NCBI RefSeq assembly: GCF_900182555.1
Contig: NZ_FXTH01000012.1
Span: 1-64,000 of the forward strand
Source of the DNA: Fodinibius sediminis
GTDB taxonomy: Bacteria > Bacteroidota > Rhodothermia > Balneolales > Balneolaceae
DNA: 64,000 nucleotides
Direction: 5' to 3'
Shown: one piece after another, positions 1-64,000 of the stretch
Layout of the letters: each line of letters begins with the position of its first letter
Position numbering within the stretch: the first letter of the stretch is position 1
Program-made: the position numbers and the translations under genes
Notes under the pieces: model-generated
What the model saw: only the letters and a program-made list of their open reading frames with translations
Databases searched by the model: none
Told to the model about the DNA's origin: nothing

Positions 1-1
1 C

Positions 2-121
2 GATGTCTTCTCTTATCTGGGCAGCCTCCCGGCCGCCCGACAAGGGCTCGACGTGCGATCGTCTGTATATTCTTTCAGTATTTTTAAAGAACAAAAACTT
101 CGATTTGACCCAACATTTTGA
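2..121 (+). CDS. possible 3' end of a gene entering from the left edge
   Basis: An open frame enters the window at base 2 and ends at a TGA at 119-121, giving about 39 C-terminal residues with plausible codon use in its first half. No domain can be recognised in so short a tail, so no function is offered. It could equally be chance open frame, since nothing else supports it. It would be a same-strand neighbour converging on the transporter at 293-1063. Confidence 0.2.
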   Translation, partial: DVFSYLGSLPAARQGLDVRSSVYSFSIFKEQKLRFDPTF

Positions 122-169
122 GCCAAAAAAACGGAGTTGAACTCAATTGCTGCTGGATTCAACCCCGTT
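122..169 (-). terminator. rho-independent terminator downstream of the VUT-family transporter
   Basis: A 12-bp stem with one mismatch (130-141 pairing with 158-169, arms AACGGAGTTGAA and TTCAACCCCGTT) has a 16-nt loop. On the minus strand it is followed directly by a run of seven T residues, the form of an intrinsic terminator. It lies about 120 bases past the stop of the transporter gene, which is transcribed toward it. Confidence 0.6.
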
Positions 170-292
170 TCGAAATTGGATTCCTAATGTAAGACATTTT
201 GGTGGTTCGTGTCAATGTTTTTCTCGTATTTATTTTAAGAATTTTCCTTATCCCTTCTCCTGTTATTTAAAGCGCCTTTTTGTCTAAAAAAA

Positions 293-1063
293 TCATGGAT
301 GAAGGCTGTATTCACTCGGGTCTTCTTCAAAATTCCGGAACAATCTGACCCCCAAATAGAAAAGTGGTGTGTCGAATAGTGCGAAGAAGAATTTAAAGAG
401 GTAAGAATTGAGAATTAAGATGCTCAATTTGCCAATTGTATCCACCTCCTGACCAAGATTTCCAGCCACAAAAAGAATGCTCAGTATGGCGGTGGAGTCC
501 ACCAGCTGGCTCACGGTTGTGGATGCATTGTTGCGCAGCCAGAGATGCTTGCCCCTGGTCAGCCTTTTCCAAAAATGAAAGAGGCGAACATCAACCGTTT
601 GGGCCACCAGGTATGCAATCATACTCGCGATCGTGTTGCCTACCATAAAATCATAAACTCCTTCAAAGAGATTAAGTCCACCGCTCACCCCGGCCGTATT
701 GGGCAGCCAGTGATTTACGCTCATCAGCAACAACATAAACACATTCATCCAGAATCCGACCCAGACCACCAGCTGTGCTTTTTTACGTCCATACAGCTCC
801 GACAGCAGGTCTGTAGCCAGAAAGGTAAAGGGATAGGCGATCACGCCCACCGGTACACTCATCGTATATATATTGTTCTCCCTGATGAGTGGCGGAATGA
901 TATCCAGCAGCCAGGGCGAAAGCTCGAGAGAAAATATTGTGACAAATTTGGTCGTTCCTATCACATTTCCCAGCACCAGTGATGTCAAAAAAATACCGGC
1001 AAGAGTAAGGAAAAGCGCATCCCTTTTGTAGGTTGCCACCGGCTTTGAATCTTCCTCATCCAT
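293..1063 (-). CDS. queuosine precursor transporter (VUT/YhhQ family)
   Basis: Integral membrane protein of the DUF165/VUT family, whose characterised members (E. coli YhhQ) import the queuosine precursors preQ0/preQ1 used for tRNA wobble modification. About 256 residues with six hydrophobic segments. The central stretch with IAYPFTFLATDLLSELYGR (about residues 75-95) is the family hallmark, and the segment near NNASTTVSQLVDS also matches. An upstream in-frame start would add 32 residues with no family match, so the ATG at 1061-1063 was chosen. It precedes a terminator at 122-169 and stands alone. Substrate assignment rests on family membership only. Confidence 0.85.
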   Translation of the reverse strand: MDEEDSKPVATYKRDALFLTLAGIFLTSLVLGNVIGTTKFVTIFSLELSPWLLDIIPPLIRENNIYTMSVPVGVIAYPFTFLATDLLSELYGRKKAQLVVWVGFWMNVFMLLLMSVNHWLPNTAGVSGGLNLFEGVYDFMVGNTIASMIAYLVAQTVDVRLFHFWKRLTRGKHLWLRNNASTTVSQLVDSTAILSILFVAGNLGQEVDTIGKLSILILNSYLFKFFFALFDTPLFYLGVRLFRNFEEDPSEYSLHP

Positions 1064-1329
1064 ATTATTTATCTCTGGCTGTTGCCGCTTTATTGAAAAT
1101 ACATTGACACAAAAACCCGGATATAAAAAATCACTTTTCAAGTGAAAATACAATTGCATTGGCTTATGCTTCCGGGCCGGCCGGCTGATGCATATAGAAA
1201 GCTGGATGTTCTGGCGTAATCATTGAAACACATATACCAGGCAGAAGGGACGAAAGAATGTAGCATCACTATACAGGCTTTTGTATACTTCTCCACATTC
1301 TCACTCATTCACCGAAAACCAGTCACGCC

Positions 1330-2259
1330 ATGTCACTTCTATTTATTGCTCCCGATCGCAATATGTCGGAATGGGTGGACCAGGTTAACCGGATTGATCC
1401 AAATATTGAAATTGACCTGTGGCCGGCCATTGAAGACAAAGAACGGGTCCAGTTTGCCGTATGCTGGAACCAGCCCAGCCATATCCTGGACAGCTTCCCG
1501 AACCTGAAAGCCGTCTCTTCGCTCGGGGCAGGCGTAGACCACCTGCTTTCCGATGATGCCCTTCCCGGGGAGATCCCGATTTGCCGGATCGTCTCTTCCA
1601 CACTGGTACAGCAAATGACCGAATATATACTGGGGGCCGTCATTAGCATTCGCCGCCATTACATGACATACCTGCGGCAAAAAGATCAGCAGCAGTGGCA
1701 AATCCACAATCATACCCTCCCCTCCCAGTCGTCCATTGGCGTGATGGGACTGGGCGAGATGGGGAGCCCCGTGGCCCGGCAGCTGGCGAAACTCGGATAT
1801 GCCGTTTCAGGATGGTCGAGAACTCCGAAACAACTTGACAAAATTACCTGCTATGCCGGGAGGGACGAACTGCCCGACTTTTTACAGGAATCACAAATAC
1901 TCATCTGCCTCCTTCCGCTCACCGACCAGACCCGAAGCATATTAGATCTTGATCTCATCAAGCAGATGAAATCTCCCGGCTGGATCATTAATGCCGCTCG
2001 CGGAGAACACCTGGTGGATGAAGATCTTATTTATGCACTCGATCGCGGCCTGCTGCGGGGGGCCTGGCTCGACGTGTTCTCCGAGGAGCCCCTGCCTGAC
2101 AAGCATCCCTTTTGGAATCGCCCCAATATTATGATCACCCCGCATGCGGCCAGTATAACGCATCCCCCCGAGGCCGCCGAGCAGATCGTAGACAATTATA
2201 AACGAGCCCTGTCAGGACTGGCGTTAAAACAGAGGGTAAATCGAACATTAGGATATTAA
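1330..2259 (+). CDS. D-2-hydroxyacid dehydrogenase, glyoxylate/hydroxypyruvate reductase A type
   Basis: NAD(P)-dependent cytosolic enzyme of the D-isomer 2-hydroxyacid dehydrogenase superfamily, 309 aa. The nucleotide-binding motif GLGEMG is at residues 140-145. The catalytic trio is in place: Arg224 in NAARGE, Glu253 in SEEPLP and His272 in TPHAAS. The split catalytic domain at both ends and the overall length match GhrA-type enzymes, which reduce glyoxylate and hydroxypyruvate with NADPH. The ATG follows a 170-base gap from the divergent transporter. The exact substrate cannot be read from the sequence; other 2-ketoacids are possible. Confidence 0.85.
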   Translation: MSLLFIAPDRNMSEWVDQVNRIDPNIEIDLWPAIEDKERVQFAVCWNQPSHILDSFPNLKAVSSLGAGVDHLLSDDALPGEIPICRIVSSTLVQQMTEYILGAVISIRRHYMTYLRQKDQQQWQIHNHTLPSQSSIGVMGLGEMGSPVARQLAKLGYAVSGWSRTPKQLDKITCYAGRDELPDFLQESQILICLLPLTDQTRSILDLDLIKQMKSPGWIINAARGEHLVDEDLIYALDRGLLRGAWLDVFSEEPLPDKHPFWNRPNIMITPHAASITHPPEAAEQIVDNYKRALSGLALKQRVNRTLGY

Positions 2260-2288
2260 TCACGGCCACCAGCCCGTCATCAGGCCCA

Positions 2289-3365
2289 TTAGCTGCTTAC
2301 CTTTACGGGCCGAACCCAGTCAAAGGGATCTTCTGCCCGCGATCGCTGAATGTCATAGATAGTATCGTACAGTCTTTGCCCCACCGGACCCCGATCCGTT
2401 TCACGAGGGGTCACCGTTGTTCCGCTGTGATGAATCTCCTCAATAGGGGCGATGACTGCTGCGGTTCCGGCCCCAAAAGCCTCTTCAAGGGTTCCCTCTT
2501 TTCCGGCCTCAATAACCTCCTGGATAGCAATGCGTCGTTCCTCGACCGGTATCTCCCAGCTCTCGGCAAGTTGAATTACCGAGTCGCGCGTGACACCGGG
2601 CAGAATGGTTCCCTCCAGCTTCGGTGTAACCAGCACCCCGTCGATCACAAAAAAGATATTCATGGTTCCTACTTCCTCCACGTACTTGTGCTCAAAAGCA
2701 TCCAGCCAGAGGATCTGATCGTAGCCTTTTTCCTTGGCTTTTTTTGCCGGATAGAAACTCCCCCCGTAATTCCCGGCAAACTTGGCGGCTCCCACACCAC
2801 CTTTGACAGCACGTACGTGCTTTCGAGAGGTCGTTAATTTTACCGACTTACTGTAATAGGACCCCACGGGCGAGGTGATTACATAAAACCGGTAGGTTTC
2901 GGAGGGATTGGCGGCTATGACCGAATCAAAAGCAGTCACGAAGGGACGGATATACAACACATCGCCTTCTTTGCGCGGTACCCACTTGCTGTCCAAATCA
3001 ATAAGCGTGGAAATTCCCTTCAAAAACGTATCTCGATCAACAGGCGGCATGCAAATACGCTCGCACGAGCGGGCCATACGCTCATAATTTTTTTCGATAC
3101 GAAAAAGGTTGACCGTCTCCTCATCCACGTAGTACGCCTTGGCACCTTCAAACACCGACTGTCCGTAGTGAAATACATGAAGGGCCGGCGGTACTTCAAT
3201 AGGCCCGTAGGGTTTGATCCTGGGCTGTTTCCATTCGCCACCTGCATACTCCACTTCCAGCATGTGATCGGAAAACACCTGGCCAAATCCCAGGTTATCG
3301 AAATCAACCTTTTCCAGGCGGCTCTGTGTTGTTTTTGTGATGTCAATTGCAGTATCGGTAATCAT
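2289..3365 (-). CDS. ilvE: branched-chain amino acid aminotransferase
   Basis: PLP-dependent fold-type IV transaminase interconverting Leu/Ile/Val and their 2-keto acids with glutamate/2-oxoglutarate. The size (358 aa) and the motif EEVGTMNIFFV fit the class II (eukaryote-like, long) BCAT family. The PLP lysine is expected in AAKFAGNYGG, about residue 195. RIKPYGPIEVPPALHVFHYG near the N-terminus is also typical. A TTG start 7 codons upstream is possible, but the ATG at 3363-3365 was preferred. The gene is convergent with the dehydrogenase at 1330-2259, with only 29 bases between the stops. Confidence 0.93.
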   Translation of the reverse strand: MITDTAIDITKTTQSRLEKVDFDNLGFGQVFSDHMLEVEYAGGEWKQPRIKPYGPIEVPPALHVFHYGQSVFEGAKAYYVDEETVNLFRIEKNYERMARSCERICMPPVDRDTFLKGISTLIDLDSKWVPRKEGDVLYIRPFVTAFDSVIAANPSETYRFYVITSPVGSYYSKSVKLTTSRKHVRAVKGGVGAAKFAGNYGGSFYPAKKAKEKGYDQILWLDAFEHKYVEEVGTMNIFFVIDGVLVTPKLEGTILPGVTRDSVIQLAESWEIPVEERRIAIQEVIEAGKEGTLEEAFGAGTAAVIAPIEEIHHSGTTVTPRETDRGPVGQRLYDTIYDIQRSRAEDPFDWVRPVKVSS

Positions 3366-3665
3366 AGCAAAAATGATTTTTGTCAAAGCTTGACGGTATA
3401 ACAGTCAGTAAATGGTCTCCTTTTTTAATAATAACTATTTGTGAGAATAGCCTGCAGGCATTTACTGCGCTTGTTTAAAATAGCTTTTATTCTGGTTTAT
3501 TCCATTTATTTTTTAATAATGCATGCACTCAATTTTAATCAAGTCCGACTCATTAAAAATGGGGAATCTCTTTTCCAATGGATTATCTGTACCCTATATT
3601 TCAGGCCCTAAAAAACCGATGCCGGACCAATCATAACTTACTACTTATAAGTATTTTTCCACCTC

Positions 3666-4355
3666 ATGAACAAGATCGATTCCCTTTTTGAACTTCTTCA
3701 GCAAACGCCTGAAGGAGCCTTCTTCAACCCCTGGTATCAGCACGATTCCCATCATGACCAGCATAACGACGCCCCTGCAATTCGAAGACGCCAGCTCCGG
3801 GCCTACCTTTCGGAACGCATAAGCAAGGCCAGGTACCTGTTCATTGCCGAAGCACTCGGCTACCAGGGCGGACATTTCACGGGTATTGCCATGACCTCCG
3901 AACGAATTCTGCTGGGGCATCATGAACCTGTACATGGCATTCCCTCCGACGGTGCTTTCAAGTCGGTGCAGCCGCAGCGGACCAGCAAGCCGGACCTGAA
4001 AGCCCAAGGCATGTCTGAACCCACTGCAACTATCATGTGGAAAGCCCTCTACAAGCTGGGGATTGATCCCTATGAGGCAGTGCTGTGGAATGCCCTTCCC
4101 TGGCATCCATACGATCCCTGCGACGGCATGCTCAGCAACCGAACCCCTACCGACCAGGAACTCGAACAGGGATACCCTTCTCTTGAACTGTTTCTTTCCC
4201 TTTTTCCCGGCGCCAAACGCATTGCGGTGGGACGAAAGTGCGAACAGAGCCTGACCGAATTCGGCATATCGTACGTTCCGGTGCGACATCCCGCTAACGG
4301 CGGAGCGCCCAAATTCCGGCGCCAGATGAAAGCATTGATTGAAAAAGAAGAATAA
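3666..4355 (+). CDS. uracil-DNA glycosylase-like protein
   Basis: 229 aa protein that looks like a member of the uracil-DNA glycosylase superfamily, removing damaged or misincorporated bases from DNA. Seen directly: the N-terminal core segment FIAEALGYQGGHFTGIAMTS (about residues 59-78), resembling the GExPG-type motif 1 of the superfamily, a middle WNALPWHP segment, and a C-terminal VRHPANGG motif resembling the HPS-type motif 2. The motif-1 loop differs from classical Ung (GQDPYH), so this is an atypical family member and activity on uracil is inference. It lies divergent from ilvE across a 300-base spacer and is convergent with ppc. Confidence 0.75.
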   Translation: MNKIDSLFELLQQTPEGAFFNPWYQHDSHHDQHNDAPAIRRRQLRAYLSERISKARYLFIAEALGYQGGHFTGIAMTSERILLGHHEPVHGIPSDGAFKSVQPQRTSKPDLKAQGMSEPTATIMWKALYKLGIDPYEAVLWNALPWHPYDPCDGMLSNRTPTDQELEQGYPSLELFLSLFPGAKRIAVGRKCEQSLTEFGISYVPVRHPANGGAPKFRRQMKALIEKEE

Positions 4356-4416
4356 AGAGCCAGGGTTTAGCGGTTAGCCAACCCCGATTCTTCAATGCTT
4401 GGTTCGCAGTTGCAAA

Positions 4417-7212
4417 TCAGCCGGTGCTCTGCATGGCTGCGGCAATCCCGTTAATACTCAGGAAGATCGCATTGCGCAGAGGCTCCTTGTTCTGTTCATC
4501 CACGTCATCCGCCCAGCGATCCAGCAGTTCCACCTGCATCATATTCAGCGGGTAGGTAAACGGATTACGGAACCGGATGGATTTTTTAATGACCGGGCTG
4601 TTCTGAAGCACATACTCCTGCTTGGTGATCGCCTTGATGGCCTCCTCGGCCTTGTTAAAGTCATCCGTTATCCGTTCATGGAAACTGCCGTCATCGATAT
4701 CCTCGTAAATGGTTGAGGTCGGGATATGAGTCCGCGCCATTTCGCGCTGCACATTATCCAGTATGGAATTGAAAAAGATATTTTGCCCATACCACTCCTG
4801 CAGCTTCTCCAGGGCATCCTCCCCTTGACTGATCATCTCCTGGAGCGCCACGCCAACCCCGTACCAGCCCGGCACATTATATCGGACCTGGGTCCATGCA
4901 AATACCCAGGGGATGGCACGAAGATTATCGAAATCAGCAGCCTTGGCACTTCCTCTCGAGACCGGGCGCGAAGCAATCGGCAGCCGGCTGATATGCTCAA
5001 TGGGCGTTTTCGTGGTATACCATTTCCAGAAATCCTCATCATCAATCAGGCTTCGGTAAGCCTTCATGGATCGCTGTGAAAGCTGTTCCATGGCTTCGTT
5101 AAACTGATCCTGCTGGTGTACCGAGTCCATCTCAGCGACCGTGATCCGGATCATAGCGTTGACAATCTGCTCGAGGTGACGCCGCGTAATAGGTGCAAGG
5201 GAATACCGGAAGGAGATCACTTCGCCCTGCTCGGTAAAGCGGATGCGCCCGTTGTTGCTGATGGGGGGCAGTGCCAGAATTGCCTCGTTCGAACGACCAC
5301 CGCCCCGTCCGACGGTTCCTCCGCGACCATGGAAAAGACGGAAGTCCACCCCATACTCGTGGCACACGCGTCCCAGGCTCTGCTGTCCCTTATCCAGGGC
5401 CCAGTTGGCCATCCAATACCCGCCGTCCTTGTTACTGTCGGAATAGCCGAGCATAATTTCCTGGAAGTTGTCCCGGGCCTGGAGCTGTTTTTGATAGAGT
5501 TCATTTTCGTAAATCTTGCTCATCAGCTTTCCGCACATTTCAAGATCTTCAATAGTTTCAAAGAGCGGAACAACATCGATATCGCTTTCTACCCTGCCAT
5601 CCTCTTCGCTCCACAGGCCAGCCTCTTTAGCCAGCACCAGCACCTCAAGCATATCGCTCACCCCGTGCGTCATACTGATGATGTAACTGCCAAAACTGTT
5701 TTTATCCAGCGCCAGCATCTCCCCGATCAAAGAGAAGACCTTCAGCATCTGGGTCGTCTCATCACTCAGATGAATCCGGACCGGCGAAAGGGGCCGCGGG
5801 TTGCTCAGTTCCTTGTTTAGCAGATCCAGCTTCTCCTCTTCGGAAAGGTCCCCGTAATTGTCGGTAACCTCGGCAACAGAAAGGAGTTCCGATACGGTAT
5901 TTTCGTGAATACCGCTGTGCTGGCGTATATCCAGGGCGGCCATGTGGAAACCGAATGTTTTGGCACGAACAATCAGGTGATGAAGCTTGCCATAGGAGCT
6001 CACTTCTTCCAGTCCCGATGCTCGCAGACTTTCTGCAATAAGCTCCAGCTCGTCAATAAAATCTTCTGCCGTGTATCGTTTGGCTTCTTCAATGATATAA
6101 CTGCGGTCCTCATTCTTCAGTACCTCAAGCTGATGTCTCAGCTTATGCATCATGTGGGTTACCTTTCGCCGGTATGGCTCCTGCTTGTACAGGCGCTGAT
6201 ACCGCTCCGAAAGCGTGTCGAACTGTTCATCTTCTTTAAGCGAAACCTCCAGCTCGTCTGAGATTGCAAATTTGTTTTGAGAGATACTCAGATAGCGGCG
6301 CAGCTCATCGAGTTCCCGGAGATACAGCTCCATTACATTCTCGCGCTGCTCCAGGATCGTTTCCCAGGTCACCTCCGAGGTTACGTTGGGATTCCCGTCG
6401 CGGTCACTCCCGATCCAGGAACGGTACTGTAAAATTGTTGAAAAGTCGGGGACCTCATCATAATAGGTGCGGAAGGCATTCCGGAGGTCGTCGTAGAGCA
6501 CCGGCACGGTTTCCCAGATGGCGTTCATAAAGTAAAACATCCCGTTTTCAACTTCATCCTCCACCGTCACTTTTTCGGTGCGCACCTCATCGGTGGCCAG
6601 CAGCAGGTGAATCTCGTTGAGGATCTCCATCGTCTGGGCTGTCCGTTCGTCCGGAGTCAGATCGCCCTGCCGCAGCTCGTTAATCATCCTGGTAATGCTC
6701 TGCTGTTTCAGCAACACGCTGTGACGCCGCGCCTCGGTGGGATGGGCCGTAATGGTGGGCTGAATATCAAGCTTCCCAATCACCTCTGCTGCTTCCTGGG
6801 CCGAAAAGCCCTCCGTTTTAAGGAAGTGAACAGCTTCGTCGATACTTTCCCTGCGGGGCGATTCCGGATCCATCTCAATAGCCCGCTCCCGGTTAATTCG
6901 GGTAATCTCTCGCTGTTCCTGGGAGTTCATGAGATGAAAAAAGACCGTATAATAACGCAGAAGACGCGTAATCTCATCGGTGGACAGATCTGATATCTGC
7001 CCCTTCATCTCCTGAAATGCATCTTCATCGCCTTCGTCGAACGCCCGGGCCGCCAGCTGGGGAAGAGCCACCAGCTCTTGTAGAAAATCATCATTTTCCT
7101 TTCGACTCAGTACCTTCTCCAGGAAATGCGTCAGCGATTCCACCTGGTTTGAGAGAACTTTACTTATATCACTTTTTTCGGCAAATTGGTCAACGAGTTT
7201 TTCCCAGTGCAT
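4417..7212 (-). CDS. ppc: phosphoenolpyruvate carboxylase
   Basis: Anaplerotic enzyme converting PEP and bicarbonate to oxaloacetate and phosphate. 931 aa, the normal size. The first active-site signature TAHPTEARR carries the catalytic His157, GSDRDGNPNVT follows near residue 268, MLGYSDSNKDGG near 590, and the glycine-rich catalytic loop FHGRGGTVGRGGG near 630-642. The C-terminus is QSTG rather than the more usual NTG ending, but the preceding segment FLSINGIAAAMQ is typical. The start at 7210-7212 fits the family alignment. It is divergent from tag, with an 87-base spacer that must hold both promoters. Confidence 0.97.
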   Translation of the reverse strand: MHWEKLVDQFAEKSDISKVLSNQVESLTHFLEKVLSRKENDDFLQELVALPQLAARAFDEGDEDAFQEMKGQISDLSTDEITRLLRYYTVFFHLMNSQEQREITRINRERAIEMDPESPRRESIDEAVHFLKTEGFSAQEAAEVIGKLDIQPTITAHPTEARRHSVLLKQQSITRMINELRQGDLTPDERTAQTMEILNEIHLLLATDEVRTEKVTVEDEVENGMFYFMNAIWETVPVLYDDLRNAFRTYYDEVPDFSTILQYRSWIGSDRDGNPNVTSEVTWETILEQRENVMELYLRELDELRRYLSISQNKFAISDELEVSLKEDEQFDTLSERYQRLYKQEPYRRKVTHMMHKLRHQLEVLKNEDRSYIIEEAKRYTAEDFIDELELIAESLRASGLEEVSSYGKLHHLIVRAKTFGFHMAALDIRQHSGIHENTVSELLSVAEVTDNYGDLSEEEKLDLLNKELSNPRPLSPVRIHLSDETTQMLKVFSLIGEMLALDKNSFGSYIISMTHGVSDMLEVLVLAKEAGLWSEEDGRVESDIDVVPLFETIEDLEMCGKLMSKIYENELYQKQLQARDNFQEIMLGYSDSNKDGGYWMANWALDKGQQSLGRVCHEYGVDFRLFHGRGGTVGRGGGRSNEAILALPPISNNGRIRFTEQGEVISFRYSLAPITRRHLEQIVNAMIRITVAEMDSVHQQDQFNEAMEQLSQRSMKAYRSLIDDEDFWKWYTTKTPIEHISRLPIASRPVSRGSAKAADFDNLRAIPWVFAWTQVRYNVPGWYGVGVALQEMISQGEDALEKLQEWYGQNIFFNSILDNVQREMARTHIPTSTIYEDIDDGSFHERITDDFNKAEEAIKAITKQEYVLQNSPVIKKSIRFRNPFTYPLNMMQVELLDRWADDVDEQNKEPLRNAIFLSINGIAAAMQSTG

Positions 7213-7299
7213 CGGTTTGATACCTTTATTGTTGATACGTTAATTATAAATACATTCGGATACGCCCAACCTTAACCTTCATTTATCAAAAAGGCAATT

Positions 7300-7875
7300 A
7301 TGAAAAATCGCTGTTCATGGTGCGAAGACACCTTTGAAGAATATATCCGTTACCATGATGAGGAATGGGGCGTGCCGGTGCATGACGACCGCACTCATTT
7401 TGAATTTTTGACCCTAGAAAGCGCACAGGCCGGATTAAGCTGGAGTACCATCCTTAAAAAGCGGCAGGGCTATCGACAGGCGTTTGCTAACTTTAAGGTC
7501 CGGGAAGTGGCAGAATTTGACGAATCCAACGTTCAGAAACTCCTGAATAATCCGGCAATTGTTCGCAATAAGCTTAAAATTCGTTCGGCAATCAACAATG
7601 CCCGGCGCTTCCTCGAGGTGCAGGAAGCTTTCGGCAGCTTTGATCAATACATCTGGTCGTTCGTTGACGGGACCCCGATACAGAACAACTGGACCACGCT
7701 TGAAGAGGTTCCTGCAACCACCGAACTCTCGGATACATTCAGCAAGGATCTAAAGCAGCGGGGCTTTAAATTTGTAGGCAGCACCACCATGTATGCCCAC
7801 CTTCAGGCGGCCGGACTGGTCAATGACCACCTGGTATCCTGTTTTCGATATGCCCAGGTAAAAGAGATGGCCTGA
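7300..7875 (+). CDS. tag: DNA-3-methyladenine glycosylase I
   Basis: Base-excision repair enzyme of the Tag family that removes 3-methyladenine from alkylated DNA. 191 aa, the usual length. The structural zinc ligands known from E. coli Tag are visible: Cys5 (RCSW), His19 (RYHDEEWG), and the C-terminal His and Cys in NDHLVSCF. The catalytic-pocket glutamate sits in LTLESAQAGLSW (Glu40). It is a second DNA-glycosylase-type gene within 4 kb of the UDG-like gene, on the other side of ppc. Confidence 0.95.
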   Translation: MKNRCSWCEDTFEEYIRYHDEEWGVPVHDDRTHFEFLTLESAQAGLSWSTILKKRQGYRQAFANFKVREVAEFDESNVQKLLNNPAIVRNKLKIRSAINNARRFLEVQEAFGSFDQYIWSFVDGTPIQNNWTTLEEVPATTELSDTFSKDLKQRGFKFVGSTTMYAHLQAAGLVNDHLVSCFRYAQVKEMA

Positions 7876-8010
7876 ACGCACAAAATTCGGGCTCAAAAAA
7901 TAATCTTTCCCTCAAATGCTGTATTTCATGTAGCAAAAAAGTTCATTTTTTCTATCTTTAGCCTACATTCGAAATGCAAATGATTATTATTATTCAAATC
8001 TGTTTAGAAT

Positions 8011-8220
8011 ATGCGTTCTACATTTTCTTTGGAAGAAGTTGGTAAAATGCTGGATATGGACGCCAGTGAGGTAAAAAAGGAAATCGAAGATGGCCACTTA
8101 ACGTATTCTTTTGATGAAGGCAAGAAGCGGGTCTCCCTGTATGATCTGGAAAAGTATATGGGAGCAGAACAGACCCGTAAAATAACCCAGGAGTTTCTTA
8201 GAAACGAAAACGCTGAGTAA
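8011..8220 (+). CDS. small helix-turn-helix (MerR/excisionase-like) protein
   Basis: 69 aa protein starting MRSTFSLEEVGKMLDMDASE. The pattern of a short helix, a turn, a second helix and a small wing ending with YDLEKYMG looks like the winged HTH of the excisionase/MerR group, in which residues 5-30 would bind DNA. There is no C-terminal effector domain. Such stand-alone domains act as small transcription or architectural factors in Bacteroidota, but no target is visible here. The 135-base upstream spacer is AT-rich. Not linked to any phage or integrase gene in the window, so a recombination role is not supported. Confidence 0.6.
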   Translation: MRSTFSLEEVGKMLDMDASEVKKEIEDGHLTYSFDEGKKRVSLYDLEKYMGAEQTRKITQEFLRNENAE

Positions 8221-8531
8221 TTTTCCCTGTCCCCCCATCATGCTCAGGGAATCACGCAAAGGCTGTACCAGACTGTTCGAGCAGACCGCTCCCCGGCGGT
8301 GTACGTGAATCTATTGATCATCATCAGGGAGCTTGCCAGCAGAGAGGCGTATGTGGGCGCGCGCACTGAATGCAGCTGATAGACGTCGCATAATGAGTCT
8401 CCGATACAGGGTGATGCTTCATCCACGGACCGCCCTAGCAATACCCTCCTGTTGTGGTCAAAACTTTGCAATTAAATTCGTAGTTTTTGCTAACGGACCG
8501 CTGTGTGCTCATCAGCTCACAATATCATCAT
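8221..8531 (+). other. 311-base leader region ahead of the TonB-dependent receptor
   Basis: No gene is supported here on either strand. Conserved cobalamin-riboswitch elements, often found ahead of outer-membrane receptors, were not seen. There is a TTTG/TAGTTTTTG-like pair near 8465-8490 resembling the Bacteroidota promoter, but with the wrong spacing, so it is not called. Confidence 0.4.
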
Positions 8532-10808
8532 ATGATATGTAAACCTTTTCAAGACGTGAAAAAAACCGCCCTTCTGTTTTTGATGCTCTTCCCCCTGCTT
8601 GCCTCAGCCCAGCAATCAGCTTCCGTAAGTGGTTATATCACCGATGCAGCCACCGGGGAGACCCTTATTGCCGCCAATGTAGCTTTACTGGATAGGCGCC
8701 AGGGAACCACCACCAACACCTCGGGCTACTACAGCCTGCAAAATATTGAACCCGGTGTCTATACCATCGTCGTCTCCTACATCGGCTACCAGCAGTATCG
8801 CCGCGAAATAACACTGCAACCGTCGGAAAACCGCCGCCTCGATATCCGGCTTAGTCAGAAGGGTTACCGGCTGGATGAGGTAGTGGTGCAGTCGGAAAGG
8901 GAGCAGGAGGAACAGCGGGCCATCGGGACCGCACAGGTCAAGACCGAATTCATCAGGAAAGTGCCGAGTGTGTTCCAGGCCGACGTGTTCCGTTCCCTTC
9001 AGTTGCTTCCGGGCGTCAAGGCCGCCTCTGACTTCTCGAGCGGATTATACATCCGGGGCGGAAGTCCCGACCAAACACTCATTTTGCTTGATCGCACCAC
9101 CGTTTACAACCCGTCCCATTTCTTTGGATTCTTTTCCACCTTCAATCCTGATGCCGTCAAAGACGTGCGTCTCTACAAGGGAGGATACCCGGCCAAATAC
9201 GGCGGTCGACTCGGCTCGGTGCTGACTATTTTCAACAAGGATGGCAACCGCAATGAGTTTGAGGGATCCATTACACTGGGCATGCTGGCCTCCCGGGCTT
9301 CGGTGGAAGGCCCCTTTAAAAAAGGCTCCTGGATGTTTGCCCTGCGCCGATCCACCCTCGAGCCCCTGCTGGCAATCCTGCAACAAACCCAGGATAATAT
9401 TCCCGAAGATTTCGCCTTCCTCGACATAAATGGAAAAGTCAATTTTGATGCCACGGGCGATGACAAACTATCGCTGGCATTCTACAGCGGAAGCGACAAC
9501 CTCAAATTCCCCTTTGCCGAAGATGCGGGCATTAATCTGGAATACGGCAACCAGACACTGAGCGGGACATGGACCCATATTTTCTCTGAAAAAGTGTTTT
9601 CAAATTTCACACTCACCGGTTCCCGCTACTTCAACTATCCCTCGTTCAATATTGCGGCGACACCGTTTGAACGCTCCAACAACATTTACGATTTCTCGGC
9701 CAAAGGGGACATCGAATATTACCCCGACGACCGCCATGAACTGTCGGCAGGCTTTTGGACCGGCCTCCTGACCCTGAAACTCCAGGATAAATTCGACGGC
9801 GAACCCACCTTCCGTTCCCGCACTCACTCCCAATACGGGTCCTTTTACATCCAGGATCGATGGGAGGTGAATAATCAGTTTATCCTTACGCCCGGCCTTC
9901 GCCTCAATGGATTCAGCGAAGGTGGATACCTGCGGCTGGCCCCGCGCCTGGCTGTCGAATACCGCCCCTCCGACCGTATACGCCTTCAAGGGGCCTATGG
10001 CCGCTATCACCAGTTTCTGACCCTCGATTCCAACGAAGCATTTACCGGTTTTGATATATGGCTCACCGCCGATGACGAGGTACCCCCGGCCTCGGGCAAC
10101 CAGTATGTAATCGGGCTCAAGACCTCTCCCTGGGAGCGTTACAACCTGGACGTGGAATTTTACTATCGCACAATGGAAAACCTGTTTGAACCCGATCCCT
10201 TTTTGCCCGACCAGGCCGGCCTCCCCTATAAAGAAACCTTCCGATTTGGCCGGGGATACGCCTACGGGGCCGAACTGTTTTTTGAACGGCAAGTGGGAAA
10301 GCTAACCGGTTTTGCGGGCTATACCTTCGGAGTTACGCGCCGGAAGTTTCCCGGTTTCAATGCCCCCATCCAAGAACAGGGCGCACGCTATTACCCGCCA
10401 AAATATGACCGTATCCACGACCTGAATGTGGTAGTGAACTATGAACTCAGTTCGCGATGGTCAGCTTCAGCTGTTTTTAGTTATGCGACCGGACAGGCTT
10501 ATACCAAACCCCTGGGACGAACAGCAGCATTCAACTTTCCAACGACAGCCAACAGCAAGCAGCAGTTGATTGTAGGCAAAGTGAATGCCTCCCGGCTCCC
10601 TGCCTACAACCGTCTTGATGTCGGCTTCAACCGGAACGGTACATTCTTCGGACGGGGGAAGGCACAATGGCAGTTCCAGCTCATCAATGTATACTCGCGG
10701 CGAAATATCTGGTTCTATAATTACGACCTGGATGAGAACCCGGCTGAACGCGATGCCGTGCAGCTTCTGCCGATTCTTCCTTCAATTTCTTACACCCTGA
10801 ATTTTTAG
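8532..10808 (+). CDS. TonB-dependent outer-membrane receptor with carboxypeptidase-like N-terminal domain
   Basis: Outer-membrane beta-barrel receptor energised by TonB, 758 aa. Starting at the ATG at 8532, it has a signal peptide (KKTALLFLMLFPLLASAQQ). A CarboxypepD_reg-like beta-sandwich follows at about residues 27-110 (SVSGYITDAATGETLIAANV), then a plug domain at about 120-225 (LYIRGGSPDQTLILLDRTTVYN), then a barrel ending in the outer-membrane-type terminus ISYTLNF. An in-frame start 15 codons upstream would break the signal peptide. The stop is 2 bases from the next start, so it is co-transcribed with the DUF4249-type lipoprotein. This pairing is common in Bacteroidota; the ligand cannot be inferred. 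It is not a SusC, since no SusD follows. Confidence 0.9.
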   Translation: MICKPFQDVKKTALLFLMLFPLLASAQQSASVSGYITDAATGETLIAANVALLDRRQGTTTNTSGYYSLQNIEPGVYTIVVSYIGYQQYRREITLQPSENRRLDIRLSQKGYRLDEVVVQSEREQEEQRAIGTAQVKTEFIRKVPSVFQADVFRSLQLLPGVKAASDFSSGLYIRGGSPDQTLILLDRTTVYNPSHFFGFFSTFNPDAVKDVRLYKGGYPAKYGGRLGSVLTIFNKDGNRNEFEGSITLGMLASRASVEGPFKKGSWMFALRRSTLEPLLAILQQTQDNIPEDFAFLDINGKVNFDATGDDKLSLAFYSGSDNLKFPFAEDAGINLEYGNQTLSGTWTHIFSEKVFSNFTLTGSRYFNYPSFNIAATPFERSNNIYDFSAKGDIEYYPDDRHELSAGFWTGLLTLKLQDKFDGEPTFRSRTHSQYGSFYIQDRWEVNNQFILTPGLRLNGFSEGGYLRLAPRLAVEYRPSDRIRLQGAYGRYHQFLTLDSNEAFTGFDIWLTADDEVPPASGNQYVIGLKTSPWERYNLDVEFYYRTMENLFEPDPFLPDQAGLPYKETFRFGRGYAYGAELFFERQVGKLTGFAGYTFGVTRRKFPGFNAPIQEQGARYYPPKYDRIHDLNVVVNYELSSRWSASAVFSYATGQAYTKPLGRTAAFNFPTTANSKQQLIVGKVNASRLPAYNRLDVGFNRNGTFFGRGKAQWQFQLINVYSRRNIWFYNYDLDENPAERDAVQLLPILPSISYTLNF

Positions 10809-10810
10809 CT

Positions 10811-11707
10811 ATGTATCGTATTCTTTTCCTCGCAATGGTAAGCGTGACCCTTCTTTACGGCTGTGAGTTATACCAGCAGGACCGTTACAAGGAATACTAT
10901 GTCGTTGAATCCTATCTCGTCGCCCACAATTCCCTCCCGGAAGTTCTGCTCAGCAAAACCGTTCCGCTCGAGGAAGAATACAGTTACAAGGATGCCGCCA
11001 TCGACAATGCCGAAGTAGAAGTACGATGGCTCAATGCCGACAGCACGATTCGCCGAAGATATCCCTACACCTTCAGCAAAGACGGTATCTATGCTCCCGT
11101 ACAATCCGCCACCGTCCGGGAAAAACAGCTCTACCAGCTTCTTGTTACCCTGCCCAGCGGCGACAGTATTGAAGCCAAGACATTCGTGCCCGGCGATTTT
11201 AAAACAGTGAACCGCGACGAGTTGTCCGATCGTTATGTATACCAGGGTGATGAGCAAATAGAAATTACAACAACGCCAAGCGGTTATATCACCGACCGCC
11301 AAACCTACTATGTTTTCACCATCGTGGCTGAAGAAACGGATTCTACAAACCTGACACCTTTTTATGCTGATTTGGTTGAGGAACAGGACAACAGCATTGA
11401 AAATTTTTACATCAACTCCTCGGGGATCATCAACGAGGGCAACTACGAGCGGAATTCCGACAATAATATCAGCCTCAAGGTACCCTGGATCTCTTTTTCC
11501 TTTTACGGCCACAATGCCGTGGTTGCCAACGCCATAGACGATAATATGTATGATTTCTTACGCTCCCAGAGCGTACAGACCGGCGGCACCAGCCTTTCTC
11601 CCGGTGAGATTCAGAATATACGCTACAACATCAATGGAGGAATAGGAATTTTTGGAAGCCTGGCCAGCGATACAAACCGATTCCAGATTCTAAGGCCCAG
11701 CCCCTGA
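10811..11707 (+). CDS. DUF4249-type outer-membrane lipoprotein
   Basis: 298 aa with a short signal peptide and lipobox ending at Cys18 (LLYGC), so it is a predicted lipoprotein. The body is beta-rich (YVVESYLVAHN; YQLLVTLPSGDSIEAKTFVP), which agrees with DUF4249 proteins that form two Ig-like modules and sit next to TonB receptors. It starts 2 bases after the receptor stop and has no ribosome binding site of its own beyond the end of the receptor gene, which suggests translational coupling. Probably helps the receptor on the cell surface or in the periplasm; ligand unknown. Family assignment is from pattern, not alignment. Confidence 0.75.
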   Translation: MYRILFLAMVSVTLLYGCELYQQDRYKEYYVVESYLVAHNSLPEVLLSKTVPLEEEYSYKDAAIDNAEVEVRWLNADSTIRRRYPYTFSKDGIYAPVQSATVREKQLYQLLVTLPSGDSIEAKTFVPGDFKTVNRDELSDRYVYQGDEQIEITTTPSGYITDRQTYYVFTIVAEETDSTNLTPFYADLVEEQDNSIENFYINSSGIINEGNYERNSDNNISLKVPWISFSFYGHNAVVANAIDDNMYDFLRSQSVQTGGTSLSPGEIQNIRYNINGGIGIFGSLASDTNRFQILRPSP

Positions 11708-12033
11708 TCCCTGAACCGCCGCTCCCGGGGCTGCACCCTTGCGAACAAAATCGGGCCATTCACCAACAATAATCTCCTATCTTCCACTCTTCATCCGTCA
11801 TGACCATTGTGCCACTCTCCGTTTGACGGCAATCTTACAGCAGAAATCCCTTCCTGTAATATCTTGAACCCATTCCACGGGTTGCCCCCCTTCCTGAAAA
11901 ACTGAAAATCTTTTTTTGAAAAAAATAAATCCGCTGCTCTAAACACTTCGTACAGTACGGTGTAGCACGCTGACAATTAATTCGAATCACTGTATTGAAT
12001 TAACTCATTCAAACATAAAACGAGGATACCATT
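11708..12033 (+). other. 326-base intergenic region upstream of the ferritin-like pair
   Basis: No gene supported. It holds an A/T palindromic stretch (TTTTTTTGAAAAAAA near 11910-11925) and, closer to the next gene, a TGACAA...TATTGA pair that could be a promoter. A GAGG ribosome binding site lies 9-10 bases before the ATG at 12034. Confidence 0.35.
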
Positions 12034-12780
12034 ATGGCAGATAACAAGCAGAAGCCTGAACGTAGCAATCCACTGACAGGCAATACTAATACTATTTCCA
12101 GGAAAAACTTTTTCAAGTATGCCGGTGCATCAGCAGCAGGAGCTCTTGCTGTCGGACTGTATGGATGCGGGGACGACAATAACCCGATGGGACCCCCCAT
12201 GTCGGAAGATGCCGTTAAGCTGGGCTCGGGCGACGTGGGTATTCTGAATTATGCCTATGCGCTTGAACAGCTGGAGGCCGCCTTCTATACCGAAGTCATG
12301 AACACCCCGTACAGCGGGATGACCGATGAAGAAAAGCAGGTGCTCGAAGACCTGCGCAAACATGAGGTGGCACACCGCGACTTTTTCAAAGCAGCTATCA
12401 GCCGGGATGCCGGAGAAGATGCCATTATTCCGGGCCTGACGCCCAATTTTGAAGCCATTGATTTTTCCGATCGTACCAGCGTTCTGGAAACAGCCGTCGC
12501 CTTCGAGGATCTCGGAGTTTCAGCATATAATGGTGCCGGACAATTGATCAGCGCAGACGGCATTCCCTATTTGGTACAGGCCGGTAAAATTGTATCTGTT
12601 GAGGCACGCCATGCGGCGGCAGTTCGTGACCTGCTCAATGGCGGGGCCTCCTTTGCGGGTGATGACATCGTCGATCCGGAGACCGGCCTCGATCGCTTTC
12701 TATTGCCTGCCGATGTTCTTGCAGCCGCAGCAAACTTCATCGAAGAGGAAATCGACGCCAGTAATCTTCCGTCTGCATAG
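12034..12780 (+). CDS. exported ferritin-like domain protein, probable lipoprotein
   Basis: 248 aa. Residues 20-50 form a Tat-like leader (SRKNFFKYAGASAAGALAVG) ending in a possible lipobox at LYGC, so the protein is probably exported and lipid-anchored. The rest is a four-helix ferritin-like bundle (PF13668-type): ILNYAYALEQLEAAFYTEV with Glu ligands, RKHEVAHRDFF (ExxH), then EDLGVSAYNGA and VEARHAAAVRDL (ExxxH). These carry the Glu/His set expected for a dinuclear metal site. Substrate and function are unknown; related proteins are linked to stress. The motif has a single Arg followed by Lys rather than a true RR. The next gene encodes a paralogue 35 bases downstream. Confidence 0.85.
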   Translation: MADNKQKPERSNPLTGNTNTISRKNFFKYAGASAAGALAVGLYGCGDDNNPMGPPMSEDAVKLGSGDVGILNYAYALEQLEAAFYTEVMNTPYSGMTDEEKQVLEDLRKHEVAHRDFFKAAISRDAGEDAIIPGLTPNFEAIDFSDRTSVLETAVAFEDLGVSAYNGAGQLISADGIPYLVQAGKIVSVEARHAAAVRDLLNGGASFAGDDIVDPETGLDRFLLPADVLAAAANFIEEEIDASNLPSA

Positions 12781-12815
12781 CCACTATTTAATTCAAAAAT
12801 AATTGAGTGATTATT

Positions 12816-13619
12816 ATGGGTTTATTAAAACTTTTGAACGAAATCGATACTGCACAATTAGACAAAGAAGTCAAAGATCAGTTTCTGAGCCGAAAGGATG
12901 CGCTGGGAAAGTTGAGCAATTTCAGCAAAAAGCTGGCTGTTGCGGCCCTGCCTCTCGGAGCAGTTAGTACGCTAGCCGGCCCGGCCCGGGCTCAGGACTC
13001 AGGGCAAATTATCTCTAGCCTGAATTTTGCGCTCACCCTGGAGTTCCTGGAATACCGGTACTATGAGAAGGGCCTTGCTTCAGGCGTCATCGATGCCGAA
13101 GATCAGGCGATATTTGCACAGATAGAAAAACACGAGGAAGCCCATACCCTGGTACTGCAGGATACGATCAACTCGCTGGGCGGAACCCCTGTTGAAGAGC
13201 CCGCCTTTGACTTTACGGCTGGCGGCACCTTTGATCCCTTAAACAGTTACGCCCAGTTTCTCGCTCTTTCGCAGGCTTTCGAGGACACCGGCGTGCGGGC
13301 CTATAAAGGACAGGCGGGTAATGTTGCAGGCTCAGCAGCGGTATTGACAGCAGCGCTGCAAATTCACTCCGTGGAAGCGCGACACGCCTCACAGGTACGG
13401 AGAATGCGGGGCTCGAAAGGATGGATCACCCAGGATAATGGTATTGAAGGGGTTTCACAGGCCGATGCCGTCTACGCCGGGGAAGACAGCACGACCCAGG
13501 CCGAAGCGAATGTCACTGCTGTAACCGAAATCGATGCCAACGGCATTACTGAAGCCTGGGACGAGCCGCTTACCATGGATCAGGTAAACAGTGTTGCAAG
13601 TTTATTCATCGAGGGCTGA
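12816..13619 (+). CDS. exported ferritin-like domain protein, second copy
   Basis: 267 aa paralogue of the upstream gene. An N-terminal cytosolic-looking stretch is followed by a signal sequence ending at an Ala-x-Ala site (FSKKLAVAALPLGAVSTLAG, then PARAQ), so it is predicted periplasmic rather than a lipoprotein. The ferritin-like bundle shows LNFALTLEFLEYRYYEKG, EKHEEAHTLVLQ, QAFEDTGVRAYKG and HSVEARHASQVRRMRG. A GTG start 3 codons earlier exists; the ATG at 12816 was preferred. It shares an operon with the first copy and ends at the strong terminator at 13643-13675. Two complementary anchored and soluble forms are an inference. Confidence 0.85.
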   Translation: MGLLKLLNEIDTAQLDKEVKDQFLSRKDALGKLSNFSKKLAVAALPLGAVSTLAGPARAQDSGQIISSLNFALTLEFLEYRYYEKGLASGVIDAEDQAIFAQIEKHEEAHTLVLQDTINSLGGTPVEEPAFDFTAGGTFDPLNSYAQFLALSQAFEDTGVRAYKGQAGNVAGSAAVLTAALQIHSVEARHASQVRRMRGSKGWITQDNGIEGVSQADAVYAGEDSTTQAEANVTAVTEIDANGITEAWDEPLTMDQVNSVASLFIEG

Positions 13620-13642
13620 ACATCCTGTACTTATCCCCCGAC

Positions 13643-13675
13643 AAGGGACTTCCTGGCTGGAAGTCCCTTTTTTTA
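13643..13675 (+). terminator. rho-independent terminator of the ferritin-like operon
   Basis: Perfect 11-bp stem AAGGGACTTCC / GGAAGTCCCTT with a 5-nt loop (TGGCT), followed by seven T residues. It lies 24 bases after the stop of the second ferritin-like gene. Confidence 0.9.
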
Positions 13676-13879
13676 TTCCGTTGCCTCCCCACGATCAGCC
13701 GGAAGTTTCCCTGCTCGCCTATCACAATCAGCTCTCCCGGGATGACAAAGCAAGAAAGACATTCCGGAATCAGAATAAAGAAAAATAAAAAATACGGCTT
13801 TATCCTTCTCCTTCCCTTTGGTCTTAGGATTTTTTTCGAGATATTTATGGAGTTCTGAAAATTAAGAAAAACAACTGTT

Positions 13880-14323
13880 ATGATTATACCCATAGCAAGC
13901 GATCACGCCGGTTTTGAAACCAAGGAAAAAGTCAAAAAGCTGCTTGAAGAACTTGGATACATGCCGGTAGACTATGGTACGCATACCGAAGAATCAGTGG
14001 ACTACCCCGATTACGCTGTTCAAGTTGCTGAAAAGATAAACCAGGGTGAGCACGAGCAGGGGATCCTGGTTTGCGGCAGCGGACAGGGCATGTGTATGAC
14101 CGCCAACAAGTACCCCAATATACGTGCAGCCCTGGTCTATGATGAAAATTCTGCTCGCATGACCCGTCAGCATAACAATGCCAATATCCTCTGCCTGCCG
14201 GGACGTCAGCTGGAATCCGACGAGCTGAAGAAAATCATTGTAGCGTGGCTCGAAGCTGAATTTGACGGGGGGCGTCACGAACGACGCATCAACAAAATCA
14301 AAAGCCTAACCGAGAACAATTAA
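13880..14323 (+). CDS. rpiB: ribose-5-phosphate isomerase B
   Basis: 147 aa cytosolic enzyme interconverting ribose 5-phosphate and ribulose 5-phosphate. Family motifs: [11 protein letters not shown] at the N-terminus (Asp8-His9), [16 protein letters not shown], and the catalytic Cys65 in LVCGSGQGM. The His98 and Arg in [16 protein letters not shown] also fit. The usual CGTGIG loop reads CGSGQG, a mild variation. It ends only 4 bases before glyA, so the two are an operon. Some LacAB/RpiB proteins act on allose or galactose phosphates; the fused context with glyA favours the pentose phosphate role. Confidence 0.95.
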
Positions 14324-14327
14324 ATTC

Positions 14328-15626
14328 ATGAAACCACTTTCACAACAGGACCCCGCCATCTATCAATTGCTCGATGAGGAGAAAGAACGGCAGAATAATA
14401 ATTTAGAGCTTATTGCATCTGAAAATTTTGCTTCCAGAGCGGTCATTGAAGCCATGGGATCCACTCTTACGAACAAGTATGCCGAAGGATTGCCGGGCAA
14501 ACGCTATTATGGCGGATGCGAAGTGGTTGACAAGGTCGAAGAGAAAGCCCGCGAACGAGCCAAGAAACTGTTTGGTGCTTCCTGGGTCAATGTACAGCCG
14601 CATTCCGGTGCCCAGGCGAATGCAGCGGTCTATTTGGCATTTATGGAACCCGGAGAAACACTTCTGGGACTGGACCTCTCGCACGGGGGGCACCTTACCC
14701 ACGGATCACCGGTTAATTTTTCCGGTTTGCTCTATCATTCCGAATTTTATGGTGTGAATAAAGAAACGGGCCAGATTGACCTTGAGCAGGTTCGGCGCAA
14801 GGCAAAAGAGGTCCAGCCCAAACTTATTTCCATCGGGGCTTCAGCCTATCCCCGCGATTTAGACTATAAGGCGTTCCGTGAAATTGCCGACGAGGTCGGG
14901 GCTTACCTCTGGATGGACATGGCCCATACTGCGGGTCTTATTGCTGCGGGCGTGCTGAACAATCCCCTGCCCTATTGCCATGTGGTGACGACAACCACCC
15001 ATAAAACACTGCGAGGCCCCCGGGGTGGAATGATCTTGCTGGGGGAAGATGGTGAAAACACCCTGGGAGTAACTGCCCGCAAGTCCGGACGAACAAAAAA
15101 CTGGAGCGAAGTACTTGATTCCAGCGTATTTCCCGGTACTCAAGGAGGTCCCCTGATGCATGTTATTGCATCCAAGGCCGTTGCATTCGAGGAAGCTCTA
15201 CAAGACGATTTTGTTACTTATCAGGAACAGGTCAAAGCCAATGCCAGCGCCATGGCCGAGGCTTTTATGGATAAGGGTTATAAATTAGTCAGCGACGGCA
15301 CTGACAACCATTTGATTCTCATTGATCTTCGGAACAAAGGACTTACAGGTAAAACGGCTGAACAGGCGCTTGAAGAAGCCAACATCACCCTTAATAAAAA
15401 TATGGTTCCTTTTGATACGGAGAGCCCGTTTGTAACTTCAGGCATCCGCATTGGCTCTCCCGCCATGACGAGCCGCGGCTTCGGCAAAGATGAATTCGTC
15501 AAAGTCGCAGAGCTGATTGATCGGGTTCTCCAAGACCCCGCTGACGAGAGTACCATCGCCGATACACGAAAAGAGGTTACCGACATGTGCCGGGATTTCC
15601 CGCTATATAATTTTGTAACTGCTTAA
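14328..15626 (+). CDS. glyA: serine hydroxymethyltransferase
   Basis: 432 aa PLP enzyme that converts serine and tetrahydrofolate to glycine and 5,10-methylene-THF, the main source of one-carbon units. PLP lysine Lys226 lies in [16 protein letters not shown]. Other hallmarks are [33 protein letters not shown] and [15 protein letters not shown]. Full length. It is second gene of the rpiB-glyA operon and convergent with tatA, the stops being 4 bases apart. Confidence 0.97.
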
Positions 15627-15630
15627 CACG

Positions 15631-15804
15631 TTATTTCTTGTTGCCGTCCGCGTCTTCATCCTCATTTTTTGATTTTTTTGAAACACGCTGAAATTCATTA
15701 ATACCCTGACCAATACCGCGTGCTAGCTCAGGTATTTTCCGGGCCCCGAAAAACAGGATGATAACGGCAACAACAATAATAATTTCCGTTGCTCCAAAAG
15801 TCAT
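15631..15804 (-). CDS. tatA: twin-arginine translocase subunit TatA/TatE
   Basis: 57 aa membrane protein, easily missed because of its size. Translation begins MTFGATEIIIVVAVIILFFG: a short periplasmic N-terminus, one transmembrane helix, the hinge FGARKIPELARGIGQG that is the TatA/B signature, then an amphipathic helix and a charged, disordered tail (KSKNEDEDADGNKK). It forms the pore-like part of the Tat pathway for folded proteins. tatC is divergent, 333 bases away. No tatB is seen, which agrees with a minimal TatAC system as in many Bacteroidota and Gram-positives. Confidence 0.93.
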   Translation of the reverse strand: MTFGATEIIIVVAVIILFFGARKIPELARGIGQGINEFQRVSKKSKNEDEDADGNKK

Positions 15805-16137
15805 AAAAGTACGTTTTAAGTGAAAGTGTTATTATCTTTTCATACAGTTTAACAAAACCGAAGCATTTAAAATAATTTTAGTTCGTAAAAATATAGCCTT
15901 GCATACCGTATTGTAGCTTAGGAAGCCGGCCATTGAAGAGGTATTGTTCAGAGGCAACTTTGTACACCTCTTTGTTGTTCCCGTGACACCTCCTGTAAGA
16001 ACAGATTGAAGCCGAACTGCAATAAAAGTTCATCTGTCTATTGCATAAGGCCTGAACAGACACTATCATCTGTGATGGTTAATTCATTTAATAATTTTCG
16101 TATTTAATTCATTAGATTTGTGGAAGAACGAGAAACG
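15805..16137. other. 333-base divergent intergenic region between tatA and tatC
   Basis: No gene supported. It must hold promoters for both tat genes. A partial inverted repeat is present around 15931-15975 (AAGAGGT and ACCTCTT arms separated by about 25 bases), function unknown. Confidence 0.3.
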
Positions 16138-16959
16138 ATGACGAAGAATCCGCCCGCTGCGAAGATGCCGGAGGATCGAACACAAGACATGGCTTTTCTG
16201 GATCACCTGGAAGAACTTCGCTGGCGCATCCTCAAAGGACTGGGAGGAATCGGAATTGGTGTTCTTATTGCCTTCATCTTTGGCGACTTTTTTGTTGATG
16301 TCGTCATCCTGGGACCGACAAACTCCGACTTTATCGTCTATAGCCTGCTCGGTATCGATGCTGTCGACCTGACCCTGCAAAGCCGTAAGCTGCCGGGACA
16401 GTTTTTCACCTATTGGGGCACCCTTATTGTGCTGGGGGGCATTATAGGCTCTCCCATATTCTTTTACCAGTTGTGGGCCTTTATTGAACCGGCCCTGGAA
16501 AGCAGTGAAAAATGGAAATCCCGGGGGCATACGCTCTTTATCACTTTCTTTTTCCTGCTTGGAGTGGCATTCGGCTATTTTGTACTGGTTCCCTTTGCCC
16601 TGCAGTTTTTCACTCAGTTCCAGATATCCACGGCCATCCATAACGACTTTGATATTAATGAATATTTCAGCTCACTGACCATGTGGGTTCTTTCCTGCGG
16701 GGTCATCTTTCAATTGCCGGTGCTCAGCTACTTTTTGTCGAAATTTGGACTGCTGACGCCCGAGTTTCTCGTCAGCTACCGGCGCCACGCCATTATTTTC
16801 TGTTTTGTTCTTTCGGCATTCCTGACCCCCCCGGACCCTGTATCCCAGGTCCTGATTGCCATACCCCTGGTGTTGCTTTTCCAACTTTCGATCTGGATCA
16901 GCAAAATTGCTGTCCGCAAGCGAAAAAAAGAACTCGACAAGGCATTCGGTGATGCCTGA
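16138..16959 (+). CDS. tatC: Sec-independent protein translocase subunit TatC
   Basis: Polytopic membrane protein that recognises twin-arginine signal peptides, 273 aa. The conserved N-terminal box DMAFLDHLEELRWRILKG is just before the first membrane helix. Six hydrophobic segments follow, with FYQLWAFIEPALESSEK in the first cytoplasmic loop and FALQFFTQF and GLLTPEFLVSYRRHAIIFCFVLSAFLTPPDP later, as in the family. A GTG start six codons upstream is possible. A 50-residue loop between TM1 and TM2 (residues about 55-100) is somewhat long. Works with TatA (15631-15804). Confidence 0.93.
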   Translation: MTKNPPAAKMPEDRTQDMAFLDHLEELRWRILKGLGGIGIGVLIAFIFGDFFVDVVILGPTNSDFIVYSLLGIDAVDLTLQSRKLPGQFFTYWGTLIVLGGIIGSPIFFYQLWAFIEPALESSEKWKSRGHTLFITFFFLLGVAFGYFVLVPFALQFFTQFQISTAIHNDFDINEYFSSLTMWVLSCGVIFQLPVLSYFLSKFGLLTPEFLVSYRRHAIIFCFVLSAFLTPPDPVSQVLIAIPLVLLFQLSIWISKIAVRKRKKELDKAFGDA

Positions 16960-17192
16960 TACGTATTATAACCTGTAATATTGCGGCTTTCCTGCCCGTT
17001 CTAAAAACCTTACATTCAGGGATGACATATGCGGTGTAAATAAGTTTTATGGAACAGCGGAACAGCCGTACTACCAGACGGGCGGCATACCATATACAGC
17101 GGCCCTGATAACAAGTAGGTATCATATTGCAGGACACCGTATTCAGCTTTAATCTGTTCCCCGAAATTCAAGGACATAAGAATTTTACTTAG

Positions 17193-17741
17193 ATGATGTC
17201 GTTCAATAAAAAATCTACCTTCCTTTTTCTCACTCCCCTTCTGCTGGCCATCTTTCTGGTTCAGGCCTGCGGTGATGGCCCGTCCTATTACCGGCAAGTG
17301 GAGCTGACCCCGCCCGAACCTTATGACACGGCACAGGCCGTAGACGACACTACCACAGACGACGGGCTTACCATCTATGTACTGGAAGAAGGCGAGGGGC
17401 GACCTGAAAAGACCGTAACGGCCCGCGACCAGGTATACGTACGATATACCGGCCGCACGGAAGATGGCAAAGCCTTTGACAGCAGCTATAAGAATGGCTC
17501 GGAATCACCGGCCATTTTACAAAACCTCACCCCGGTACCGAAAACATCTGCCAACGGCCAGACCATCAATCCCCTTATCGATGGATTCCGACGCGGGCTG
17601 CTGGGCATGGCGGAGGGCGAGAAGAGAACACTGGTCATACCTCCCGAGCTTGGATACGGTGATCCTGACAAGAACTACAGTGGAAGTGACCTGGAAGACA
17701 AGACCCTCCGCTTTGACATCGAACTGGTAGAAATCCTGTAG
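17193..17741 (+). CDS. FKBP-type peptidyl-prolyl cis-trans isomerase lipoprotein
   Basis: 182 aa. An N-terminal signal peptide ends in the lipobox LVQAC (Cys about 26), so it is anchored in the envelope. The FKBP fold covers about residues 60-182: VYVRYTGRTEDGKAFDSS, GFRRGLLGMAEGEKRTLVIPPELGYGD and LRFDIELVEIL, with the usual hydrophobic proline-binding pocket. It should speed prolyl isomerisation during folding of exported proteins. The bulge between the first strands is longer than in minimal FKBPs. Two adjacent ATGs (17193, 17196) are possible. It is convergent with alr. Confidence 0.9.
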   Translation: MMSFNKKSTFLFLTPLLLAIFLVQACGDGPSYYRQVELTPPEPYDTAQAVDDTTTDDGLTIYVLEEGEGRPEKTVTARDQVYVRYTGRTEDGKAFDSSYKNGSESPAILQNLTPVPKTSANGQTINPLIDGFRRGLLGMAEGEKRTLVIPPELGYGDPDKNYSGSDLEDKTLRFDIELVEIL

Positions 17742-17755
17742 CCAGAAACAGCGGC

Positions 17756-18829
17756 CTACCCGTACTGAAGATGTTCTCTTGGAATCTGCTTATCGATTCC
17801 TGTGAGGATTTCATACGGAATCGTATCCAGTTTCCGGGCCCACTCGTAGGCATCATTGCCCTTGTACAGGAGTTCAACCTCCGTACCCGGCTCATAGTAA
17901 TCCTGACCCAGGTATACCATACAGTAATTCATTGTAATCGTACCCACCACCTTGTAGGTGTTCCCGCCTATGTGCACCCCAAACTGGCGGCCCGACAAGC
18001 CTCGCTTGAGTCCATCCTCGTATCCGACTGGAAGAATGCCAAGGTATCCATCTGCCGGAGCCTGCCATTCGGCCCCGTAGCTTACCGATGCCCCTGCTTT
18101 TATTCTCTTGGTCTGGGCGATAAATGAATGCCATCTCAGGATCGGAGCCAATCCCTCAATGGTGATGTCACCCGGCGCATAGCCATATAATCCTATACCC
18201 AGGCGAACCATGTTAAACCGGCTGGTATCATAAAAAGCCGTGCCCCCGGTGTTTGCGATATGTGCGGTTAATTCTTCCGGGAAGTGCGACTGGATTTTTC
18301 GAAAGATATCGTGCTGTTCGGATACCAGTGGGAACCCGGGTTCATGCGCGGTAGCAAAATGGCTGTATATTCCGGTACAAAAAAGCTCGCTGTACTCCCG
18401 GACCATCTGAGCAATCTCTTCGGCCTGTGAGGGGAGGAATCCCAGCCGTCCCATACCCGTATCAAAATTAAGGTGATAGGAAGTCCCGTTGGGAACCCAT
18501 TCGAAGTGTTCTCTGGAGCTTATCGTGGCTGTCAGGTTATGTACCCGGTACTGTGATACCATTTTCTGCTGCGGCACCTCAAAAACAAGAATGGGTTTTG
18601 CAATCCCGTTCTCGCGAAGTTCAATACCCTCCTGGATGGCATTTACAGCAAAGGCTTGTACTTTCGCATCCAGGGTCTGTGCTATTTCAACGGCTCCATG
18701 TCCATAACCATCAGATTTGACCACTGCCATGATCCTTGTCTCTGGATCTAAAAACCTGCTAAATGTCGCGAGATTTTTTAACAACAGACGATGATTTACG
18801 GTTACCGTAGAATTAGATTTTCTAATCAT
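17756..18829 (-). CDS. alr: alanine racemase
   Basis: 357 aa PLP enzyme that makes D-alanine for peptidoglycan. The PLP lysine Lys38 is in the signature AVVKSDGYGHG, FDTGMGRLGF carries the conserved Arg128, and the catalytic Tyr251 lies in SVSYGAEWQAP. The C-terminal beta domain ends IPYEILTGID. The typical VKADAYGHG reads VKSDGYGHG, a minor change. The downstream neighbour on the same strand is divergent in function (oxidoreductase upstream at 18843), and the genes are 13 bases apart, so co-transcription is likely. Confidence 0.95.
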   Translation of the reverse strand: MIRKSNSTVTVNHRLLLKNLATFSRFLDPETRIMAVVKSDGYGHGAVEIAQTLDAKVQAFAVNAIQEGIELRENGIAKPILVFEVPQQKMVSQYRVHNLTATISSREHFEWVPNGTSYHLNFDTGMGRLGFLPSQAEEIAQMVREYSELFCTGIYSHFATAHEPGFPLVSEQHDIFRKIQSHFPEELTAHIANTGGTAFYDTSRFNMVRLGIGLYGYAPGDITIEGLAPILRWHSFIAQTKRIKAGASVSYGAEWQAPADGYLGILPVGYEDGLKRGLSGRQFGVHIGGNTYKVVGTITMNYCMVYLGQDYYEPGTEVELLYKGNDAYEWARKLDTIPYEILTGIDKQIPREHLQYG

Positions 18830-18842
18830 GGTAAAACATCGA

Positions 18843-20444
18843 TTAAAATTTAAACCAGGGTGTTTGTCCGAAATCTTTCAATATGACACGGGCGGCATTA
18901 TAGCCCGCTGCTCCAAATACCCCCCCTCCCGGATGACAGGAAGCGGATGACAGGTATAAATGTTCAATGGGTGTCTTGTACTCACTCATCTCGGGAATCG
19001 GCCGAAACATGAACATCTGATCAAAGCTCATCTCCACATGCATAACATTCCCGCGGGGCATGGCGTGCTTGCGCTCGATATCCAACGGTGACTGAATGTA
19101 CCAGTCGATCAGCTTCCCCTTCATATTGGGGGCATAACGGCAGACCACATCATAAATCTTTTGCGCCTCCCGCTCCCGGATATTGTCCCAGTGCAAGTTG
19201 TCCTGCAATGCATATGGATGCCACTGGGCCCAGGCATACAGGGTGTGTCCCCCGCTCGGGGCAACCTCCGGGTCAATCTTTGAAAATGTCATAGCCAGAA
19301 CGGCCGGATCCTCCGGCGGTCGCTTTTTGAGATAATCGCCAATAGCATTATTCATATACGCCACCGAGGGAGCCAGCAACTGCATCCCGTTGTGGACATA
19401 GGCATCATCAGGGCAGGCCTCATAGCGTGGCAACTCTTCCACCGCGCACCGAATTACCATGCCAAAGCCATTTCCCACGTTAATATTTTCAATTTTCCTA
19501 TAGGTACTCGCAGGCAGATGATCTCTGCCTACCAGTCCCATCATTGTTGTTTGCACATGTGCATTGGAAATCACAATTCCGGCACGATACTCTCGTTCCT
19601 CGGTTCGGACGCCCACTGCTTTGCCCTCTTCAACCAGAATTTGCCGGACTGGCGTTCCGGTAACTACAGTTCCACCATGAGACTCCAGGCAACGTGCAAG
19701 AGCCTGGGTGAGCATGCCGCTGCCCCCACGGGGATGCTTGGCCCCGCTTTGATGCAACATCGACTGCCAGCCCGCAAAATCACCAGTGGCCGGATGATCA
19801 GGCGTGGGGCCCGACTGGGCCGCAAACCAGGTAAGCGCTGCTTTCATGTAGGGACTTTCAAACGCATCATCCACCACTTTGCCGTAGCTGCTCAGAATTT
19901 TCTGCAATCCGCTGGTTTGTTCCCCCTTCTTGAACATCGTGCCGTCACGCATCTGCCCTTTGGCGAGCTCCACGAACAGGTTTTTTCCACTGGGCGGCAC
20001 CATGAAAGCCTTGAGAACCCCTTTGTTAACCCGCTCCCAAAAATGGATAAACTCCCGGTAGTTTCCCACATCCTCCGGGGCTACCTCAGCTATGGATTCC
20101 AGGGTTCGATCCAGATCTTTGAAGAAGTGGATGACCCCCTTGCCGTCCGGCACCGGATACGACATCATCGGATCCATACTGATATACTCCAAACCATACT
20201 TTTTCAACTCCAATTCCTCGAGAATGCCGGTCTGATGGATCATGATATGAACCGACGATCCCACATCCACGCGAAAACCACGGGGATACTGCCCCGAACG
20301 AAACATCGTTTCTGTTGCCACTGCTCCACCCAGCATCTCGCGCCGTTCCAGCACTGTGACCCTGTACCCCTCCCTGGCAAGATAACAGGCTGTAACCAAC
20401 CCATTGTGTCCCGATCCCACCACAACCACATCTTGTCTGCTCAT
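18843..20444 (-). CDS. phytoene-desaturase-like NAD(P)/FAD-dependent oxidoreductase
   Basis: 533 aa flavoprotein of the amine-oxidase/CrtI-like superfamily. The FAD-binding motif VVVGSGHNGLVTACYLAREG is at the very N-terminus and is followed by the GG motif in REMLGGAVATE. The C-terminal part with SASCHPGGGVFGAAGYNAAR is the second FAD-binding segment. The long middle (substrate) domain resembles the uncharacterised PYROXD2-type branch rather than true carotenoid desaturases. Therefore no carotenoid role is claimed, and no other carotenoid gene lies nearby. It lies upstream of alr on the same strand with 13 bases between them. Confidence 0.85.
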   Translation of the reverse strand: MSRQDVVVVGSGHNGLVTACYLAREGYRVTVLERREMLGGAVATETMFRSGQYPRGFRVDVGSSVHIMIHQTGILEELELKKYGLEYISMDPMMSYPVPDGKGVIHFFKDLDRTLESIAEVAPEDVGNYREFIHFWERVNKGVLKAFMVPPSGKNLFVELAKGQMRDGTMFKKGEQTSGLQKILSSYGKVVDDAFESPYMKAALTWFAAQSGPTPDHPATGDFAGWQSMLHQSGAKHPRGGSGMLTQALARCLESHGGTVVTGTPVRQILVEEGKAVGVRTEEREYRAGIVISNAHVQTTMMGLVGRDHLPASTYRKIENINVGNGFGMVIRCAVEELPRYEACPDDAYVHNGMQLLAPSVAYMNNAIGDYLKKRPPEDPAVLAMTFSKIDPEVAPSGGHTLYAWAQWHPYALQDNLHWDNIREREAQKIYDVVCRYAPNMKGKLIDWYIQSPLDIERKHAMPRGNVMHVEMSFDQMFMFRPIPEMSEYKTPIEHLYLSSASCHPGGGVFGAAGYNAARVILKDFGQTPWFKF

Positions 20445-20551
20445 TATGACCCCATTTCAGTTTCTAACATTATTACAGATTTTTCGTATCCTACAACTTA
20501 CAAAATTCACGATCTTTTAATTTTGAAATCACTGATCCAATCCAAGCACTT

Positions 20552-22342
20552 ATGAATTTTTTTAAAACACTCATCGCCACTATGGTGGGATTTTTTTTGG
20601 CGGCAGGTCTCCTGCTAATTATCCTGGTCGTTACCATTTCCAGCAGCTCCCGGCAGCCCGAACCATACGTGCAAAACAACTCTGTTCTCAAGATTGGTTT
20701 GCGCGGGGCCCTGCCCGACCGCTCGGTTACCAGCCCCTGGGAGGAAGTATTCAACCAGAGCAGCAATGATAAGGTGTCGCTGGAAACATTGAAAGAAAAT
20801 CTGGCTAAAGCACGGGTTCACGACAATATCAGGGGAGTATGGCTGCAGATTGACTTCATCAGTGAGGGATGGGCGAACCTGCAGGAGGCTCACCGGATGA
20901 TCAGTGCCTTCCGCGACAGTTCCGATAAGTTTGTCTATGCAAACACCGGCGATATTGGCTATAATGAAAAAGGGTACTTTTTAGCAACTGCAGCAGACTC
21001 TATTTTCTCCGCACCGGAAACCTTCTTCGAGTTTGATGGTTTCTACAGCCAGGTCATGTTCTATGACGGACTGTTAGAAAAACTGGGCGTTGAAGCTGAA
21101 GTAACCCGCCACGGAAAATACAAGGGAGCGGTAGAACCTTATTACCGCAGAGACCTGTCCGATGAAAACGAATATCAGCTCACCCAGCTGCTGGATGAGG
21201 TTCACCGGACATTTATGAGTGCTGTGAGCGAAAAGAGCGGCCGTACCGCTGAAGAGCTGGACGCACTTATGAACGGGCAACCCCGGCTCACCTCGAAATT
21301 CGCCTATGATGAACATCTGGTTGACTCCCTCTTGTATGCCGATCAGCTGGAGGATTTGATCAGGCAGCGTGTTGGAGTCGAAGAGGATGCATCGCTGAAA
21401 ACGGTGTCCAACCGTCGGTATGCCAATGTCTCTTCCGAATCAGCTGGTCTTACGCCCCCTTCTGCCTCTGATAAAATTGCGGTCCTCTATGCCAGGGGGC
21501 CAATCATGCCCGATGTCAACTCAACCTCGCCCTTTAATGAACAGCAGCTAATCACGGCCGACTTTATTGATGAGCAGCTAAAGAAAATAACGGAAGATGA
21601 CGATATTAAAGCGCTGGTCCTCCGCGTCAACAGTCCCGGTGGTGCGGGCAGCACCTCCGATTTAATCTGGCGGAAAGTACAGGAACTCAAAGAACAGATG
21701 CCGGTTATCGTATCAATGGGGCGCGTGGCCGCTTCGGGCGGATATTATATTTCCATGGCCGCTGATTCCATTGTTGCCGAGCCAACGACTGTCACAGGTT
21801 CTATCGGCGTTTTTGCAACCAAATTCAACGCCAAGCAGCTCTTCAATGACAAGCTGGGACTGACCTTTGACGAGGTCAAGACCCATGAACATGCCGACTG
21901 GCTTTCCCAGAACCGCAGCCTGACGCCGGACGAAGAACAGGCCTTACAGTTATTCGTGGATCAGTTTTACCAAACATTTATTACCAAGGCGGCGGAAAAC
22001 CGCAACATGAGTATCGAACAGGCCGACAGCCTGGGACAGGGACGCGTATGGACAGGGGCCGCGGCTCATGAGAATGGACTTGTTGACGTGCTCGGCGGGC
22101 TGGGCGAGGCCATCAGCATTGCCGGAGAGAAAGCCGGTATCAGCCAATACCGGGTTGAAAAATATCCAAAGCCCAAGTCGTTTTATGAACTGTTGATGGG
22201 CTCTGCCAATTCTCAGATCAAAGCCCTTGTAGACAGCAGCTGGCCTTCCTTTTTGAGGCCTCAGGAACTGCGACGGGATCTGTCGCTTTTCCAACAGCGT
22301 CGTGCCCTTACCCTTTTTCCATTCGATATCAACATTCAGTAG
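20552..22342 (+). CDS. sppA: signal peptide peptidase SppA, long (67K) type
   Basis: 596 aa membrane-bound serine protease that degrades released signal peptides. One N-terminal transmembrane helix (residues 5-30) anchors it. Two tandem ClpP-like domains follow. By comparison with E. coli SppA, the Lys general base is Lys191 in HGKYKGAVEPYY of the first domain and the nucleophile is Ser395 in RVAASGGYYI of the second; the second domain also has SPGGAGSTSD. The dyad is intact. The stop is 6 bases before the MBL-fold gene, so the two form an operon. Confidence 0.95.
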   Translation: MNFFKTLIATMVGFFLAAGLLLIILVVTISSSSRQPEPYVQNNSVLKIGLRGALPDRSVTSPWEEVFNQSSNDKVSLETLKENLAKARVHDNIRGVWLQIDFISEGWANLQEAHRMISAFRDSSDKFVYANTGDIGYNEKGYFLATAADSIFSAPETFFEFDGFYSQVMFYDGLLEKLGVEAEVTRHGKYKGAVEPYYRRDLSDENEYQLTQLLDEVHRTFMSAVSEKSGRTAEELDALMNGQPRLTSKFAYDEHLVDSLLYADQLEDLIRQRVGVEEDASLKTVSNRRYANVSSESAGLTPPSASDKIAVLYARGPIMPDVNSTSPFNEQQLITADFIDEQLKKITEDDDIKALVLRVNSPGGAGSTSDLIWRKVQELKEQMPVIVSMGRVAASGGYYISMAADSIVAEPTTVTGSIGVFATKFNAKQLFNDKLGLTFDEVKTHEHADWLSQNRSLTPDEEQALQLFVDQFYQTFITKAAENRNMSIEQADSLGQGRVWTGAAAHENGLVDVLGGLGEAISIAGEKAGISQYRVEKYPKPKSFYELLMGSANSQIKALVDSSWPSFLRPQELRRDLSLFQQRRALTLFPFDINIQ

Positions 22343-22348
22343 CTGCCC

Positions 22349-23191
22349 ATGAAAATCGGATCATTGAACATAGAATTACTAAGTGAAGGTAAATTCGAGA
22401 TTTTTAACGACGGCCACATCAACCGTTCCCTGGGTGAGGCTAACCCGGCGGAGAGCGCAGGCAGCCACTCTGCCATCACAGGCATCAACCCTGTTCTTGT
22501 TCAGCAGGATGAGAACAACATTCTTCTTGATGCCGGCCTTGGATGGGGACTGGATGCGGGCAGCAGCTATACGGGCGTATCGAACGTCCGGACCAACCTG
22601 GCGATCTTCGGGCTGAGTCCGGAGGATATTACGCACGTCATTCTCAGCCATCTGCATTACGACCATGCATTGGGCTGTTCATTCACCGATCGTGATTCTG
22701 TAACCCGGGCTACTTTCCCCAATGCCACTTATTATCTTCACAAAGAGGAATGGGCCTATGCACTTTCCACGGCTACCGGCAGTCCTTCTCTACCCGGCGC
22801 AGGGTATCAGCTGGACGAATTTTACCGGTTGATGGCAGACCGGCGGGTGCAATTGCTAAGCGGTGAGACCACGGATGTTCTTGAAGGCATCACGCTTGTT
22901 CAAACGGGGGGACATACCCCCGGTCATCACATCGTATTCATGCAAAGCGAAGGAGAACATGCGTGCTACCCGGGAGAACTGATCCCCTCCTCCCTGCGCC
23001 TTAATCATTATGATACCCACCGCTTTGACTATGACCCCATCCAGGCTAAACAGGAAAAAATTCGGCTTCTCAGAAAAGTCTATCAGGAGCAGGCCATCCT
23101 GCTGTTTTATCATTCCAGGCATGCCCAATCCGGGCGCCTGATTAAAGACCGTGACAAGCAGTACGTTTTGACGAACATCCCTGGCCATTGA
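22349..23191 (+). CDS. MBL-fold metallo-hydrolase
   Basis: 280 aa metallo-beta-lactamase-fold hydrolase. The zinc-binding signature HLHYDH is at residues 101-106, preceded by the typical NNILLDAGLGW strand. Further ligands are expected at the His in GGHTPGHH (about 193-199) and in FYHSRHAQ near the end. The family includes quorum-quenching lactonases and glyoxalase II-like thioesterases; the substrate cannot be assigned from sequence. Expression with sppA is likely (6-base gap). Confidence 0.85.
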   Translation: MKIGSLNIELLSEGKFEIFNDGHINRSLGEANPAESAGSHSAITGINPVLVQQDENNILLDAGLGWGLDAGSSYTGVSNVRTNLAIFGLSPEDITHVILSHLHYDHALGCSFTDRDSVTRATFPNATYYLHKEEWAYALSTATGSPSLPGAGYQLDEFYRLMADRRVQLLSGETTDVLEGITLVQTGGHTPGHHIVFMQSEGEHACYPGELIPSSLRLNHYDTHRFDYDPIQAKQEKIRLLRKVYQEQAILLFYHSRHAQSGRLIKDRDKQYVLTNIPGH

Positions 23192-23373
23192 GCTGAAAGA
23201 AACCATTACCAGGAAGTTAATCCTGTTTTCATACATTGGGATCGGCAGCCGGTACAACGGTGTTACACAATATTCTGCCTGTTTTTCCCTTATTGATGAA
23301 GCAGCATCCGTATCGTCCGGGAAAAAGCCAGTACTGGTAGCTACAAGTGCAAAAAAATGTTAAGCCCTAAACT

Positions 23374-23402
23374 TTGTATAATTTGATGCTTATTTTTATA
23401 CG
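23374..23402 (+). promoter_or_regulatory. possible promoter of the two-component operon
   Basis: TTGTAT (23374-23379) and TATACG (23397-23402) are separated by exactly 17 bases, and lie 25 bases ahead of the histidine kinase ATG. The spacing is right for a housekeeping promoter, but the match to consensus is partial and Bacteroidota promoters often differ. Confidence 0.3.
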
Positions 23403-23426
23403 ATCAACTATGAAAAATAGGGTGTT

Positions 23427-25115
23427 ATGAAACGTTACGGTTCCTTACGCTGGATTTTATTGGCTGCCGGGGTGATAGCAATTCTGGGCCTCACGAGTAT
23501 GAATGTATACTCCCTTTACGAGCTCCATGAGAGCACCATTCAGGTCGACCGTCAGCCCAAAAAACTACAGGTAGCTGAATTCTCCGACCGGGTTCGCTAT
23601 CGGTTTTTCAAACCCTTCTGGGGCTTGAGTTCCACCAGTATGGAGCGGCTTAAATCACAGTTCCAGCAGAACAACCAGTTCACCAAACCCATTAAAAAAC
23701 GAATTGCGCAAGCAGCTACCGATTCCATCTTTAATGATATTTATTTTATCCCTGCAAGCCTGAAAAACTGCGGGGAAGGCCGCTCGATCCTGAAATATCA
23801 CAAGGAAAGGGACGAACTTCTATGGGAAGATGACTACCCGGCGATCGTCTGCGACGGCATGGGTACTGCTCGTACCCAGGTAAAGGCCCTGGTGCAGGAT
23901 CACAAGTACAACAACAAGGTTATCTTCGATACCAACCAAAGTATCACCATTGTTTTTATCGATCCCTCCGAACATACCATTTTTGGCTACCTGACCATGC
24001 CGCTGAACCAAGACTATCTTCAAAATCATTTTTTGCCCAGCGAACTGGTTAAACGCTTCGGAGATCCCGGCGAGTCGGGTATGAACGTATGGCTGCGCGA
24101 CTGGACCAACAATCGAATTATTGCCAGCAGCAACCCGGATGTGCCCTACGATCGCGACAAGATACAGTTTAAACAGCGCTTTCCCGATTTTTTTGACAAC
24201 TGGAAGCTGGAAGTTTCCTTTACCAACACCCCGACGATAGAGGCTTCCAACTCTTCCCTGTTCAAGAATCTGGTTGTACTCGGTGCGGCGGTACTACTGC
24301 TGCTTGGCTCCCTTGTTTTTATGTTTATCTCTGCCCAGAAAGAACGGGCGCTGGCCGAACGGCAGGCCGGGTTCCTTGCCAATGTGACTCACGAACTGAA
24401 AACGCCGCTGGCCGTGATGCAGGCGGCCGGAGAAAATCTCTCTGATGGACGGGTCAAAGACCAAAGCAGACTTAAAAATTATGGCACCCATATCTACAAT
24501 GAGGCCGTACGGCTGCGAAAAATGATTGAAAAACTGCTTGACGTTGCCAAGGCTGACGCCGGTCAATCCCTTATCGAACCCAAGCCGGTACATCTGGGCC
24601 AGCTGGTACACAACTATATCGACGAACAGGAGCCTATCATCAAGGGACGAGACTTTACGCTTGAAACCGCTATCGCCGATGATGTTCCGGTGGCAATGGT
24701 GGATACCGACAGCTTTGATACCATTATCAGCAACCTGGTTGAAAACGCCATGAAATACAGCAATGGTGAACAGTACCTCGGTATTTTCCTTGAGGCGGAC
24801 GAAGAACATATCAGCCTTAAAGTAGAAGATCACGGCATTGGGATGTCGAAGAAAGTCAAAAGCCAGATTTTTGACAAGTTCTACCGGGGCGAGGATACCC
24901 TGACAGCTCAGACAAAGGGCCATGGACTCGGACTTTCGATCGTAAAAAACCTGGTTGAACTGAATGGGGGAACCATTTCCGTAGACAGCACCGTGGGTGA
25001 AGGCTCAGTGTTTGAAGTCACATTTCCCGTCCTGGTCAAAGTCCCCCCCGGGAAAGAATCTTCATCCGGCGCCCCTCCCTCTTTAACAAAAGAATCAGAA
25101 AAGTATGCCAGCTGA
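23427..25115 (+). CDS. sensor histidine kinase
   Basis: 562 aa inner-membrane kinase. An N-terminal membrane helix (about 8-28), a long extracytoplasmic sensor region (30-285), and a second helix near residues 290-312 (VVLGAAVLLLLGSLVFMF) precede a HisKA dimerisation helix. The phosphorylated residue is His322 in NVTHELKTP. The ATPase domain has the N box NLVENAMKYSNG, the G1 box DHGIGMS and the G2 box GHGLGLSIVKNL. It pairs with the overlapping response regulator gene (11-nt overlap), so this is a self-contained two-component system. The signal sensed is unknown; the sensor region has no recognised domain. Confidence 0.95.
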   Translation: MKRYGSLRWILLAAGVIAILGLTSMNVYSLYELHESTIQVDRQPKKLQVAEFSDRVRYRFFKPFWGLSSTSMERLKSQFQQNNQFTKPIKKRIAQAATDSIFNDIYFIPASLKNCGEGRSILKYHKERDELLWEDDYPAIVCDGMGTARTQVKALVQDHKYNNKVIFDTNQSITIVFIDPSEHTIFGYLTMPLNQDYLQNHFLPSELVKRFGDPGESGMNVWLRDWTNNRIIASSNPDVPYDRDKIQFKQRFPDFFDNWKLEVSFTNTPTIEASNSSLFKNLVVLGAAVLLLLGSLVFMFISAQKERALAERQAGFLANVTHELKTPLAVMQAAGENLSDGRVKDQSRLKNYGTHIYNEAVRLRKMIEKLLDVAKADAGQSLIEPKPVHLGQLVHNYIDEQEPIIKGRDFTLETAIADDVPVAMVDTDSFDTIISNLVENAMKYSNGEQYLGIFLEADEEHISLKVEDHGIGMSKKVKSQIFDKFYRGEDTLTAQTKGHGLGLSIVKNLVELNGGTISVDSTVGEGSVFEVTFPVLVKVPPGKESSSGAPPSLTKESEKYAS

Positions 25116-25809
25116 CGCAAAGAAAATCATCATCGTAGAAGATGAACCCAGTCTTGTTTTTACCCTTGAGGATACCCTTGAAAACGAAGGCTATGAGACC
25201 TTTATAGCAGAGAAGGGAGATGAAGCGGTGGAAATTGTCAAAAATGAAGACCTGGACCTGATGATTCTGGACCTGATGCTGCCCGGCATGAGCGGATATG
25301 ATGTCTGTAAAAAAGTGCGTTCGATGAACTATACCTTTCCTATCATCATGCTGACCGCCCGGGACCAGGAAATCGACAAGGTGACCGGCCTGAATATCGG
25401 GGCCGACGACTATATGACCAAGCCTTTTGGGGTAAAAGAACTGCTGGCCCGTATCCAGGCCCGTCTGCGCCGCTCCGATCATTACGCCAAGTCCAAACCC
25501 GTAAATAAGCTGGATCTGGGCGATATCCATATTGACCTGAAAAATGCACGTGCCGAACATCCGGACCGGGGCCAGATGGAACTGACCACGCGCGAGGTGG
25601 AGCTTATCCGCTACCTTGCAGCTCACGCCAACGAGCCGGTATCCCGGGATGCCCTGCTGGAAAACGTCTGGCGTTACGAATTCAGTACCAATACGCGAAC
25701 GGTGGATGTGCATATCTCAAAGCTCCGCTCCAAAGTGGAACGGCATCCCGACGATCCCAAATACCTGGTTACCCTGCACGGGGTGGGTTATATGTTGAAA
25801 ATGGGCTGA
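25105..25809 (+). CDS. OmpR/PhoB-family response regulator
   Basis: 234 aa cytosolic transcription factor. The receiver domain (1-120) contains EDEP near the start, the phospho-acceptor Asp56 in LMILDLMLPGMSG, the switch Thr in IIMLTARD and Lys in TKPFGV. A winged-helix DNA-binding domain (about 135-232) ends TVDVHISKLRSKVE and GVGYMLKMG. The start codon lies inside the end of the kinase gene, with the ATG 11 bases before the kinase stop, pointing to translational coupling. The regulon is not visible; the neighbouring genes are not obviously its targets. Confidence 0.95.
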   Translation: MPADAKKIIIVEDEPSLVFTLEDTLENEGYETFIAEKGDEAVEIVKNEDLDLMILDLMLPGMSGYDVCKKVRSMNYTFPIIMLTARDQEIDKVTGLNIGADDYMTKPFGVKELLARIQARLRRSDHYAKSKPVNKLDLGDIHIDLKNARAEHPDRGQMELTTREVELIRYLAAHANEPVSRDALLENVWRYEFSTNTRTVDVHISKLRSKVERHPDDPKYLVTLHGVGYMLKMG

Positions 25810-25849
25810 AAAGAAGCATCCAAAAAGGTTGCAGGCCGATGATGTAAGT

Positions 25850-26416
25850 TCATCCTTCCGTAGGAATACCCCCTTCCTTAAAGTCGCATACAAAGGGGAT
25901 GAAATGTTTAATCTGTGATTCCAGCAACTCCTGCTGAAAGGCGTCCCTGATCCCCTTTTCATCATCAAAATTTTTGTTGATCCGCGGAATGAATACGCGT
26001 TCCGGGAATACATGCGCGTTCCGATATCCAACCACTTGCTGCAACTGTTCCACCGCCCTGAGTGCCCCAAAAGCACCATTTGCTTCGCCCACCAGGGCCA
26101 CCGGCTTTTTGTGCAGGCTTTTGGGAAATGGAAAATAATCGATAAAAAGCTTAAGGATCCCGGGGTACCCGCCGTTATATTCGGGGCAAACAAATACCAG
26201 CCCGTCGGCCTGCACCGCCTGGTCAACAAAAGCATCCACTTCGGGCAGCTTCTCTCCGTATCTTCCTCCCCTCACCTGCTCAATCGGGAACTCCTGCAGA
26301 TCAATAATTTCAGCTTTCACCCCTTCCTGTCCGTATTTTTTCTGAAGGTAGCGCGATACCCGGAGCGCATTCGAGTTGGGGCGATCTGTACCACTGATAA
26401 TTCGTAAATCAATCAT
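25850..26416 (-). CDS. NADPH-dependent FMN reductase
   Basis: 188 aa flavodoxin-like protein of the NADPH-dependent FMN/azo-reductase family. The phosphate-binding loop is GTDRPNSNALRVSRYL near the N-terminus (the SxRxxS-type motif, starting IISGTDRPNSNA), and the FMN-edge motif is FVCPEYNGGYPGILKLFIDY near residues 75-95. The fold and length match this family. It is convergent with the response regulator gene, leaving a 40-base gap with no obvious terminator. Its physiological electron acceptor is unknown. Confidence 0.88.
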   Translation of the reverse strand: MIDLRIISGTDRPNSNALRVSRYLQKKYGQEGVKAEIIDLQEFPIEQVRGGRYGEKLPEVDAFVDQAVQADGLVFVCPEYNGGYPGILKLFIDYFPFPKSLHKKPVALVGEANGAFGALRAVEQLQQVVGYRNAHVFPERVFIPRINKNFDDEKGIRDAFQQELLESQIKHFIPFVCDFKEGGIPTEG

Positions 26417-26634
26417 CTATAGCCAAGTGATCTGTTTTAAGATGGACGAAAGATACCATTTCTGCATAAAATAATACATATGATGACAAAAGCTTAGCAA
26501 TATTGCACCATTTGCCATCAGAACATTATTTATTTATCAAAACAATATCTTTAATCTTATTTATTTTTATTTATTAATAAAATTAATTAATATCCAAAGC
26601 GAATACGACTCCTTATCCTAACTTTATACTGTCA

Positions 26635-28077
26635 ATGAACCGTTCTGTTAAAACTTCTATTGTACTGGGGGCCTTCATCCTTTTTCTTCCCGGGCTTATG
26701 CTTGCCGGAGATGAAACGGCCCTGGTTTCAGCAGCAGCCCTTGATCCATCCCCGAATAAGAGCTTTGCCGATTTTCTCTGGATTACCATGGCCGGTTTCC
26801 TGGTCTTTTTCATGCAAGCAGGATTTGCTCTTGTTGAAACCGGCTTCACCCGGGCCAAGAATGTTGCCAATATCATGATGAAAAATATGATGGACCTTGC
26901 GCTCGGTTCCATTGTCTTCTGGGCCGTCGGCTTCGCCCTTATGTATGGCACTGACATTTCGGGGCTGTTCGGATTCAGCAATTTTTTTCTTTCCGATGCC
27001 ATAAAATCCGATGGCACCCTTGATGCATGGATGTATGCTGATTGGTTTTTCCAGGCCATGTTTGCCGCCACGGCTGCCACCATCGTTTCCGGCGCCCTGG
27101 CCGAACGGACCACCTTTGCCGGCTATCTTTTAATCACCGTTTGCATCACGGCACTAATCTACCCGGTCGTCGGGCACTGGGTCTGGGGTTCCGGCTGGCT
27201 TGCCGAGCTGGGATTCTATGATTTTGCCGGATCCACGGTTGTTCACGGGGTGGGAGCCTGGGCGGGGCTGGCGGGCACCTATATCCTGGGCCCCCGCATA
27301 GGAAGGTTCTCCAACGGAAAAGTCAATGCGATTGCCGGTCACAGCATGGCCCTTGGTACGCTGGGAATCTTCATTCTGTGGCTTGGCTGGTTTGGTTTCA
27401 ATGCCGGAAGCACGCATGGTGCCGATGTCTCCCTGGCTCGTATTGCCGTCACAACGACTCTTTCCGCCGCTGGGGGTGCCCTGGCAGCGATGATCACCGC
27501 CTGGTCCCGTGTGGGCAAACCCGATCTCGGTTACACGCTCAACGGGGCGCTGGCAGGGCTGGTTGCCATCACGGCCGGGGCTTCCGTTGTTTCCCCTGCT
27601 TCCTCCCTTGTTATCGGCCTGGCAGGCGGCATGATCATGTTCTTCGGAACACGACTGCTCGAGAGGCAAGGTATTGATGATCCGGTAGGGGCCATTCCGG
27701 TACACGGATTTGCGGGAGTGTGGGGCACACTGGCGGTAGCCCTCTTCGCTCAGCCCCCCTACAGCAGCTCATTTACCGGCTTACTGTTCGGTGGATCCGC
27801 TGTTCAGCTTCTGGTTCAGGCCCTGGGAATTGCAGCCATCTTTGCCTGGACCTCCGCCACAACATGGAGCGTATGCAAAATGGCCGACCGTCTTATTGGG
27901 TTGCGTGTATCTGAAGCTGAGGAACTCAACGGTCTTGACCAAAACGAACACGGTACTTCCGCCTATCCCGATTTCTTTGGTGTCAACGATGCCCGTAAAA
28001 TGCTGGATCTCGATCTCGAACAGGAACTTGCACTGGTAAAAGACAAGAAAATCGACATACCGTTGGATCCCCGGTAA
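26635..28077 (+). CDS. amt: ammonium transporter
   Basis: 480 aa Amt/Rh-family channel, above the usual 400-450. A cleavable signal peptide (LGAFILFLPGLMLAG) is followed by 11 predicted membrane helices. Family signatures: GFALVETGFTRAKNVANIMMKN; and the twin pore histidines in YPVVGHWVWGSGWL and IPVHGFAGVWGTL. The C-terminal tail continues about 50 residues past the last helix. No GlnK/PII gene accompanies it in this window, which is unusual, since amt is often paired with glnK. The 218-base upstream region is strongly AT-rich, plausible for a regulated promoter. Confidence 0.96.
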   Translation: MNRSVKTSIVLGAFILFLPGLMLAGDETALVSAAALDPSPNKSFADFLWITMAGFLVFFMQAGFALVETGFTRAKNVANIMMKNMMDLALGSIVFWAVGFALMYGTDISGLFGFSNFFLSDAIKSDGTLDAWMYADWFFQAMFAATAATIVSGALAERTTFAGYLLITVCITALIYPVVGHWVWGSGWLAELGFYDFAGSTVVHGVGAWAGLAGTYILGPRIGRFSNGKVNAIAGHSMALGTLGIFILWLGWFGFNAGSTHGADVSLARIAVTTTLSAAGGALAAMITAWSRVGKPDLGYTLNGALAGLVAITAGASVVSPASSLVIGLAGGMIMFFGTRLLERQGIDDPVGAIPVHGFAGVWGTLAVALFAQPPYSSSFTGLLFGGSAVQLLVQALGIAAIFAWTSATTWSVCKMADRLIGLRVSEAEELNGLDQNEHGTSAYPDFFGVNDARKMLDLDLEQELALVKDKKIDIPLDPR

Positions 28078-28099
28078 TAAGGCAAAACTATACTTTCCT

Positions 28100-28134
28100 G
28101 GCCAGGCTTCTGACAGGGTCTGGCCTACTTTTTT
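28100..28134 (+). terminator. intrinsic terminator between amt and rarA
   Basis: Stem GGCCAG (28100-28105) pairs with CTGGCC (28120-28125), with a 14-nt loop and a downstream TACTTTTTT tract on the plus strand. It lies 23 bases after the amt stop and overlaps the rarA stop codon on the other strand. Confidence 0.65.
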
Positions 28135-29498
28135 CGGCTATTCTCATAAGCTTCTCTGATCTTCTGCAGCCTGGTCCAGAGCTTATTCTCGCGACCGATA
28201 TTCCCCGGTTCATACCAGCTTTTTTCCCGGACCTCTTCCGGCAGATACTGCTGCGGGGCCCAGTGATAATCATGGGAGTGGGGATAGACATAGTCGTCGG
28301 ATGCATTCTCCACCCCCAGGTACCGCGACTGCTTGGAGTTGGCCGTCTTGTCACGAAGATGGGCCGGCACCGGACCAGTACCGTTATTCCGAACTTCACT
28401 CTGAACCGAAAAGATCGCCCCTGTACTGTTGCTTTTGGGAGCAAGGGACAGGTAAATACAAGCATGAGCCAGAAAATAAAGGCCCTCGGGCATTCCGCAC
28501 TTCGTAAAAGCATCGTGTGCTGCATTCACCACCGACAGGGCGTGCGGGTCGGCCAGGCCCACATCCTCGGAAGCCAATATCAGCATTCGCCTGAACAGGA
28601 AGTTCGGGTCTTCCCCTCCCTCCAGCATACTCGCCATCCAGTAAAGAGCCGCATCAGGATCAGATCCGCGCATGGACTTAATAAATGCCGAGGCAAAATG
28701 GTAATGTTCATCCCCGGTCCCGTCGTAGCGTACGCTCCGCTTCTGGATGCACTCTTTTGCGATATCCAAATCGATGCGGATCACACCATCCTCATTGGTA
28801 TCGCTTGATAGCACAGCCACTTCGAGGGCATTCAATGCATTCCTGATGTCACCCGCAGCAAATTCGGCCAGGTGATTCCGGGCCGGCTGGCTGACCTCGA
28901 CTTGCTTTTTTCCCAACCCCCGCTGCTCTTCTGCCAGCGCCCGGTCTATCATCGAAAGCACATGATCCCTGGTCAGATCATAGAGCTCAAAAAGCTGGCA
29001 TCGCGACAACAAGGGACTCACCATCGTATAAAAGGGATTTTCCGTGGTTGCCCCAATCAGCGTGATGACCCCCGACTCCAGGTGTGGAAGCAGGGCATCC
29101 TGCTGGGCCTTGTTCCAGCGATGGATCTCATCCACGAAAAGAATGGTCTTTTGCCCGTTCATCTGTTGAATCTTCTCAGCCTTTGCCACCACCTGTCTCA
29201 GATCCTTGATCCCGTCCAGCACCGCATTAAGCACCACAAACTGGGCATTAATCTCACGGGAGATGACATGAGCAAGTGTAGTCTTGCCCGAACTGGGTGG
29301 TCCATAGAAGATTAGCGATCCGATAACCCCCGACTCAATCATTCGCCGCAGCATCTTGCCTTCCCCCACAATATGCTTCTGTCCCACAAATTCCTCCAGG
29401 GAATGGGGACGCATACGTGTTGCCAGGGGCTCGTGTGGATTCACGTAATCCGCCTTTTGGTCCCGGCCGGTATTCGATTTTTCATTGAATAGATCCAT
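28125..29498 (-). CDS. rarA: replication-associated recombination protein A (AAA ATPase)
   Basis: 457 aa clamp-loader-like AAA+ ATPase (MgsA/RarA, related to human WRNIP1) that acts at stalled replication forks. Walker [12 protein letters not shown] (about residues 76-86), Walker [13 protein letters not shown], sensor 1 GATTENP, then the C-terminal domain ending with the tetramerisation segment, including [13 protein letters not shown]. From the first available ATG the protein would have 28 extra residues of no family character, so the ATG at 29496-29498 is preferred. It is convergent with amt. Confidence 0.93.
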
Positions 29499-29699
29499 CA
29501 GATGAAACGGGGATTTAGAATTTGAGTTAGATGATCTTTTATTATAACAAAACCCGGGCTGATCATATTCTTGACAGCACACATCTGTACAAAAGTGCTT
29601 TGCACATAATCCGCACGGACGAGTCGGCTAGCCTAAGTATATAGCTGGCACCTGATCACAGAACGGTTTAGCTAGAAAAATAATTCTTCTTTTCCATTA

Positions 29700-31250
29700 C
29701 TATAGCGGCAGGTTGTCATGCTTTTTCTGTGGAATCTGATCCACTTTGTCTTCGCTGATTTCCAGGGCGTGTATCAGCTTCTCCCGCGTCTCACTCGGCA
29801 GGATGACGTTATCAATAAACCCCCGCTCTGCAGCCTTGTAGGGATGGGCAAATTCCTCCTTGTAATATTCGATAAGTTCCTGCTCCCGGGCTTCAGGATC
29901 ATCTGCAGCGGCAATCTCCTTGCGAAATATGATTTCCACAGCTCCCTTGGGGCCCATCACCGCAATTTCTGCTGTGGGCCAGGCTACATTGTAATCGGCA
30001 CGGATATGCTTGGAATTCATCACATCATAGGCTCCGCCATAGGCTTTCCGGGTGATCACCGTCATCTTGGGCACGGTCGCCTCACAGAATGCATAAAGTA
30101 ATTTGGCTCCGTGCTTGATGATCCCCCCCCATTCCTGGTCAGTGCCCGGCAAGAAGCCCGGAACATCCTCAAAGGTAAGGAGGGGAATATTAAAAGCATC
30201 GCAAAAACGGACAAAGCGAGCCCCTTTCAGCGAAGCATCAATATCGAGCACACCGGCCAAGGCCAGCGGTTGATTGGCAACAATTCCCACACTCCGCCCG
30301 TCAATGCGTGCAAAGCCTACCACAATATTTTCTGCATAATGCTCATGTACCTCCATAAAAGAGCCCTTGTCGACAATGCCGGTAATTACATTCTTGATGT
30401 CATACGGCTTGTTGGGACTGTCTGGCACAATATCGTCCAGTTTCTGTGCCTTCGCCGAATCAGGGGCCCTGGGTTCTTTGCGCGGAGCCTTCTCTTCACA
30501 GTTCTGCGGAATATAGGTCAACAGCTCCCGCATCTGCTTCAGACAGATGGCATCATTATCTTCAGAAAAATGCGCAACCCCGGATTTGGTACTGTGTGCA
30601 CTGGCCCCGCCCAGTTCTTCAGAGGTGACCTCCTCATGGGTGACCGTCTTGACCACATTCGGTCCGGTTACGAACATATAGCTGGTATTTTTGACCATAA
30701 AGATAAAATCGGTCAGCGCCGGGCTGTATACCGCTCCGCCCGCACAGGGGCCCATGACAGCCGACAGCTGGGGCACCACACCCGAAGCCATGCTGTTACG
30801 CCAGAATACCTCGGCATACCCTCCCAGCGAAGCCACCCCTTCCTGTATTCGTGCCCCCCCCGAATCGTTCAGCCCGATGATCGGCACCCCGTTTTTCATC
30901 GCCAGGTCCATCACCTTGCAGATCTTCTCGGCATGAGTTTCGGAAAGGGAGCCCCCCATGACCGTAAAATCCTGACTGAAGACATAGATCGGTCGGCCGT
31001 GAATCTTACCAAAGCCCGTCACGACCCCGTCACCAGCAATTTTCTTCTCCTCCAGACCGAATTTTTGGCTCCGGTGGGTCACAAAGGGATCCAACTCCTC
31101 GAACGTGCCTTCATCCAAAAGCAAATCGATACGCTCACGGGCGGTGAGCTTGCCCTTGTCATGCTGCTTCTGAATCCGTTTTTCCCCGCCCCCTTTCTGG
31201 GCATTTTTCCGTTTTTGCTGCAGCCGTTCCACCTTGTTATCCGAAGCCAT
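29700..31250 (-). CDS. pccB: acyl-CoA carboxylase carboxyltransferase (beta) subunit, propionyl-CoA type
   Basis: 516 aa biotin-dependent carboxyltransferase, probably the beta subunit of propionyl-CoA carboxylase, which forms methylmalonyl-CoA. Both crotonase-like halves are seen: [20 protein letters not shown] (oxyanion hole 1, about residues 114-133), [20 protein letters not shown], and later [28 protein letters not shown] and [16 protein letters not shown]. The biotin-carrying alpha subunit is not in the window, so the assignment of substrate (propionyl or acetyl) rests on family and on methylmalonyl-CoA epimerase at 47.4 kb. It lies 20 bases downstream of the acidic protein gene, probably in one operon. 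Confidence 0.92.
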
Positions 31251-31270
31251 TAAACACCCTGTTTTTAGTT

Positions 31271-32908
31271 TTATTTTTTTGAAAAATAGTTATGCAGTTC
31301 ATCCGTAAAATCGATAGCCGACTCGGAGTACATATCAACCATATTGCGCTGAAAGACCTCCCGCTGAATGTACCGGCTGGCTCCCCGCCAATTACTCAGC
31401 ATTGCAATCTCCTGAATTGCCTCCTCATAGGCACGTTCCGACCCCCCGAAGAGATCTTCAATAAACCGGCTGCGTTCCATTGAAAGCTGTTCTTTCAGCT
31501 CCGCAACTTCAGGAGGTGTTTCGGATTGCCCCTCCTCGGTCACATCAACCATTGGTGTTTCATCGTCCGTGCCTTCTTCTGATTCAATTTCGGATTCCTC
31601 CTGACTTTCCCCCAAATGCAGCAGCAGCTCGTCTTCCTGCTGCTGTTCCGATTCCAGGGCCTGCTTTTCTTCTTCATTCATAAAATTCATCCAGATGGGC
31701 CGGTCTTCATCCTCAGTCTCTTCCGACCACTCACGCTCATGAGAAAATTCTTCTTCGGCATGCTCATCTTCTTCGACCACTTCCTCCGGCCCTTCATCCG
31801 ACGGAGGCTCTTCCCCCCCTTGAAAAGCAAGCGGTTCCTCCTCCCGGTTGTAAATAGCATTCAGCGAATGATCCCCCCCGTTTCGAGACGGCTCGGACGT
31901 TGACAAGCTGGCCCAGTCTTCCCCGTGTTCGGGTTCCTCTTCAGACGACACGGGCTCTTCTTTCGGTTCCTGGTCAGGAACCTCGCCGATGACCTCTGGA
32001 TACGCCTGTTCCGGTACTTCAACATCCCCTGACTCCTCTGCCTCATCATCATCGGATTCTCCTACCTCCCTTTGACCGGTCAATGCGCTGCCTGCCGGAT
32101 CCCCCACACGAGACCGATCAGCTGGCGCCTTGGGTTCTTCTCCCGTCTCCAGGACCGTGGGCTCCGGCACTTCTTTCCTCGTCGCCACGGTATCAGGAGC
32201 AGATAATACTTCTATGAATTCAGCCCGTGTCAATGCCCTGTCCATCTGATCGAAGGTCTCAGCAAGCCTCTCCCGTTTCTTGTCCTCAAAAAACAGGCGC
32301 AACATGCTGGGATCAATTTCGCCCCCCGACAAGTTAAACAGTGGATCAAGCATCTGGGCCCAATTCAGGGGGGAGTAACTGTCGGTCAGGCGCTCATCAG
32401 CACGCCGGATCAGTTCTTCACATCGGTGCCTGGACAATCTGTCAAGCCCTTTCTTCTGCATGTAGCGAGGAACCAGCGTAGCAAAGTGGGGGTAGACCAC
32501 AACGGCCTTGATGCGCTCACACAGCTGTTCGTACGCAAGCGTGTCGTCATTGCCGAAGATGACATCCGGGATATTCTCCCTGGGCTGCACCAGCATATCC
32601 AGCGTATCTTCCACGGACGTCTCGATAACCGCCTTGGCATAGCTGGCCGGCAACCGTGCTTCGGCCCGAATAGCCTGAACAAACTGCTGCCAGGCCTCCA
32701 GTACGGCCTCCGACTCGGTATTGGCCCAGTCGGTCTTGGGCAGGATCATGGACTCGGCCAGGTTGCGTTCCAGCTCTACCTGGATCCGCTGGACAATAAA
32801 AGGGGGAAAACCCCAGGCGTGAAGATCGTCCAGCCGATAATACTCTTGCTCTTCCGGCAAAAGATCGATCAGTTTTTTTGTGGTCTTTTGGATGGTCTGG
32901 TTCATCAT
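31271..32908 (-). CDS. very acidic protein of unknown function upstream of pccB
   Basis: 545 aa from the ATG at 32906-32908 (a second ATG lies at 32903-32905). I recognise no family. The N-terminal 270 residues look folded and helical (SKWVP-like motifs absent; [35 protein letters not shown]). The middle, roughly 280-470, is low-complexity and very rich in Glu, Asp and Ser ([26 protein letters not shown]), so probably disordered. The last 75 residues are again helical ([20 protein letters not shown], ending [13 protein letters not shown]). It is 20 bases upstream of pccB on the same strand. A role as scaffold or regulator is only a guess. Confidence 0.75.
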
Positions 32909-33130
32909 TTTTCGGAGAAATATATTGTCTGCCTTTCGTCTATACAACCAAAGAATATACAATATGTTAAATACTATGAATCTTATGAAATATGTATTGC
33001 CACCGACGCTGCCCCGGTCGCAGTACTCTTCCAAACAAAATGGATACGAGGCATGAAATTAGTTGAAAATTTCATAGTTTAACGGCCGGTTTATTGTTCG
33101 CGGTCTGGACACCACATTCTATCTTTGGTT

Positions 33131-33760
33131 ATGATTACGCTACAAGTTAAACGGCTAAAAAAGTCTTTTGGTCCAAAAAATATTTTCCGTGACCTCACTC
33201 TTGAGCATTCCGGCAGCGCCCTGGGCATTGCGGGGTCAAACGGTTCGGGAAAATCAACCTTGTTGAAATGCCTGTCCGGTCTTCTCCCGCCCACCGGTGG
33301 TACCATTTACTGGATCAAAGGGGAAGAGCAACTGCCACCGGGAAAGGTCCGCAAGCGGATGGGCTATGCCGCACCCTATATCAACCTTTACGACGAGCTC
33401 AGCAGTATTGAAAACCTCCAGTTCCTGGCCAAAGTGCGGCGACAGCCCGCAGCCGACCAGCAGATCAAAGAGTGGATTCAGAGAGTTGGACTGGAATCAG
33501 CGGCCCTGCAGCCCTACGGCAAGCTCTCCACGGGACAGCAGCAGCGGCTGCGCCTGGCTTCGGCTCTCTTTCATCAGCCGGATATTCTTCTACTGGACGA
33601 ACCGGGCTCTAATCTGGATGAAGCCGGCCAACGCCTGGTCACCGATATCGCCGCCGACTTTCAGGCAAACGACAAGCTGCTGGTGCTGGCCTCCAACAGC
33701 CGGCAGGAACTGGCCCTCTGCGAAAAAGTATACTCTGTCGAAAAGCAGACGTTCCTCTGA
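33131..33760 (+). CDS. ABC transporter ATP-binding protein, CcmA-like
   Basis: About 209 aa ATPase subunit. Walker A AGSNGSGKST (near residues 34-43), the signature KLSTGQQQRLRLA, and Walker B ILLLDEPGSNLD are intact. The compact size and the style of the N-terminus resemble CcmA of the cytochrome c maturation heme exporter, but no ccmB, ccmC or other permease gene is adjacent. It may serve a membrane partner encoded elsewhere. A TTG two codons upstream is an alternative start. The gene is convergent with the small Cys-rich gene at 33769-33939. Confidence 0.85.
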   Translation: MITLQVKRLKKSFGPKNIFRDLTLEHSGSALGIAGSNGSGKSTLLKCLSGLLPPTGGTIYWIKGEEQLPPGKVRKRMGYAAPYINLYDELSSIENLQFLAKVRRQPAADQQIKEWIQRVGLESAALQPYGKLSTGQQQRLRLASALFHQPDILLLDEPGSNLDEAGQRLVTDIAADFQANDKLLVLASNSRQELALCEKVYSVEKQTFL

Positions 33761-33768
33761 GTGAGCAT

Positions 33769-33939
33769 TTAATCCATCCGGCAGGTTTCTCCCCGGCAGC
33801 ACTCCTCGACGTTGATACCGCACCGGGCACACTGCCCATGGCCATGCACCCAGACCAGGGGAGCCTTGGTACCACAATACACGCAGCGGCGCCCGGCTGC
33901 CTCCTCATTGCTGGCGGATTCTTTCGGGTGTGTATTCAT
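33769..33939 (-). CDS. small cysteine-rich protein, probable zinc ribbon
   Basis: 56 aa. Two pairs of cysteines (RRCVYCGTK and GQCARCGIN), spaced by 16 residues, form a classical zinc-ribbon knuckle, and a third group at the C-terminus (EECCRGETCRMD) adds four more cysteines or potential ligands. There is no membrane segment or signal peptide. The tail suggests a metal- or redox-active site, but the function is unknown. The ATG at 33937-33939 was chosen since upstream codons have no hydrophobic or conserved character. Confidence 0.6.
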   Translation of the reverse strand: MNTHPKESASNEEAAGRRCVYCGTKAPLVWVHGHGQCARCGINVEECCRGETCRMD

Positions 33940-34030
33940 AGTATAGTGATGGTTCTGTTTGTGGTTTTGCAACAACAAAGCATATCCTCATGCCCTCAAT
34001 CTAGTGCTGAGATGACCGGAATACCGCCGT

Positions 34031-34405
34031 TTAAAGCGCTATATCATCACGAATCAGCAGCAGGATGGCCCGGTGGGGACATATGAGATATTTCTCATTT
34101 TCAAACTCGATCTCGTGGGTCTGGTCCTTCAAAAAGATCGCCAGGTCTCCTTCCTCCGCCTGCATTCCGATATATTTCGTCTCACTGGTATTTTCTTTCC
34201 AGGATTCATCAATTTCATTGGAGGGGATAGGATACCCCGGCCCGGTTTTAACCACGTAGCCACTGTGTATATCCTCTTTTTCCTTGACGGTTGCCGGCAA
34301 CACAAGACCGCTTTTGGTCCGCGTCTCCATATCCCGCGGCTTGATAAGCACACGGTCTCCGACAACAATGAATTTATCTACAGAATTAAGATATTCTTGA
34401 ATCAT
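34031..34405 (-). CDS. GroES-like co-chaperonin family protein
   Basis: 124 aa. The beginning FIVVGDRVLIKPRDMETRTKSGLVLP matches the chaperonin-10 fold, including GDRVLIKP and the T-x-x-G-[IL]-[VF]-L-P strand with the Gly after the mobile loop position (SGLVLPATVKEKE). The middle GYVVKTGPGYPIP and the end YLICPHRAILLLI fit the beta-barrel. It is longer than GroES (about 95 aa), with about 25 extra residues between the strands, and no groEL is adjacent. It is thus probably a specialised paralogue rather than the housekeeping GroES. Confidence 0.8.
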   Translation of the reverse strand: MIQEYLNSVDKFIVVGDRVLIKPRDMETRTKSGLVLPATVKEKEDIHSGYVVKTGPGYPIPSNEIDESWKENTSETKYIGMQAEEGDLAIFLKDQTHEIEFENEKYLICPHRAILLLIRDDIAL

Positions 34406-34598
34406 TCGTCCTACGATTTCGTGATATAGTTAACTGACGTTATGCAAAAACGGCTTTCTCCATCTGAAGTATCCTGCTTCGTAAATCGGCAAGACATACA
34501 ACCATTTTTGGGTAATTTCCGTTGATATACAATGTTATAAATTAACTTCTTTACTGCTTAATTCGAATAACAATTTCAGCTAAAAATAGAACGCCTGT

Positions 34599-35431
34599 AT
34601 GGATTTGTCCAACAAGCTATGTGTTGTATCCGGGGCCAGCTCCGGATTTCGAAAAGAGATTGTTCGTGCATTTGCCCGCCAGGGAGCTTATACACTGATG
34701 CTGTGCCGTAACAAGCAGCATGTCCTGCAGGCCATGCAAGGGATACCGGTCACGACGGACTTCAAATTGTCTTTGCTGACCTGAGCTTGCAGTATGATAT
34801 CCGCAGGGCGGCAACATAGATTACCGGAGATTTTAATCATATAAATGTCCTAGTGAACAACATCGGCTTTATTCCCCAACGGCGGGAAGAAAGCCCGGAA
34901 GGCATCGAAAAAAACCTGGCCATCCATCATTTGGCTCCCTTTCTGTTAACAAATATAATTACCAAACATCTCCGGCGGGCGGACACTGCCCGGCTTGTAA
35001 CCCTCTCTTCCGAAGCTCACGGGCTGGGTGCCCGATTTTTTGACTTGAATAATCTGTAGATTGGAAAAGGAATTACCGCAATGAACGCATATGGATTTTC
35101 CAACCTCTGTAATATCATGTTTACCCATGAATTGGCCAAACGACTGCAGGATACCACCGTCAACTGCCTGCACCCGCTGATCATTAGCACTAACTTGCCG
35201 AAGACGCCGGCTGGCCGACGCGGCTATGCTACATGCTCAGTGGTCCTTTATGGATTCCCACCACAGAAGGCAGACACTGCAGTCTGCCTCGCTGCCTCCG
35301 ACCAGGTCGCCAATATCAGCGGCCAATATTTCAAGGACCGCAAACCCAAAGCACCCGCAGCGATAGCATTCCAGGATGTATTGACAAAAAAAATGTGGAC
35401 AATAAGTGAGGAACTGCCGTCTCTATCGTAA
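34599..35431 (+). pseudogene. decayed short-chain dehydrogenase/reductase gene
   Basis: Three separate reading frames carry pieces of one SDR protein: the Rossmann start LCVVSGASSGFRKEIVRAFARQG at 34599-34784, then NVLVNNIGFIPQRREESPEGIE near 34845-34910, then AYGFSNLCNIMFTHELAKR near 35087-35140 and the C-terminal GQYFKDRKPKAPAAIAFQD. A frameshift lies between 34735 and 34784. TAG stops interrupt the frame at 34817-34819 and at 35057-35059. The catalytic YxxxK is altered (YGFSN). The 35200-35270 segment is out of step with family members, suggesting a deletion. The whole resembles retinol-dehydrogenase-like SDRs. A sequencing error could explain one lesion but hardly all. Confidence 0.85.
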
Positions 35432-35926
35432 TACAAAAAAGCGTTTCATGCGAACTTTACGCGACCGCCAGATAAGATTGTTTAGCTGTTCATCATTGAT
35501 GGGCGTAAATTTGCCCGCCACGGGCTCTTCCTTCCTGGACGGAAGTTCAACCTCCCCCATATTCAGGTGATTCAGAAAAAGCTTCAGCTGCCCCCTCAGA
35601 TAATCCGAATAATTTTTTTCAAGCACCTTGATAATCTGGGGCCACAGCGAGGTATAGGCTGACCACTCAATGCCCAATCCTTGGGCGTTTTCAGGTACGT
35701 CCTCGGTCAGGCAAATATCCAGGCATTCTTCCACATCCTTGGGCAGGGGTTCGTGTCGCAATAACTTGGGGCCGAGCGTCTCACCATCCGAAAGCGGGAA
35801 AAAACTTTTCCACATCTGGTTGGTGTAGGGGTGATGATAATACACTTCAAGCTTCTTGCTGTCTTTGCGAAGCTGCTTCATTTCCCTAATAAGATCGTAT
35901 TGTTTATTGGTATCAATTATGTACAT
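35423..35926 (-). CDS. conserved-looking hypothetical protein
   Basis: 167 aa cytosolic protein with no signal peptide or membrane helix; no family recognised. Composition is mixed charged, with many Lys, Arg and Glu, and several aromatic residues in EVYYHHPYTNQMWKSFFPL. It ends in a basic tail (WRSRKVRMKRFFVLR). Codon use is normal for the region. The last 9 bases overlap the end of the SDR pseudogene on the other strand. Confidence 0.6.
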   Translation of the reverse strand: MYIIDTNKQYDLIREMKQLRKDSKKLEVYYHHPYTNQMWKSFFPLSDGETLGPKLLRHEPLPKDVEECLDICLTEDVPENAQGLGIEWSAYTSLWPQIIKVLEKNYSDYLRGQLKLFLNHLNMGEVELPSRKEEPVAGKFTPINDEQLNNLIWRSRKVRMKRFFVLR

Positions 35927-36100
35927 AATGCTAATCCTTTTCTCACCTTTTCAATCTGCATGGCATTTTCCGCCAGCAGGTATAACAAATAATCTCTCCA
36001 TTCCGGTACTTCCCATACCAGATATTACCTGCCTGTACCTACCTTTTATAAGTCAGACAGCTTTAAATTGTTCCCTTTTCAGGTAGACGCCTGATTACGA

Positions 36101-36262
36101 CTACGGGCGACCCCGTCCAAAGATAAGCGAAAGCACAAATAACACCAGGAAGATATAAAAAAGAATTTCTGCAATACCGGCAGCGGCACCGGCAATTCCT
36201 CCGAATCCCAGCACTGCAGCAATAATGGCAATCACTAAGAAAGTAATAGTCCAGCGTAACAT
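36101..36262 (-). CDS. DUF1328-family small membrane protein
   Basis: 53 aa: [20 protein letters not shown] then a glycine/alanine-rich turn ([12 protein letters not shown]) and a second helix. This exact layout is DUF1328 (E. coli YtjA), a two-helix inner-membrane protein often tied to stress. The start is fixed by a strong GGAGG ribosome binding site 6 bases before the ATG. It lies 12 bases past the next small membrane protein gene's stop, so the two probably share a transcript. Confidence 0.85.
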
Positions 36263-36274
36263 AATGACCTCCGC

Positions 36275-36478
36275 TTATTTATTTTTGGCAGCGAATGCGA
36301 TTAAAATTCCTGCAACCAGGACAATCCCAGAAATAATCATCGCTGTAGGATCACCCTGGCTGACAGTTACGTCAACGCCCAGGGCACTCACATGCTCGGT
36401 ACTGTTAGCATAGTTGATCCCGGTATAGATAAGTCCAATTAATCCGCCAATTGCAATGATATATCCCAGTTTCTTCAT
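36275..36478 (-). CDS. DUF3185-like small membrane protein
   Basis: 67 aa with two hydrophobic helices (YIIAIGGLIGLIYTGINYA and ISGIVLVAGILIAFAA) joined by a polar loop. It resembles DUF3185, small bacterial membrane proteins of unknown role. The ATG at 36476-36478 has a GGAG ribosome binding site 5 bases upstream; a GTG two codons earlier is less likely. It is upstream of the DUF1328 gene in the same direction. Confidence 0.65.
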   Translation of the reverse strand: MKKLGYIIAIGGLIGLIYTGINYANSTEHVSALGVDVTVSQGDPTAMIISGIVLVAGILIAFAAKNK

Positions 36479-36630
36479 GTGCACTCCGATTATTTGGTTA
36501 GAAGATTGTATGTATAATAATCACTTTTGTTCCAGATAAAAAAGAAATAATAACAGAAGCTTACTACAGCTCTGTTCACCCCCTGCTAACCAGAAGCCTT
36601 AAGCACGGATCGATGACATTACAAAACTCC

Positions 36631-37083
36631 TCAGCGGAGACTGCGCATAATAAATTTCACTATGGCCCGGCTTACCTGTTCGTCCTTCAGGCGTCCCATG
36701 CTCTCCAGCTTGTTGCCAGAACGGATGGCCAGTCTCCCCCTGTAGTTCAGTCGTAGCGTATTGTCCCCGTCCGTCGGGTCCACCAGCAGCATGGAAACAC
36801 TCACCTCTTGACCCTCAAGAGCTCCTGCATTGTCCACAGGCAGTCGGAAGCTGAAATCCAGGATGGGATCATGAAACCCGCCGCCGGTGTCAATGGCCGA
36901 GAACTCAAGTTCAATATTCACAGGTTCCGGCAGCGGTACCCGCTTGCCATCAGCAGTCATTTCCCTGATAATCGCACTCGTCTGCCGTTTCATAATATCC
37001 TGATGGTATTGATTAAAATTGTCCTGTGCTTGCCGCACCAAGATATAATCCCAACAGCTTTCATGCCATACTGATATTCCCAT
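36631..37083 (-). CDS. hypothetical protein
   Basis: 150 aa from the ATG at 37081-37083; an earlier ATG would add 14 residues. No family recognised, no signal peptide. The middle part is predicted beta-rich (VNIELEFSAIDTGG, LDFSFRLPVDNAG, EVSVSMLLVDPTDG) and the end is helical and basic (VSRAIVKFIMRSLR). It is divergent from the epimerase gene at 37169. Confidence 0.5.
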   Translation of the reverse strand: MGISVWHESCWDYILVRQAQDNFNQYHQDIMKRQTSAIIREMTADGKRVPLPEPVNIELEFSAIDTGGGFHDPILDFSFRLPVDNAGALEGQEVSVSMLLVDPTDGDNTLRLNYRGRLAIRSGNKLESMGRLKDEQVSRAIVKFIMRSLR

Positions 37084-37168
37084 TTCGAATTTTGAAAAAT
37101 AGGTCGTATCTATTGTTCTGTGCACGCAATCTCACTCGATCTTCAACCAAAAGATTTACAACTGTATC

Positions 37169-38110
37169 ATGGACCGCAAGACCTTCTTCGCTCTTACCTC
37201 CGCAGGCGTCCTTGGCAGTACCCTGGCCCCTCCGGGCGCAGCCACATCTGCGCATTCCAAGGAGAATCGATACCAGGACGGCCGGAGTCCCTGGCCGATC
37301 TGCCTTGATACTGCGACCATCCGACCCGCTTCCCTGGAAGATAAAGTAGCCATTGCTTCCGATGCCGGTTTCGACGCTATTGAACCCTGGGACGGCGAAC
37401 TGGAAGAATATGAACAGAAGGGAGGCGACCTGAAAGCCCTTGGCGAAGAAATCCGCCGTCGCGGTCTGTTCGTGCCCAGCGTCATCGGGCTGTGGAATGC
37501 CCTTCCGCCCACCCGGCAGGAATGGGAAGCCTCCCTTGAGGACACGCGCCGGCGAATGCGGATGGCTGCCGACATCGGATCCGAGCATATCCAGACGATC
37601 CCCAATACAGTTGGCGAAAACTATGACCTGGAATGGGTGGCCAAACGCTACCGAGATATTATAGAGATTGGTCTCAACGACTACCGCATCAAGCCGGCCC
37701 TGGTCTTCGTTAAATTTTTCCCCCTCAAAACAATGGGGGAGGCCATGGCCGCGGCCCTCAACGCCAACCACCCGGAAGCCCGGATCATCCCCGATACCTA
37801 CCATATGCACATCAGCGGGGGCGGCTTTGAAGGACTTTCCATGCTCAACGGCAATGCCATCGCCATCTTCCAGTTTGCCGACGCACCCGCCGATCCGTCC
37901 ATTGATCAGCTGGAGGATAAACATCGCGTTTTTCCCGGCGACGGCGTGCTGCCGCTGCCCGACATCCTGAGTGACCTGAAGCAAACGGGCTATCGCGGCT
38001 GTGTTTCACTGGAACTCTACAACCCGGACTACTGGAAGCGTGACCTGCAGGAAGTAGCCGAAACCGGGCTCCGCAAGACCCTCGAGGTCATCGAACAGGC
38101 CGGGGTGTAG
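37169..38110 (+). CDS. sugar phosphate isomerase/epimerase-like TIM-barrel protein
   Basis: 313 aa. The N-terminus MDRKTFFALTSAGVLGSTLA looks like an export leader with a single basic pair, and the mature part is the AP endonuclease family 2 (xylose isomerase-like) TIM barrel: CLDTATIRPASLEDKVAIASDAG, DAIEPWDGELEEYEQKGG, PDTYHMHISGGGFEG and CVSLELYNPDYW. Metal ligands of this fold (Glu, Asp, His, Glu) are expected in EPWDGE, PDTYH and SLELYN. Related proteins include hydroxypyruvate isomerase and inositol epimerase, but no pathway context is present. If exported, a periplasmic or surface sugar-acting role is likely. Confidence 0.8.
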   Translation: MDRKTFFALTSAGVLGSTLAPPGAATSAHSKENRYQDGRSPWPICLDTATIRPASLEDKVAIASDAGFDAIEPWDGELEEYEQKGGDLKALGEEIRRRGLFVPSVIGLWNALPPTRQEWEASLEDTRRRMRMAADIGSEHIQTIPNTVGENYDLEWVAKRYRDIIEIGLNDYRIKPALVFVKFFPLKTMGEAMAAALNANHPEARIIPDTYHMHISGGGFEGLSMLNGNAIAIFQFADAPADPSIDQLEDKHRVFPGDGVLPLPDILSDLKQTGYRGCVSLELYNPDYWKRDLQEVAETGLRKTLEVIEQAGV

Positions 38111-38213
38111 CATCCAGTTTGTACTCCGGTGTAGCCCTTTCTCCCAAAATGCCTTTACCGACGACTCCTAATTTGTATGCGAAACAGTGAACCCACATCT
38201 TAACCAAAGTCAC

Positions 38214-38257
38214 ACCCCTTCACTCAGAACCTATGAAGAGGGGTATAATATTTTTTT
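38214..38257 (+). terminator. probable terminator of the epimerase gene
   Basis: Stem ACCCCTTC (38214-38221) with GAAGAGGGGT (38235-38244), the latter carrying a two-base bulge, followed by a T tract of seven at 38251-38257 after ATAATA. About 100 bases after the epimerase stop. Confidence 0.5.
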
Positions 38258-38318
38258 GTAAGGATTGTCCAGTATATGGATCCTACTACTGATAATAATT
38301 TAGGTACATGACATTGTG

Positions 38319-38356
38319 TTGCGCAGCCCTTGAACAGGCTGCGCAATCTTTTTTTT
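38319..38356 (+). terminator. strong intrinsic terminator
   Basis: Perfect 10-bp stem TTGCGCAGCC / GGCTGCGCAA with an 8-nt loop, then TCTTTTTTTT. No gene ends directly before it on this strand, so it may be a second terminator for the epimerase or the end of an unannotated transcript. Confidence 0.8.
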
Positions 38357-38413
38357 CCAGACATTCCTTTGTTACTTTTGATTCTAAACTCACCCCAATA
38401 CTGACCATTGCCT

Positions 38414-38572
38414 ATGAAGAAAAAGGAATGTCCCGCCTGCGCCATGGAGACAGACCGGAAGGCTGATGTCTGCCCGATTTGCGGCTATGAATTTCCCCGC
38501 CAGCCCATTCACATCAAAATTCTTGTCTGGGTGATGATCCTCCTGCTCCTGCTCTACTGGGTGCTCTGGTAA
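38414..38572 (+). CDS. zinc-ribbon membrane-anchored small protein
   Basis: 52 aa. Two CxxC pairs (ECPACAMETDR and DVCPICGYE) make a zinc ribbon; a single hydrophobic helix (ILVWVMILLLLLYWVLW) follows at the very C-terminus. This tail-anchored zinc ribbon is a known small-protein layout, of unknown role. A moderate AGGAA element precedes the ATG region. It could regulate or bind a membrane partner, but nothing adjacent points to one. Confidence 0.75.
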   Translation: MKKKECPACAMETDRKADVCPICGYEFPRQPIHIKILVWVMILLLLLYWVLW

Positions 38573-38738
38573 ACTTCCTTTCTAGTGGTCCGCCAGAGAT
38601 AAAACGGGCCCTTCTAGACAGAAAATAGAAGTAGTATTCGGATATAAATACCCAGCAGTGCCCTCTTTCATCAAGTACCCTGCCCTATTACTTTTATCCT
38701 GTCTGCTTTATTCTTACCTTAGTATTTGACGATGACAT

Positions 38739-39182
38739 ATGAAATACGGTAAAGAGACATATTACGGGAATCCGCACGGCCGGGCGCTGTCAATGTTCCT
38801 CCTGCTTTCCATCCTGCTGACGCTGCCGGCTCTTCTTCATTCCAGTTCTTCGGGCCCAAAAAGTAAAACCAGCCAGACTGCCGTATCCCAGATCATTCAT
38901 GAGCCCCCTCCCCTGGACCCGGCTTATCTATCACTCCGACATGGGATGAGCTCCTATGAGGCACAGGACAAACCGGTCCGTGATTTGGCGGATCCGCTGT
39001 ACCTGGCTGAAGAGAAGGAGAGCAGTAACAGCGATAACGAAAACAATAACAAACAACGCGGAGAGCTTTCGACTCATGCTTTTTTCGCGAATTTTCAATC
39101 GCCCCAACTGTACCTCAACCGGCTTACGCAGGTCATAAATCCAGTCCTGCTCGGTCTCACCACGGTTATTCTGCTGCATTAG
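38739..39182 (+). CDS. hypothetical protein with signal/anchor
   Basis: 147 aa. A basic N-terminus is followed by a hydrophobic segment LSMFLLLSILLTLPALLH, then a polar region rich in Ser, Asn and Glu (SSNSDNENNNKQRG) and a second hydrophobic stretch at the C-terminus (PVLLGLTTVILLH). This suggests a membrane protein with two anchors and a soluble, partly disordered middle. No family recognised. The next gene, 70 bases on, also encodes a small membrane protein. Confidence 0.5.
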   Translation: MKYGKETYYGNPHGRALSMFLLLSILLTLPALLHSSSSGPKSKTSQTAVSQIIHEPPPLDPAYLSLRHGMSSYEAQDKPVRDLADPLYLAEEKESSNSDNENNNKQRGELSTHAFFANFQSPQLYLNRLTQVINPVLLGLTTVILLH

Positions 39183-39251
39183 GAACTTCTGAGCTTGCCA
39201 GCTAACACAACCTGTACCGCTACAGGCACTTCCTATTAAAAAGATTTTCCT

Positions 39252-39599
39252 ATGCAGAAATTATTAGACCACTTAAAAAACCGCTGGGGGTTGACAGACT
39301 CCGGCCAGGTAGCCCTGATCCTGTTTATTTTCTCCATATCCGGAATGAGCGTACTCTACATACGCAGATTTGTATTCAACCTTCTGGGTTTCGGAAAGTA
39401 TACCCCTTTTTGGGAAGAAGCTGCAGCCTGGCTGCTGGTAGTCGTCCCCTCCTACCAGATCCTGCTCCTTTTGTATGGAACTATTCTGGGACAATTTGAA
39501 TTCGTCTGGCACTTTGAAAAAAAGAATTTCAGCCGGCTGAAAAAATGGCTCAGCAAGCTAAGTGCAATATTTTGCATCATCATTGTAATATTGAGGTGA
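39252..39599 (+). CDS. DUF6787-like small membrane protein
   Basis: 115 aa with three hydrophobic segments (QVALILFIFSISGMSVLYI, AAAWLLVVVPSYQILLLLYG, KLSAIFCIIIVILR). The start MQKLLDHLKNRWGLTDSGQ and the FGQFEFVWHFEKK-type loop (here LGQFEFVWHFEKK) recall DUF6787 proteins of Bacteroidota, which have no assigned function. The stop is only 6 bases from the APC permease start, so they are likely co-transcribed. Confidence 0.6.
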   Translation: MQKLLDHLKNRWGLTDSGQVALILFIFSISGMSVLYIRRFVFNLLGFGKYTPFWEEAAAWLLVVVPSYQILLLLYGTILGQFEFVWHFEKKNFSRLKKWLSKLSAIFCIIIVILR

Positions 39600-39605
39600 T
39601 CACGC

Positions 39606-40895
39606 ATGGCCTCATCCAACAAACTTTCACTTTTCGATGCCTGTGGCATGGCTATTGGGGGAATGGTGGGTGGAGGTATATTCGCCATACTGGGCGAAGC
39701 CGTAACCACCTCGGGCAACGCAGCATTTATCAGCCTCGGTACCGGGGGATTACTGGCCTTTATCACCGGAGTGGTCTATTCCCGGCTAACCATTGACTTT
39801 GATGAATCCGGCGGCGAATTCATTTTTATCGAACGAATAGCCGGTGTCCGTTTTGCGGGTACCATCAGCTGGTTTCTGCTGCTCGGCTATATTTTTACCA
39901 TCAGCCTCTATGCCTATACGTTTGGCGCCTATGCAGGACGTCTTTTCGGTTTTGGGTCGGGGTCCAGCTTCTGGCTGGGCAGCACCGTTGTGCTGCTCAT
40001 TGCAATGCTGAACCTGAGTGGTGTGCGTGAGTCCGGGGCCTCCGAAGACCTGCTGGTCTACACCAAGATCACCATTCTGCTTGGCCTGGCAGCCATCGGT
40101 TTTATCAACGTAAGCCCCGGCAAGATATACCCGGTCTTTAATCAGGGCGTGGGAAGCACCATCAAGGCTGCAGCTCTTGTCTTTGTGGCCTACGAGGGAT
40201 TCCAGCTGCTCACATATGATTACAACACCATTGAGAACCACAAGGAGAATCTGCCCAAAGCGGTGCTCATTTCCATTCCCACGGTCCTCGTACTGTATAT
40301 GCTGATCGCCTTTGTACTGACCGGCTCCCTGTCTCCGGAAGTAATCGCCCAGCATAAGGAAACCGTACTTGCCATGGTGGCCGAACCAGTATTGGGCCAG
40401 GCAGGCATTGTGATTGTACTGGTGGCCGCGGTATTTTCAACATCCTCGGCTATCCTGGCTACGGTCTTTGCCATCTCCCGGCTCGCCAGACGTATTGCTG
40501 AAGATCGGCAATTGCCCTCCCAGCTTACCCGTAAACAGCATTCGGGAGTGCCGGTCTATTTCACCCTGCTCACCGCTATCCTGGCCATTGCCGTGCAGGC
40601 GCTGGGCAACCTGGAACAGATCACTGTCTTTTCAAGCCTGGTGTTTTTATTCGTCTTTTCGATAGTCAACTTCATGGGGTACAAACATCGTATTTTTGAG
40701 GGATGGAAGTCCGGACTGCCGCTGGTCGGCTCGGTAGGATGTGCTTTAGCCATGATCGTACTCCTTTACGAGTCCTACCTGTCGAATCCTGCGACCCTCT
40801 ATGTAGCAGGAGCCCTCGCGCTGGGACTCTTATGCATTCGGGAAGCTTACATCGCCCTCCACCCGGAATATAAAGGAGTACAACAGGATGCCTGA
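39606..40895 (+). CDS. APC-superfamily amino acid permease
   Basis: 429 aa inner-membrane transporter with 12 predicted helices. The first segment has the family's unwound GGMVGGGIFA motif (residues about 17-26) that binds the amino acid backbone, followed by FISLGTGGLLAFITGVVYSRL and IERIAGVRFAGTISW. A later YEGFQLLTYDYNTIEN segment is typical of the family. It probably imports amino acids by symport; specificity cannot be assigned. Tightly linked to the small membrane protein upstream. Confidence 0.9.
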   Translation: MASSNKLSLFDACGMAIGGMVGGGIFAILGEAVTTSGNAAFISLGTGGLLAFITGVVYSRLTIDFDESGGEFIFIERIAGVRFAGTISWFLLLGYIFTISLYAYTFGAYAGRLFGFGSGSSFWLGSTVVLLIAMLNLSGVRESGASEDLLVYTKITILLGLAAIGFINVSPGKIYPVFNQGVGSTIKAAALVFVAYEGFQLLTYDYNTIENHKENLPKAVLISIPTVLVLYMLIAFVLTGSLSPEVIAQHKETVLAMVAEPVLGQAGIVIVLVAAVFSTSSAILATVFAISRLARRIAEDRQLPSQLTRKQHSGVPVYFTLLTAILAIAVQALGNLEQITVFSSLVFLFVFSIVNFMGYKHRIFEGWKSGLPLVGSVGCALAMIVLLYESYLSNPATLYVAGALALGLLCIREAYIALHPEYKGVQQDA

Positions 40896-40952
40896 CATCG
40901 GCAGCCAAACAAAGCCGGAAGAATCAAACCATAATACTAAACTGCTTATATC

Positions 40953-42308
40953 GTGACAAAATCAACATTCATAACCTCACTAAAAAAAATACTCGCCAAA
41001 GATTCCGCAGCCGGCATGATGCTGCTTTTTGCCACCTTTGCAGCCCTGGCAGTGGCCAACAGCCCGCTGCATGAACTCTATAATCATATAATGGAGCTGG
41101 AAATTACGCTGGGTATTGCCTCCCTGGTAATCGACCATCCGCTGCACGAATGGATCAACGACGGACTGATGGCGATCTTCTTCCTGCTGGTGGGACTCGA
41201 AATAAAACGTGAACTGAAGTACGGGGAGCTTTCCACCCTCAAATCGGCACTGCTGCCGGTTTTTGCGGCCATGAGCGGAGCCGCCTTGCCCGCCTTGATC
41301 TTCTGGGCCCTGAACGGAGGATCTGCCTATATGAACGGCTGGGCAATTCCCATGGCAACAGATATCGCCTTTGTCATCGGGGTCCTGGCTGTTCTGGGTT
41401 CCCGCGTACCGGTATGGGCCAAGGTATTTATAACCACCATCGCCGTAGTTGATGACCTTATCGCGGTGCTTGTCATCGCCCTGTTTTATACCGCCCAAAT
41501 CAGCATAACTGCCCTGGGAGTTGCGGCCGTATGCCTGTGCTGTCTGCTGCTGCTCAATTATAAGAAGATCAACAAGCTGAGCCCCTACCTGGTAATCGGA
41601 TTCATCATGTGGTGGGCGGTCCTCGAATCGGGCGTACATTCCACCATTGCCGGTGTCGTTCTCGGGTTCACTATCCCGGCACGACCCGGATGGGGCCTGG
41701 AGCGCCTCAAGGATTACGCCCGGGAAGGCTTTGAGCTGTTCACACAGGCACAGGACAAGGATCTGCCGGTGACCCGCGAGCAGGCCCTGCATCATATGGA
41801 AGCAACCATGGAGCACACAGAATCACCGCTGCATCGTTTGGAGCACAAGCTTCATATTCCGGTTTATTTTATCATCATGCCCCTGTTCGCCTTTGCCAAT
41901 GCCGGGGTCGTCTTTGACCCCCAGATCCTCGACCAGGCTTTCCACTCACCCCTGACCTGGGGGACCATCCTCGGGTTATTCTTCGGTAAACAGCTGGGAA
42001 TATTCAGCTCCACCTGGCTGCTGACCAAGCTGAATTTTTCGGGCCTGTCTGACAACAGGGAGACCTGGAAAGTGGTCTACGGCCTGGCCCTGCTGGGAGG
42101 CATCGGCTTTACCATGTCGCTGTTCATTGCCAACCTCTCGTTCACTGATGCTGGGTTCCTGGACTTCTCGAAGGTGGGGATCCTGACCGGTTCCATCATC
42201 AGTGGTATTTGCGGCTATCTTCTCCTGAGCCGCCGTCCCCATTACGGCTCCGAAACACAGCAGGTTTTTGACGTGCCGGAAGAAGCCGTGGGTACGGAGG
42301 TCAAGTAG
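40953..42308 (+). CDS. nhaA: Na+/H+ antiporter NhaA
   Basis: 451 aa inner-membrane antiporter that expels Na+ in exchange for protons, for salt and pH tolerance. The essential aspartate pair is Asp167-Asp168 in TTIAVVDDLIAVLVIALFY; other hallmarks are GLMAIFFLLVGLEIKRELKYGE and WAIPMATDIAFVIGVLAVLG. The C-terminal cytosolic region after residue 260 includes a helical insert about 30 residues long (EGFELFTQAQDKDLPVTREQA). Starts at GTG. It follows the amino acid permease by 57 bases. Presence fits a salt-exposed or marine organism. Confidence 0.95.
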   Translation: MTKSTFITSLKKILAKDSAAGMMLLFATFAALAVANSPLHELYNHIMELEITLGIASLVIDHPLHEWINDGLMAIFFLLVGLEIKRELKYGELSTLKSALLPVFAAMSGAALPALIFWALNGGSAYMNGWAIPMATDIAFVIGVLAVLGSRVPVWAKVFITTIAVVDDLIAVLVIALFYTAQISITALGVAAVCLCCLLLLNYKKINKLSPYLVIGFIMWWAVLESGVHSTIAGVVLGFTIPARPGWGLERLKDYAREGFELFTQAQDKDLPVTREQALHHMEATMEHTESPLHRLEHKLHIPVYFIIMPLFAFANAGVVFDPQILDQAFHSPLTWGTILGLFFGKQLGIFSSTWLLTKLNFSGLSDNRETWKVVYGLALLGGIGFTMSLFIANLSFTDAGFLDFSKVGILTGSIISGICGYLLLSRRPHYGSETQQVFDVPEEAVGTEVK

Positions 42309-42530
42309 CCCCGGCAGCACGATAAAATGGATAAGAAGAATGGCCTTCGAAAGATCAGGATGTACCATCGCAGCCTTCTGCCTCACCAACTGCCTCGAGG
42401 TCTTTCCTCCCGGGGGATATAGATGATGACGTCTTTGTGCAGTAGCTTTTAGAGGAATTCCATCAGCCATGGCTCAGCATAGGCCCACAGGATGATCGGA
42501 CATTGGAGAGCTGCCGTGCAGGAAGTGAGC

Positions 42531-43574
42531 TCAGTTCTCTTTTTTCAACTGATTCAGATATCTCTCATTTCTCAAGAGGGGAACATAATGCTCCTCCACC
42601 CGGGTTTCTGCCTCCCGCTGCTTCTGGTGTTCCCCGGCCTTTTCGAATATCCGGGCCCGGTATCTATGAGCTTGCCGCGCCAGCCATGAGTCCGGGAAAC
42701 TGCGTGCCGATATCGTAAAAAGATCCAGCGCTTGCTCCAGCGAAAGCGTATCCCCCTTTTGATACAATGAACGTCCCTTGATAAAATTCGATCTCCATTT
42801 TCGAGCCACCGGTTTCATGCGTTCCGCTTCCTGCAGCACCTGGAACGGTCTGACTTCCACACGAGAGTCCTTCTCATGAATGGGAGGGGGCGGGCTCGCA
42901 AAAAACGACTTGATCGCCTTAAGATAGGCCCGGGCCTCACGTTGATTATAGTCCGGGTCTTTCAGTCGCTGCTCTTCCGCCGGATTGGTAAAAAATGACG
43001 CTTCCGCCAACACAGCCGGGATGCCGTAGGTGCCCCTCAAGACTGATGTTCCCCGGCCGGGGAAGATGACCCGGTCTGAGACCAGGCTTGCCGGATTCTC
43101 ATCCTCAAAAAGTTCGACCGACAGCCGGTTAATCAGCAAGCGGCCGAGGCGGACCCCTGCCCTGTTCTCCGATGCATTTCCGTGAAAATACACGATGGGA
43201 AAATTGACCGAAGGGTCTGCAGTGGCATTGTGATGGATAGAGACAAAAAGGTCGGCCTCGTGCTCAACAGCCAACTGCGCCCGTTCGGCCAACGGCACAT
43301 CAATATCCTCGTCACGGGTCATCACCACCGTTGCCCCCTGCTCTTCCAGCAGCTTCTCCAAGGCCAGTCCAACGCGCAGGTTAACCCATTCTTCACGCTC
43401 GCCGCTCGGCCCCACCCTGTACTGATCCGTTTCCGCGGTGCCCCCGTGGCCGGGATCCAGACAGATGGTTTTTCCCTGGAGCACATGTTGCGGTTGCTGG
43501 GCCATACCCGGGCCGGTAATACAGCTCAGGACCAACACCAGGAAAAACAAGCGAAAGAAAAACTGTGGCATCAT
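42531..43574 (-). CDS. N-acetylmuramoyl-L-alanine amidase with C-terminal TPR-like region
   Basis: 347 aa periplasmic zinc amidase (Amidase_3) that splits the lactyl-amide bond of peptidoglycan. A signal peptide ends at GPGMAQQ. In the catalytic domain the zinc ligands are His43 in DPGHGG, Glu62 in EREEWVNLRVG and His114 in FVSIHHNA. The C-terminal 120 residues, helical and Lys/Arg-rich, look like a TPR-type repeat (ALDLFTISARSFPDSWLARQ), probably for binding. A start 11 codons earlier is possible. Upstream, on the same strand, is an NlpC/P60 protein. Confidence 0.9.
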   Translation of the reverse strand: MMPQFFFRLFFLVLVLSCITGPGMAQQPQHVLQGKTICLDPGHGGTAETDQYRVGPSGEREEWVNLRVGLALEKLLEEQGATVVMTRDEDIDVPLAERAQLAVEHEADLFVSIHHNATADPSVNFPIVYFHGNASENRAGVRLGRLLINRLSVELFEDENPASLVSDRVIFPGRGTSVLRGTYGIPAVLAEASFFTNPAEEQRLKDPDYNQREARAYLKAIKSFFASPPPPIHEKDSRVEVRPFQVLQEAERMKPVARKWRSNFIKGRSLYQKGDTLSLEQALDLFTISARSFPDSWLARQAHRYRARIFEKAGEHQKQREAETRVEEHYVPLLRNERYLNQLKKEN

Positions 43575-43622
43575 GGTCACCTTATCATTAACGTTTGAAA
43601 GTTTCATCCTCGGTCCAACCTA

Positions 43623-44813
43623 TCAGTTACGTCCATCCAGGGCGTACATGGCACCCACAGGCATGATATTTCCCTGCCTGTCTCCCAAATAGCGGCGACT
43701 TTCCAGGTACCGGCCGAGGTTGTAGGCATCGAAATTATCGGCGGTCGAATCCACGCTGCTGATGTGCACACGTCCCGACGAGTGGATAAACTGGCTATCG
43801 CCTATCCACATACCTACATGTACGACCTTCTGCGGACGGCTGTTGGTTGCCGGCTCACCGAAAAACAAGAGGTCTCCCACCTGCAGCTGGTCAAATTTCT
43901 TCTGGTCGTCCACCCGTGTACCGGCTCTGACCTGCTGGGAGGCATCACGGGGTATGATCATCCCGTTCATATAATAGACGGTTTTGGTGAAACCACTGCA
44001 GTCCATCCCCTTGGTAGAGGTACCGCCCCAGAGGTATGGGGCTCCCATCATGGTTTTCGATGTCTCAAGCAGCGAGGTCTGACTGGTTTTCAACTCCTGC
44101 TGCCATTGATCAAATACGTTGGCTTCCTGCCGGGCAACATATCCCCGGCGCCCGTCCGGGTACGAAACTTCATAAAATGAGCCCGCCTTCCCTTCCATTT
44201 TTAGAACACTGCCCGCCACCAGGTCGGTCACCTTCCCCGACGACACATCGGGCGCCTGGTAGGAAAATCCGTACGTTTGGAGATAGATCAGCTTGGGAGC
44301 GCTTGCCCATTCCTCATATTCCGACTGATTCATTGGAGCAATGCCCCCGCCATCCACCCAGGAGATGTAGTCGTCCGGTGTTTTCACCAGGTACCATCCC
44401 CCCTCCTTTTTAAGGATCTGCAGCGGCATGCCCAGCAGTGCCTGGGTCGCCAGCTGCGACGGGTGTGAGGGGCGAGACCGTATATTGGCCACCGAGTTAT
44501 TGACAATGGCAAATGTTTTTCCCGCCAGCTCAGCAGCGGGAAGCACCCGGACACTGTCCGTAACCGGTATCCCCATGGCAGCAAGCGAATCCATCAGGGC
44601 TGCCTTCGCCTTCGCGTTATTGGTCTCTCCTTTCAGAATCCAGGCCCCATTGGCTTGCTCCGCCCAGATGTCGAAGAGTGCAACGCGGCGGTCGGGGGCA
44701 AAATGATCCCCCGTATGACTGATCGCCTGTTCAATTCCCGGATCCTGCTGCGGACTGCAGGCTGCTACCAGCGTGACCACCACCGCCGCCCATATACTCC
44801 CAATTAATTTCAT
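43623..44813 (-). CDS. NlpC/P60-family peptidoglycan hydrolase lipoprotein with SH3 domains
   Basis: 396 aa envelope lipoprotein: lipobox TLVAAC (Cys19), two bacterial SH3-like modules at roughly 105-165 (IRSRPSHPSQ...WVDGGG) and 180-235, and a C-terminal NlpC/P60 cysteine peptidase. The catalytic Cys272 lies in MDCSGF, and His332 (VHVGMWIG) and His344 (FIHSSG) complete the triad. Cleaves gamma-D-Glu-diamino acid bonds. It is upstream of, and on the same strand as, the amidase (48-base gap), forming a cell-wall remodelling pair. Confidence 0.93.
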   Translation of the reverse strand: MKLIGSIWAAVVVTLVAACSPQQDPGIEQAISHTGDHFAPDRRVALFDIWAEQANGAWILKGETNNAKAKAALMDSLAAMGIPVTDSVRVLPAAELAGKTFAIVNNSVANIRSRPSHPSQLATQALLGMPLQILKKEGGWYLVKTPDDYISWVDGGGIAPMNQSEYEEWASAPKLIYLQTYGFSYQAPDVSSGKVTDLVAGSVLKMEGKAGSFYEVSYPDGRRGYVARQEANVFDQWQQELKTSQTSLLETSKTMMGAPYLWGGTSTKGMDCSGFTKTVYYMNGMIIPRDASQQVRAGTRVDDQKKFDQLQVGDLLFFGEPATNSRPQKVVHVGMWIGDSQFIHSSGRVHISSVDSTADNFDAYNLGRYLESRRYLGDRQGNIMPVGAMYALDGRN

Positions 44814-44940
44814 GCCCATCAATTCCTTCGTGTTAATCCTTGTTCTCTGTCAATTAATAGAGGGTGCTCATTTCTGCTTTAAGTATCAAGTCTTAATGTA
44901 AGCATTTAGAGCAGATCGCCTTCTTTCCGCTAAACAATTA

Positions 44941-45630
44941 TTATAGCAGCACCTTTGAAATCTTCCACAACGCCAGGCTTTTATCCCGGTAGAGGCCTTT
45001 ACCCTCCGTGCAATCCTCCCTGATGATCATAAGCGGTTCCGGCAGGTTAAAGGGTTCGGCCTGCAGGTTGAGCGGACGCCAATCCCCCGTCGTGATGTCT
45101 TCATTCGATTCGCAGGAGGGAAAGGTCGTGGTGAGCAGATAGCCAATAGCGTGCGAGCGGATGTTGGCCAGCGCCTTGTGGATGTCGGCATAGGAAAAAT
45201 GGACCAGGCAGTCGCGGCAGAACAGCAGATCTGTCGCGGGCAGGGGGTCGGCAGTAAGATCCAGCATCACAAACGAGCGTTGCTCGCTGCCGTAGCGCCT
45301 TTTATTTTCAGCTATCAGCTCCGGCACGATGTCGGCCCCGATGTAGGAGGTTAGGGGCAGCGCCAGGTGTTTCATCCAGCTGAAATCACCGCACGGCAGA
45401 TCAAGCATGGAGTCGATATCGTAATCCTTTAATAGCTCCGGCAGTTTCCGGGCAAGCTTGTCGGTCTGACTGCGGCTGGATCCCTCCCCGGATACCGACT
45501 CTGCGCCCTGCCAGTGATTGTTGTGATGAATCTCACTGAATGTTTCCTGCATGGATAGTCCTCTCCCGTCCTGCTTCTGCTTTTCAAAATAGTAGGGATC
45601 AAAGGGAACCTGCCGGCGGCGATCACTCAT
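44941..45630 (-). CDS. class I SAM-dependent methyltransferase
   Basis: 229 aa. The SAM-binding fold is clear: motif I SMLDLPCGDFSWMKHL near residue 60, IGADIVPELIAENKRRYG (motif II), LLFCRDCLVHFSYADIHKALANI (motif IV-VI). An upstream start would add 31 residues of hydrophobic character that do not fit, so the ATG at 45628-45630 was chosen. The target is unknown; small-molecule methyltransferases of this class are common, and no pathway partner is adjacent. Confidence 0.75.
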   Translation of the reverse strand: MSDRRRQVPFDPYYFEKQKQDGRGLSMQETFSEIHHNNHWQGAESVSGEGSSRSQTDKLARKLPELLKDYDIDSMLDLPCGDFSWMKHLALPLTSYIGADIVPELIAENKRRYGSEQRSFVMLDLTADPLPATDLLFCRDCLVHFSYADIHKALANIRSHAIGYLLTTTFPSCESNEDITTGDWRPLNLQAEPFNLPEPLMIIREDCTEGKGLYRDKSLALWKISKVLL

Positions 45631-46052
45631 AACGGCCAAAGGATTAATTTTGGATGTATAACACGCTCCTTCGCTTAAAATAATAAATCCGCAGGTTTTG
45701 CATAATATTAGAAAAGCGACCATAAGACCCTCCCGGTTTCATAATGGGGGTGGCAAATATAACAGATAAACAGAGCGAAAAGGCTTTTGACTGTCCTTTC
45801 CTGGCGGTCACAATGGGCTCGGGGATAATAGCCAACTGTTTTGAGCCTGTCCATGAGCATGCCAACCAGACCCCCGTTGCCTGCGCTGCCGCCTATTCGG
45901 TATCCTATTGGATTGCATGATGTCTCTGGTAAGGATTTCAACCTTTTTGCGGACCAATTGCCGCATTGTAACAAACTATAACCAATAAAATAACATAAAA
46001 GGTGCTCAAGCAGTTGTGAGCCTCACTTTTAATTGAAATCTGATTGGTCCGG

Positions 46053-46076
46053 AGTCAGCAGTTTCAACTGCTGACT
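46053..46076. repeat. 24-nt perfect inverted repeat
   Basis: An 11-bp arm AGTCAGCAGTT is followed by a two-base centre and its exact reverse complement. No T tract follows on either strand, so a terminator is not supported. It may be an operator or an extruding hairpin. Confidence 0.5.
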
Positions 46077-46106
46077 GATGGGGTTTCCAAAGGATAAAGG
46101 GTATTG

Positions 46107-46196
46107 ATGGGAGAGTTATTATTTGAGTACATCTTTATCTCGTTATTTAATTTTGGGTCACCGGCCCTTCAAGCAGCAATTCCAGAAGAGCTTTAA
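46107..46196 (+). CDS. possible 29-residue membrane-type peptide
   Basis: Frame starting MGELLFEYIFISLFNFG, ending PEEL, with an AAAGG element 12-15 bases upstream. Its start, M-G-E-L-L-F-E, resembles that of short hydrophobic proteins in Bacteroidota. No other evidence; treat as a weak call. Confidence 0.2.
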   Translation: MGELLFEYIFISLFNFGSPALQAAIPEEL

Positions 46197-46304
46197 GCAA
46201 ATAATTCAACAGCTGTCCACAAACGGTTTTTATCGGCAAGATCATAATGGGGATAGGAAAATTGAGGAGGGCGAGTTAGATTTATAATAAAAGGGATCCT
46301 TGTT

Positions 46305-46949
46305 ATGAGTAATGATTCTAATTCGCGCTCTTGGTTCAAATGGACTATAGGTGTTGCTATTGCATTTATAGGAGCTGGAGGAGGTTTGGTTGCTCTACTG
46401 CAGTATATGGACGCCAGACAGGCCGAAAGACAACGACAATACCAAGAGCAGCTTAAAGTGTGGAGAGAATTTTCTCCCCAGTCAATCTCCCATGGGATTC
46501 ATGAAGTTGAAATCCTGGGAGGCCGGTATATAGACCTTGACAAAGGGCAGGTGAGTATGGGCAGGATCCCGGGCGCGTGGGATCTACAGTTCAATATCGA
46601 TTTGAGTAGTTACGAAGGTTTTCGTGCCAATGATAACGTCACCTGGTTCCCATTCGGTATTGTAGATTTCGCCTCTGTAGGCTATCGTGAAATTAGAGAT
46701 AGTGAATATTTGGAGCCTCGACACTTATTTCCCCATCCCAGGAGGAAGGACGAAAAATACCTGTACCTTTCGCATATTACCAGTGCACCTCTGCCCGGAT
46801 ACGCATTCTCATTAAAGACATCGGCCAAGAATGTAGCATTAGTTCAAATCAAAGAGTATAAACAACACCCAAGCGGCCCCAGAAACGTAGTATTGAGGTA
46901 TGAAGTTTTCCCCATTGTGGCCGATCCGCCACGACCTCGCCGCCCCTGA
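46305..46949 (+). CDS. membrane-anchored protein of unknown function
   Basis: 214 aa. A short cytosolic start (MSNDSNSRSWFKW) precedes one membrane helix (TIGVAIAFIGAGGGLVALLQY), then a charged, probably coiled-coil stretch (MDARQAERQRQYQEQLKVW). The following 150 residues are predicted beta-rich and contain no recognised domain (ISHGIHEVEILGGRYIDLDKG; WDLQFNIDLSSYEG). A long AT-rich spacer precedes it, with a purine-rich GAGGAGGG element 26-33 bases ahead of the ATG that is too far to be a normal ribosome binding site. Codon use is unremarkable. Confidence 0.6.
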   Translation: MSNDSNSRSWFKWTIGVAIAFIGAGGGLVALLQYMDARQAERQRQYQEQLKVWREFSPQSISHGIHEVEILGGRYIDLDKGQVSMGRIPGAWDLQFNIDLSSYEGFRANDNVTWFPFGIVDFASVGYREIRDSEYLEPRHLFPHPRRKDEKYLYLSHITSAPLPGYAFSLKTSAKNVALVQIKEYKQHPSGPRNVVLRYEVFPIVADPPRPRRP

Positions 46950-47173
46950 GAAATATCGAAGATCAGGCAATGGTAGTTGCCTCTATAGAAATGCGATTAT
47001 AATCCAAATGCCTCTAAAAGTTACCGGAAAACCATCCACCGATGGAATTGTTAACGCAACCGAAACCTTTACTTTGTAGTTAAGAATTAAAATGGGGAAG
47101 CGTGTATATCTCGATAGCAATAGGATAGCAGTGACTGCATCCTGGAGGCTATTACCGATAGAAAAGCCAAAAT

Positions 47174-47218
47174 AATAAAGGCTCCAAACCTGCTTTAAAG
47201 CGGCTTGAAGCCTTTATT
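47174..47218 (-). terminator. terminator downstream of tRNA-Pro
   Basis: A long stem, AATAAAGGCT with AGCCTTTATT, extended inward by six further pairs (CAAGCC with GGTTTG, one G-T), closing on GCTTTAAAGC-like sequence. On the minus strand it is followed by ATTTTGG and contains T-rich runs. It lies 3 bases beyond the 3' end of tRNA-Pro. Confidence 0.65.
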
Positions 47219-47220
47219 CG

Positions 47221-47297
47221 TGGTCGGGACGACAGGATTTGAACCTGCGACCCCACGACCCCCAGTCGTGTGCGCTACCGGACTGCGCCACGTCCCG
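47221..47297 (-). tRNA. tRNA-Pro (anticodon GGG)
   Basis: Cloverleaf visible: acceptor CGGGACG pairs with CGTCCCG, D arm GCGC..GCGC, anticodon stem CACGA/TCGTG with a seven-base loop CTGGGGG, and T arm GCAGG with TTCAAAT and CCTGT. The anticodon is GGG, reading proline CCC/CCU. Length is 77 with an encoded CCA at 47221-47223. Confidence 0.95.
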
Positions 47298-47435
47298 AAA
47301 TAAGAATGCTTAAGATAGGGCTGTCGGCAACAAAACTCAACCGTATTTCCATACTTTCTGCCCCTTGATCAGATCACTTCGGTCGAGGTTACATCTGCCA
47401 ATGAGGAATCCGGCAGCCCGGCCCGCTCCCACAGA

Positions 47436-47837
47436 TCAGTCAATGCTCTGGCACAGTTCCACCAGCACTCCGTGGCTGTCGCGGGGATGTACAAATGCCA
47501 CCAGCTTGTTATCCGCTCCCCGGCTCGGTTCTTCAGAAAGGGGGGTAAAACCTTCCGCCTTCAGCCGCTTGAGCTCTGCATGAATATCATCCACCTCGAA
47601 AGCAACATGGTGCATGCCCTCGCCCTTCCGGGCTATGTAGCGGGCAATGACAGACTCGGAATGGGTCGCCCCCAGCAGCTCCACCTTGGAGCCTCCGGTC
47701 TGGAAAAAAGCGGTTTCCACCTGCTGCTGCTCCACCGTCTCGCGCTTGTAGCATTCCGTATCCAGCAGCCGCTCATAGGTATCGATCGCCTGCTCGAGGT
47801 CTGCCACCGCTATGCCGATATGGTCGAGGTCTTTCAT
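47436..47837 (-). CDS. mce: methylmalonyl-CoA epimerase
   Basis: 133 aa glyoxalase-fold enzyme that interconverts (2R)- and (2S)-methylmalonyl-CoA. Motifs: KDLDHIGIAVADLEQAIDTY (first metal His), KVELLGATHSESVIARYIARKGEGMHHVAFEV (second His and the family-specific GMHHVAFEV), and VAFVHPRDSHGVLVELCQ (third ligands). Full length. It belongs with propionyl-CoA carboxylase (pccB at 29.7 kb) in propionate or odd-chain/branched-chain degradation to succinyl-CoA. It is the last gene of a purF-engB-serA-mce run on the minus strand, with a 76-base gap to serA, so co-transcription is uncertain. Confidence 0.95.
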   Translation of the reverse strand: MKDLDHIGIAVADLEQAIDTYERLLDTECYKRETVEQQQVETAFFQTGGSKVELLGATHSESVIARYIARKGEGMHHVAFEVDDIHAELKRLKAEGFTPLSEEPSRGADNKLVAFVHPRDSHGVLVELCQSID

Positions 47838-47913
47838 GGCCGGTTATGTATCAGGGAGTCCGGATCCGGGGGCGGGTGTCAGTGCCCGAATTCCGGATCC
47901 TAAAGGCAGCTCC

Positions 47914-49512
47914 CTACTTGTTATTCGTCAGGCTAATGTATTTCAGCGCCTTGATACCGTCCAGTGCCAGGATCGGCTCCAGCTCCTCCTCCTCAAGTTT
48001 CTTATCTACCGAGATGGCTGTAATGGCGTTGGAGCCCTTGCCGGTACGTCCCAGGCTCAGGGAACCGATATTGATACCCTGCTTGGCCATAGCGTTGCTC
48101 ACGCTGGCAAGCATGCCGGGCTTGTCCACGTTCTGGTACATCACGATGTCGCCTTCCATCCGAAGCTCGATGCCGTAGCCGTCAATCTCCACGATGCGGT
48201 AGTCGCCATCGCCGAAGACCGTGGCTGAGAGGGTCTGGTATTCGGCATCATCTCCCAGGGTAATGGTGATGAGGTCATTGAAGGTTTTGGTCTCAGCGGC
48301 CTTGGTCTCCTTGATCTTCATCCCGCGCTCGTCGGCATAATGGCGGGCGTTGATCAGGTTCACGGCTTCGCTCACATGCTGCGAGAGGATGCCCTTCAGA
48401 ATAGAGTCGGTGAGCACATCCGAGAATTTGGAGCAGGCACCGCTGTATTCAAATGAAAACTCGTTGGCATGCTCGGGGGCCAGCTGGATGGCCACAGTTC
48501 CCAGCTTTTCGGCCAGCGCCAAGTAGGGCTGTACTTCCTTGTTGGTTGTCAGGGCGATAGACTTGCCGTTCAGGCTTCCCTTGAAACTCTTCTGCTCGAG
48601 GGCATCAGACATCTGGTGGGCAATCTGCTCGGCCACCTTCTCCTGCGCCTCTTCGGTGGAAGCCCCCAGGTGCGGGGTACTGATAATGTTAGGATGTTTC
48701 AGAATCTCGTAGAGATCCTCGGTGGGAGGCTCGGAGGAATAGGCATCCACGGCGACCCCGGCGACATAGCCTTCGTCGATCAGCTGGGGAAGGTCCTCTT
48801 CCTTGTAAATCCCGCCACGGGCACAGTTGATCAGGAATACGCCTTCCTTGAGTTTGTCAGCGTTCTCCATCGACACCAGCCCCTTGGTCTTCTCAGTCAG
48901 CGGGGTATGAACGGTCAGAAAATCGGCTGCTCCCAGCAGCTCATCCAGCTCCAGCAGCTCTGCATTCAGGCTTTCGGCCTTCTCTACCGAAGCGAAGGGG
49001 TCATAGGCTTTGATGTTCATACCAAACTCCTGCATCCGCTTGGCCACCTCGCCCCCGATTTTACCCAGACCGATGATACCGAGGGTCTTATTGTGCACTT
49101 CCGTCCCCATATACTTCTTGCGGTCCCATCCGCCGCTTTTCACTTTTTCCACCGACTGGGGAATATTGCGGGCAATGGCTAAAATCATACCGCAGGTATG
49201 CTCGGCGGTGGAGATGGTATTTCCATCGGGCGTATTCATGACCAGCACACCATGGGCCGTCGCCGCGTCAATGTCGATATTGTCAACACCGACACCAGCT
49301 CGTCCCACGACCTTCAGATTTTCGGCCGCTTTCAGTACATCTGCGCTCACCGTGGTAGAGCTGCGCACTACGATACCGTCGTACTTCTTAATTTCATTGT
49401 GCAGCTCTTCACCACTCAGATTGTGGTTGCGAGTTACGTTAATGCCCCGCTCTTCAAATACTTTTTCGGCAAGCGGGTCTACATTATCCAGGATAAGAAT
49501 GCTAAATGACAT
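47914..49512 (-). CDS. serA: D-3-phosphoglycerate dehydrogenase, long (ACT-domain) type
   Basis: 532 aa enzyme committing 3-phosphoglycerate to serine synthesis. N-terminal substrate/nucleotide-binding halves with GRAGVGVDNIDIDAATAHG and TLGIIGLGKIGGEVAKRM, and the catalytic Arg, Glu and His in NCARGGIYKEEDLP, YSSEPPTE and TPHLGASTEEAQ. An intervening domain (320-450) and a C-terminal ACT domain (about 455-532, MYQNVDKPGMLASVSNAM) give the long form, which often allows serine feedback. glyA, at 14.3 kb, uses its product. Confidence 0.96.
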   Translation of the reverse strand: MSFSILILDNVDPLAEKVFEERGINVTRNHNLSGEELHNEIKKYDGIVVRSSTTVSADVLKAAENLKVVGRAGVGVDNIDIDAATAHGVLVMNTPDGNTISTAEHTCGMILAIARNIPQSVEKVKSGGWDRKKYMGTEVHNKTLGIIGLGKIGGEVAKRMQEFGMNIKAYDPFASVEKAESLNAELLELDELLGAADFLTVHTPLTEKTKGLVSMENADKLKEGVFLINCARGGIYKEEDLPQLIDEGYVAGVAVDAYSSEPPTEDLYEILKHPNIISTPHLGASTEEAQEKVAEQIAHQMSDALEQKSFKGSLNGKSIALTTNKEVQPYLALAEKLGTVAIQLAPEHANEFSFEYSGACSKFSDVLTDSILKGILSQHVSEAVNLINARHYADERGMKIKETKAAETKTFNDLITITLGDDAEYQTLSATVFGDGDYRIVEIDGYGIELRMEGDIVMYQNVDKPGMLASVSNAMAKQGINIGSLSLGRTGKGSNAITAISVDKKLEEEELEPILALDGIKALKYISLTNNK

Positions 49513-49550
49513 GGAAATGGATTATACGGTTAGCTTTAGGTTTTATTTGA

Positions 49551-50135
49551 TTATGCAAATTCAGATATCAATTTCTTTACTTCCTCAATACCCGTTTTAT
49601 CTTTCACGGAACTTATAACAATGGGAACCTCAATATTCATTTCATCCAGAATTCGTTTTACACGGGCCTTGGACTGCTGGCGCTTGTTGTGGGAGAGTTT
49701 ATCCCCTTTGGTCAGAACCACCACAAACGGCAGGCGTTGAGCGCCCAGCCAATAGAAAAACTCTTCATCCAGCTTACTGGGCTTATGCCGGATATCCACC
49801 AGGTGAATAACCAGCCGCAGCGTAGGGCGCTCCAATAGGTAAGCACGAATATCCCGTCCCCAGCGTTCCCGCTCTTTCTTCGACACTTTAGCATATCCAA
49901 AACCGGGCAGATCTACCAGGTAGGTCTTGTCATCTACTAAGTAGTAGTTCATCTCCCGCGTCTTGCCCGGCGTATTACTGGTGCGGGCCAATCCCTTGTG
50001 GTTCATCAGGGCATTGATGAGCGATGATTTACCTACATTCGAACGTCCCGCCAGGCATATCTCCGGGTAATAAGCCTCCGGACATTCATCCAGTGATGGA
50101 GCGCCTGTCACAAAGTGGGCTTTCTTAAACTCCAT
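49551..50135 (-). CDS. engB: ribosome biogenesis GTP-binding protein EngB/YsxC
   Basis: 194 aa GTPase needed for assembly of the large ribosomal subunit. P-loop GRSNVGKSS, switch G3 DLPGFGYAK, the G4 motif TKGDK, and the G5-like SSVKDKTG. Full length with the family N-terminus (KKAHFVTGAPSLDECP). Its ATG overlaps the purF stop by one base (TAATG), so translation is coupled. The combination purF-engB is unusual functionally but a simple operon. Confidence 0.96.
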   Translation of the reverse strand: MEFKKAHFVTGAPSLDECPEAYYPEICLAGRSNVGKSSLINALMNHKGLARTSNTPGKTREMNYYLVDDKTYLVDLPGFGYAKVSKKERERWGRDIRAYLLERPTLRLVIHLVDIRHKPSKLDEEFFYWLGAQRLPFVVVLTKGDKLSHNKRQQSKARVKRILDEMNIEVPIVISSVKDKTGIEEVKKLISEFA

Positions 50136-51637
50136 TAAACAATCTCATTTTCTTCTTTGGCGATTCCAAAATTTACCGGAACGGGATACTTCTCGGTAAA
50201 GCAGGCGGTACAGTATCCCCCGGATGAAACGTTAGACTCCCGGACGGCATCCACCAATCCGCTGGCTGACAAATACCGCAGGCTGTCCACGCCAATTTCC
50301 TTGGCCATCTCCTCAATATCACGGCCGTACCGGTTGGCAATCAATTCTTTGGGATCGGGAAAATCAAGTCCATAATAACACGGCCCGATAACGGGAGGAG
50401 AGCTTACCAGGAAATGGACCTCCGCGGGATTTGCCTGACGAATCATGCTGACCAGGTAGCGAGAGGTGGTGCCACGGACAATAGAGTCGTCCACGATGAT
50501 CACCGAACGCCCCTCTATAACGCCCTTCACGGTATTGAATTTGGTTCGCACTTTCTGTTCCCGCGACTTCTGTCCCGGCGAAATAAAGGTCCGTCCCACG
50601 TAGTGGTTTCGGATCAGCCCGATCTCATATTTGCATTCGTAGCCGAGTTTCTGGTTTTCATGAACATAGCCCAGGGCCGCCGTATTGCTGGAGTCGGGCA
50701 CCGAAATGACAATAGGCTTCGTATCGCCGGTGTCTTTGGTAATCACTTCATTGATCGGGTGTTCCTTGGCCAGGTACTTGCCCAGGTTTCGGCGCACCTT
50801 GTCGACATTCTCTCCGAAAATCTTGCTGTCCGGACGCGAGAAATAGACAAATTCAAAAATACACTGGCTCGTGTCGGTGCCGTATTCCGGGTCGAGGTGA
50901 TAGGATTCAGGTTCCGAATCACTACCGGCCTCCTGATCCATAACCAGCACCTCGCCGGGTTCAATGTCCCTGACGTATTCGGCATCAATAATATCGAAAG
51001 CACAGGTTTCACTGGCCACACAGTAGCTTCCATCCACCTTGCCAAGGGCCAGAGGACGGAATCCATTGGGATCGCGCACAGCTATCAGTTTGTCGTCAGT
51101 AAGCATAACCAGGCTGTAGGCCCCTTCGATCTGCTCGAGGGCATCCAGCACCTGCTCAATCTGTGTTTCTTTCTGGCTGTGCGAAATCAGGTGAAGAATC
51201 AGTTCGGTATCAGACGTGCTTTGGAAGAGCACCCCCTCCTGCCGGAAACGATTACGCAGCTGTTTGGCATTAGCCAGGTTCCCGTTGTGACCAATAGCGA
51301 TGTTTCCTTTGTGATAATGCACCCTGAAGGGTTGAATGTTGGCCGGGTTTTTGGCCGCTCCCGTCGTTGAATAGCGGTTGTGACCGATGGCGGCCCGGCC
51401 TTTCAGTTCGTTCTTAAACATCTCCTGGTCGTCAAACACATTCAACACCAGTCCGAAGTCGCGATGGGCAGGCATAATCCACCGTTCTTTTTCTTCATCA
51501 AAATAGGAGGTTACAATGCCGGCCGACTCCTGCCCCCGGTGCTGCAGCGCGTGCAATCCGTAATAGGAAAGAAGTGCTGCATCGGGATGATTCTGAATCC
51601 CAAAAATTCCGCAATAATCTCGTGGCTTGTCGATCAT
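50135..51637 (-). CDS. purF: amidophosphoribosyltransferase
   Basis: 500 aa enzyme catalysing the first step of purine synthesis: PRPP plus glutamine to phosphoribosylamine. Maturation is expected to remove MIDKPRDY and expose the catalytic Cys9 (CGIFG). The PRPP-binding motif is VIIVDDSIVRGTTS. The four cysteines matching the B. subtilis Fe-S ligands are visible: one in SQCIFEFVYFSRP, one in VIGPCYYGL, and two in GYCTACFTEKYP. So this is the Fe-S-cluster type rather than the E. coli type. It heads the run with engB and serA. Confidence 0.96.
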   Translation of the reverse strand: MIDKPRDYCGIFGIQNHPDAALLSYYGLHALQHRGQESAGIVTSYFDEEKERWIMPAHRDFGLVLNVFDDQEMFKNELKGRAAIGHNRYSTTGAAKNPANIQPFRVHYHKGNIAIGHNGNLANAKQLRNRFRQEGVLFQSTSDTELILHLISHSQKETQIEQVLDALEQIEGAYSLVMLTDDKLIAVRDPNGFRPLALGKVDGSYCVASETCAFDIIDAEYVRDIEPGEVLVMDQEAGSDSEPESYHLDPEYGTDTSQCIFEFVYFSRPDSKIFGENVDKVRRNLGKYLAKEHPINEVITKDTGDTKPIVISVPDSSNTAALGYVHENQKLGYECKYEIGLIRNHYVGRTFISPGQKSREQKVRTKFNTVKGVIEGRSVIIVDDSIVRGTTSRYLVSMIRQANPAEVHFLVSSPPVIGPCYYGLDFPDPKELIANRYGRDIEEMAKEIGVDSLRYLSASGLVDAVRESNVSSGGYCTACFTEKYPVPVNFGIAKEENEIV

Positions 51638-51760
51638 GAATCCTGGAAGTAGTAAAATATTTTCAATGATGAAGAATTTAATAAAAATAGGCGGTAATTG
51701 ATAGTCGTATCACCAGCAAAAATGAGCCGAAGCCCCTTCCGTCGGCCCAGGGGTGCAAAG

Positions 51761-51793
51761 AAAAAGCCCACCGGGATTGGAGCCCCGGCAGGC
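51761..51793 (-). terminator. terminator of the aldo/keto reductase gene
   Basis: Ten-base stem with two G-T pairs (GCCTGCCGGG with CCCGGTGGGC on the minus strand) and an eight-base loop, followed by TTTTTCTTT. It lies 70 bases past the aldo/keto reductase stop, before purF begins. Confidence 0.75.
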
Positions 51794-51863
51794 CTGGTCC
51801 TATTCATTTTAGCGGGGATCTGTCCTACCCCGAATGCGACCCTGGATGAGCCAGCTTCTCACG

Positions 51864-52955
51864 CTAATCGCCCTCAAGAGGCATCTTCTTGAACCGGAGG
51901 TCCTCCCAAGGCGTTTCATCCCTGAACCGTTCCGGCTCCAGCGTCTTAGCACGCGGATCCTCAGCCTGGGCCTGCTGCAGTACCATCCACCGGGGATATG
52001 GGACTCCCGGATCAGATACATCATTGAGCAGCTTCAGATCCTCCTCGCTAAGCTCCAGGTCCACGGCTTTGATGTTATCCTCCAGGTGCTCGAGCTTCCG
52101 GGCGGCAATCAGCACGCTGCTGATGTTCTCGCGCGAGAGCGTCCATGCCAGGGCGGTCCTTGCCGCACTCACCCCGTGACGCTGTGCCACCTCTTTGAGG
52201 GTATCCACAATTTCAAATCCCTTGTCCAGATCAAACGGGACAAACTGCCCAGCCTCGGCAAAGCGGGTGCCTTCGGGCGGCGGGTTGTTACGATCATACT
52301 TGCCTGCCAGAAAACCGCCGGCCAGTGGACTCCAGACAATGATGCCCATATCGTGATAGTCGGCAAACGACATGAAATCGTTCTCCAGATCGCGCCCTAC
52401 CAGGCTGTAGTACATCTGGGCGGTGATGTATTTTTCCAGTCCCTGCTGCTCCTGCAGTCCCAGGGCTGTAGATGCCTGCCACGCCATATAATTACTCAAC
52501 CCTATGTATCGCACTTTGCCCTGTCGCACCAGATCATCAAGAGCCCGCAACGTCTCTTCGAGCGGCGTGTACGGATCCCAGCTGTGCATTTGATACAGGT
52601 CAATGTAGTCGGTCTGCAGCCGCTGCAGGCTGGCTTCCACCTCCCGCATGATATTCACCCTGGTAGCCCCGCTGTGATTCACATTTTCGTCCATCGGCAG
52701 CCGGCATTTGGTAGAAAGAACAATCTCTTCCCGCTTCCCCTTCAGGGCGTTGCCCAGCAGCTTCTCGCTCTCACCAAGGCTGTATACATCGGCGGTATCG
52801 ATATAATTGATACCATGATCCAGGGCAAAATCAACCATCTTGTTTGTTTCCTTCTGCCCGAGACCTCCCATCTGCATGGCTTCGCCGAACTGCATGGTTC
52901 CGAGGCCCACTTCACTCACGATGAGTCCGCTATTTCCCAGCTTTCTATACTTCAT
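51864..52955 (-). CDS. aldo/keto reductase
   Basis: 363 aa NADPH-dependent oxidoreductase with a TIM-barrel fold. The family start MKYRKLGNSGLIVSEVGLGTM; the catalytic tetrad is Asp-Tyr in DTADVYSLGESE, Lys in VLSTKC and His in YQMHSWDPYTPLEE. The C-terminal RALAWTLSRENISSVLIA-like segment (here RTALAWTLSRENIS) forms the nucleotide site. It resembles the broad YhdN/YdjL group, so no specific substrate is assigned. It ends at a clear terminator and is convergent with nothing; purF lies beyond it on the same strand. Confidence 0.92.
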   Translation of the reverse strand: MKYRKLGNSGLIVSEVGLGTMQFGEAMQMGGLGQKETNKMVDFALDHGINYIDTADVYSLGESEKLLGNALKGKREEIVLSTKCRLPMDENVNHSGATRVNIMREVEASLQRLQTDYIDLYQMHSWDPYTPLEETLRALDDLVRQGKVRYIGLSNYMAWQASTALGLQEQQGLEKYITAQMYYSLVGRDLENDFMSFADYHDMGIIVWSPLAGGFLAGKYDRNNPPPEGTRFAEAGQFVPFDLDKGFEIVDTLKEVAQRHGVSAARTALAWTLSRENISSVLIAARKLEHLEDNIKAVDLELSEEDLKLLNDVSDPGVPYPRWMVLQQAQAEDPRAKTLEPERFRDETPWEDLRFKKMPLEGD

Positions 52956-53184
52956 TGCTATTCCTCTTTGTCTTGATAATCAGTTAATATGCCTGTTCGA
53001 TAAATACCTGTATTAATTATGCCCTAAACATAATCAAAAAAGAGAGGAATGGCAGGACTGATATGTCTCCTGTTCATCCATAAGCCTCCCCTCCCTGTAG
53101 TCGACAAGCACGGCCATCGCCAAAAACAAAGGCCATCCCCGGTATCCCGGAAACGGCCTGGCAATAAATAAACACATCTGTTTC

Positions 53185-53886
53185 CTATAACGGCTTGATC
53201 CTGATGTTTCTCCACGAAACCGAATACGGCCCCTCATTTTCAGAGATCCCATGCACCTGTAGCCCGATAAACCCTCGCGGGTGGGTCATATATACCTCTT
53301 CGTCCCACAAGTCGCTGATTTTTTCTCCGTTGATCCACACCTGGATGCGGGGGCCCTCGGCTACTACCCGGTACTGGTTCCACTCGCCATCCCGAAAGGT
53401 TTTGTGATGCTTTCGCTCATCATCAGAGATTAACCATCCGCCAATGCCCCCTTCCCCGTAGATATAGCCCGATTCAGGACTGCCCGTACTGCTCGATTCT
53501 ATTTCGACCTGGGGACCATTAACCCGGCCATAGGCTTCATCTCCTTCTGGCTCACGGGTCTGAGATCGAATCTGGACGCCCGAATTAAGCTCATTGTCAT
53601 GTAGGAATACCTCAAAATACAGTTCAAAATCACCAAATTCGTTGAATGTGCAGAGAAAAGAATTGGGACTCCCTTCTGCGGTGGTTCCGCGGATGACACC
53701 ATCGACCACTTCATAGGTGGCTGTACCGTTCTTTTGAACCCAGCCGTTCAGGCTTTCTCCATCAAAAAGTGAGATCCATTCTCTACCGCTGGTTTCCGGA
53801 CTATTACCAGGAGGTGCCAGTACGAATGCCCCGAACAGAAGCATCATCATCGTCAGTGAAACAATCAGTGCAGAATGTCTAATCAT
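53185..53886 (-). CDS. DUF1080 (3-keto-disaccharide hydrolase-like) secreted protein
   Basis: 233 aa with a signal peptide (ALIVSLTMMMLLFGAFVLAP). The rest is a concanavalin-like beta sandwich of the DUF1080 family: EWISLFDGESLNGWVQKNG, FLCTFNEFGDFELYFEVFLHDNELNSGVQIRSQ, EWNQYRVVAEGPRIQVWINGEK and YMTHPRGFIGLQVHG, in the expected order. These proteins bind or hydrolyse carbohydrates outside the cytoplasm; related enzymes are 3-keto-glycosidases. Nearby genes give no pathway. A second one is not seen in the window. Confidence 0.9.
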   Translation of the reverse strand: MIRHSALIVSLTMMMLLFGAFVLAPPGNSPETSGREWISLFDGESLNGWVQKNGTATYEVVDGVIRGTTAEGSPNSFLCTFNEFGDFELYFEVFLHDNELNSGVQIRSQTREPEGDEAYGRVNGPQVEIESSSTGSPESGYIYGEGGIGGWLISDDERKHHKTFRDGEWNQYRVVAEGPRIQVWINGEKISDLWDEEVYMTHPRGFIGLQVHGISENEGPYSVSWRNIRIKPL

Positions 53887-54027
53887 AAATTCCCTTCTTT
53901 TCTATATTCTTGTAATGTAGTTAATCAATCCCCCGTAGAACACATTCCCGACAGGCATTTCAATTGCTCAATCTATTTATCCCATCACTGAGGTGCAAAT
54001 CCTTTGAAAGATTTATGGTGAGAACCA

Positions 54028-54129
54028 TCAGCGAACCAATGTTTCCAGCCGCAGCTCCACTTCCACCGACGTGGAGCCGGTATAGTACTGATCCCTTGTC
54101 TTACTATAAATAATGTAGGTGTAAAACAT
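54028..54129 (-). pseudogene. truncated GIY-YIG nuclease gene (copy 1 of the array)
   Basis: 33 residues only: the GIY-YIG start MFYTYIIYSKTRDQYYTGST matches the intact copies exactly, then the frame runs off the homology at about 54046 and stops. The remaining two-thirds of the domain are lost. It is the downstream-most element of the tandem array. Confidence 0.85.
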
Positions 54130-54139
54130 GCCCCAATAT

Positions 54140-54170
54140 AAAAAGCCCCTGCAGGCTTCTGCAAGGGCTT
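54140..54170 (-). terminator. terminator hairpin, array copy 1
   Basis: Twelve-base stem AAGCCCTTGCAG / CTGCAGGGGCTT (one G-T pair) with a four-base loop, ending in a T run on the minus strand. It stands between the tRNA-like remnant and the truncated nuclease gene. Confidence 0.8.
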
Positions 54171-54178
54171 GTATTGTG

Positions 54179-54265
54179 AGCGGGAAACCGGATTTCCCGA
54201 AGGGTCGGGAGCACCCCCAACCTTGGTCCCGAACCATCGGGATGCTCTACCGCTGAGTTATCCCT
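54179..54265 (-). repeat. tRNA-Gly-like remnant with two palindromes
   Basis: The 5' end (acceptor/D arm) and the 3' end (acceptor) match the intact tRNA-Gly closely. The anticodon 5' half is replaced by TCCCGATGGTTCGGGA, and the T arm by a segment with TCCCGACCCTTCGGGA. The cloverleaf is destroyed, so this is not a working tRNA gene. The 5' part also holds the stop codon of GIY-YIG copy 2. Confidence 0.8.
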
Positions 54266-54524
54266 CAATTTCATTTTCCGGAGATGCTATCAGCCGTTCA
54301 ATAAAAGCACGACTTTTCTGGCGCTTGACGGCATACTCCCACTTCAGGGCCTCCGACTTCTCTGAAAAGGAGCGGTAGTATTTCAGCTCCCACGGGATAC
54401 CGGCCTTCGTAGATCGTGTCCAGCCCTCATTATGACGTTTCAGCCGCAGCTCCACTTCCACCGACGTGGAGCCGGTATAGTACTGATCTCTTGTCTTACT
54501 GTAAATGATGTAGGTGTAAAACAT
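54258..54524 (-). CDS. GIY-YIG nuclease family protein (copy 2)
   Basis: 88 aa single-domain GIY-YIG nuclease of the UPF0213/YhbQ type. The name motif is YTYIIYSKTRDQYYTGST (residues 3-20, Y-I-I and Y-T-G), and Arg27 (LRLKRHNEG) and Glu in KWEYAVKRQKSR agree with the catalytic Arg and Glu. It would nick or cleave DNA. The stop TAA lies inside a tRNA-like sequence at 54262-54265. An upstream in-frame ATG at 54632 would read through the terminator and tRNA-like 3' half (124 aa), so the start at 54522-54524 was chosen. Confidence 0.8.
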   Translation of the reverse strand: MFYTYIIYSKTRDQYYTGSTSVEVELRLKRHNEGWTRSTKAGIPWELKYYRSFSEKSEALKWEYAVKRQKSRAFIERLIASPENEIEG

Positions 54525-54534
54525 GCCCCAATAT

Positions 54535-54565
54535 AAAAAGCCCCTGCAGGCTTCTGCAAGGGCTT
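54535..54565 (-). terminator. terminator hairpin, array copy 2
   Basis: Same stem and loop as at 54140-54170, 395 bases further on, preceding GIY-YIG copy 2. Confidence 0.8.
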
Positions 54566-54573
54566 GTACTGTG

Positions 54574-54660
54574 AGCGGGAAACCGGATTTCCCGAAGGGT
54601 CGGGAGCACCCCCAATCTTGGTCCCGAACCATCGGGATGCTCTACCGCTGAGTTATCCCT
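54574..54660 (-). repeat. tRNA-Gly-like remnant with two palindromes (second copy)
   Basis: Same structure as the remnant at 54179-54265, with very few base differences. Its 5' part contains the stop of GIY-YIG copy 3. Two hairpins with the identical TCCCGA/TCGGGA stem replace the anticodon and T arms. Confidence 0.8.
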
Positions 54661-54919
54661 CAATTTCATTTTCCGGAGATGCTATCAGCCGTTCAATAAA
54701 AGCACGACTTTTCTGGCGCTTGACGGCATACTCCCACTTCAGGGCCTCCGACTTCTCTGAAAAGGAGCGGTAGTATTTCAGCTCCCACGGGATACCGGCC
54801 TTCGTAGATCGTGTCCAGCCCTCATTATGACGTTTCAGCCGCAGCTCCACTTCCACCGACGTGGAGCCGGTATAGTACTGATCTCTTGTCTTACTGTAAA
54901 TGATGTAGGTGTAAAACAT
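54653..54919 (-). CDS. GIY-YIG nuclease family protein (copy 3)
   Basis: 88 aa, apparently identical in protein sequence to copy 2, with the same catalytic Tyr, Arg and Glu. It lies 50 bases past the 3' end of the intact tRNA-Gly and directly behind a terminator, so its transcription either passes that hairpin or begins within the short spacer. This copy is the one next to the functional tRNA gene and so probably the source of the duplication. Confidence 0.85.
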   Translation of the reverse strand: MFYTYIIYSKTRDQYYTGSTSVEVELRLKRHNEGWTRSTKAGIPWELKYYRSFSEKSEALKWEYAVKRQKSRAFIERLIASPENEIEG

Positions 54920-54929
54920 GCCCCAATAT

Positions 54930-54960
54930 AAAAAGCCCCTGCAGGCTTCTGCAAGGGCTT
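54930..54960 (-). terminator. terminator hairpin downstream of tRNA-Gly
   Basis: Stem AAGCCCTTGCAG / CTGCAGGGGCTT and T run, placed 9 bases after the tRNA-Gly 3' end. It is the original from which the copies at 54140 and 54535 derive. Confidence 0.85.
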
Positions 54961-54968
54961 GTACTGTG

Positions 54969-55040
54969 AGCGGGAAACCGGATTCGAACCGGCGACCCCA
55001 ACCTTGGCAAGGTTGTGCTCTACCACTGAGCTATTCCCGC
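54969..55040 (-). tRNA. tRNA-Gly (anticodon GCC)
   Basis: Complete cloverleaf: acceptor GCGGGAA with TTCCCGC, D arm GCTC..GAGC, anticodon stem CAACC/GGTTG with loop TTGCCAA, T arm GCCGG with TTCGAAT and CCGGT. 72 bases plus no encoded CCA. The discriminator base is T. It is the only intact member of the array. Confidence 0.96.
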
Positions 55041-55250
55041 TTAATGAAACAATCAATAAATCAATTTTTCAGTTGGCCGTCCCGATTTGGAGACCCAACC
55101 TTGGTCCCGAACCATCGGGATGCTCTACCACTGAGCTATTCCCGCTTAATGAAACAATCAATAAATCAATTTTTCAGTTGGCCGTCCCGATTTGAAGACC
55201 CAACCTTGGTCCCGAACCATCGGGATGCTCTACCACTGAGCTATTCCCGC
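55041..55250 (-). repeat. two 105-bp tandem units with tRNA-Gly 5'-half remnants
   Basis: Two consecutive units (55041-55145 and 55146-55250) each begin, on the minus strand, with the first 25 bases of the tRNA-Gly gene (acceptor and D arm) and then TCCCGATGGTTCGGGA, CCAAGGTTGGGTC and a spacer GGCCAACTG...CATTAA. They differ in one base or so. They have no anticodon arm, no T arm and no 3' acceptor, so they are not tRNA genes. Confidence 0.85.
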
Positions 55251-55360
55251 TTTTCAAAGAGTCCCAAATATAAGGGCTTCATCCTATATATATCAACTCT
55301 AATTTTTAAAAAATTGCCAAAACCCTAATGTACTGTCTGCAGGCAGCTCCATCTCCCAGC

Positions 55361-55825
55361 TCAGCGCCTTATTTTTTCCAGTACTTCGCTTGACTGAATC
55401 TTTCGAGCGGTATATTCTTCATCCGCCAGCACGGGGCGGTCCCGGTAGCGGTCCACCACACAAATGAAGCCGAGCGGCTCACCCCGGTCGGCATGGAACT
55501 GGTGAAGGGTGTTGGGAGTCACATAAATCACATCATGAAGGTGGAGCTTATGGAGGTCATTCCCGAGGATGACGGTGCCGCTTCCCCTGATGATCACCAC
55601 CGAATGCGGGTGGCGGTGATATTCGAAAGAGGTATATCCGCCGGGCTCCACTTCAAAATATCTCGTCTGAAAATTCAGCTGCTGTTCGTCCGCCTTTTCT
55701 CCCAGCAGGGAACAGCGATGCACCCCCTTGTAGCAGCTGCGGTCCCCTTTGTATTCCTCCCGGCTTACCGACTCCCAGGCATAACCGGTGTCGTCGGCCT
55801 TTATCACTTTTGATTTAGCTCTCAT
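55361..55825 (-). CDS. cupin-domain protein paired with the RuBisCO-like protein
   Basis: 154 aa single-domain cupin. Metal-binding motif 1 is FEYHRHPHSVVIIRGSGTVIL (two His, one further His and the following Gly), motif 2 is VTPNTLHQFHAD. Its start overlaps the RuBisCO-like gene's stop by 11 bases and sits behind an AAGGAG ribosome binding site inside that gene, so the two are translationally coupled. In R. rubrum a cupin acts after a RuBisCO-like isomerase to split 1-methylthioxylulose 5-phosphate in the methylthioadenosine-isoprenoid shunt. That role is inferred here from the pairing only. Confidence 0.85.
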   Translation of the reverse strand: MRAKSKVIKADDTGYAWESVSREEYKGDRSCYKGVHRCSLLGEKADEQQLNFQTRYFEVEPGGYTSFEYHRHPHSVVIIRGSGTVILGNDLHKLHLHDVIYVTPNTLHQFHADRGEPLGFICVVDRYRDRPVLADEEYTARKIQSSEVLEKIRR

Positions 55826-56936
55826 AATTGATCTCCTTCAGTTGGGTTGTAAACTGTCGGGCAGCGGCTTCAATACCTCCCGGATACTCGTATAGGCTGC
55901 TCCCCACCAGCAGGCAGCTGTCTTTGCCATAGGCCCTCGTCCATCGGCCGATATTCTCTATTTTAATGCCGCCTCCCGGCATGGGAAAAGAAGTCTTAAA
56001 AGGCGAATAAGGTTGCCGTGCGGATTCATTAACGGCCATACATTCCGACAGATTGTATGAAAACCGTCCCCCGGCATTGGGATAAATGACAAAATCAGCT
56101 CCCAGAGCGCGCCACAGCTGACCATACAGGAAATCCGGAGTAAAGCCCCGGCTCTCGTCCATGGTCAACGGCCCCGCAAAAGCCGGGTGGGCGATGATCG
56201 GCAGGTCTATATCCAGACGGGCCAGCCGGTGCAGCACAGGCAACCCGGTAATATGCGGGCAAATCATGACTCCATCTGCTCCCAGCTCATAAGCCTTGCG
56301 ATAACGGTACTCAACCTCGCCGGCATCGGCTGTTATATTGGAGAAATACCGGGATCGTTGTCCCGTTTGGCGGGCAGCCCGGTCCATGGCCTTCACACAG
56401 GCCTCCACTCGTTTCACAAAAGGGGCATAATTCTGATTGGCAATACCGTGATCATCCTTGATAAGGTCGATGCCCCCCACAGCAAACCGGAAAGCAAGAT
56501 CAGCCAGATCTGAAACGGAACTCCCCATGGGTTTGAGGGCCGTGGCACTGAGGGCACGGTCAAAGATATGAAAGCGATCCCGGATACCGTCAATGCCAAA
56601 CCGTGGGCCGACAAAGAGGGTGTCTGCCAGGGATGACCAGTCAGCACTGAGAATTTTTATGCCCGGCTTCAGGGAAATATTTCCATACAGCAGATTCAGA
56701 AACTGGGCTATTTCCGTGCCTGCGTTGTCCAAAGGCCATGCAATAACAGCTTCATAGACGGCATCTGATCGTTTAATGGTCTGCCGGACCCGGCCCACGA
56801 TCTTCTCCGCAATGGCCTTGCTCAGAACCTTCTCAGGCAGTTCGACTGATTGTTCCAGGCAGAGATTCCTGATTTTCTTATCGAGCTCCTCCCCGTCAGC
56901 AAGTGCCAGCTGGTATGTTACCGTAAAGATACTCAT
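55815..56936 (-). CDS. RuBisCO-like protein (large-subunit family, form IV-type)
   Basis: 373 aa, shorter than a real large subunit (about 460-480). The C-terminal barrel is clear: ATALKPMGSS (Lys135, the counterpart of Lys175), GGIDLIKDDHG (Lys160-Asp161-Asp162, the carbamate-site motif), IIAHPAFAGPL, VIYPNAGGRFSYN and FPMPGGGIKIEN. Positions that differ from carboxylating enzymes: the second lysine of KPK is Met137, the metal-binding Glu is His163, and the loop-6 Lys is not seen. So carbon fixation is not expected. RuBisCO-like proteins act as enolases or isomerases in thio-sugar phosphate metabolism or as decarboxylases in apionate degradation. Downstream cupin is coupled. Confidence 0.9.
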   Translation of the reverse strand: MSIFTVTYQLALADGEELDKKIRNLCLEQSVELPEKVLSKAIAEKIVGRVRQTIKRSDAVYEAVIAWPLDNAGTEIAQFLNLLYGNISLKPGIKILSADWSSLADTLFVGPRFGIDGIRDRFHIFDRALSATALKPMGSSVSDLADLAFRFAVGGIDLIKDDHGIANQNYAPFVKRVEACVKAMDRAARQTGQRSRYFSNITADAGEVEYRYRKAYELGADGVMICPHITGLPVLHRLARLDIDLPIIAHPAFAGPLTMDESRGFTPDFLYGQLWRALGADFVIYPNAGGRFSYNLSECMAVNESARQPYSPFKTSFPMPGGGIKIENIGRWTRAYGKDSCLLVGSSLYEYPGGIEAAARQFTTQLKEINYES

Positions 56937-56978
56937 CCCATACAGCTTGTTAGCTATTTCATCCGGCGGGGCCGCCCT

Positions 56979-58669
<1,691 letters not shown>

Positions 58670-58837
58670 ATCTGAATTCTCCTGTTACTTTTTTGAATTA
58701 GTATTTAACAATAGGTTCTTAGCAATATCTTGATGCTAAATTTAAATGCCCCGATTACCCCTTACGGCTAATGCCTTAAGTTGTTACGGCTTTTGGGCAA
58801 TATAACCTTTAAAAACAGGAAATTCTCCTAAAAAACG

Positions 58838-59749
58838 CTAGGTGTTCTGCTTTCTTTTGTGAAGCTCAACCACCATAGAACTAGCTACAAACAGCGAACT
58901 GTAGGTTCCTATGATGACCCCGAGCATCAAAGCAAAGGAGAAGCCCTTCAGAACTTCACCGCCAAAGATAAATAGCACAGTCACCACAAACAAGGTGGTT
59001 ATGGAGGTTATGACAGTCCGGCTGAGCGTATCATTGAGACTCTTGTTGATCATCTTGTCGTAATCCATCGTCTTGTAAAGCATGCTGTTTTCCCGGATCC
59101 GGTCGAAGACCACCACTGTATCGTTCAGTGAATAGCCCACAATTGTCAGGAAGGCGGCGATAATCGCCTGGTCGATCTGCATGCTGAAAGGAGCGATTTC
59201 ACTGAATAAGGTGAAAATCCCCAGCACAATGAACACGTCATGGAACAGCGCACCAACGGCCCCCGCCGAAAAGGTCCAGTCTTTGAACCGGATGAGGATA
59301 TAGATAAAAATGACGATCAGGGCAAAGATGATGGCATTCAAGGCCCCCCGCTTGAGATCCTCTGCAAAACGGGGACCCACAATATCCGTCTTGATTACAG
59401 TTGCATCATTATCTGGATAAAGCTGCTGCATGGTCCCCATGATGGTAGACTGAACTGCGGTAATATCACCCGGGTTGTCGGTACGGATCAAAATATCCTG
59501 CGGCGAACCAAAACGCTTGACCTCCGGGGCCCCGTCCAGTGGACCTGCAAGCTCACTACGCACCTCCGTTACCTCCACCGGCTGCTGAAACTCAAGGACA
59601 AACTCTTTACCGCCCCTGAAATCAATGCCATATTGCAGTCCTTTGGTGAAAATTACAATGATAGAAGCCACGAGCAAAATGCCGGAGACAATCTGGCCAA
59701 TTTTATGGGCTTTCAAAAAATTAAAATCAGGTGTTTCGAACCATCTCAT
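58838..59749 (-). CDS. secF: protein translocase subunit SecF
   Basis: 303 aa inner-membrane protein with six helices that works with SecD to power late steps of protein export by proton flow. Motifs: QYGIDFRGGKEFVLEF after the first helix, VGYSLNDTVVVFDRIREN in the central helix region and LSRTVITSITTLFVVTVLFIFGG. It follows secD after a 40-base gap and is clearly in the same operon. Typical length. Confidence 0.96.
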   Translation of the reverse strand: MRWFETPDFNFLKAHKIGQIVSGILLVASIIVIFTKGLQYGIDFRGGKEFVLEFQQPVEVTEVRSELAGPLDGAPEVKRFGSPQDILIRTDNPGDITAVQSTIMGTMQQLYPDNDATVIKTDIVGPRFAEDLKRGALNAIIFALIVIFIYILIRFKDWTFSAGAVGALFHDVFIVLGIFTLFSEIAPFSMQIDQAIIAAFLTIVGYSLNDTVVVFDRIRENSMLYKTMDYDKMINKSLNDTLSRTVITSITTLFVVTVLFIFGGEVLKGFSFALMLGVIIGTYSSLFVASSMVVELHKRKQNT

Positions 59750-59789
59750 GGTAATAAATCCTTAAATTATTATTAGAAAATATTTTCAG

Positions 59790-61616
59790 TTAACCGAAGC
59801 TGAGTTCGGCGGATTTGTCGCGCGTAAGGTAATCCACAACAACACGTGTAATCACAATAGCGCTGAAGAGCGAGGCCACAATACCAGCCATCAGGGTAAC
59901 AGCGAACCCTTTAATCGGTCCCACACCAAAGCTGTAGAGGATAATACCGACAAAGAAGGTGGTGACGTTGGCATCCACAATAGCACTCATCGCATTGGAA
60001 TACCCTCCTTCAATGGCGGCCCGCAGTGTTTTCCCGGTTCGCTGCTCCTCCCTGATTCGGTCAAAGATCAGCACGTTGGCATCCACCGCCATACCGATTG
60101 TAAGCACAATTCCGGCAATACCCGGCAGCGTGAGCGTGGCCTTGAAAGCCGCCAGAATCCCCAGGATAAAGATAATATTCAGTATCAGGGCCAGGTCGGC
60201 GATGGCCCCGCCCGCGTGGTAGTAAACGATCATAAATATCGCCACAATCACCAGGCCAATGAGCGTTGAGTAAAAGCCGGCCTGGATAGAAGCCTCACCC
60301 AGCGTAGCCCCCACGGTTCGTTCTTCGATAATATCAAGCGGGGCCGGCAGCGCACCGGAAAGCAAAATATTCACGAGGTCTTCAGCTTCAGCTACATTCT
60401 CCAGTCCCGAAATGGAGGAACGTCCGTTAGATATCTTCGTCTCTACATTGGGATAGGAGTACACATAACCGTCAAGAACAATAGCGATGGGCTTGCCGAT
60501 GTTGGCTCCCGTGATCCGCGACCAGCGCCGTGCTCCGTCCGAATTCATATTCATCGAAACCCGCGGCTGGTTGGTCGTTTGATCAAAATTCACGCTGGCC
60601 TCCTCAATGACCTCACCCGTCATCTCAACATCGGGCCGAACTCCGATCATCTCGAAAAACTCCTGCCCTTCAGGCGTTGTCTGGAAGGGGCTGGCTCCCC
60701 ACATCAGCACCATATTCCGCGGAATCAGTTCCTGAACCTCCGGGCGCTGAAGCAGCTCGTTAACACGGGCTGTATCTCTGCCGGTGGCATAGCCAAATGA
60801 ATAGGCATTGCGCGTCTGCGTGCTCATAACTTCAGCCAGTGGGTTTTGTCCATTGCCCTGCTGCTGCTGAAGCGTATCGGTGGTATCGGAAGACGCCTGG
60901 TTGCTGTAGTAGTTCATAATGCGCTGTCGAGCCGTATTGATTTGGTTGGGCTCGGCCGCCAATCGGAATTCAAGTCGCGCTGTACCTTTCAACAGATTAC
61001 GGATACGTTCTTTGTTAGCCACGCCCGGCAGCTCAACGACAACACGGTTATTCCCCTGCACAAAGATGGCCGGTTCTGTCACCCCGTAACGGTCGACCCG
61101 CGTTCGGATGATCTCCATGGCCCGCTCCACAGCACTGTCTCGCTGCTGCTGCAAGTAGGCTTCAATCTCCTCGTTCGTGGAGCGGCGGGTTATATTTTCG
61201 GTATCGGACCGGAAATAACGGCTCAGCCGGGCATCCGGGTTCCGCTCTTCAAACTCCTGGACCATTTCGGTAATAAAGTCGGTACCGTTCTCGATGGCCT
61301 CTTGTTCAGCTGTGTCAATGACATCAACCAGTGTTGAATCAAGATATTCTCCCGCCAGTTCACGAACGAGCTGGGGGGTCCCCACTTCGAGGGTCACATG
61401 CATACCGCCCTGAAGATCGAGCCCGAGGGAAAGTGATTCTTCACGCAGATTTTGCAGCCGCTGTGCATTTTCCTCCACATATTCCGCGCGTTCAGCTTCC
61501 GGGAGGTCTTCGACATAATTTTGCTCGAGCATGTTAGCCACGGTCGGCCATAAATAATAGATCGAGATCGCCAGAAAGGCTACAATAAATCCAATTTTAG
61601 TGCCATTACCTTTCAT
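59790..61616 (-). CDS. secD: protein translocase subunit SecD
   Basis: 608 aa inner-membrane protein with a large periplasmic P1 region between helix 1 and 2. Key segments: LGLDLQGGMHVTLEV, RVDRYGVTEPAIFVQGNNRVVVELPGVANKERI, EERTVGATLGEASIQAGFYS, and the membrane portion GMAVDANVLIFDRIREEQRTGKTLRAAIEGGYSNAMSAI, with the proton-path aspartate in GMAVDAN. The periplasmic part includes an extra Gln/Asn-rich loop (QASSDTTDTLQQQQGNGQNP) about residues 240-260. First gene of the secD-secF unit. Confidence 0.97.
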   Translation of the reverse strand: MKGNGTKIGFIVAFLAISIYYLWPTVANMLEQNYVEDLPEAERAEYVEENAQRLQNLREESLSLGLDLQGGMHVTLEVGTPQLVRELAGEYLDSTLVDVIDTAEQEAIENGTDFITEMVQEFEERNPDARLSRYFRSDTENITRRSTNEEIEAYLQQQRDSAVERAMEIIRTRVDRYGVTEPAIFVQGNNRVVVELPGVANKERIRNLLKGTARLEFRLAAEPNQINTARQRIMNYYSNQASSDTTDTLQQQQGNGQNPLAEVMSTQTRNAYSFGYATGRDTARVNELLQRPEVQELIPRNMVLMWGASPFQTTPEGQEFFEMIGVRPDVEMTGEVIEEASVNFDQTTNQPRVSMNMNSDGARRWSRITGANIGKPIAIVLDGYVYSYPNVETKISNGRSSISGLENVAEAEDLVNILLSGALPAPLDIIEERTVGATLGEASIQAGFYSTLIGLVIVAIFMIVYYHAGGAIADLALILNIIFILGILAAFKATLTLPGIAGIVLTIGMAVDANVLIFDRIREEQRTGKTLRAAIEGGYSNAMSAIVDANVTTFFVGIILYSFGVGPIKGFAVTLMAGIVASLFSAIVITRVVVDYLTRDKSAELSFG

Positions 61617-61701
61617 AATAAATCGGTTTGAAAATAATTAGAATTGGGTTTCAGTCGTACGTTTTAGACAGACGATAAAAATAAAAGAGAGGGAAATCTT
61701 C

Positions 61702-62250
61702 TCAGGGAGCACCTATAGCTATGCCGTCACTCATAGGCTCAACGGATGCCGTTGCCGGCACCTGAGAAAAACTGCTGATGCCTGGGGAAGGTACTGCATG
61801 GGGCCCGCTGTATGACAAACCCTGCACGGCTTCCATGGCCCCGGCCTTGTCTATGTGCTGTATGTGCGAAGATTTGACTGTTTGCTGAACCGGGATGCCA
61901 CTCATAGCATTACCCGTCTGAAACTGATTCCACTCAATCAGAAGCAGCTGGTACATCTGAAGAGAAGCCTCCTGCTCGGCAAACGGGAAGTTAAATTCCT
62001 CATTGTTGTCTTTAACAATCTGTGAGGCCTGCTCCAGGATATCGGCAAGCGAAGCGGTTGAGGCCCTCAGATCCTGTAATTCCTGCTGCAGGCCGGGAGC
62101 ATCTGAAGCCTGGGCCATCAGGTGCAGCCAGCGGGCAAAAGCATCCGAATTCCGGCTGGCCTGTACCGGCTGAATCATATACAATCCAAACCCCATGCCC
62201 ACAAGCAGGGTCATCATCAACCGGGTAATATAGGAACGTAGTCGTTTCAT
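61702..62250 (-). CDS. hypothetical secreted protein
   Basis: 182 aa from the ATG at 62248-62250. A signal peptide (SYITRLMMTLLVGMGFGLYM, then IQPVQAS) is clear. The mature part has a helical region (FARWLHLMAQASDAPGLQQELQDLRASTASLADILEQA) followed by a low-complexity tail rich in Ser, Pro and Gly (SYSGPHAVPSPGISSFSQ). No family recognised. It lies 85 bases past secD's start, transcribed in the same direction, so it could be the leading gene of the sec unit. Confidence 0.6.
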   Translation of the reverse strand: MKRLRSYITRLMMTLLVGMGFGLYMIQPVQASRNSDAFARWLHLMAQASDAPGLQQELQDLRASTASLADILEQASQIVKDNNEEFNFPFAEQEASLQMYQLLLIEWNQFQTGNAMSGIPVQQTVKSSHIQHIDKAGAMEAVQGLSYSGPHAVPSPGISSFSQVPATASVEPMSDGIAIGAP

Positions 62251-62492
62251 CAGTGGCTGAAAATAGCCAGAAACGGGCAGTGGGACAAACACTTTTTATC
62301 CCAAAATAATAAATCCAGCAGATCATAGCGTAACCTGCCACATCCGTGAAACTCAAGGCCATGAGCACTAATGTCGTGCTATCAACTTCTGAAGGGTACT
62401 GGTATAAAGATTTTCAGACCTAAAACAATCGAGGTTCTGCCGGAATCTCCTTATATTGGCGGGTTATCAAAAACAAACCAACCCAGCGTACC

Positions 62493-63485
62493 GTGAAGAT
62501 AGGAAACCTTGACTTAGGCCATAAACCGCTTCTTCTCGCCCCCATGGAGGATGTTACCGATTCTCCTTTTCGCACCATTTGTCGCCGCAAAGGGGCTAAT
62601 ATTGTGTATACTGAATTCATCAGCTCTGAAGCGATCATCCGCGACTCTGATCAGGCAATGCACAAAATGGACTTCAGCGAGAAAGAACGCCCTTTCGGCG
62701 TACAAATTTTCGGGGGACGTGAAGAGGCCATGGACGGCGCTGCCAGGATCGCTGAATCAAATAATCCCGATGTTGTGGATATCAATTTTGGCTGCCCGGT
62801 CTACAAGATTGTCAAAAAGGGAGCGGGTTCTGCCTGCCTCAAGGACATGGGACTCATGGAGCGCATGGCCGGCTCCGTGGTAGACGCTGTTGAAAACAAG
62901 CCGGTTACCGTCAAAACCCGGCTCGGCTGGGATTACCGTACGATCAAGATTCAGGAGGCGGCCCTTATGCTGCAGGATCTGGGCGTAAAAGCACTGACTG
63001 TTCACGCACGTACCCGCAACCAGAAATACAAGGGAGATGCTCAGTGGCAGTGGCTTAAGAAACTAAAAAATACCCCCGGGCTGGAAATCCCGGTCATCGG
63101 CAATGGCGACGTCACGACCCCGCAGGATGCCAAACGAATGTTTGACGAAACCGGGGTGGATGGCGTGATGATAGGTCGCGGCGCTATCGGGAATCCCTGG
63201 ATCTTTGAGCGGGCCCACCATTACATCGAAACCGGAGAACTGCTTCCCGAACCCACCGTGGATGACCGCATCGAACTCTGTGCCGACCAGCTGCGCCGAT
63301 CCGTCGATCACCATGGCGAGCGATATGGGGTCATTATCATGAAAAAACACTACGGGCAATACCTGAAAGGCGTGCGTAATAGTCGGCAGCTGCGGGCAGC
63401 CATCATGGAAGAAAAAGAGATGCAGCCTATCCTGGACCTTCTTTTCCAGTTCAAAGACCAAAAAATGTATGCTGAGGCCTCTTAA
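62493..63485 (+). CDS. dusB: tRNA-dihydrouridine synthase B
   Basis: 330 aa flavin enzyme reducing uridines in tRNA. Signatures APMEDVTDSPFRTICRRKGANIVYTEF, the catalytic Cys in NFGCPVYKIVKKGAGSAC (about Cys100), HARTRNQKYKGDAQW, DGVMIGRGAIGNPWIF, and the C-terminal KKHYGQYLKGVRNSRQLRAAI. The DusB type is chosen from the Dus-family C-terminal helical domain. Full length, on the opposite strand to secD and the channel gene. Confidence 0.93.
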   Translation: MKIGNLDLGHKPLLLAPMEDVTDSPFRTICRRKGANIVYTEFISSEAIIRDSDQAMHKMDFSEKERPFGVQIFGGREEAMDGAARIAESNNPDVVDINFGCPVYKIVKKGAGSACLKDMGLMERMAGSVVDAVENKPVTVKTRLGWDYRTIKIQEAALMLQDLGVKALTVHARTRNQKYKGDAQWQWLKKLKNTPGLEIPVIGNGDVTTPQDAKRMFDETGVDGVMIGRGAIGNPWIFERAHHYIETGELLPEPTVDDRIELCADQLRRSVDHHGERYGVIIMKKHYGQYLKGVRNSRQLRAAIMEEKEMQPILDLLFQFKDQKMYAEAS

Positions 63486-63499
63486 CCAAAAGCCAAATC

Positions 63500-63527
63500 C
63501 CGCCCACAGCTAATCCGTTGAGGGCGG
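63500..63527. terminator. hairpin between dusB and the channel gene
   Basis: CCGCCC pairs with GGGCGG across 16 bases, with an inner CA/TG extension. No T tract, so it may only be a weak shared terminator; it overlaps the channel gene's stop. Confidence 0.35.
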
Positions 63528-64000
63528 TGAGGCATCGCCGTCTTCAACCATTCGAATCGGCATCGGATCGGTAGCAGCCCCGGCATAAAGGGAAACATGC
63601 GGAAAGGGAATCTCTATACCCTCCCGGTCAAAGGCCTCCTTGACCTCCTCCTGGATGGTATTTTTAAGCAGCACACGATCGTCGACGGTGGCCCATACCA
63701 GGAACAGCAGGTCAATAGACGAGGCACCAAAGGCCTCAAAGATGATAAGCGGCTTGGGTTCCGCCAGTGCATACGCATTTTTTTCGGCGACCTTCATCAA
63801 CACTTCCCGAACCCGTCCAATATCCTCCTTGTAGGCTACGGATATCTTGGCATTGAAGCGTCGGATGGGAAAGCGGGTCACATTGGTCACTTCCGTTTTT
63901 ATGATCGCCTCATTGGGAATACGGACAAACTGGTTGTCAAAGGTCCGCAGTTTTACCGACAACACGTCAATCGACATAACAATACCAGTCGTATTGTTGA
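63510..64000 (-). CDS. MscS-family mechanosensitive channel, N-terminal part cut by the window edge
   Basis: At least 163 residues are visible. The beginning in the window, NNTTGIVMSIDVLSVKLRTFDN, and the following QFVRIPNEAII are the beta domain just after the pore helix in MscS proteins. The rest is the soluble C-terminal cage (ISVAYKEDIGRVREVLMKVA; DLLFLVWATVDDRVLLKNTIQEEVKEAFDREGIEIPFPH). The transmembrane part lies beyond base 64000. The first ATG in the window (63975-63977) is internal, not the real start. Confidence 0.88.
   Translation of the reverse strand, partial: NNTTGIVMSIDVLSVKLRTFDNQFVRIPNEAIIKTEVTNVTRFPIRRFNAKISVAYKEDIGRVREVLMKVAEKNAYALAEPKPLIIFEAFGASSIDLLFLVWATVDDRVLLKNTIQEEVKEAFDREGIEIPFPHVSLYAGAATDPMPIRMVEDGDASPPSTD

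Follow-up and report, generated by a model that had tools for sequence, protein, structure and literature searches.

Short GIY-YIG nuclease genes beside tRNA genes of Bacteroidota, and a tRNA-Gly array in Fodinibius sediminis, as a probable one-gene selfish element

Short genes encoding a GIY-YIG nuclease domain lie in or beside host RNA genes, and at most of the loci studied here one such gene is flanked by copies of a single host RNA gene, one of them intact and the rest broken. The tandem array in the window (the whole 64,000-nucleotide stretch of Fodinibius sediminis contig NZ_FXTH01000012.1 that was analyzed) is an example of a large pattern beside many tRNA genes in Bacteroidota. We found no description of this pattern: among the PMC matches listed, judged by titles and the starts of abstracts and with most subscription papers and bioRxiv preprints outside the scope, there was no account of GIY-YIG genes on bacterial chromosomes that occupy tRNA genes or RNase P RNA. 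Broken copies of tRNA-Gly are nearly confined to loci with the nuclease gene. We consider it probable that the gene, related to those for UPF0213 and SLX1 proteins, is a selfish one-gene element resident in tRNA genes, which it breaks while keeping an intact replacement, where both cutting and mobility are what we infer.

The array is real, and every element of it is on the minus strand. A preliminary description, made from the letters alone, had seen an intact tRNA-Gly(GCC) embedded in 395-bp and 105-bp units, and ARAGORN, Rfam, and Tandem Repeats Finder all bore this out. The one intact tRNA-Gly(GCC), at 54968-55040 on the minus strand (ARAGORN and Rfam; 72.2 bits), is the only full-length match in the genome. 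Tandem Repeats Finder reported a 395-bp period over 54041-54984 (2.4 copies, 98% matches) and a 105-bp period over 55016-55252 (2.3 copies, 99% matches). The two 105-bp units stand 5' of the intact tRNA and carry 5'-half tRNA pieces: unit 1 (55146-55250, minus strand) consists of tRNA-Gly nucleotides 1-25 at the presumed ancestral tRNA start, a palindrome replacing the 5' strand of the anticodon arm, and a spacer, and unit 2 (55041-55145, minus strand) has the same make-up and is 99% identical. Their palindrome, TCCCGATGGTTCGGGA, takes the anticodon position of unit 1 (55210-55225, no strand assigned) and is repeated at 55105-55120 in unit 2. Judged by eye, the outermost of the 5' pieces occupies the tRNA start position of congeners without upstream pieces, so that the intact tRNA would have been displaced 210 bp downstream. 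Just before that piece, CTTATATTTGGGACTCTTTGAAAA (55251-55280, minus strand), a putative promoter, resembles by eye the sequence preceding the tRNA in other genomes, which is CTTATATTTGGAACTGTTTGAAAA in G016 and CTTATATTGGACTCGCTTCAAAA in G015 and G010.

On the 3' side of the intact tRNA lie two identical 88-amino-acid GIY-YIG genes and a truncated third, with tRNA-like copies between them. A terminator-like hairpin, GCCCTTGCAG/CTGCAGGGGC with a U run (54929-54958, minus strand), was placed by reading between the tRNA and the first open reading frame (ORF), and a comparable hairpin follows the tRNA, by eye, in 11 of the 12 intact-tRNA loci viewed, the exception being L048. The two complete genes (54653-54919 and 54258-54524, both on the minus strand), which had been thought identical in protein sequence, agree in all 267 of 267 bases; the third (54025-54129, minus strand) matches codons 1-35 at 83% identity with one stop. 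Reading also upheld the earlier observation that the stop of an intact copy falls inside the next tRNA-like 5' end, since the last two bases of its TGA are nucleotides 1-2 of that copy. The tRNA-like 3' copies, both on the minus strand, are found at 54573-54654, which starts within the ORF stop and has palindromes at 54622-54637 (anticodon arm) and 54590-54605 (T arm), and at 54178-54259, with palindromes at 54227-54242 and 54195-54210. The 395-bp unit has space for a single ORF, the GIY-YIG gene. The possibility of an assembly artefact, raised in the preliminary description, was rejected because tandem copies were likewise found in G209, G242, and G257, genomes that consist of one contig, and in other lineages; at least two copies or fragments were found at 29 of 111 loci.

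The encoded nuclease is a bare domain of 80-90 amino acids, with little beyond GIY-YIG. In the 88-residue protein of the window, Pfam domain PF01541 spans residues 1-72 (E 4.7e-15; 56.1 bits against a cut-off of 22.6), and a separate DNA-binding region is absent. Among 28 chosen sequences G18 and E63 are invariant and Y5, Y16, and R27 are conserved in at least 90%; the Tyr, Tyr-x-Gly, Arg, and Glu residues are those that we take to be catalytic. The structural model (pLDDT 91.3) has the GIY-YIG fold, with 1zg2 (E 5e-4) and SLX1 as best fold matches, and the nearest profile matches are the UPF0213 protein 1zg2 (E 3.4e-15) and the SLX1 nuclease domain (E 1.7e-7). Values of dN/dS were 0.12 and 0.19 in the two closest pairs and ranged from 0.12 to 0.32 over the 5 of 253 pairs that were unsaturated, which points to purifying selection on the gene in these few measurable pairs. 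No relatives were found in phages or plasmids at E 1e-5 with one 88-amino-acid query, or in IMG/VR with two single-protein queries, searches by which distant relatives could be missed; they did not back a phage or plasmid origin, and they leave the element with no known vehicle.

The preliminary description proposed checking whether such genes adjoin tRNA genes elsewhere and end in tRNA-like sequence, and the check had a positive outcome. Among 150 loci with relatives, an intact same-strand tRNA was found at 119, tRNA pieces at 19 (a tRNA linkage of 138 of 150 in total), RNase P RNA at 5, and none of these at 7, whereas the same rule applied to 118 control strands gave no intact tRNA and one piece, so that placement at random positions is rejected. 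The rule accepted a same-strand tRNA at most 700 bp upstream or 300 bp downstream, otherwise a piece at BLAST E 1e-4, and otherwise an RNase P motif. The controls were both strands of 59 loci (17 palindrome, 12 gyrA, and 30 RNase P loci), a few of which overlap; one of them, L072, has a tRNA-Trp inside the interval under test, a position that the rule leaves uncounted. The seven loci that failed the rule were L114, L122, L125, L129, L130, L202, and L217, and weak tRNA pieces are visible in L122, L130, L202, and L217. Five loci were excluded as duplicates (L002, L003, and L033-L035, the last three being L010, L011, and L015 again). Sixty loci were lower-ranked among the matches listed, in list order and with second copies of already sampled arrays skipped, and 40 phylum loci, from 35 genomes outside the window's family, were high-ranking matches rather than a random draw.

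The host genes include at least 12 tRNA species and rnpB. Five genes of the window's family lie within the P3 loop of RNase P RNA, and the inverted repeats in their flanks measure 17, 19, and 24 bp in the three pairs measured. The ORF stop falls inside a tRNA piece at 20 of 85 loci, at tRNA nucleotides 8-10 in 14 of these 20, and inside an intact tRNA at five loci; in a number of loci the nuclease gene is upstream of the intact tRNA. Junctions occur at several tRNA positions, short one-gene units recur among the loci viewed, and the relics are incomplete in differing ways, with an intact tRNA and no piece on either side at 18 of 85 loci. Host-RNA labels change 22 times on the protein tree (18 without unlabelled rows), against a minimum of 15 and a shuffled mean of 80.8, and none of 200 shuffles was as low; the count of 22 takes unlabelled rows as their own class, rests on a hand-made table that labelled 21 loci without an intact tRNA in range, and treats array copies as separate rows. 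On this tree, protein clades mostly stay with one host RNA, those with Met, Ser, Leu, and Lys hosts being mixed. Host-locked clades would also be expected if the gene had long been inherited vertically at a fixed locus.

A census of tRNA-Gly(GCC) genes found broken pieces at 26 of 29 loci with the nuclease gene versus 3 of 50 without it (Fisher p 2e-14), where 12 of 92 genomes had no match, G053 and G084 were dropped for want of an ARAGORN call, first matches were counted with two loci for G035, the tRNA is close to a contig end in some cases, and G009 was scored as having the gene on a remnant. The preliminary description had taken the array for a mobile or self-amplifying element that lives at tRNA genes. 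Its siting at tRNA genes stands, and amplification driven by the nuclease is made likelier by the census and by the precedent of phage SegB (PMC13096335), with cutting still something that we infer.

Each of 12 congeners has one full-length tRNA-Gly match, and the flanks viewed contain purA or cupin genes next to it. At this orthologous locus the gene is intact in 5 congeners, a remnant in 1 (E 3e-7), and undetected in 6, and tRNA pieces are confined to the 5 with the intact gene. G012 looked by eye like a decayed remnant, was unsupported by tblastn at 0.01, and is counted as undetected. In G011 a possible decayed 5' unit can be seen by eye, which BLAST did not find. In the tree of the Gly clade a branch sets the gene of the window genome outside its genus mates. 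The tRNA-Gly is letter for letter the same in the window genome and G011, the gyrA clade joins both with G016, and the tRNA-Gly of G016 is that of the more distant G013; this discordance between tRNA-Gly and gyrA is suggestive of horizontal transfer, but a single genus clade was not rejected (AU p 0.134).

The perfect palindrome TCCCGA-N4-TCGGGA is present in every tRNA-like piece of the window, six times within the array. It replaces the anticodon arm on its 5' side, and the 3' copies show the same replacement in the T arm. Leftover tRNA copies of other loci have hairpin palindromes in their arms, the sequence of which differs among clades while complementarity is kept. Of 66 distinct interruptions found in tRNA relics, 47 have perfect arms of at least 6 bp, and on average 15% of shuffles reached the arm length seen, so that shorter palindromes are weak proof; the D, anticodon, and T classes of interruption were set by midpoint in bins that span nearly the whole tRNA, and the classes alone thus show concentration, not exclusion. 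In 198 Bacteroidota genomes, a draw that takes in 26 genomes of the window's own family, TCCCGAN{3,6}TCGGGA occurs 1754 times versus 86 for a control pattern, its counts track nuclease counts (rho 0.50, versus 0.01 for the control pattern), and they differ by nuclease presence within families (0 of 2000 permutations as large).

The observations suggest a model in which the nuclease would cut a tRNA gene, the relics pointing to the D, anticodon, and T arms, and repair from an element-bearing copy would install a unit in which a complete tRNA copy is joined to its terminator and the nuclease gene. What is left of the resident tRNA would be a 5' piece, still at its former promoter, and a 3' piece that follows the ORF; the cell would draw its supply from the complete copy. 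Tandem arrays may then arise by re-cutting and unequal recombination, and the hairpin palindromes would disable the relic copies and remove likely cut sites. The end of the unit that holds the intact copy varies, with the ORF preceding and overlapping the intact tRNA in some lineages. Two points count against the selfish-element reading: the intact tRNA adjoining the nuclease gene also resembles a cuttable target, and a bare domain of 80-90 amino acids gives no account of site specificity.

That the palindromes track the gene could instead reflect a structure-specific host nuclease of the UPF0213/SLX1 type that recognizes hairpins or cruciforms, with the palindromes, like REP sequences for their transposases, as dispersed substrates or non-autonomous partners that land in the hairpin loops of structured genes and the tRNA fragments as by-products. 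The closest solved relatives, the excess of palindromes, their correlation with nuclease counts, and their difference by nuclease presence within families, the perfect arms of most relic interruptions, and the inverted repeats around the genes in the P3 loop all suit this explanation, which we nevertheless regard as rather unlikely: arrays contain palindromes themselves (6 of the 23 in the window's genome), so that the correlation is partly built in, at least 10 palindromes occur in six genomes without a detected gene and 0-1 in seven genomes with at least three genes, some clades use other palindromes, and shuffles reach the arm length seen often enough for shorter palindromes to prove little. 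A tRNA gene might also be a mere integration hot spot, of the kind that phages and genomic islands often use, with the nuclease as cargo or debris and the duplicated tRNA end as the trace of insertion; the lone ORF of the 395-bp unit, which is the nuclease and not an integrase, the junctions at several tRNA positions, and the recurrence of short one-gene units make this very improbable.

Purifying selection, an orthologous position within one genus, and long retention next to the same tRNA would be expected of a useful host gene merely expressed from tRNA promoters, whose tandem copies arose by ordinary slippage between repeats. We give this little credence in view of the patchy presence of the gene, its one decayed copy and absence from close relatives, its linkage to so many tRNA species and rnpB, the loci at which it precedes the intact tRNA, and the breakage of tRNA that goes with it in the census. 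The paired hairpins that replace relic arms, varying by clade and complementary throughout, could also belong to an RNA-level system in which the relics act as RNAs, either decoys or an antitoxin to the nuclease, and their position would allow cotranscription with the tRNA; against this, the relics are variously incomplete and none was found at 18 of 85 loci, and GIY-YIG domains are known DNA nucleases, so that we think such a system highly unlikely.

Beyond the selfish-element reading, we advance tentatively, as possible rather than probable, that the arrangement is a natural home-and-rescue drive, in which a minimal chromosomal element of nuclease gene and complete tRNA would break essential tRNA genes, with a side branch in RNase P RNA, and survive by carrying a working replacement. 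Because the nuclease gene ends in the tRNA, its stop codon would be the conserved U8-A9-G10 of the tRNA; in loci whose ORF runs into an intact tRNA, such as L220, L227, and L211, tRNA processing would cut the mRNA before the stop, limiting the enzyme, and the relic palindromes would mark old cut sites. If true, a selfish nuclease inhabits essential tRNA genes across Bacteroidota, and perhaps some other phyla, and replaces the host gene with the copy that it brings along. Nature would then have its own equivalent of an engineered drive strategy, of very small size, with a single domain in about 400 bp. This would account for many short "GIY-YIG family protein" annotations and the tRNA fragments beside them, would explain part of the palindromic repeats in Bacteroidota genomes, and would be relevant both to tRNA gene evolution and to protein-coding genes whose ends lie inside a functional tRNA.

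Among known systems, UPF0213 proteins (PDB 1zg2 and 1ywl) and SLX1 are nearest by profile, and 1zg2 also by fold. SLX1 is longer, works with SLX4, and is defined by a second (zinc-finger) domain, which is absent here, the protein being little more than a GIY-YIG domain; no description of UPF0213 or SLX1 as tRNA-gene elements was found among the PMC matches listed. Phages and islands that integrate at tRNA genes duplicate part of the tRNA and keep one functional copy, whereas here each unit has a single nuclease gene, no integrase lies in the 395-bp unit, and at some loci the duplicated portion of the tRNA is its 5' part. REP/RAYT systems are very small mobile palindromic repeats linked with a Y1 transposase; as in them, dispersed short palindromes follow a nuclease-type gene in number, but the palindromes studied here sit within tRNA relics. 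Unlike the case of an intron-encoded endonuclease, Rfam at gathering scores detected no intron family, and so no self-splicing intron around the gene, in the window or eight related loci, while presence or absence at one orthologous site among the 12 congeners is a feature shared with free-standing homing endonucleases. SegB of T-even phages is such an enzyme, a GIY-YIG nuclease encoded in the phage tRNA cluster (PMC13096335; PMC2988022). According to PMC13096335, SegB cuts inside tRNA genes, has the motif RAWTSGAAC, and is required for tandem amplification of tRNA-Tyr together with segB; the complement of the motif is, in our own reading, the T-loop consensus of tRNA. The likeness lies in a GIY-YIG gene adjoining tRNA genes and a tandemly amplified unit of tRNA and nuclease. 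SegB, at 221 amino acids, has a region beyond the catalytic domain, belongs to phages, and is linked to tRNA without isotype preference (PMC13096335), whereas the present proteins have 80-90 amino acids, are chromosomal, and fall into clades mostly kept to one tRNA; in hhalign the catalytic domain alone aligns, over the first 71 of 221 SegB residues, with a probability of 54%. Home-and-rescue gene drives share the logic of breaking an essential gene and supplying a working copy, but those described (PMC7968924, among others) are engineered in insects, whereas here the arrangement is natural and its drive putative.

The tRNA-Gly/GIY-YIG array reported in the preliminary description is present on the minus strand of the window, running from 55250 downward. 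Two 105-bp units carrying tRNA-Gly nt 1 to 25, the first starting at 55250, precede the intact tRNA-Gly(GCC) (55040-54968), which is followed by a terminator-like hairpin and by a GIY-YIG open reading frame (ORF) of 88 amino acids (54919-54653). A tRNA-like copy separates this ORF from an identical one (54524-54258), and a second tRNA-like copy and a mutated third ORF, consisting of the first 35 codons only, complete the series. As had been described, both intact ORFs terminate in a stop codon shared in part with the opening bases of the next tRNA-like copy. No further match to the 88-aa protein was found elsewhere in the genome (E 0.01; profile at E 1e-6). By eye, the outermost 5' piece starts where the tRNA starts in congeners lacking upstream pieces (G010, G015, and G016), and thus the presumed ancestral tRNA start persists as a relic, with the intact tRNA 210 bp further down.

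Comparison of 12 genomes of the genus revealed one full-length match to tRNA-Gly(GCC) in each, preceded, in the flanks viewed, by purA or cupin sequence. Five of these congeners (G000, G013, G014, G016, and G017) have an intact nuclease gene, G009 retains a remnant of it (E 3e-7), and the remaining six showed none at the tRNA-Gly locus; the five carrying the intact gene were the only ones in which tRNA pieces were found. Across the family, tRNA-Gly loci that have the gene hold pieces in 26 of 29 cases, those that lack it in 3 of 50. These counts indicate that tRNA breakage and the nuclease gene go together. The two closest pairs gave dN/dS values of 0.12 and 0.19, just 5 of 253 pairs being unsaturated. 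Within this one genus the full-length tRNA-Gly(GCC) (loci L140-L151) differs from that of the window at up to 19% of positions, and its alleles are partly at odds with the gyrA tree (that of G016 equals that of G013).

Relatives of the protein were identified in at least 63 of 92 Balneolaceae genomes (E 1e-4) and, with a profile (E 1e-6), in 127 of 198 Bacteroidota genomes, a set that includes 26 from the window's own family. We applied one linkage rule to 150 loci, comprising 29 top and 60 lower family matches, 21 named records, and 40 phylum matches. The suggestion that such genes adjoin tRNA genes elsewhere was borne out: an intact same-strand tRNA lay in range at 119 loci, and the remainder had tRNA pieces (19), RNase P RNA (5), or none of these (7). 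Antisense tRNAs in range numbered 0 among the 150. The same rule on 118 control strands, covering the surroundings of gyrA, RNase P RNA, and palindromes at 59 loci, returned none for 117 and a piece for 1, a tRNA-Trp within the test interval of palindrome locus L072 going uncounted by the rule. Host tRNAs include Gly, Asp, Val, Ala, Pro, Ser (several), Leu, Met, Asn, Lys, and Arg. Mapped onto a 123-protein tree, the host label requires 22 changes (18 without the 7 unlabelled rows), where the minimum is 15 and the shuffled mean 80.8. Hosts are uniform or almost uniform in the Gly, Ala, Pro(ggg), and Asn clades, and one branch mixes Met, Ser, Leu, and Lys hosts. Named records come from Fodinibius, Aliifodinibius, Flavobacterium, and metagenome bins of Cloacimonadota, Ignavibacteria, and others, bins that may hold foreign contigs. 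No tRNA link was found for L114 (889-1149) and L125 (889-1140), which form a small clade of these proteins. Nuclease genes repeat in tandem, at regular intervals of about 320-370 bp, at L217 (G242, a one-contig genome), L218 (G256), and L211 and L229 (G142).

Relics are a common part of these loci. Among 85 with an intact tRNA, a piece of the same tRNA lies within 300 bp behind the ORF in 52, upstream in 36, on either side in 67, and on neither in 18, against a shuffled-sequence background of 0.008 matches per locus. The termination of ORFs in tRNA-like sequence likewise recurs outside the window, the stop falling within a tRNA piece at 20 of the 85 loci; for 14 of the 20 it coincides with the conserved UAG at tRNA nt 8-10. 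Other loci have the reversed order of 5' tRNA piece, ORF, and intact tRNA, and there the first 10-24 nt of the intact tRNA encode the last amino acids and stop of the nuclease. With loci turned to the ORF's strand, ORFs end inside the intact tRNA at L220 (Ala, 1740-1814), L227 (Arg, 1740-1814), L211 (Arg, 1736-1810), L194 (Ser, 1743-1830), and L203 (Pro, 290-365); only 49 bp of contig precede the ORF at L203, too little to judge whether a 5' piece is present. We infer that RNase P processing would strip the stop from such mRNAs.

The relics are interrupted by palindromes. The array contains six copies of TCCCGA-N4-TCGGGA; within the tRNA-like pieces they stand where the anticodon arm would have its 5' strand and loop, and in the 3' tRNA-like copies the corresponding part of the T arm is replaced as well. 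Among 66 distinct interruptions at 41 loci, midpoints fall in the anticodon arm (37), T arm (19), D arm (5), and anticodon-to-T span (5), bins that together cover nearly the whole tRNA gene. Exact borders recur in Gly (nt 24 or 26 to 33, and 46 or 49 to 56) and Asp (13-19 and 32-44), as does the point between nt 36 and 37 in Ser. Perfect arms of at least 6 bp were present in 47 of the 66; when the letters are shuffled, an arm as long as the observed one arises in 15% of cases on average, making the shorter palindromes weak as proof. The arm varies by clade (TCCCGA, TCCCGC, TCCGCC, TCACGCG, and others) with self-complementarity kept.

Across the 198 Bacteroidota genomes the TCCCGA palindrome occurs 1754 times versus 86 for the reversed control, and its count tracks the number of these nuclease genes, the arrays themselves adding to the count. 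Exceptions run both ways: six genomes have at least 10 palindromes and no gene found, and seven with at least 3 genes have 0-1 palindromes. Of the 23 copies in the window's own genome, 17 are located beyond the array; by eye, 9 of these 17 have surroundings in common with one of two other repeats, and a tRNA is present at 1. Palindromes at L057-L060, L063, L065, and L079 and at L076 and L077 sit within these two kinds of dispersed repeat, perhaps (by eye) in loops of larger hairpins. At L072 (375-532; C25 of this genome) the palindrome lies about 70 bp from tRNA-Trp without a nuclease gene and is possibly an old relic. A nuclease relative at L129 (G078) has a different palindrome (CCAGCACTTTACTCGGAAAGTGCTG) on both flanks and no adjoining tRNA.

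In five genomes of the family the ORF lies within the P3 loop of the RNase P RNA gene, four identified by Rfam (L098 in G004, L099 in G001, L109 in G028, and L118 in G003) and one by position and motif (L120 in G033). Inverted repeats flank the ORF at the three measured loci (19 bp in L098, 17 bp in L109, and 24 bp in L118); their sequence varies by genome and complementarity is kept. The unoccupied RNase P RNA gene of L261 shares this helix, there closed by a TTAT loop.

The predicted structure is a bare GIY-YIG domain (pLDDT 91.3), and its closest solved structures are the UPF0213 protein BH0048 and SLX1; NCBIfam models gave no match at E 0.001. Set against the selfish element that we propose, the main rival is an enzyme that recognizes structure and acts on hairpins, an explanation favored by the relationship to SLX1 and by the palindromes. 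Under the selfish-element model, which draws on analogy to phage SegB, the chromosomal GIY-YIG family would act like SegB on the bacterium's own tRNA genes, by presumed steps of cutting, repair, and spread, and a complete tRNA copy would form part of the unit.

Both the phage system and the GIY-YIG superfamily are already known; for the chromosomal family, its tRNA relics, and the RNase P branch, no account was found among the PMC papers listed by the searches, judged by title and abstract start. SegB, a GIY-YIG homing endonuclease of T-even phages, can cut tRNA genes, and tandem amplification of tRNA and nuclease requires it (PMC13096335); by our own reading, the SegB motif is the complement of the T-loop consensus. 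Alignment of T4 SegB to the protein is limited to the catalytic part of SegB. The proposed presence of a complete tRNA copy inside the chromosomal unit would be an added feature relative to the SegB case.
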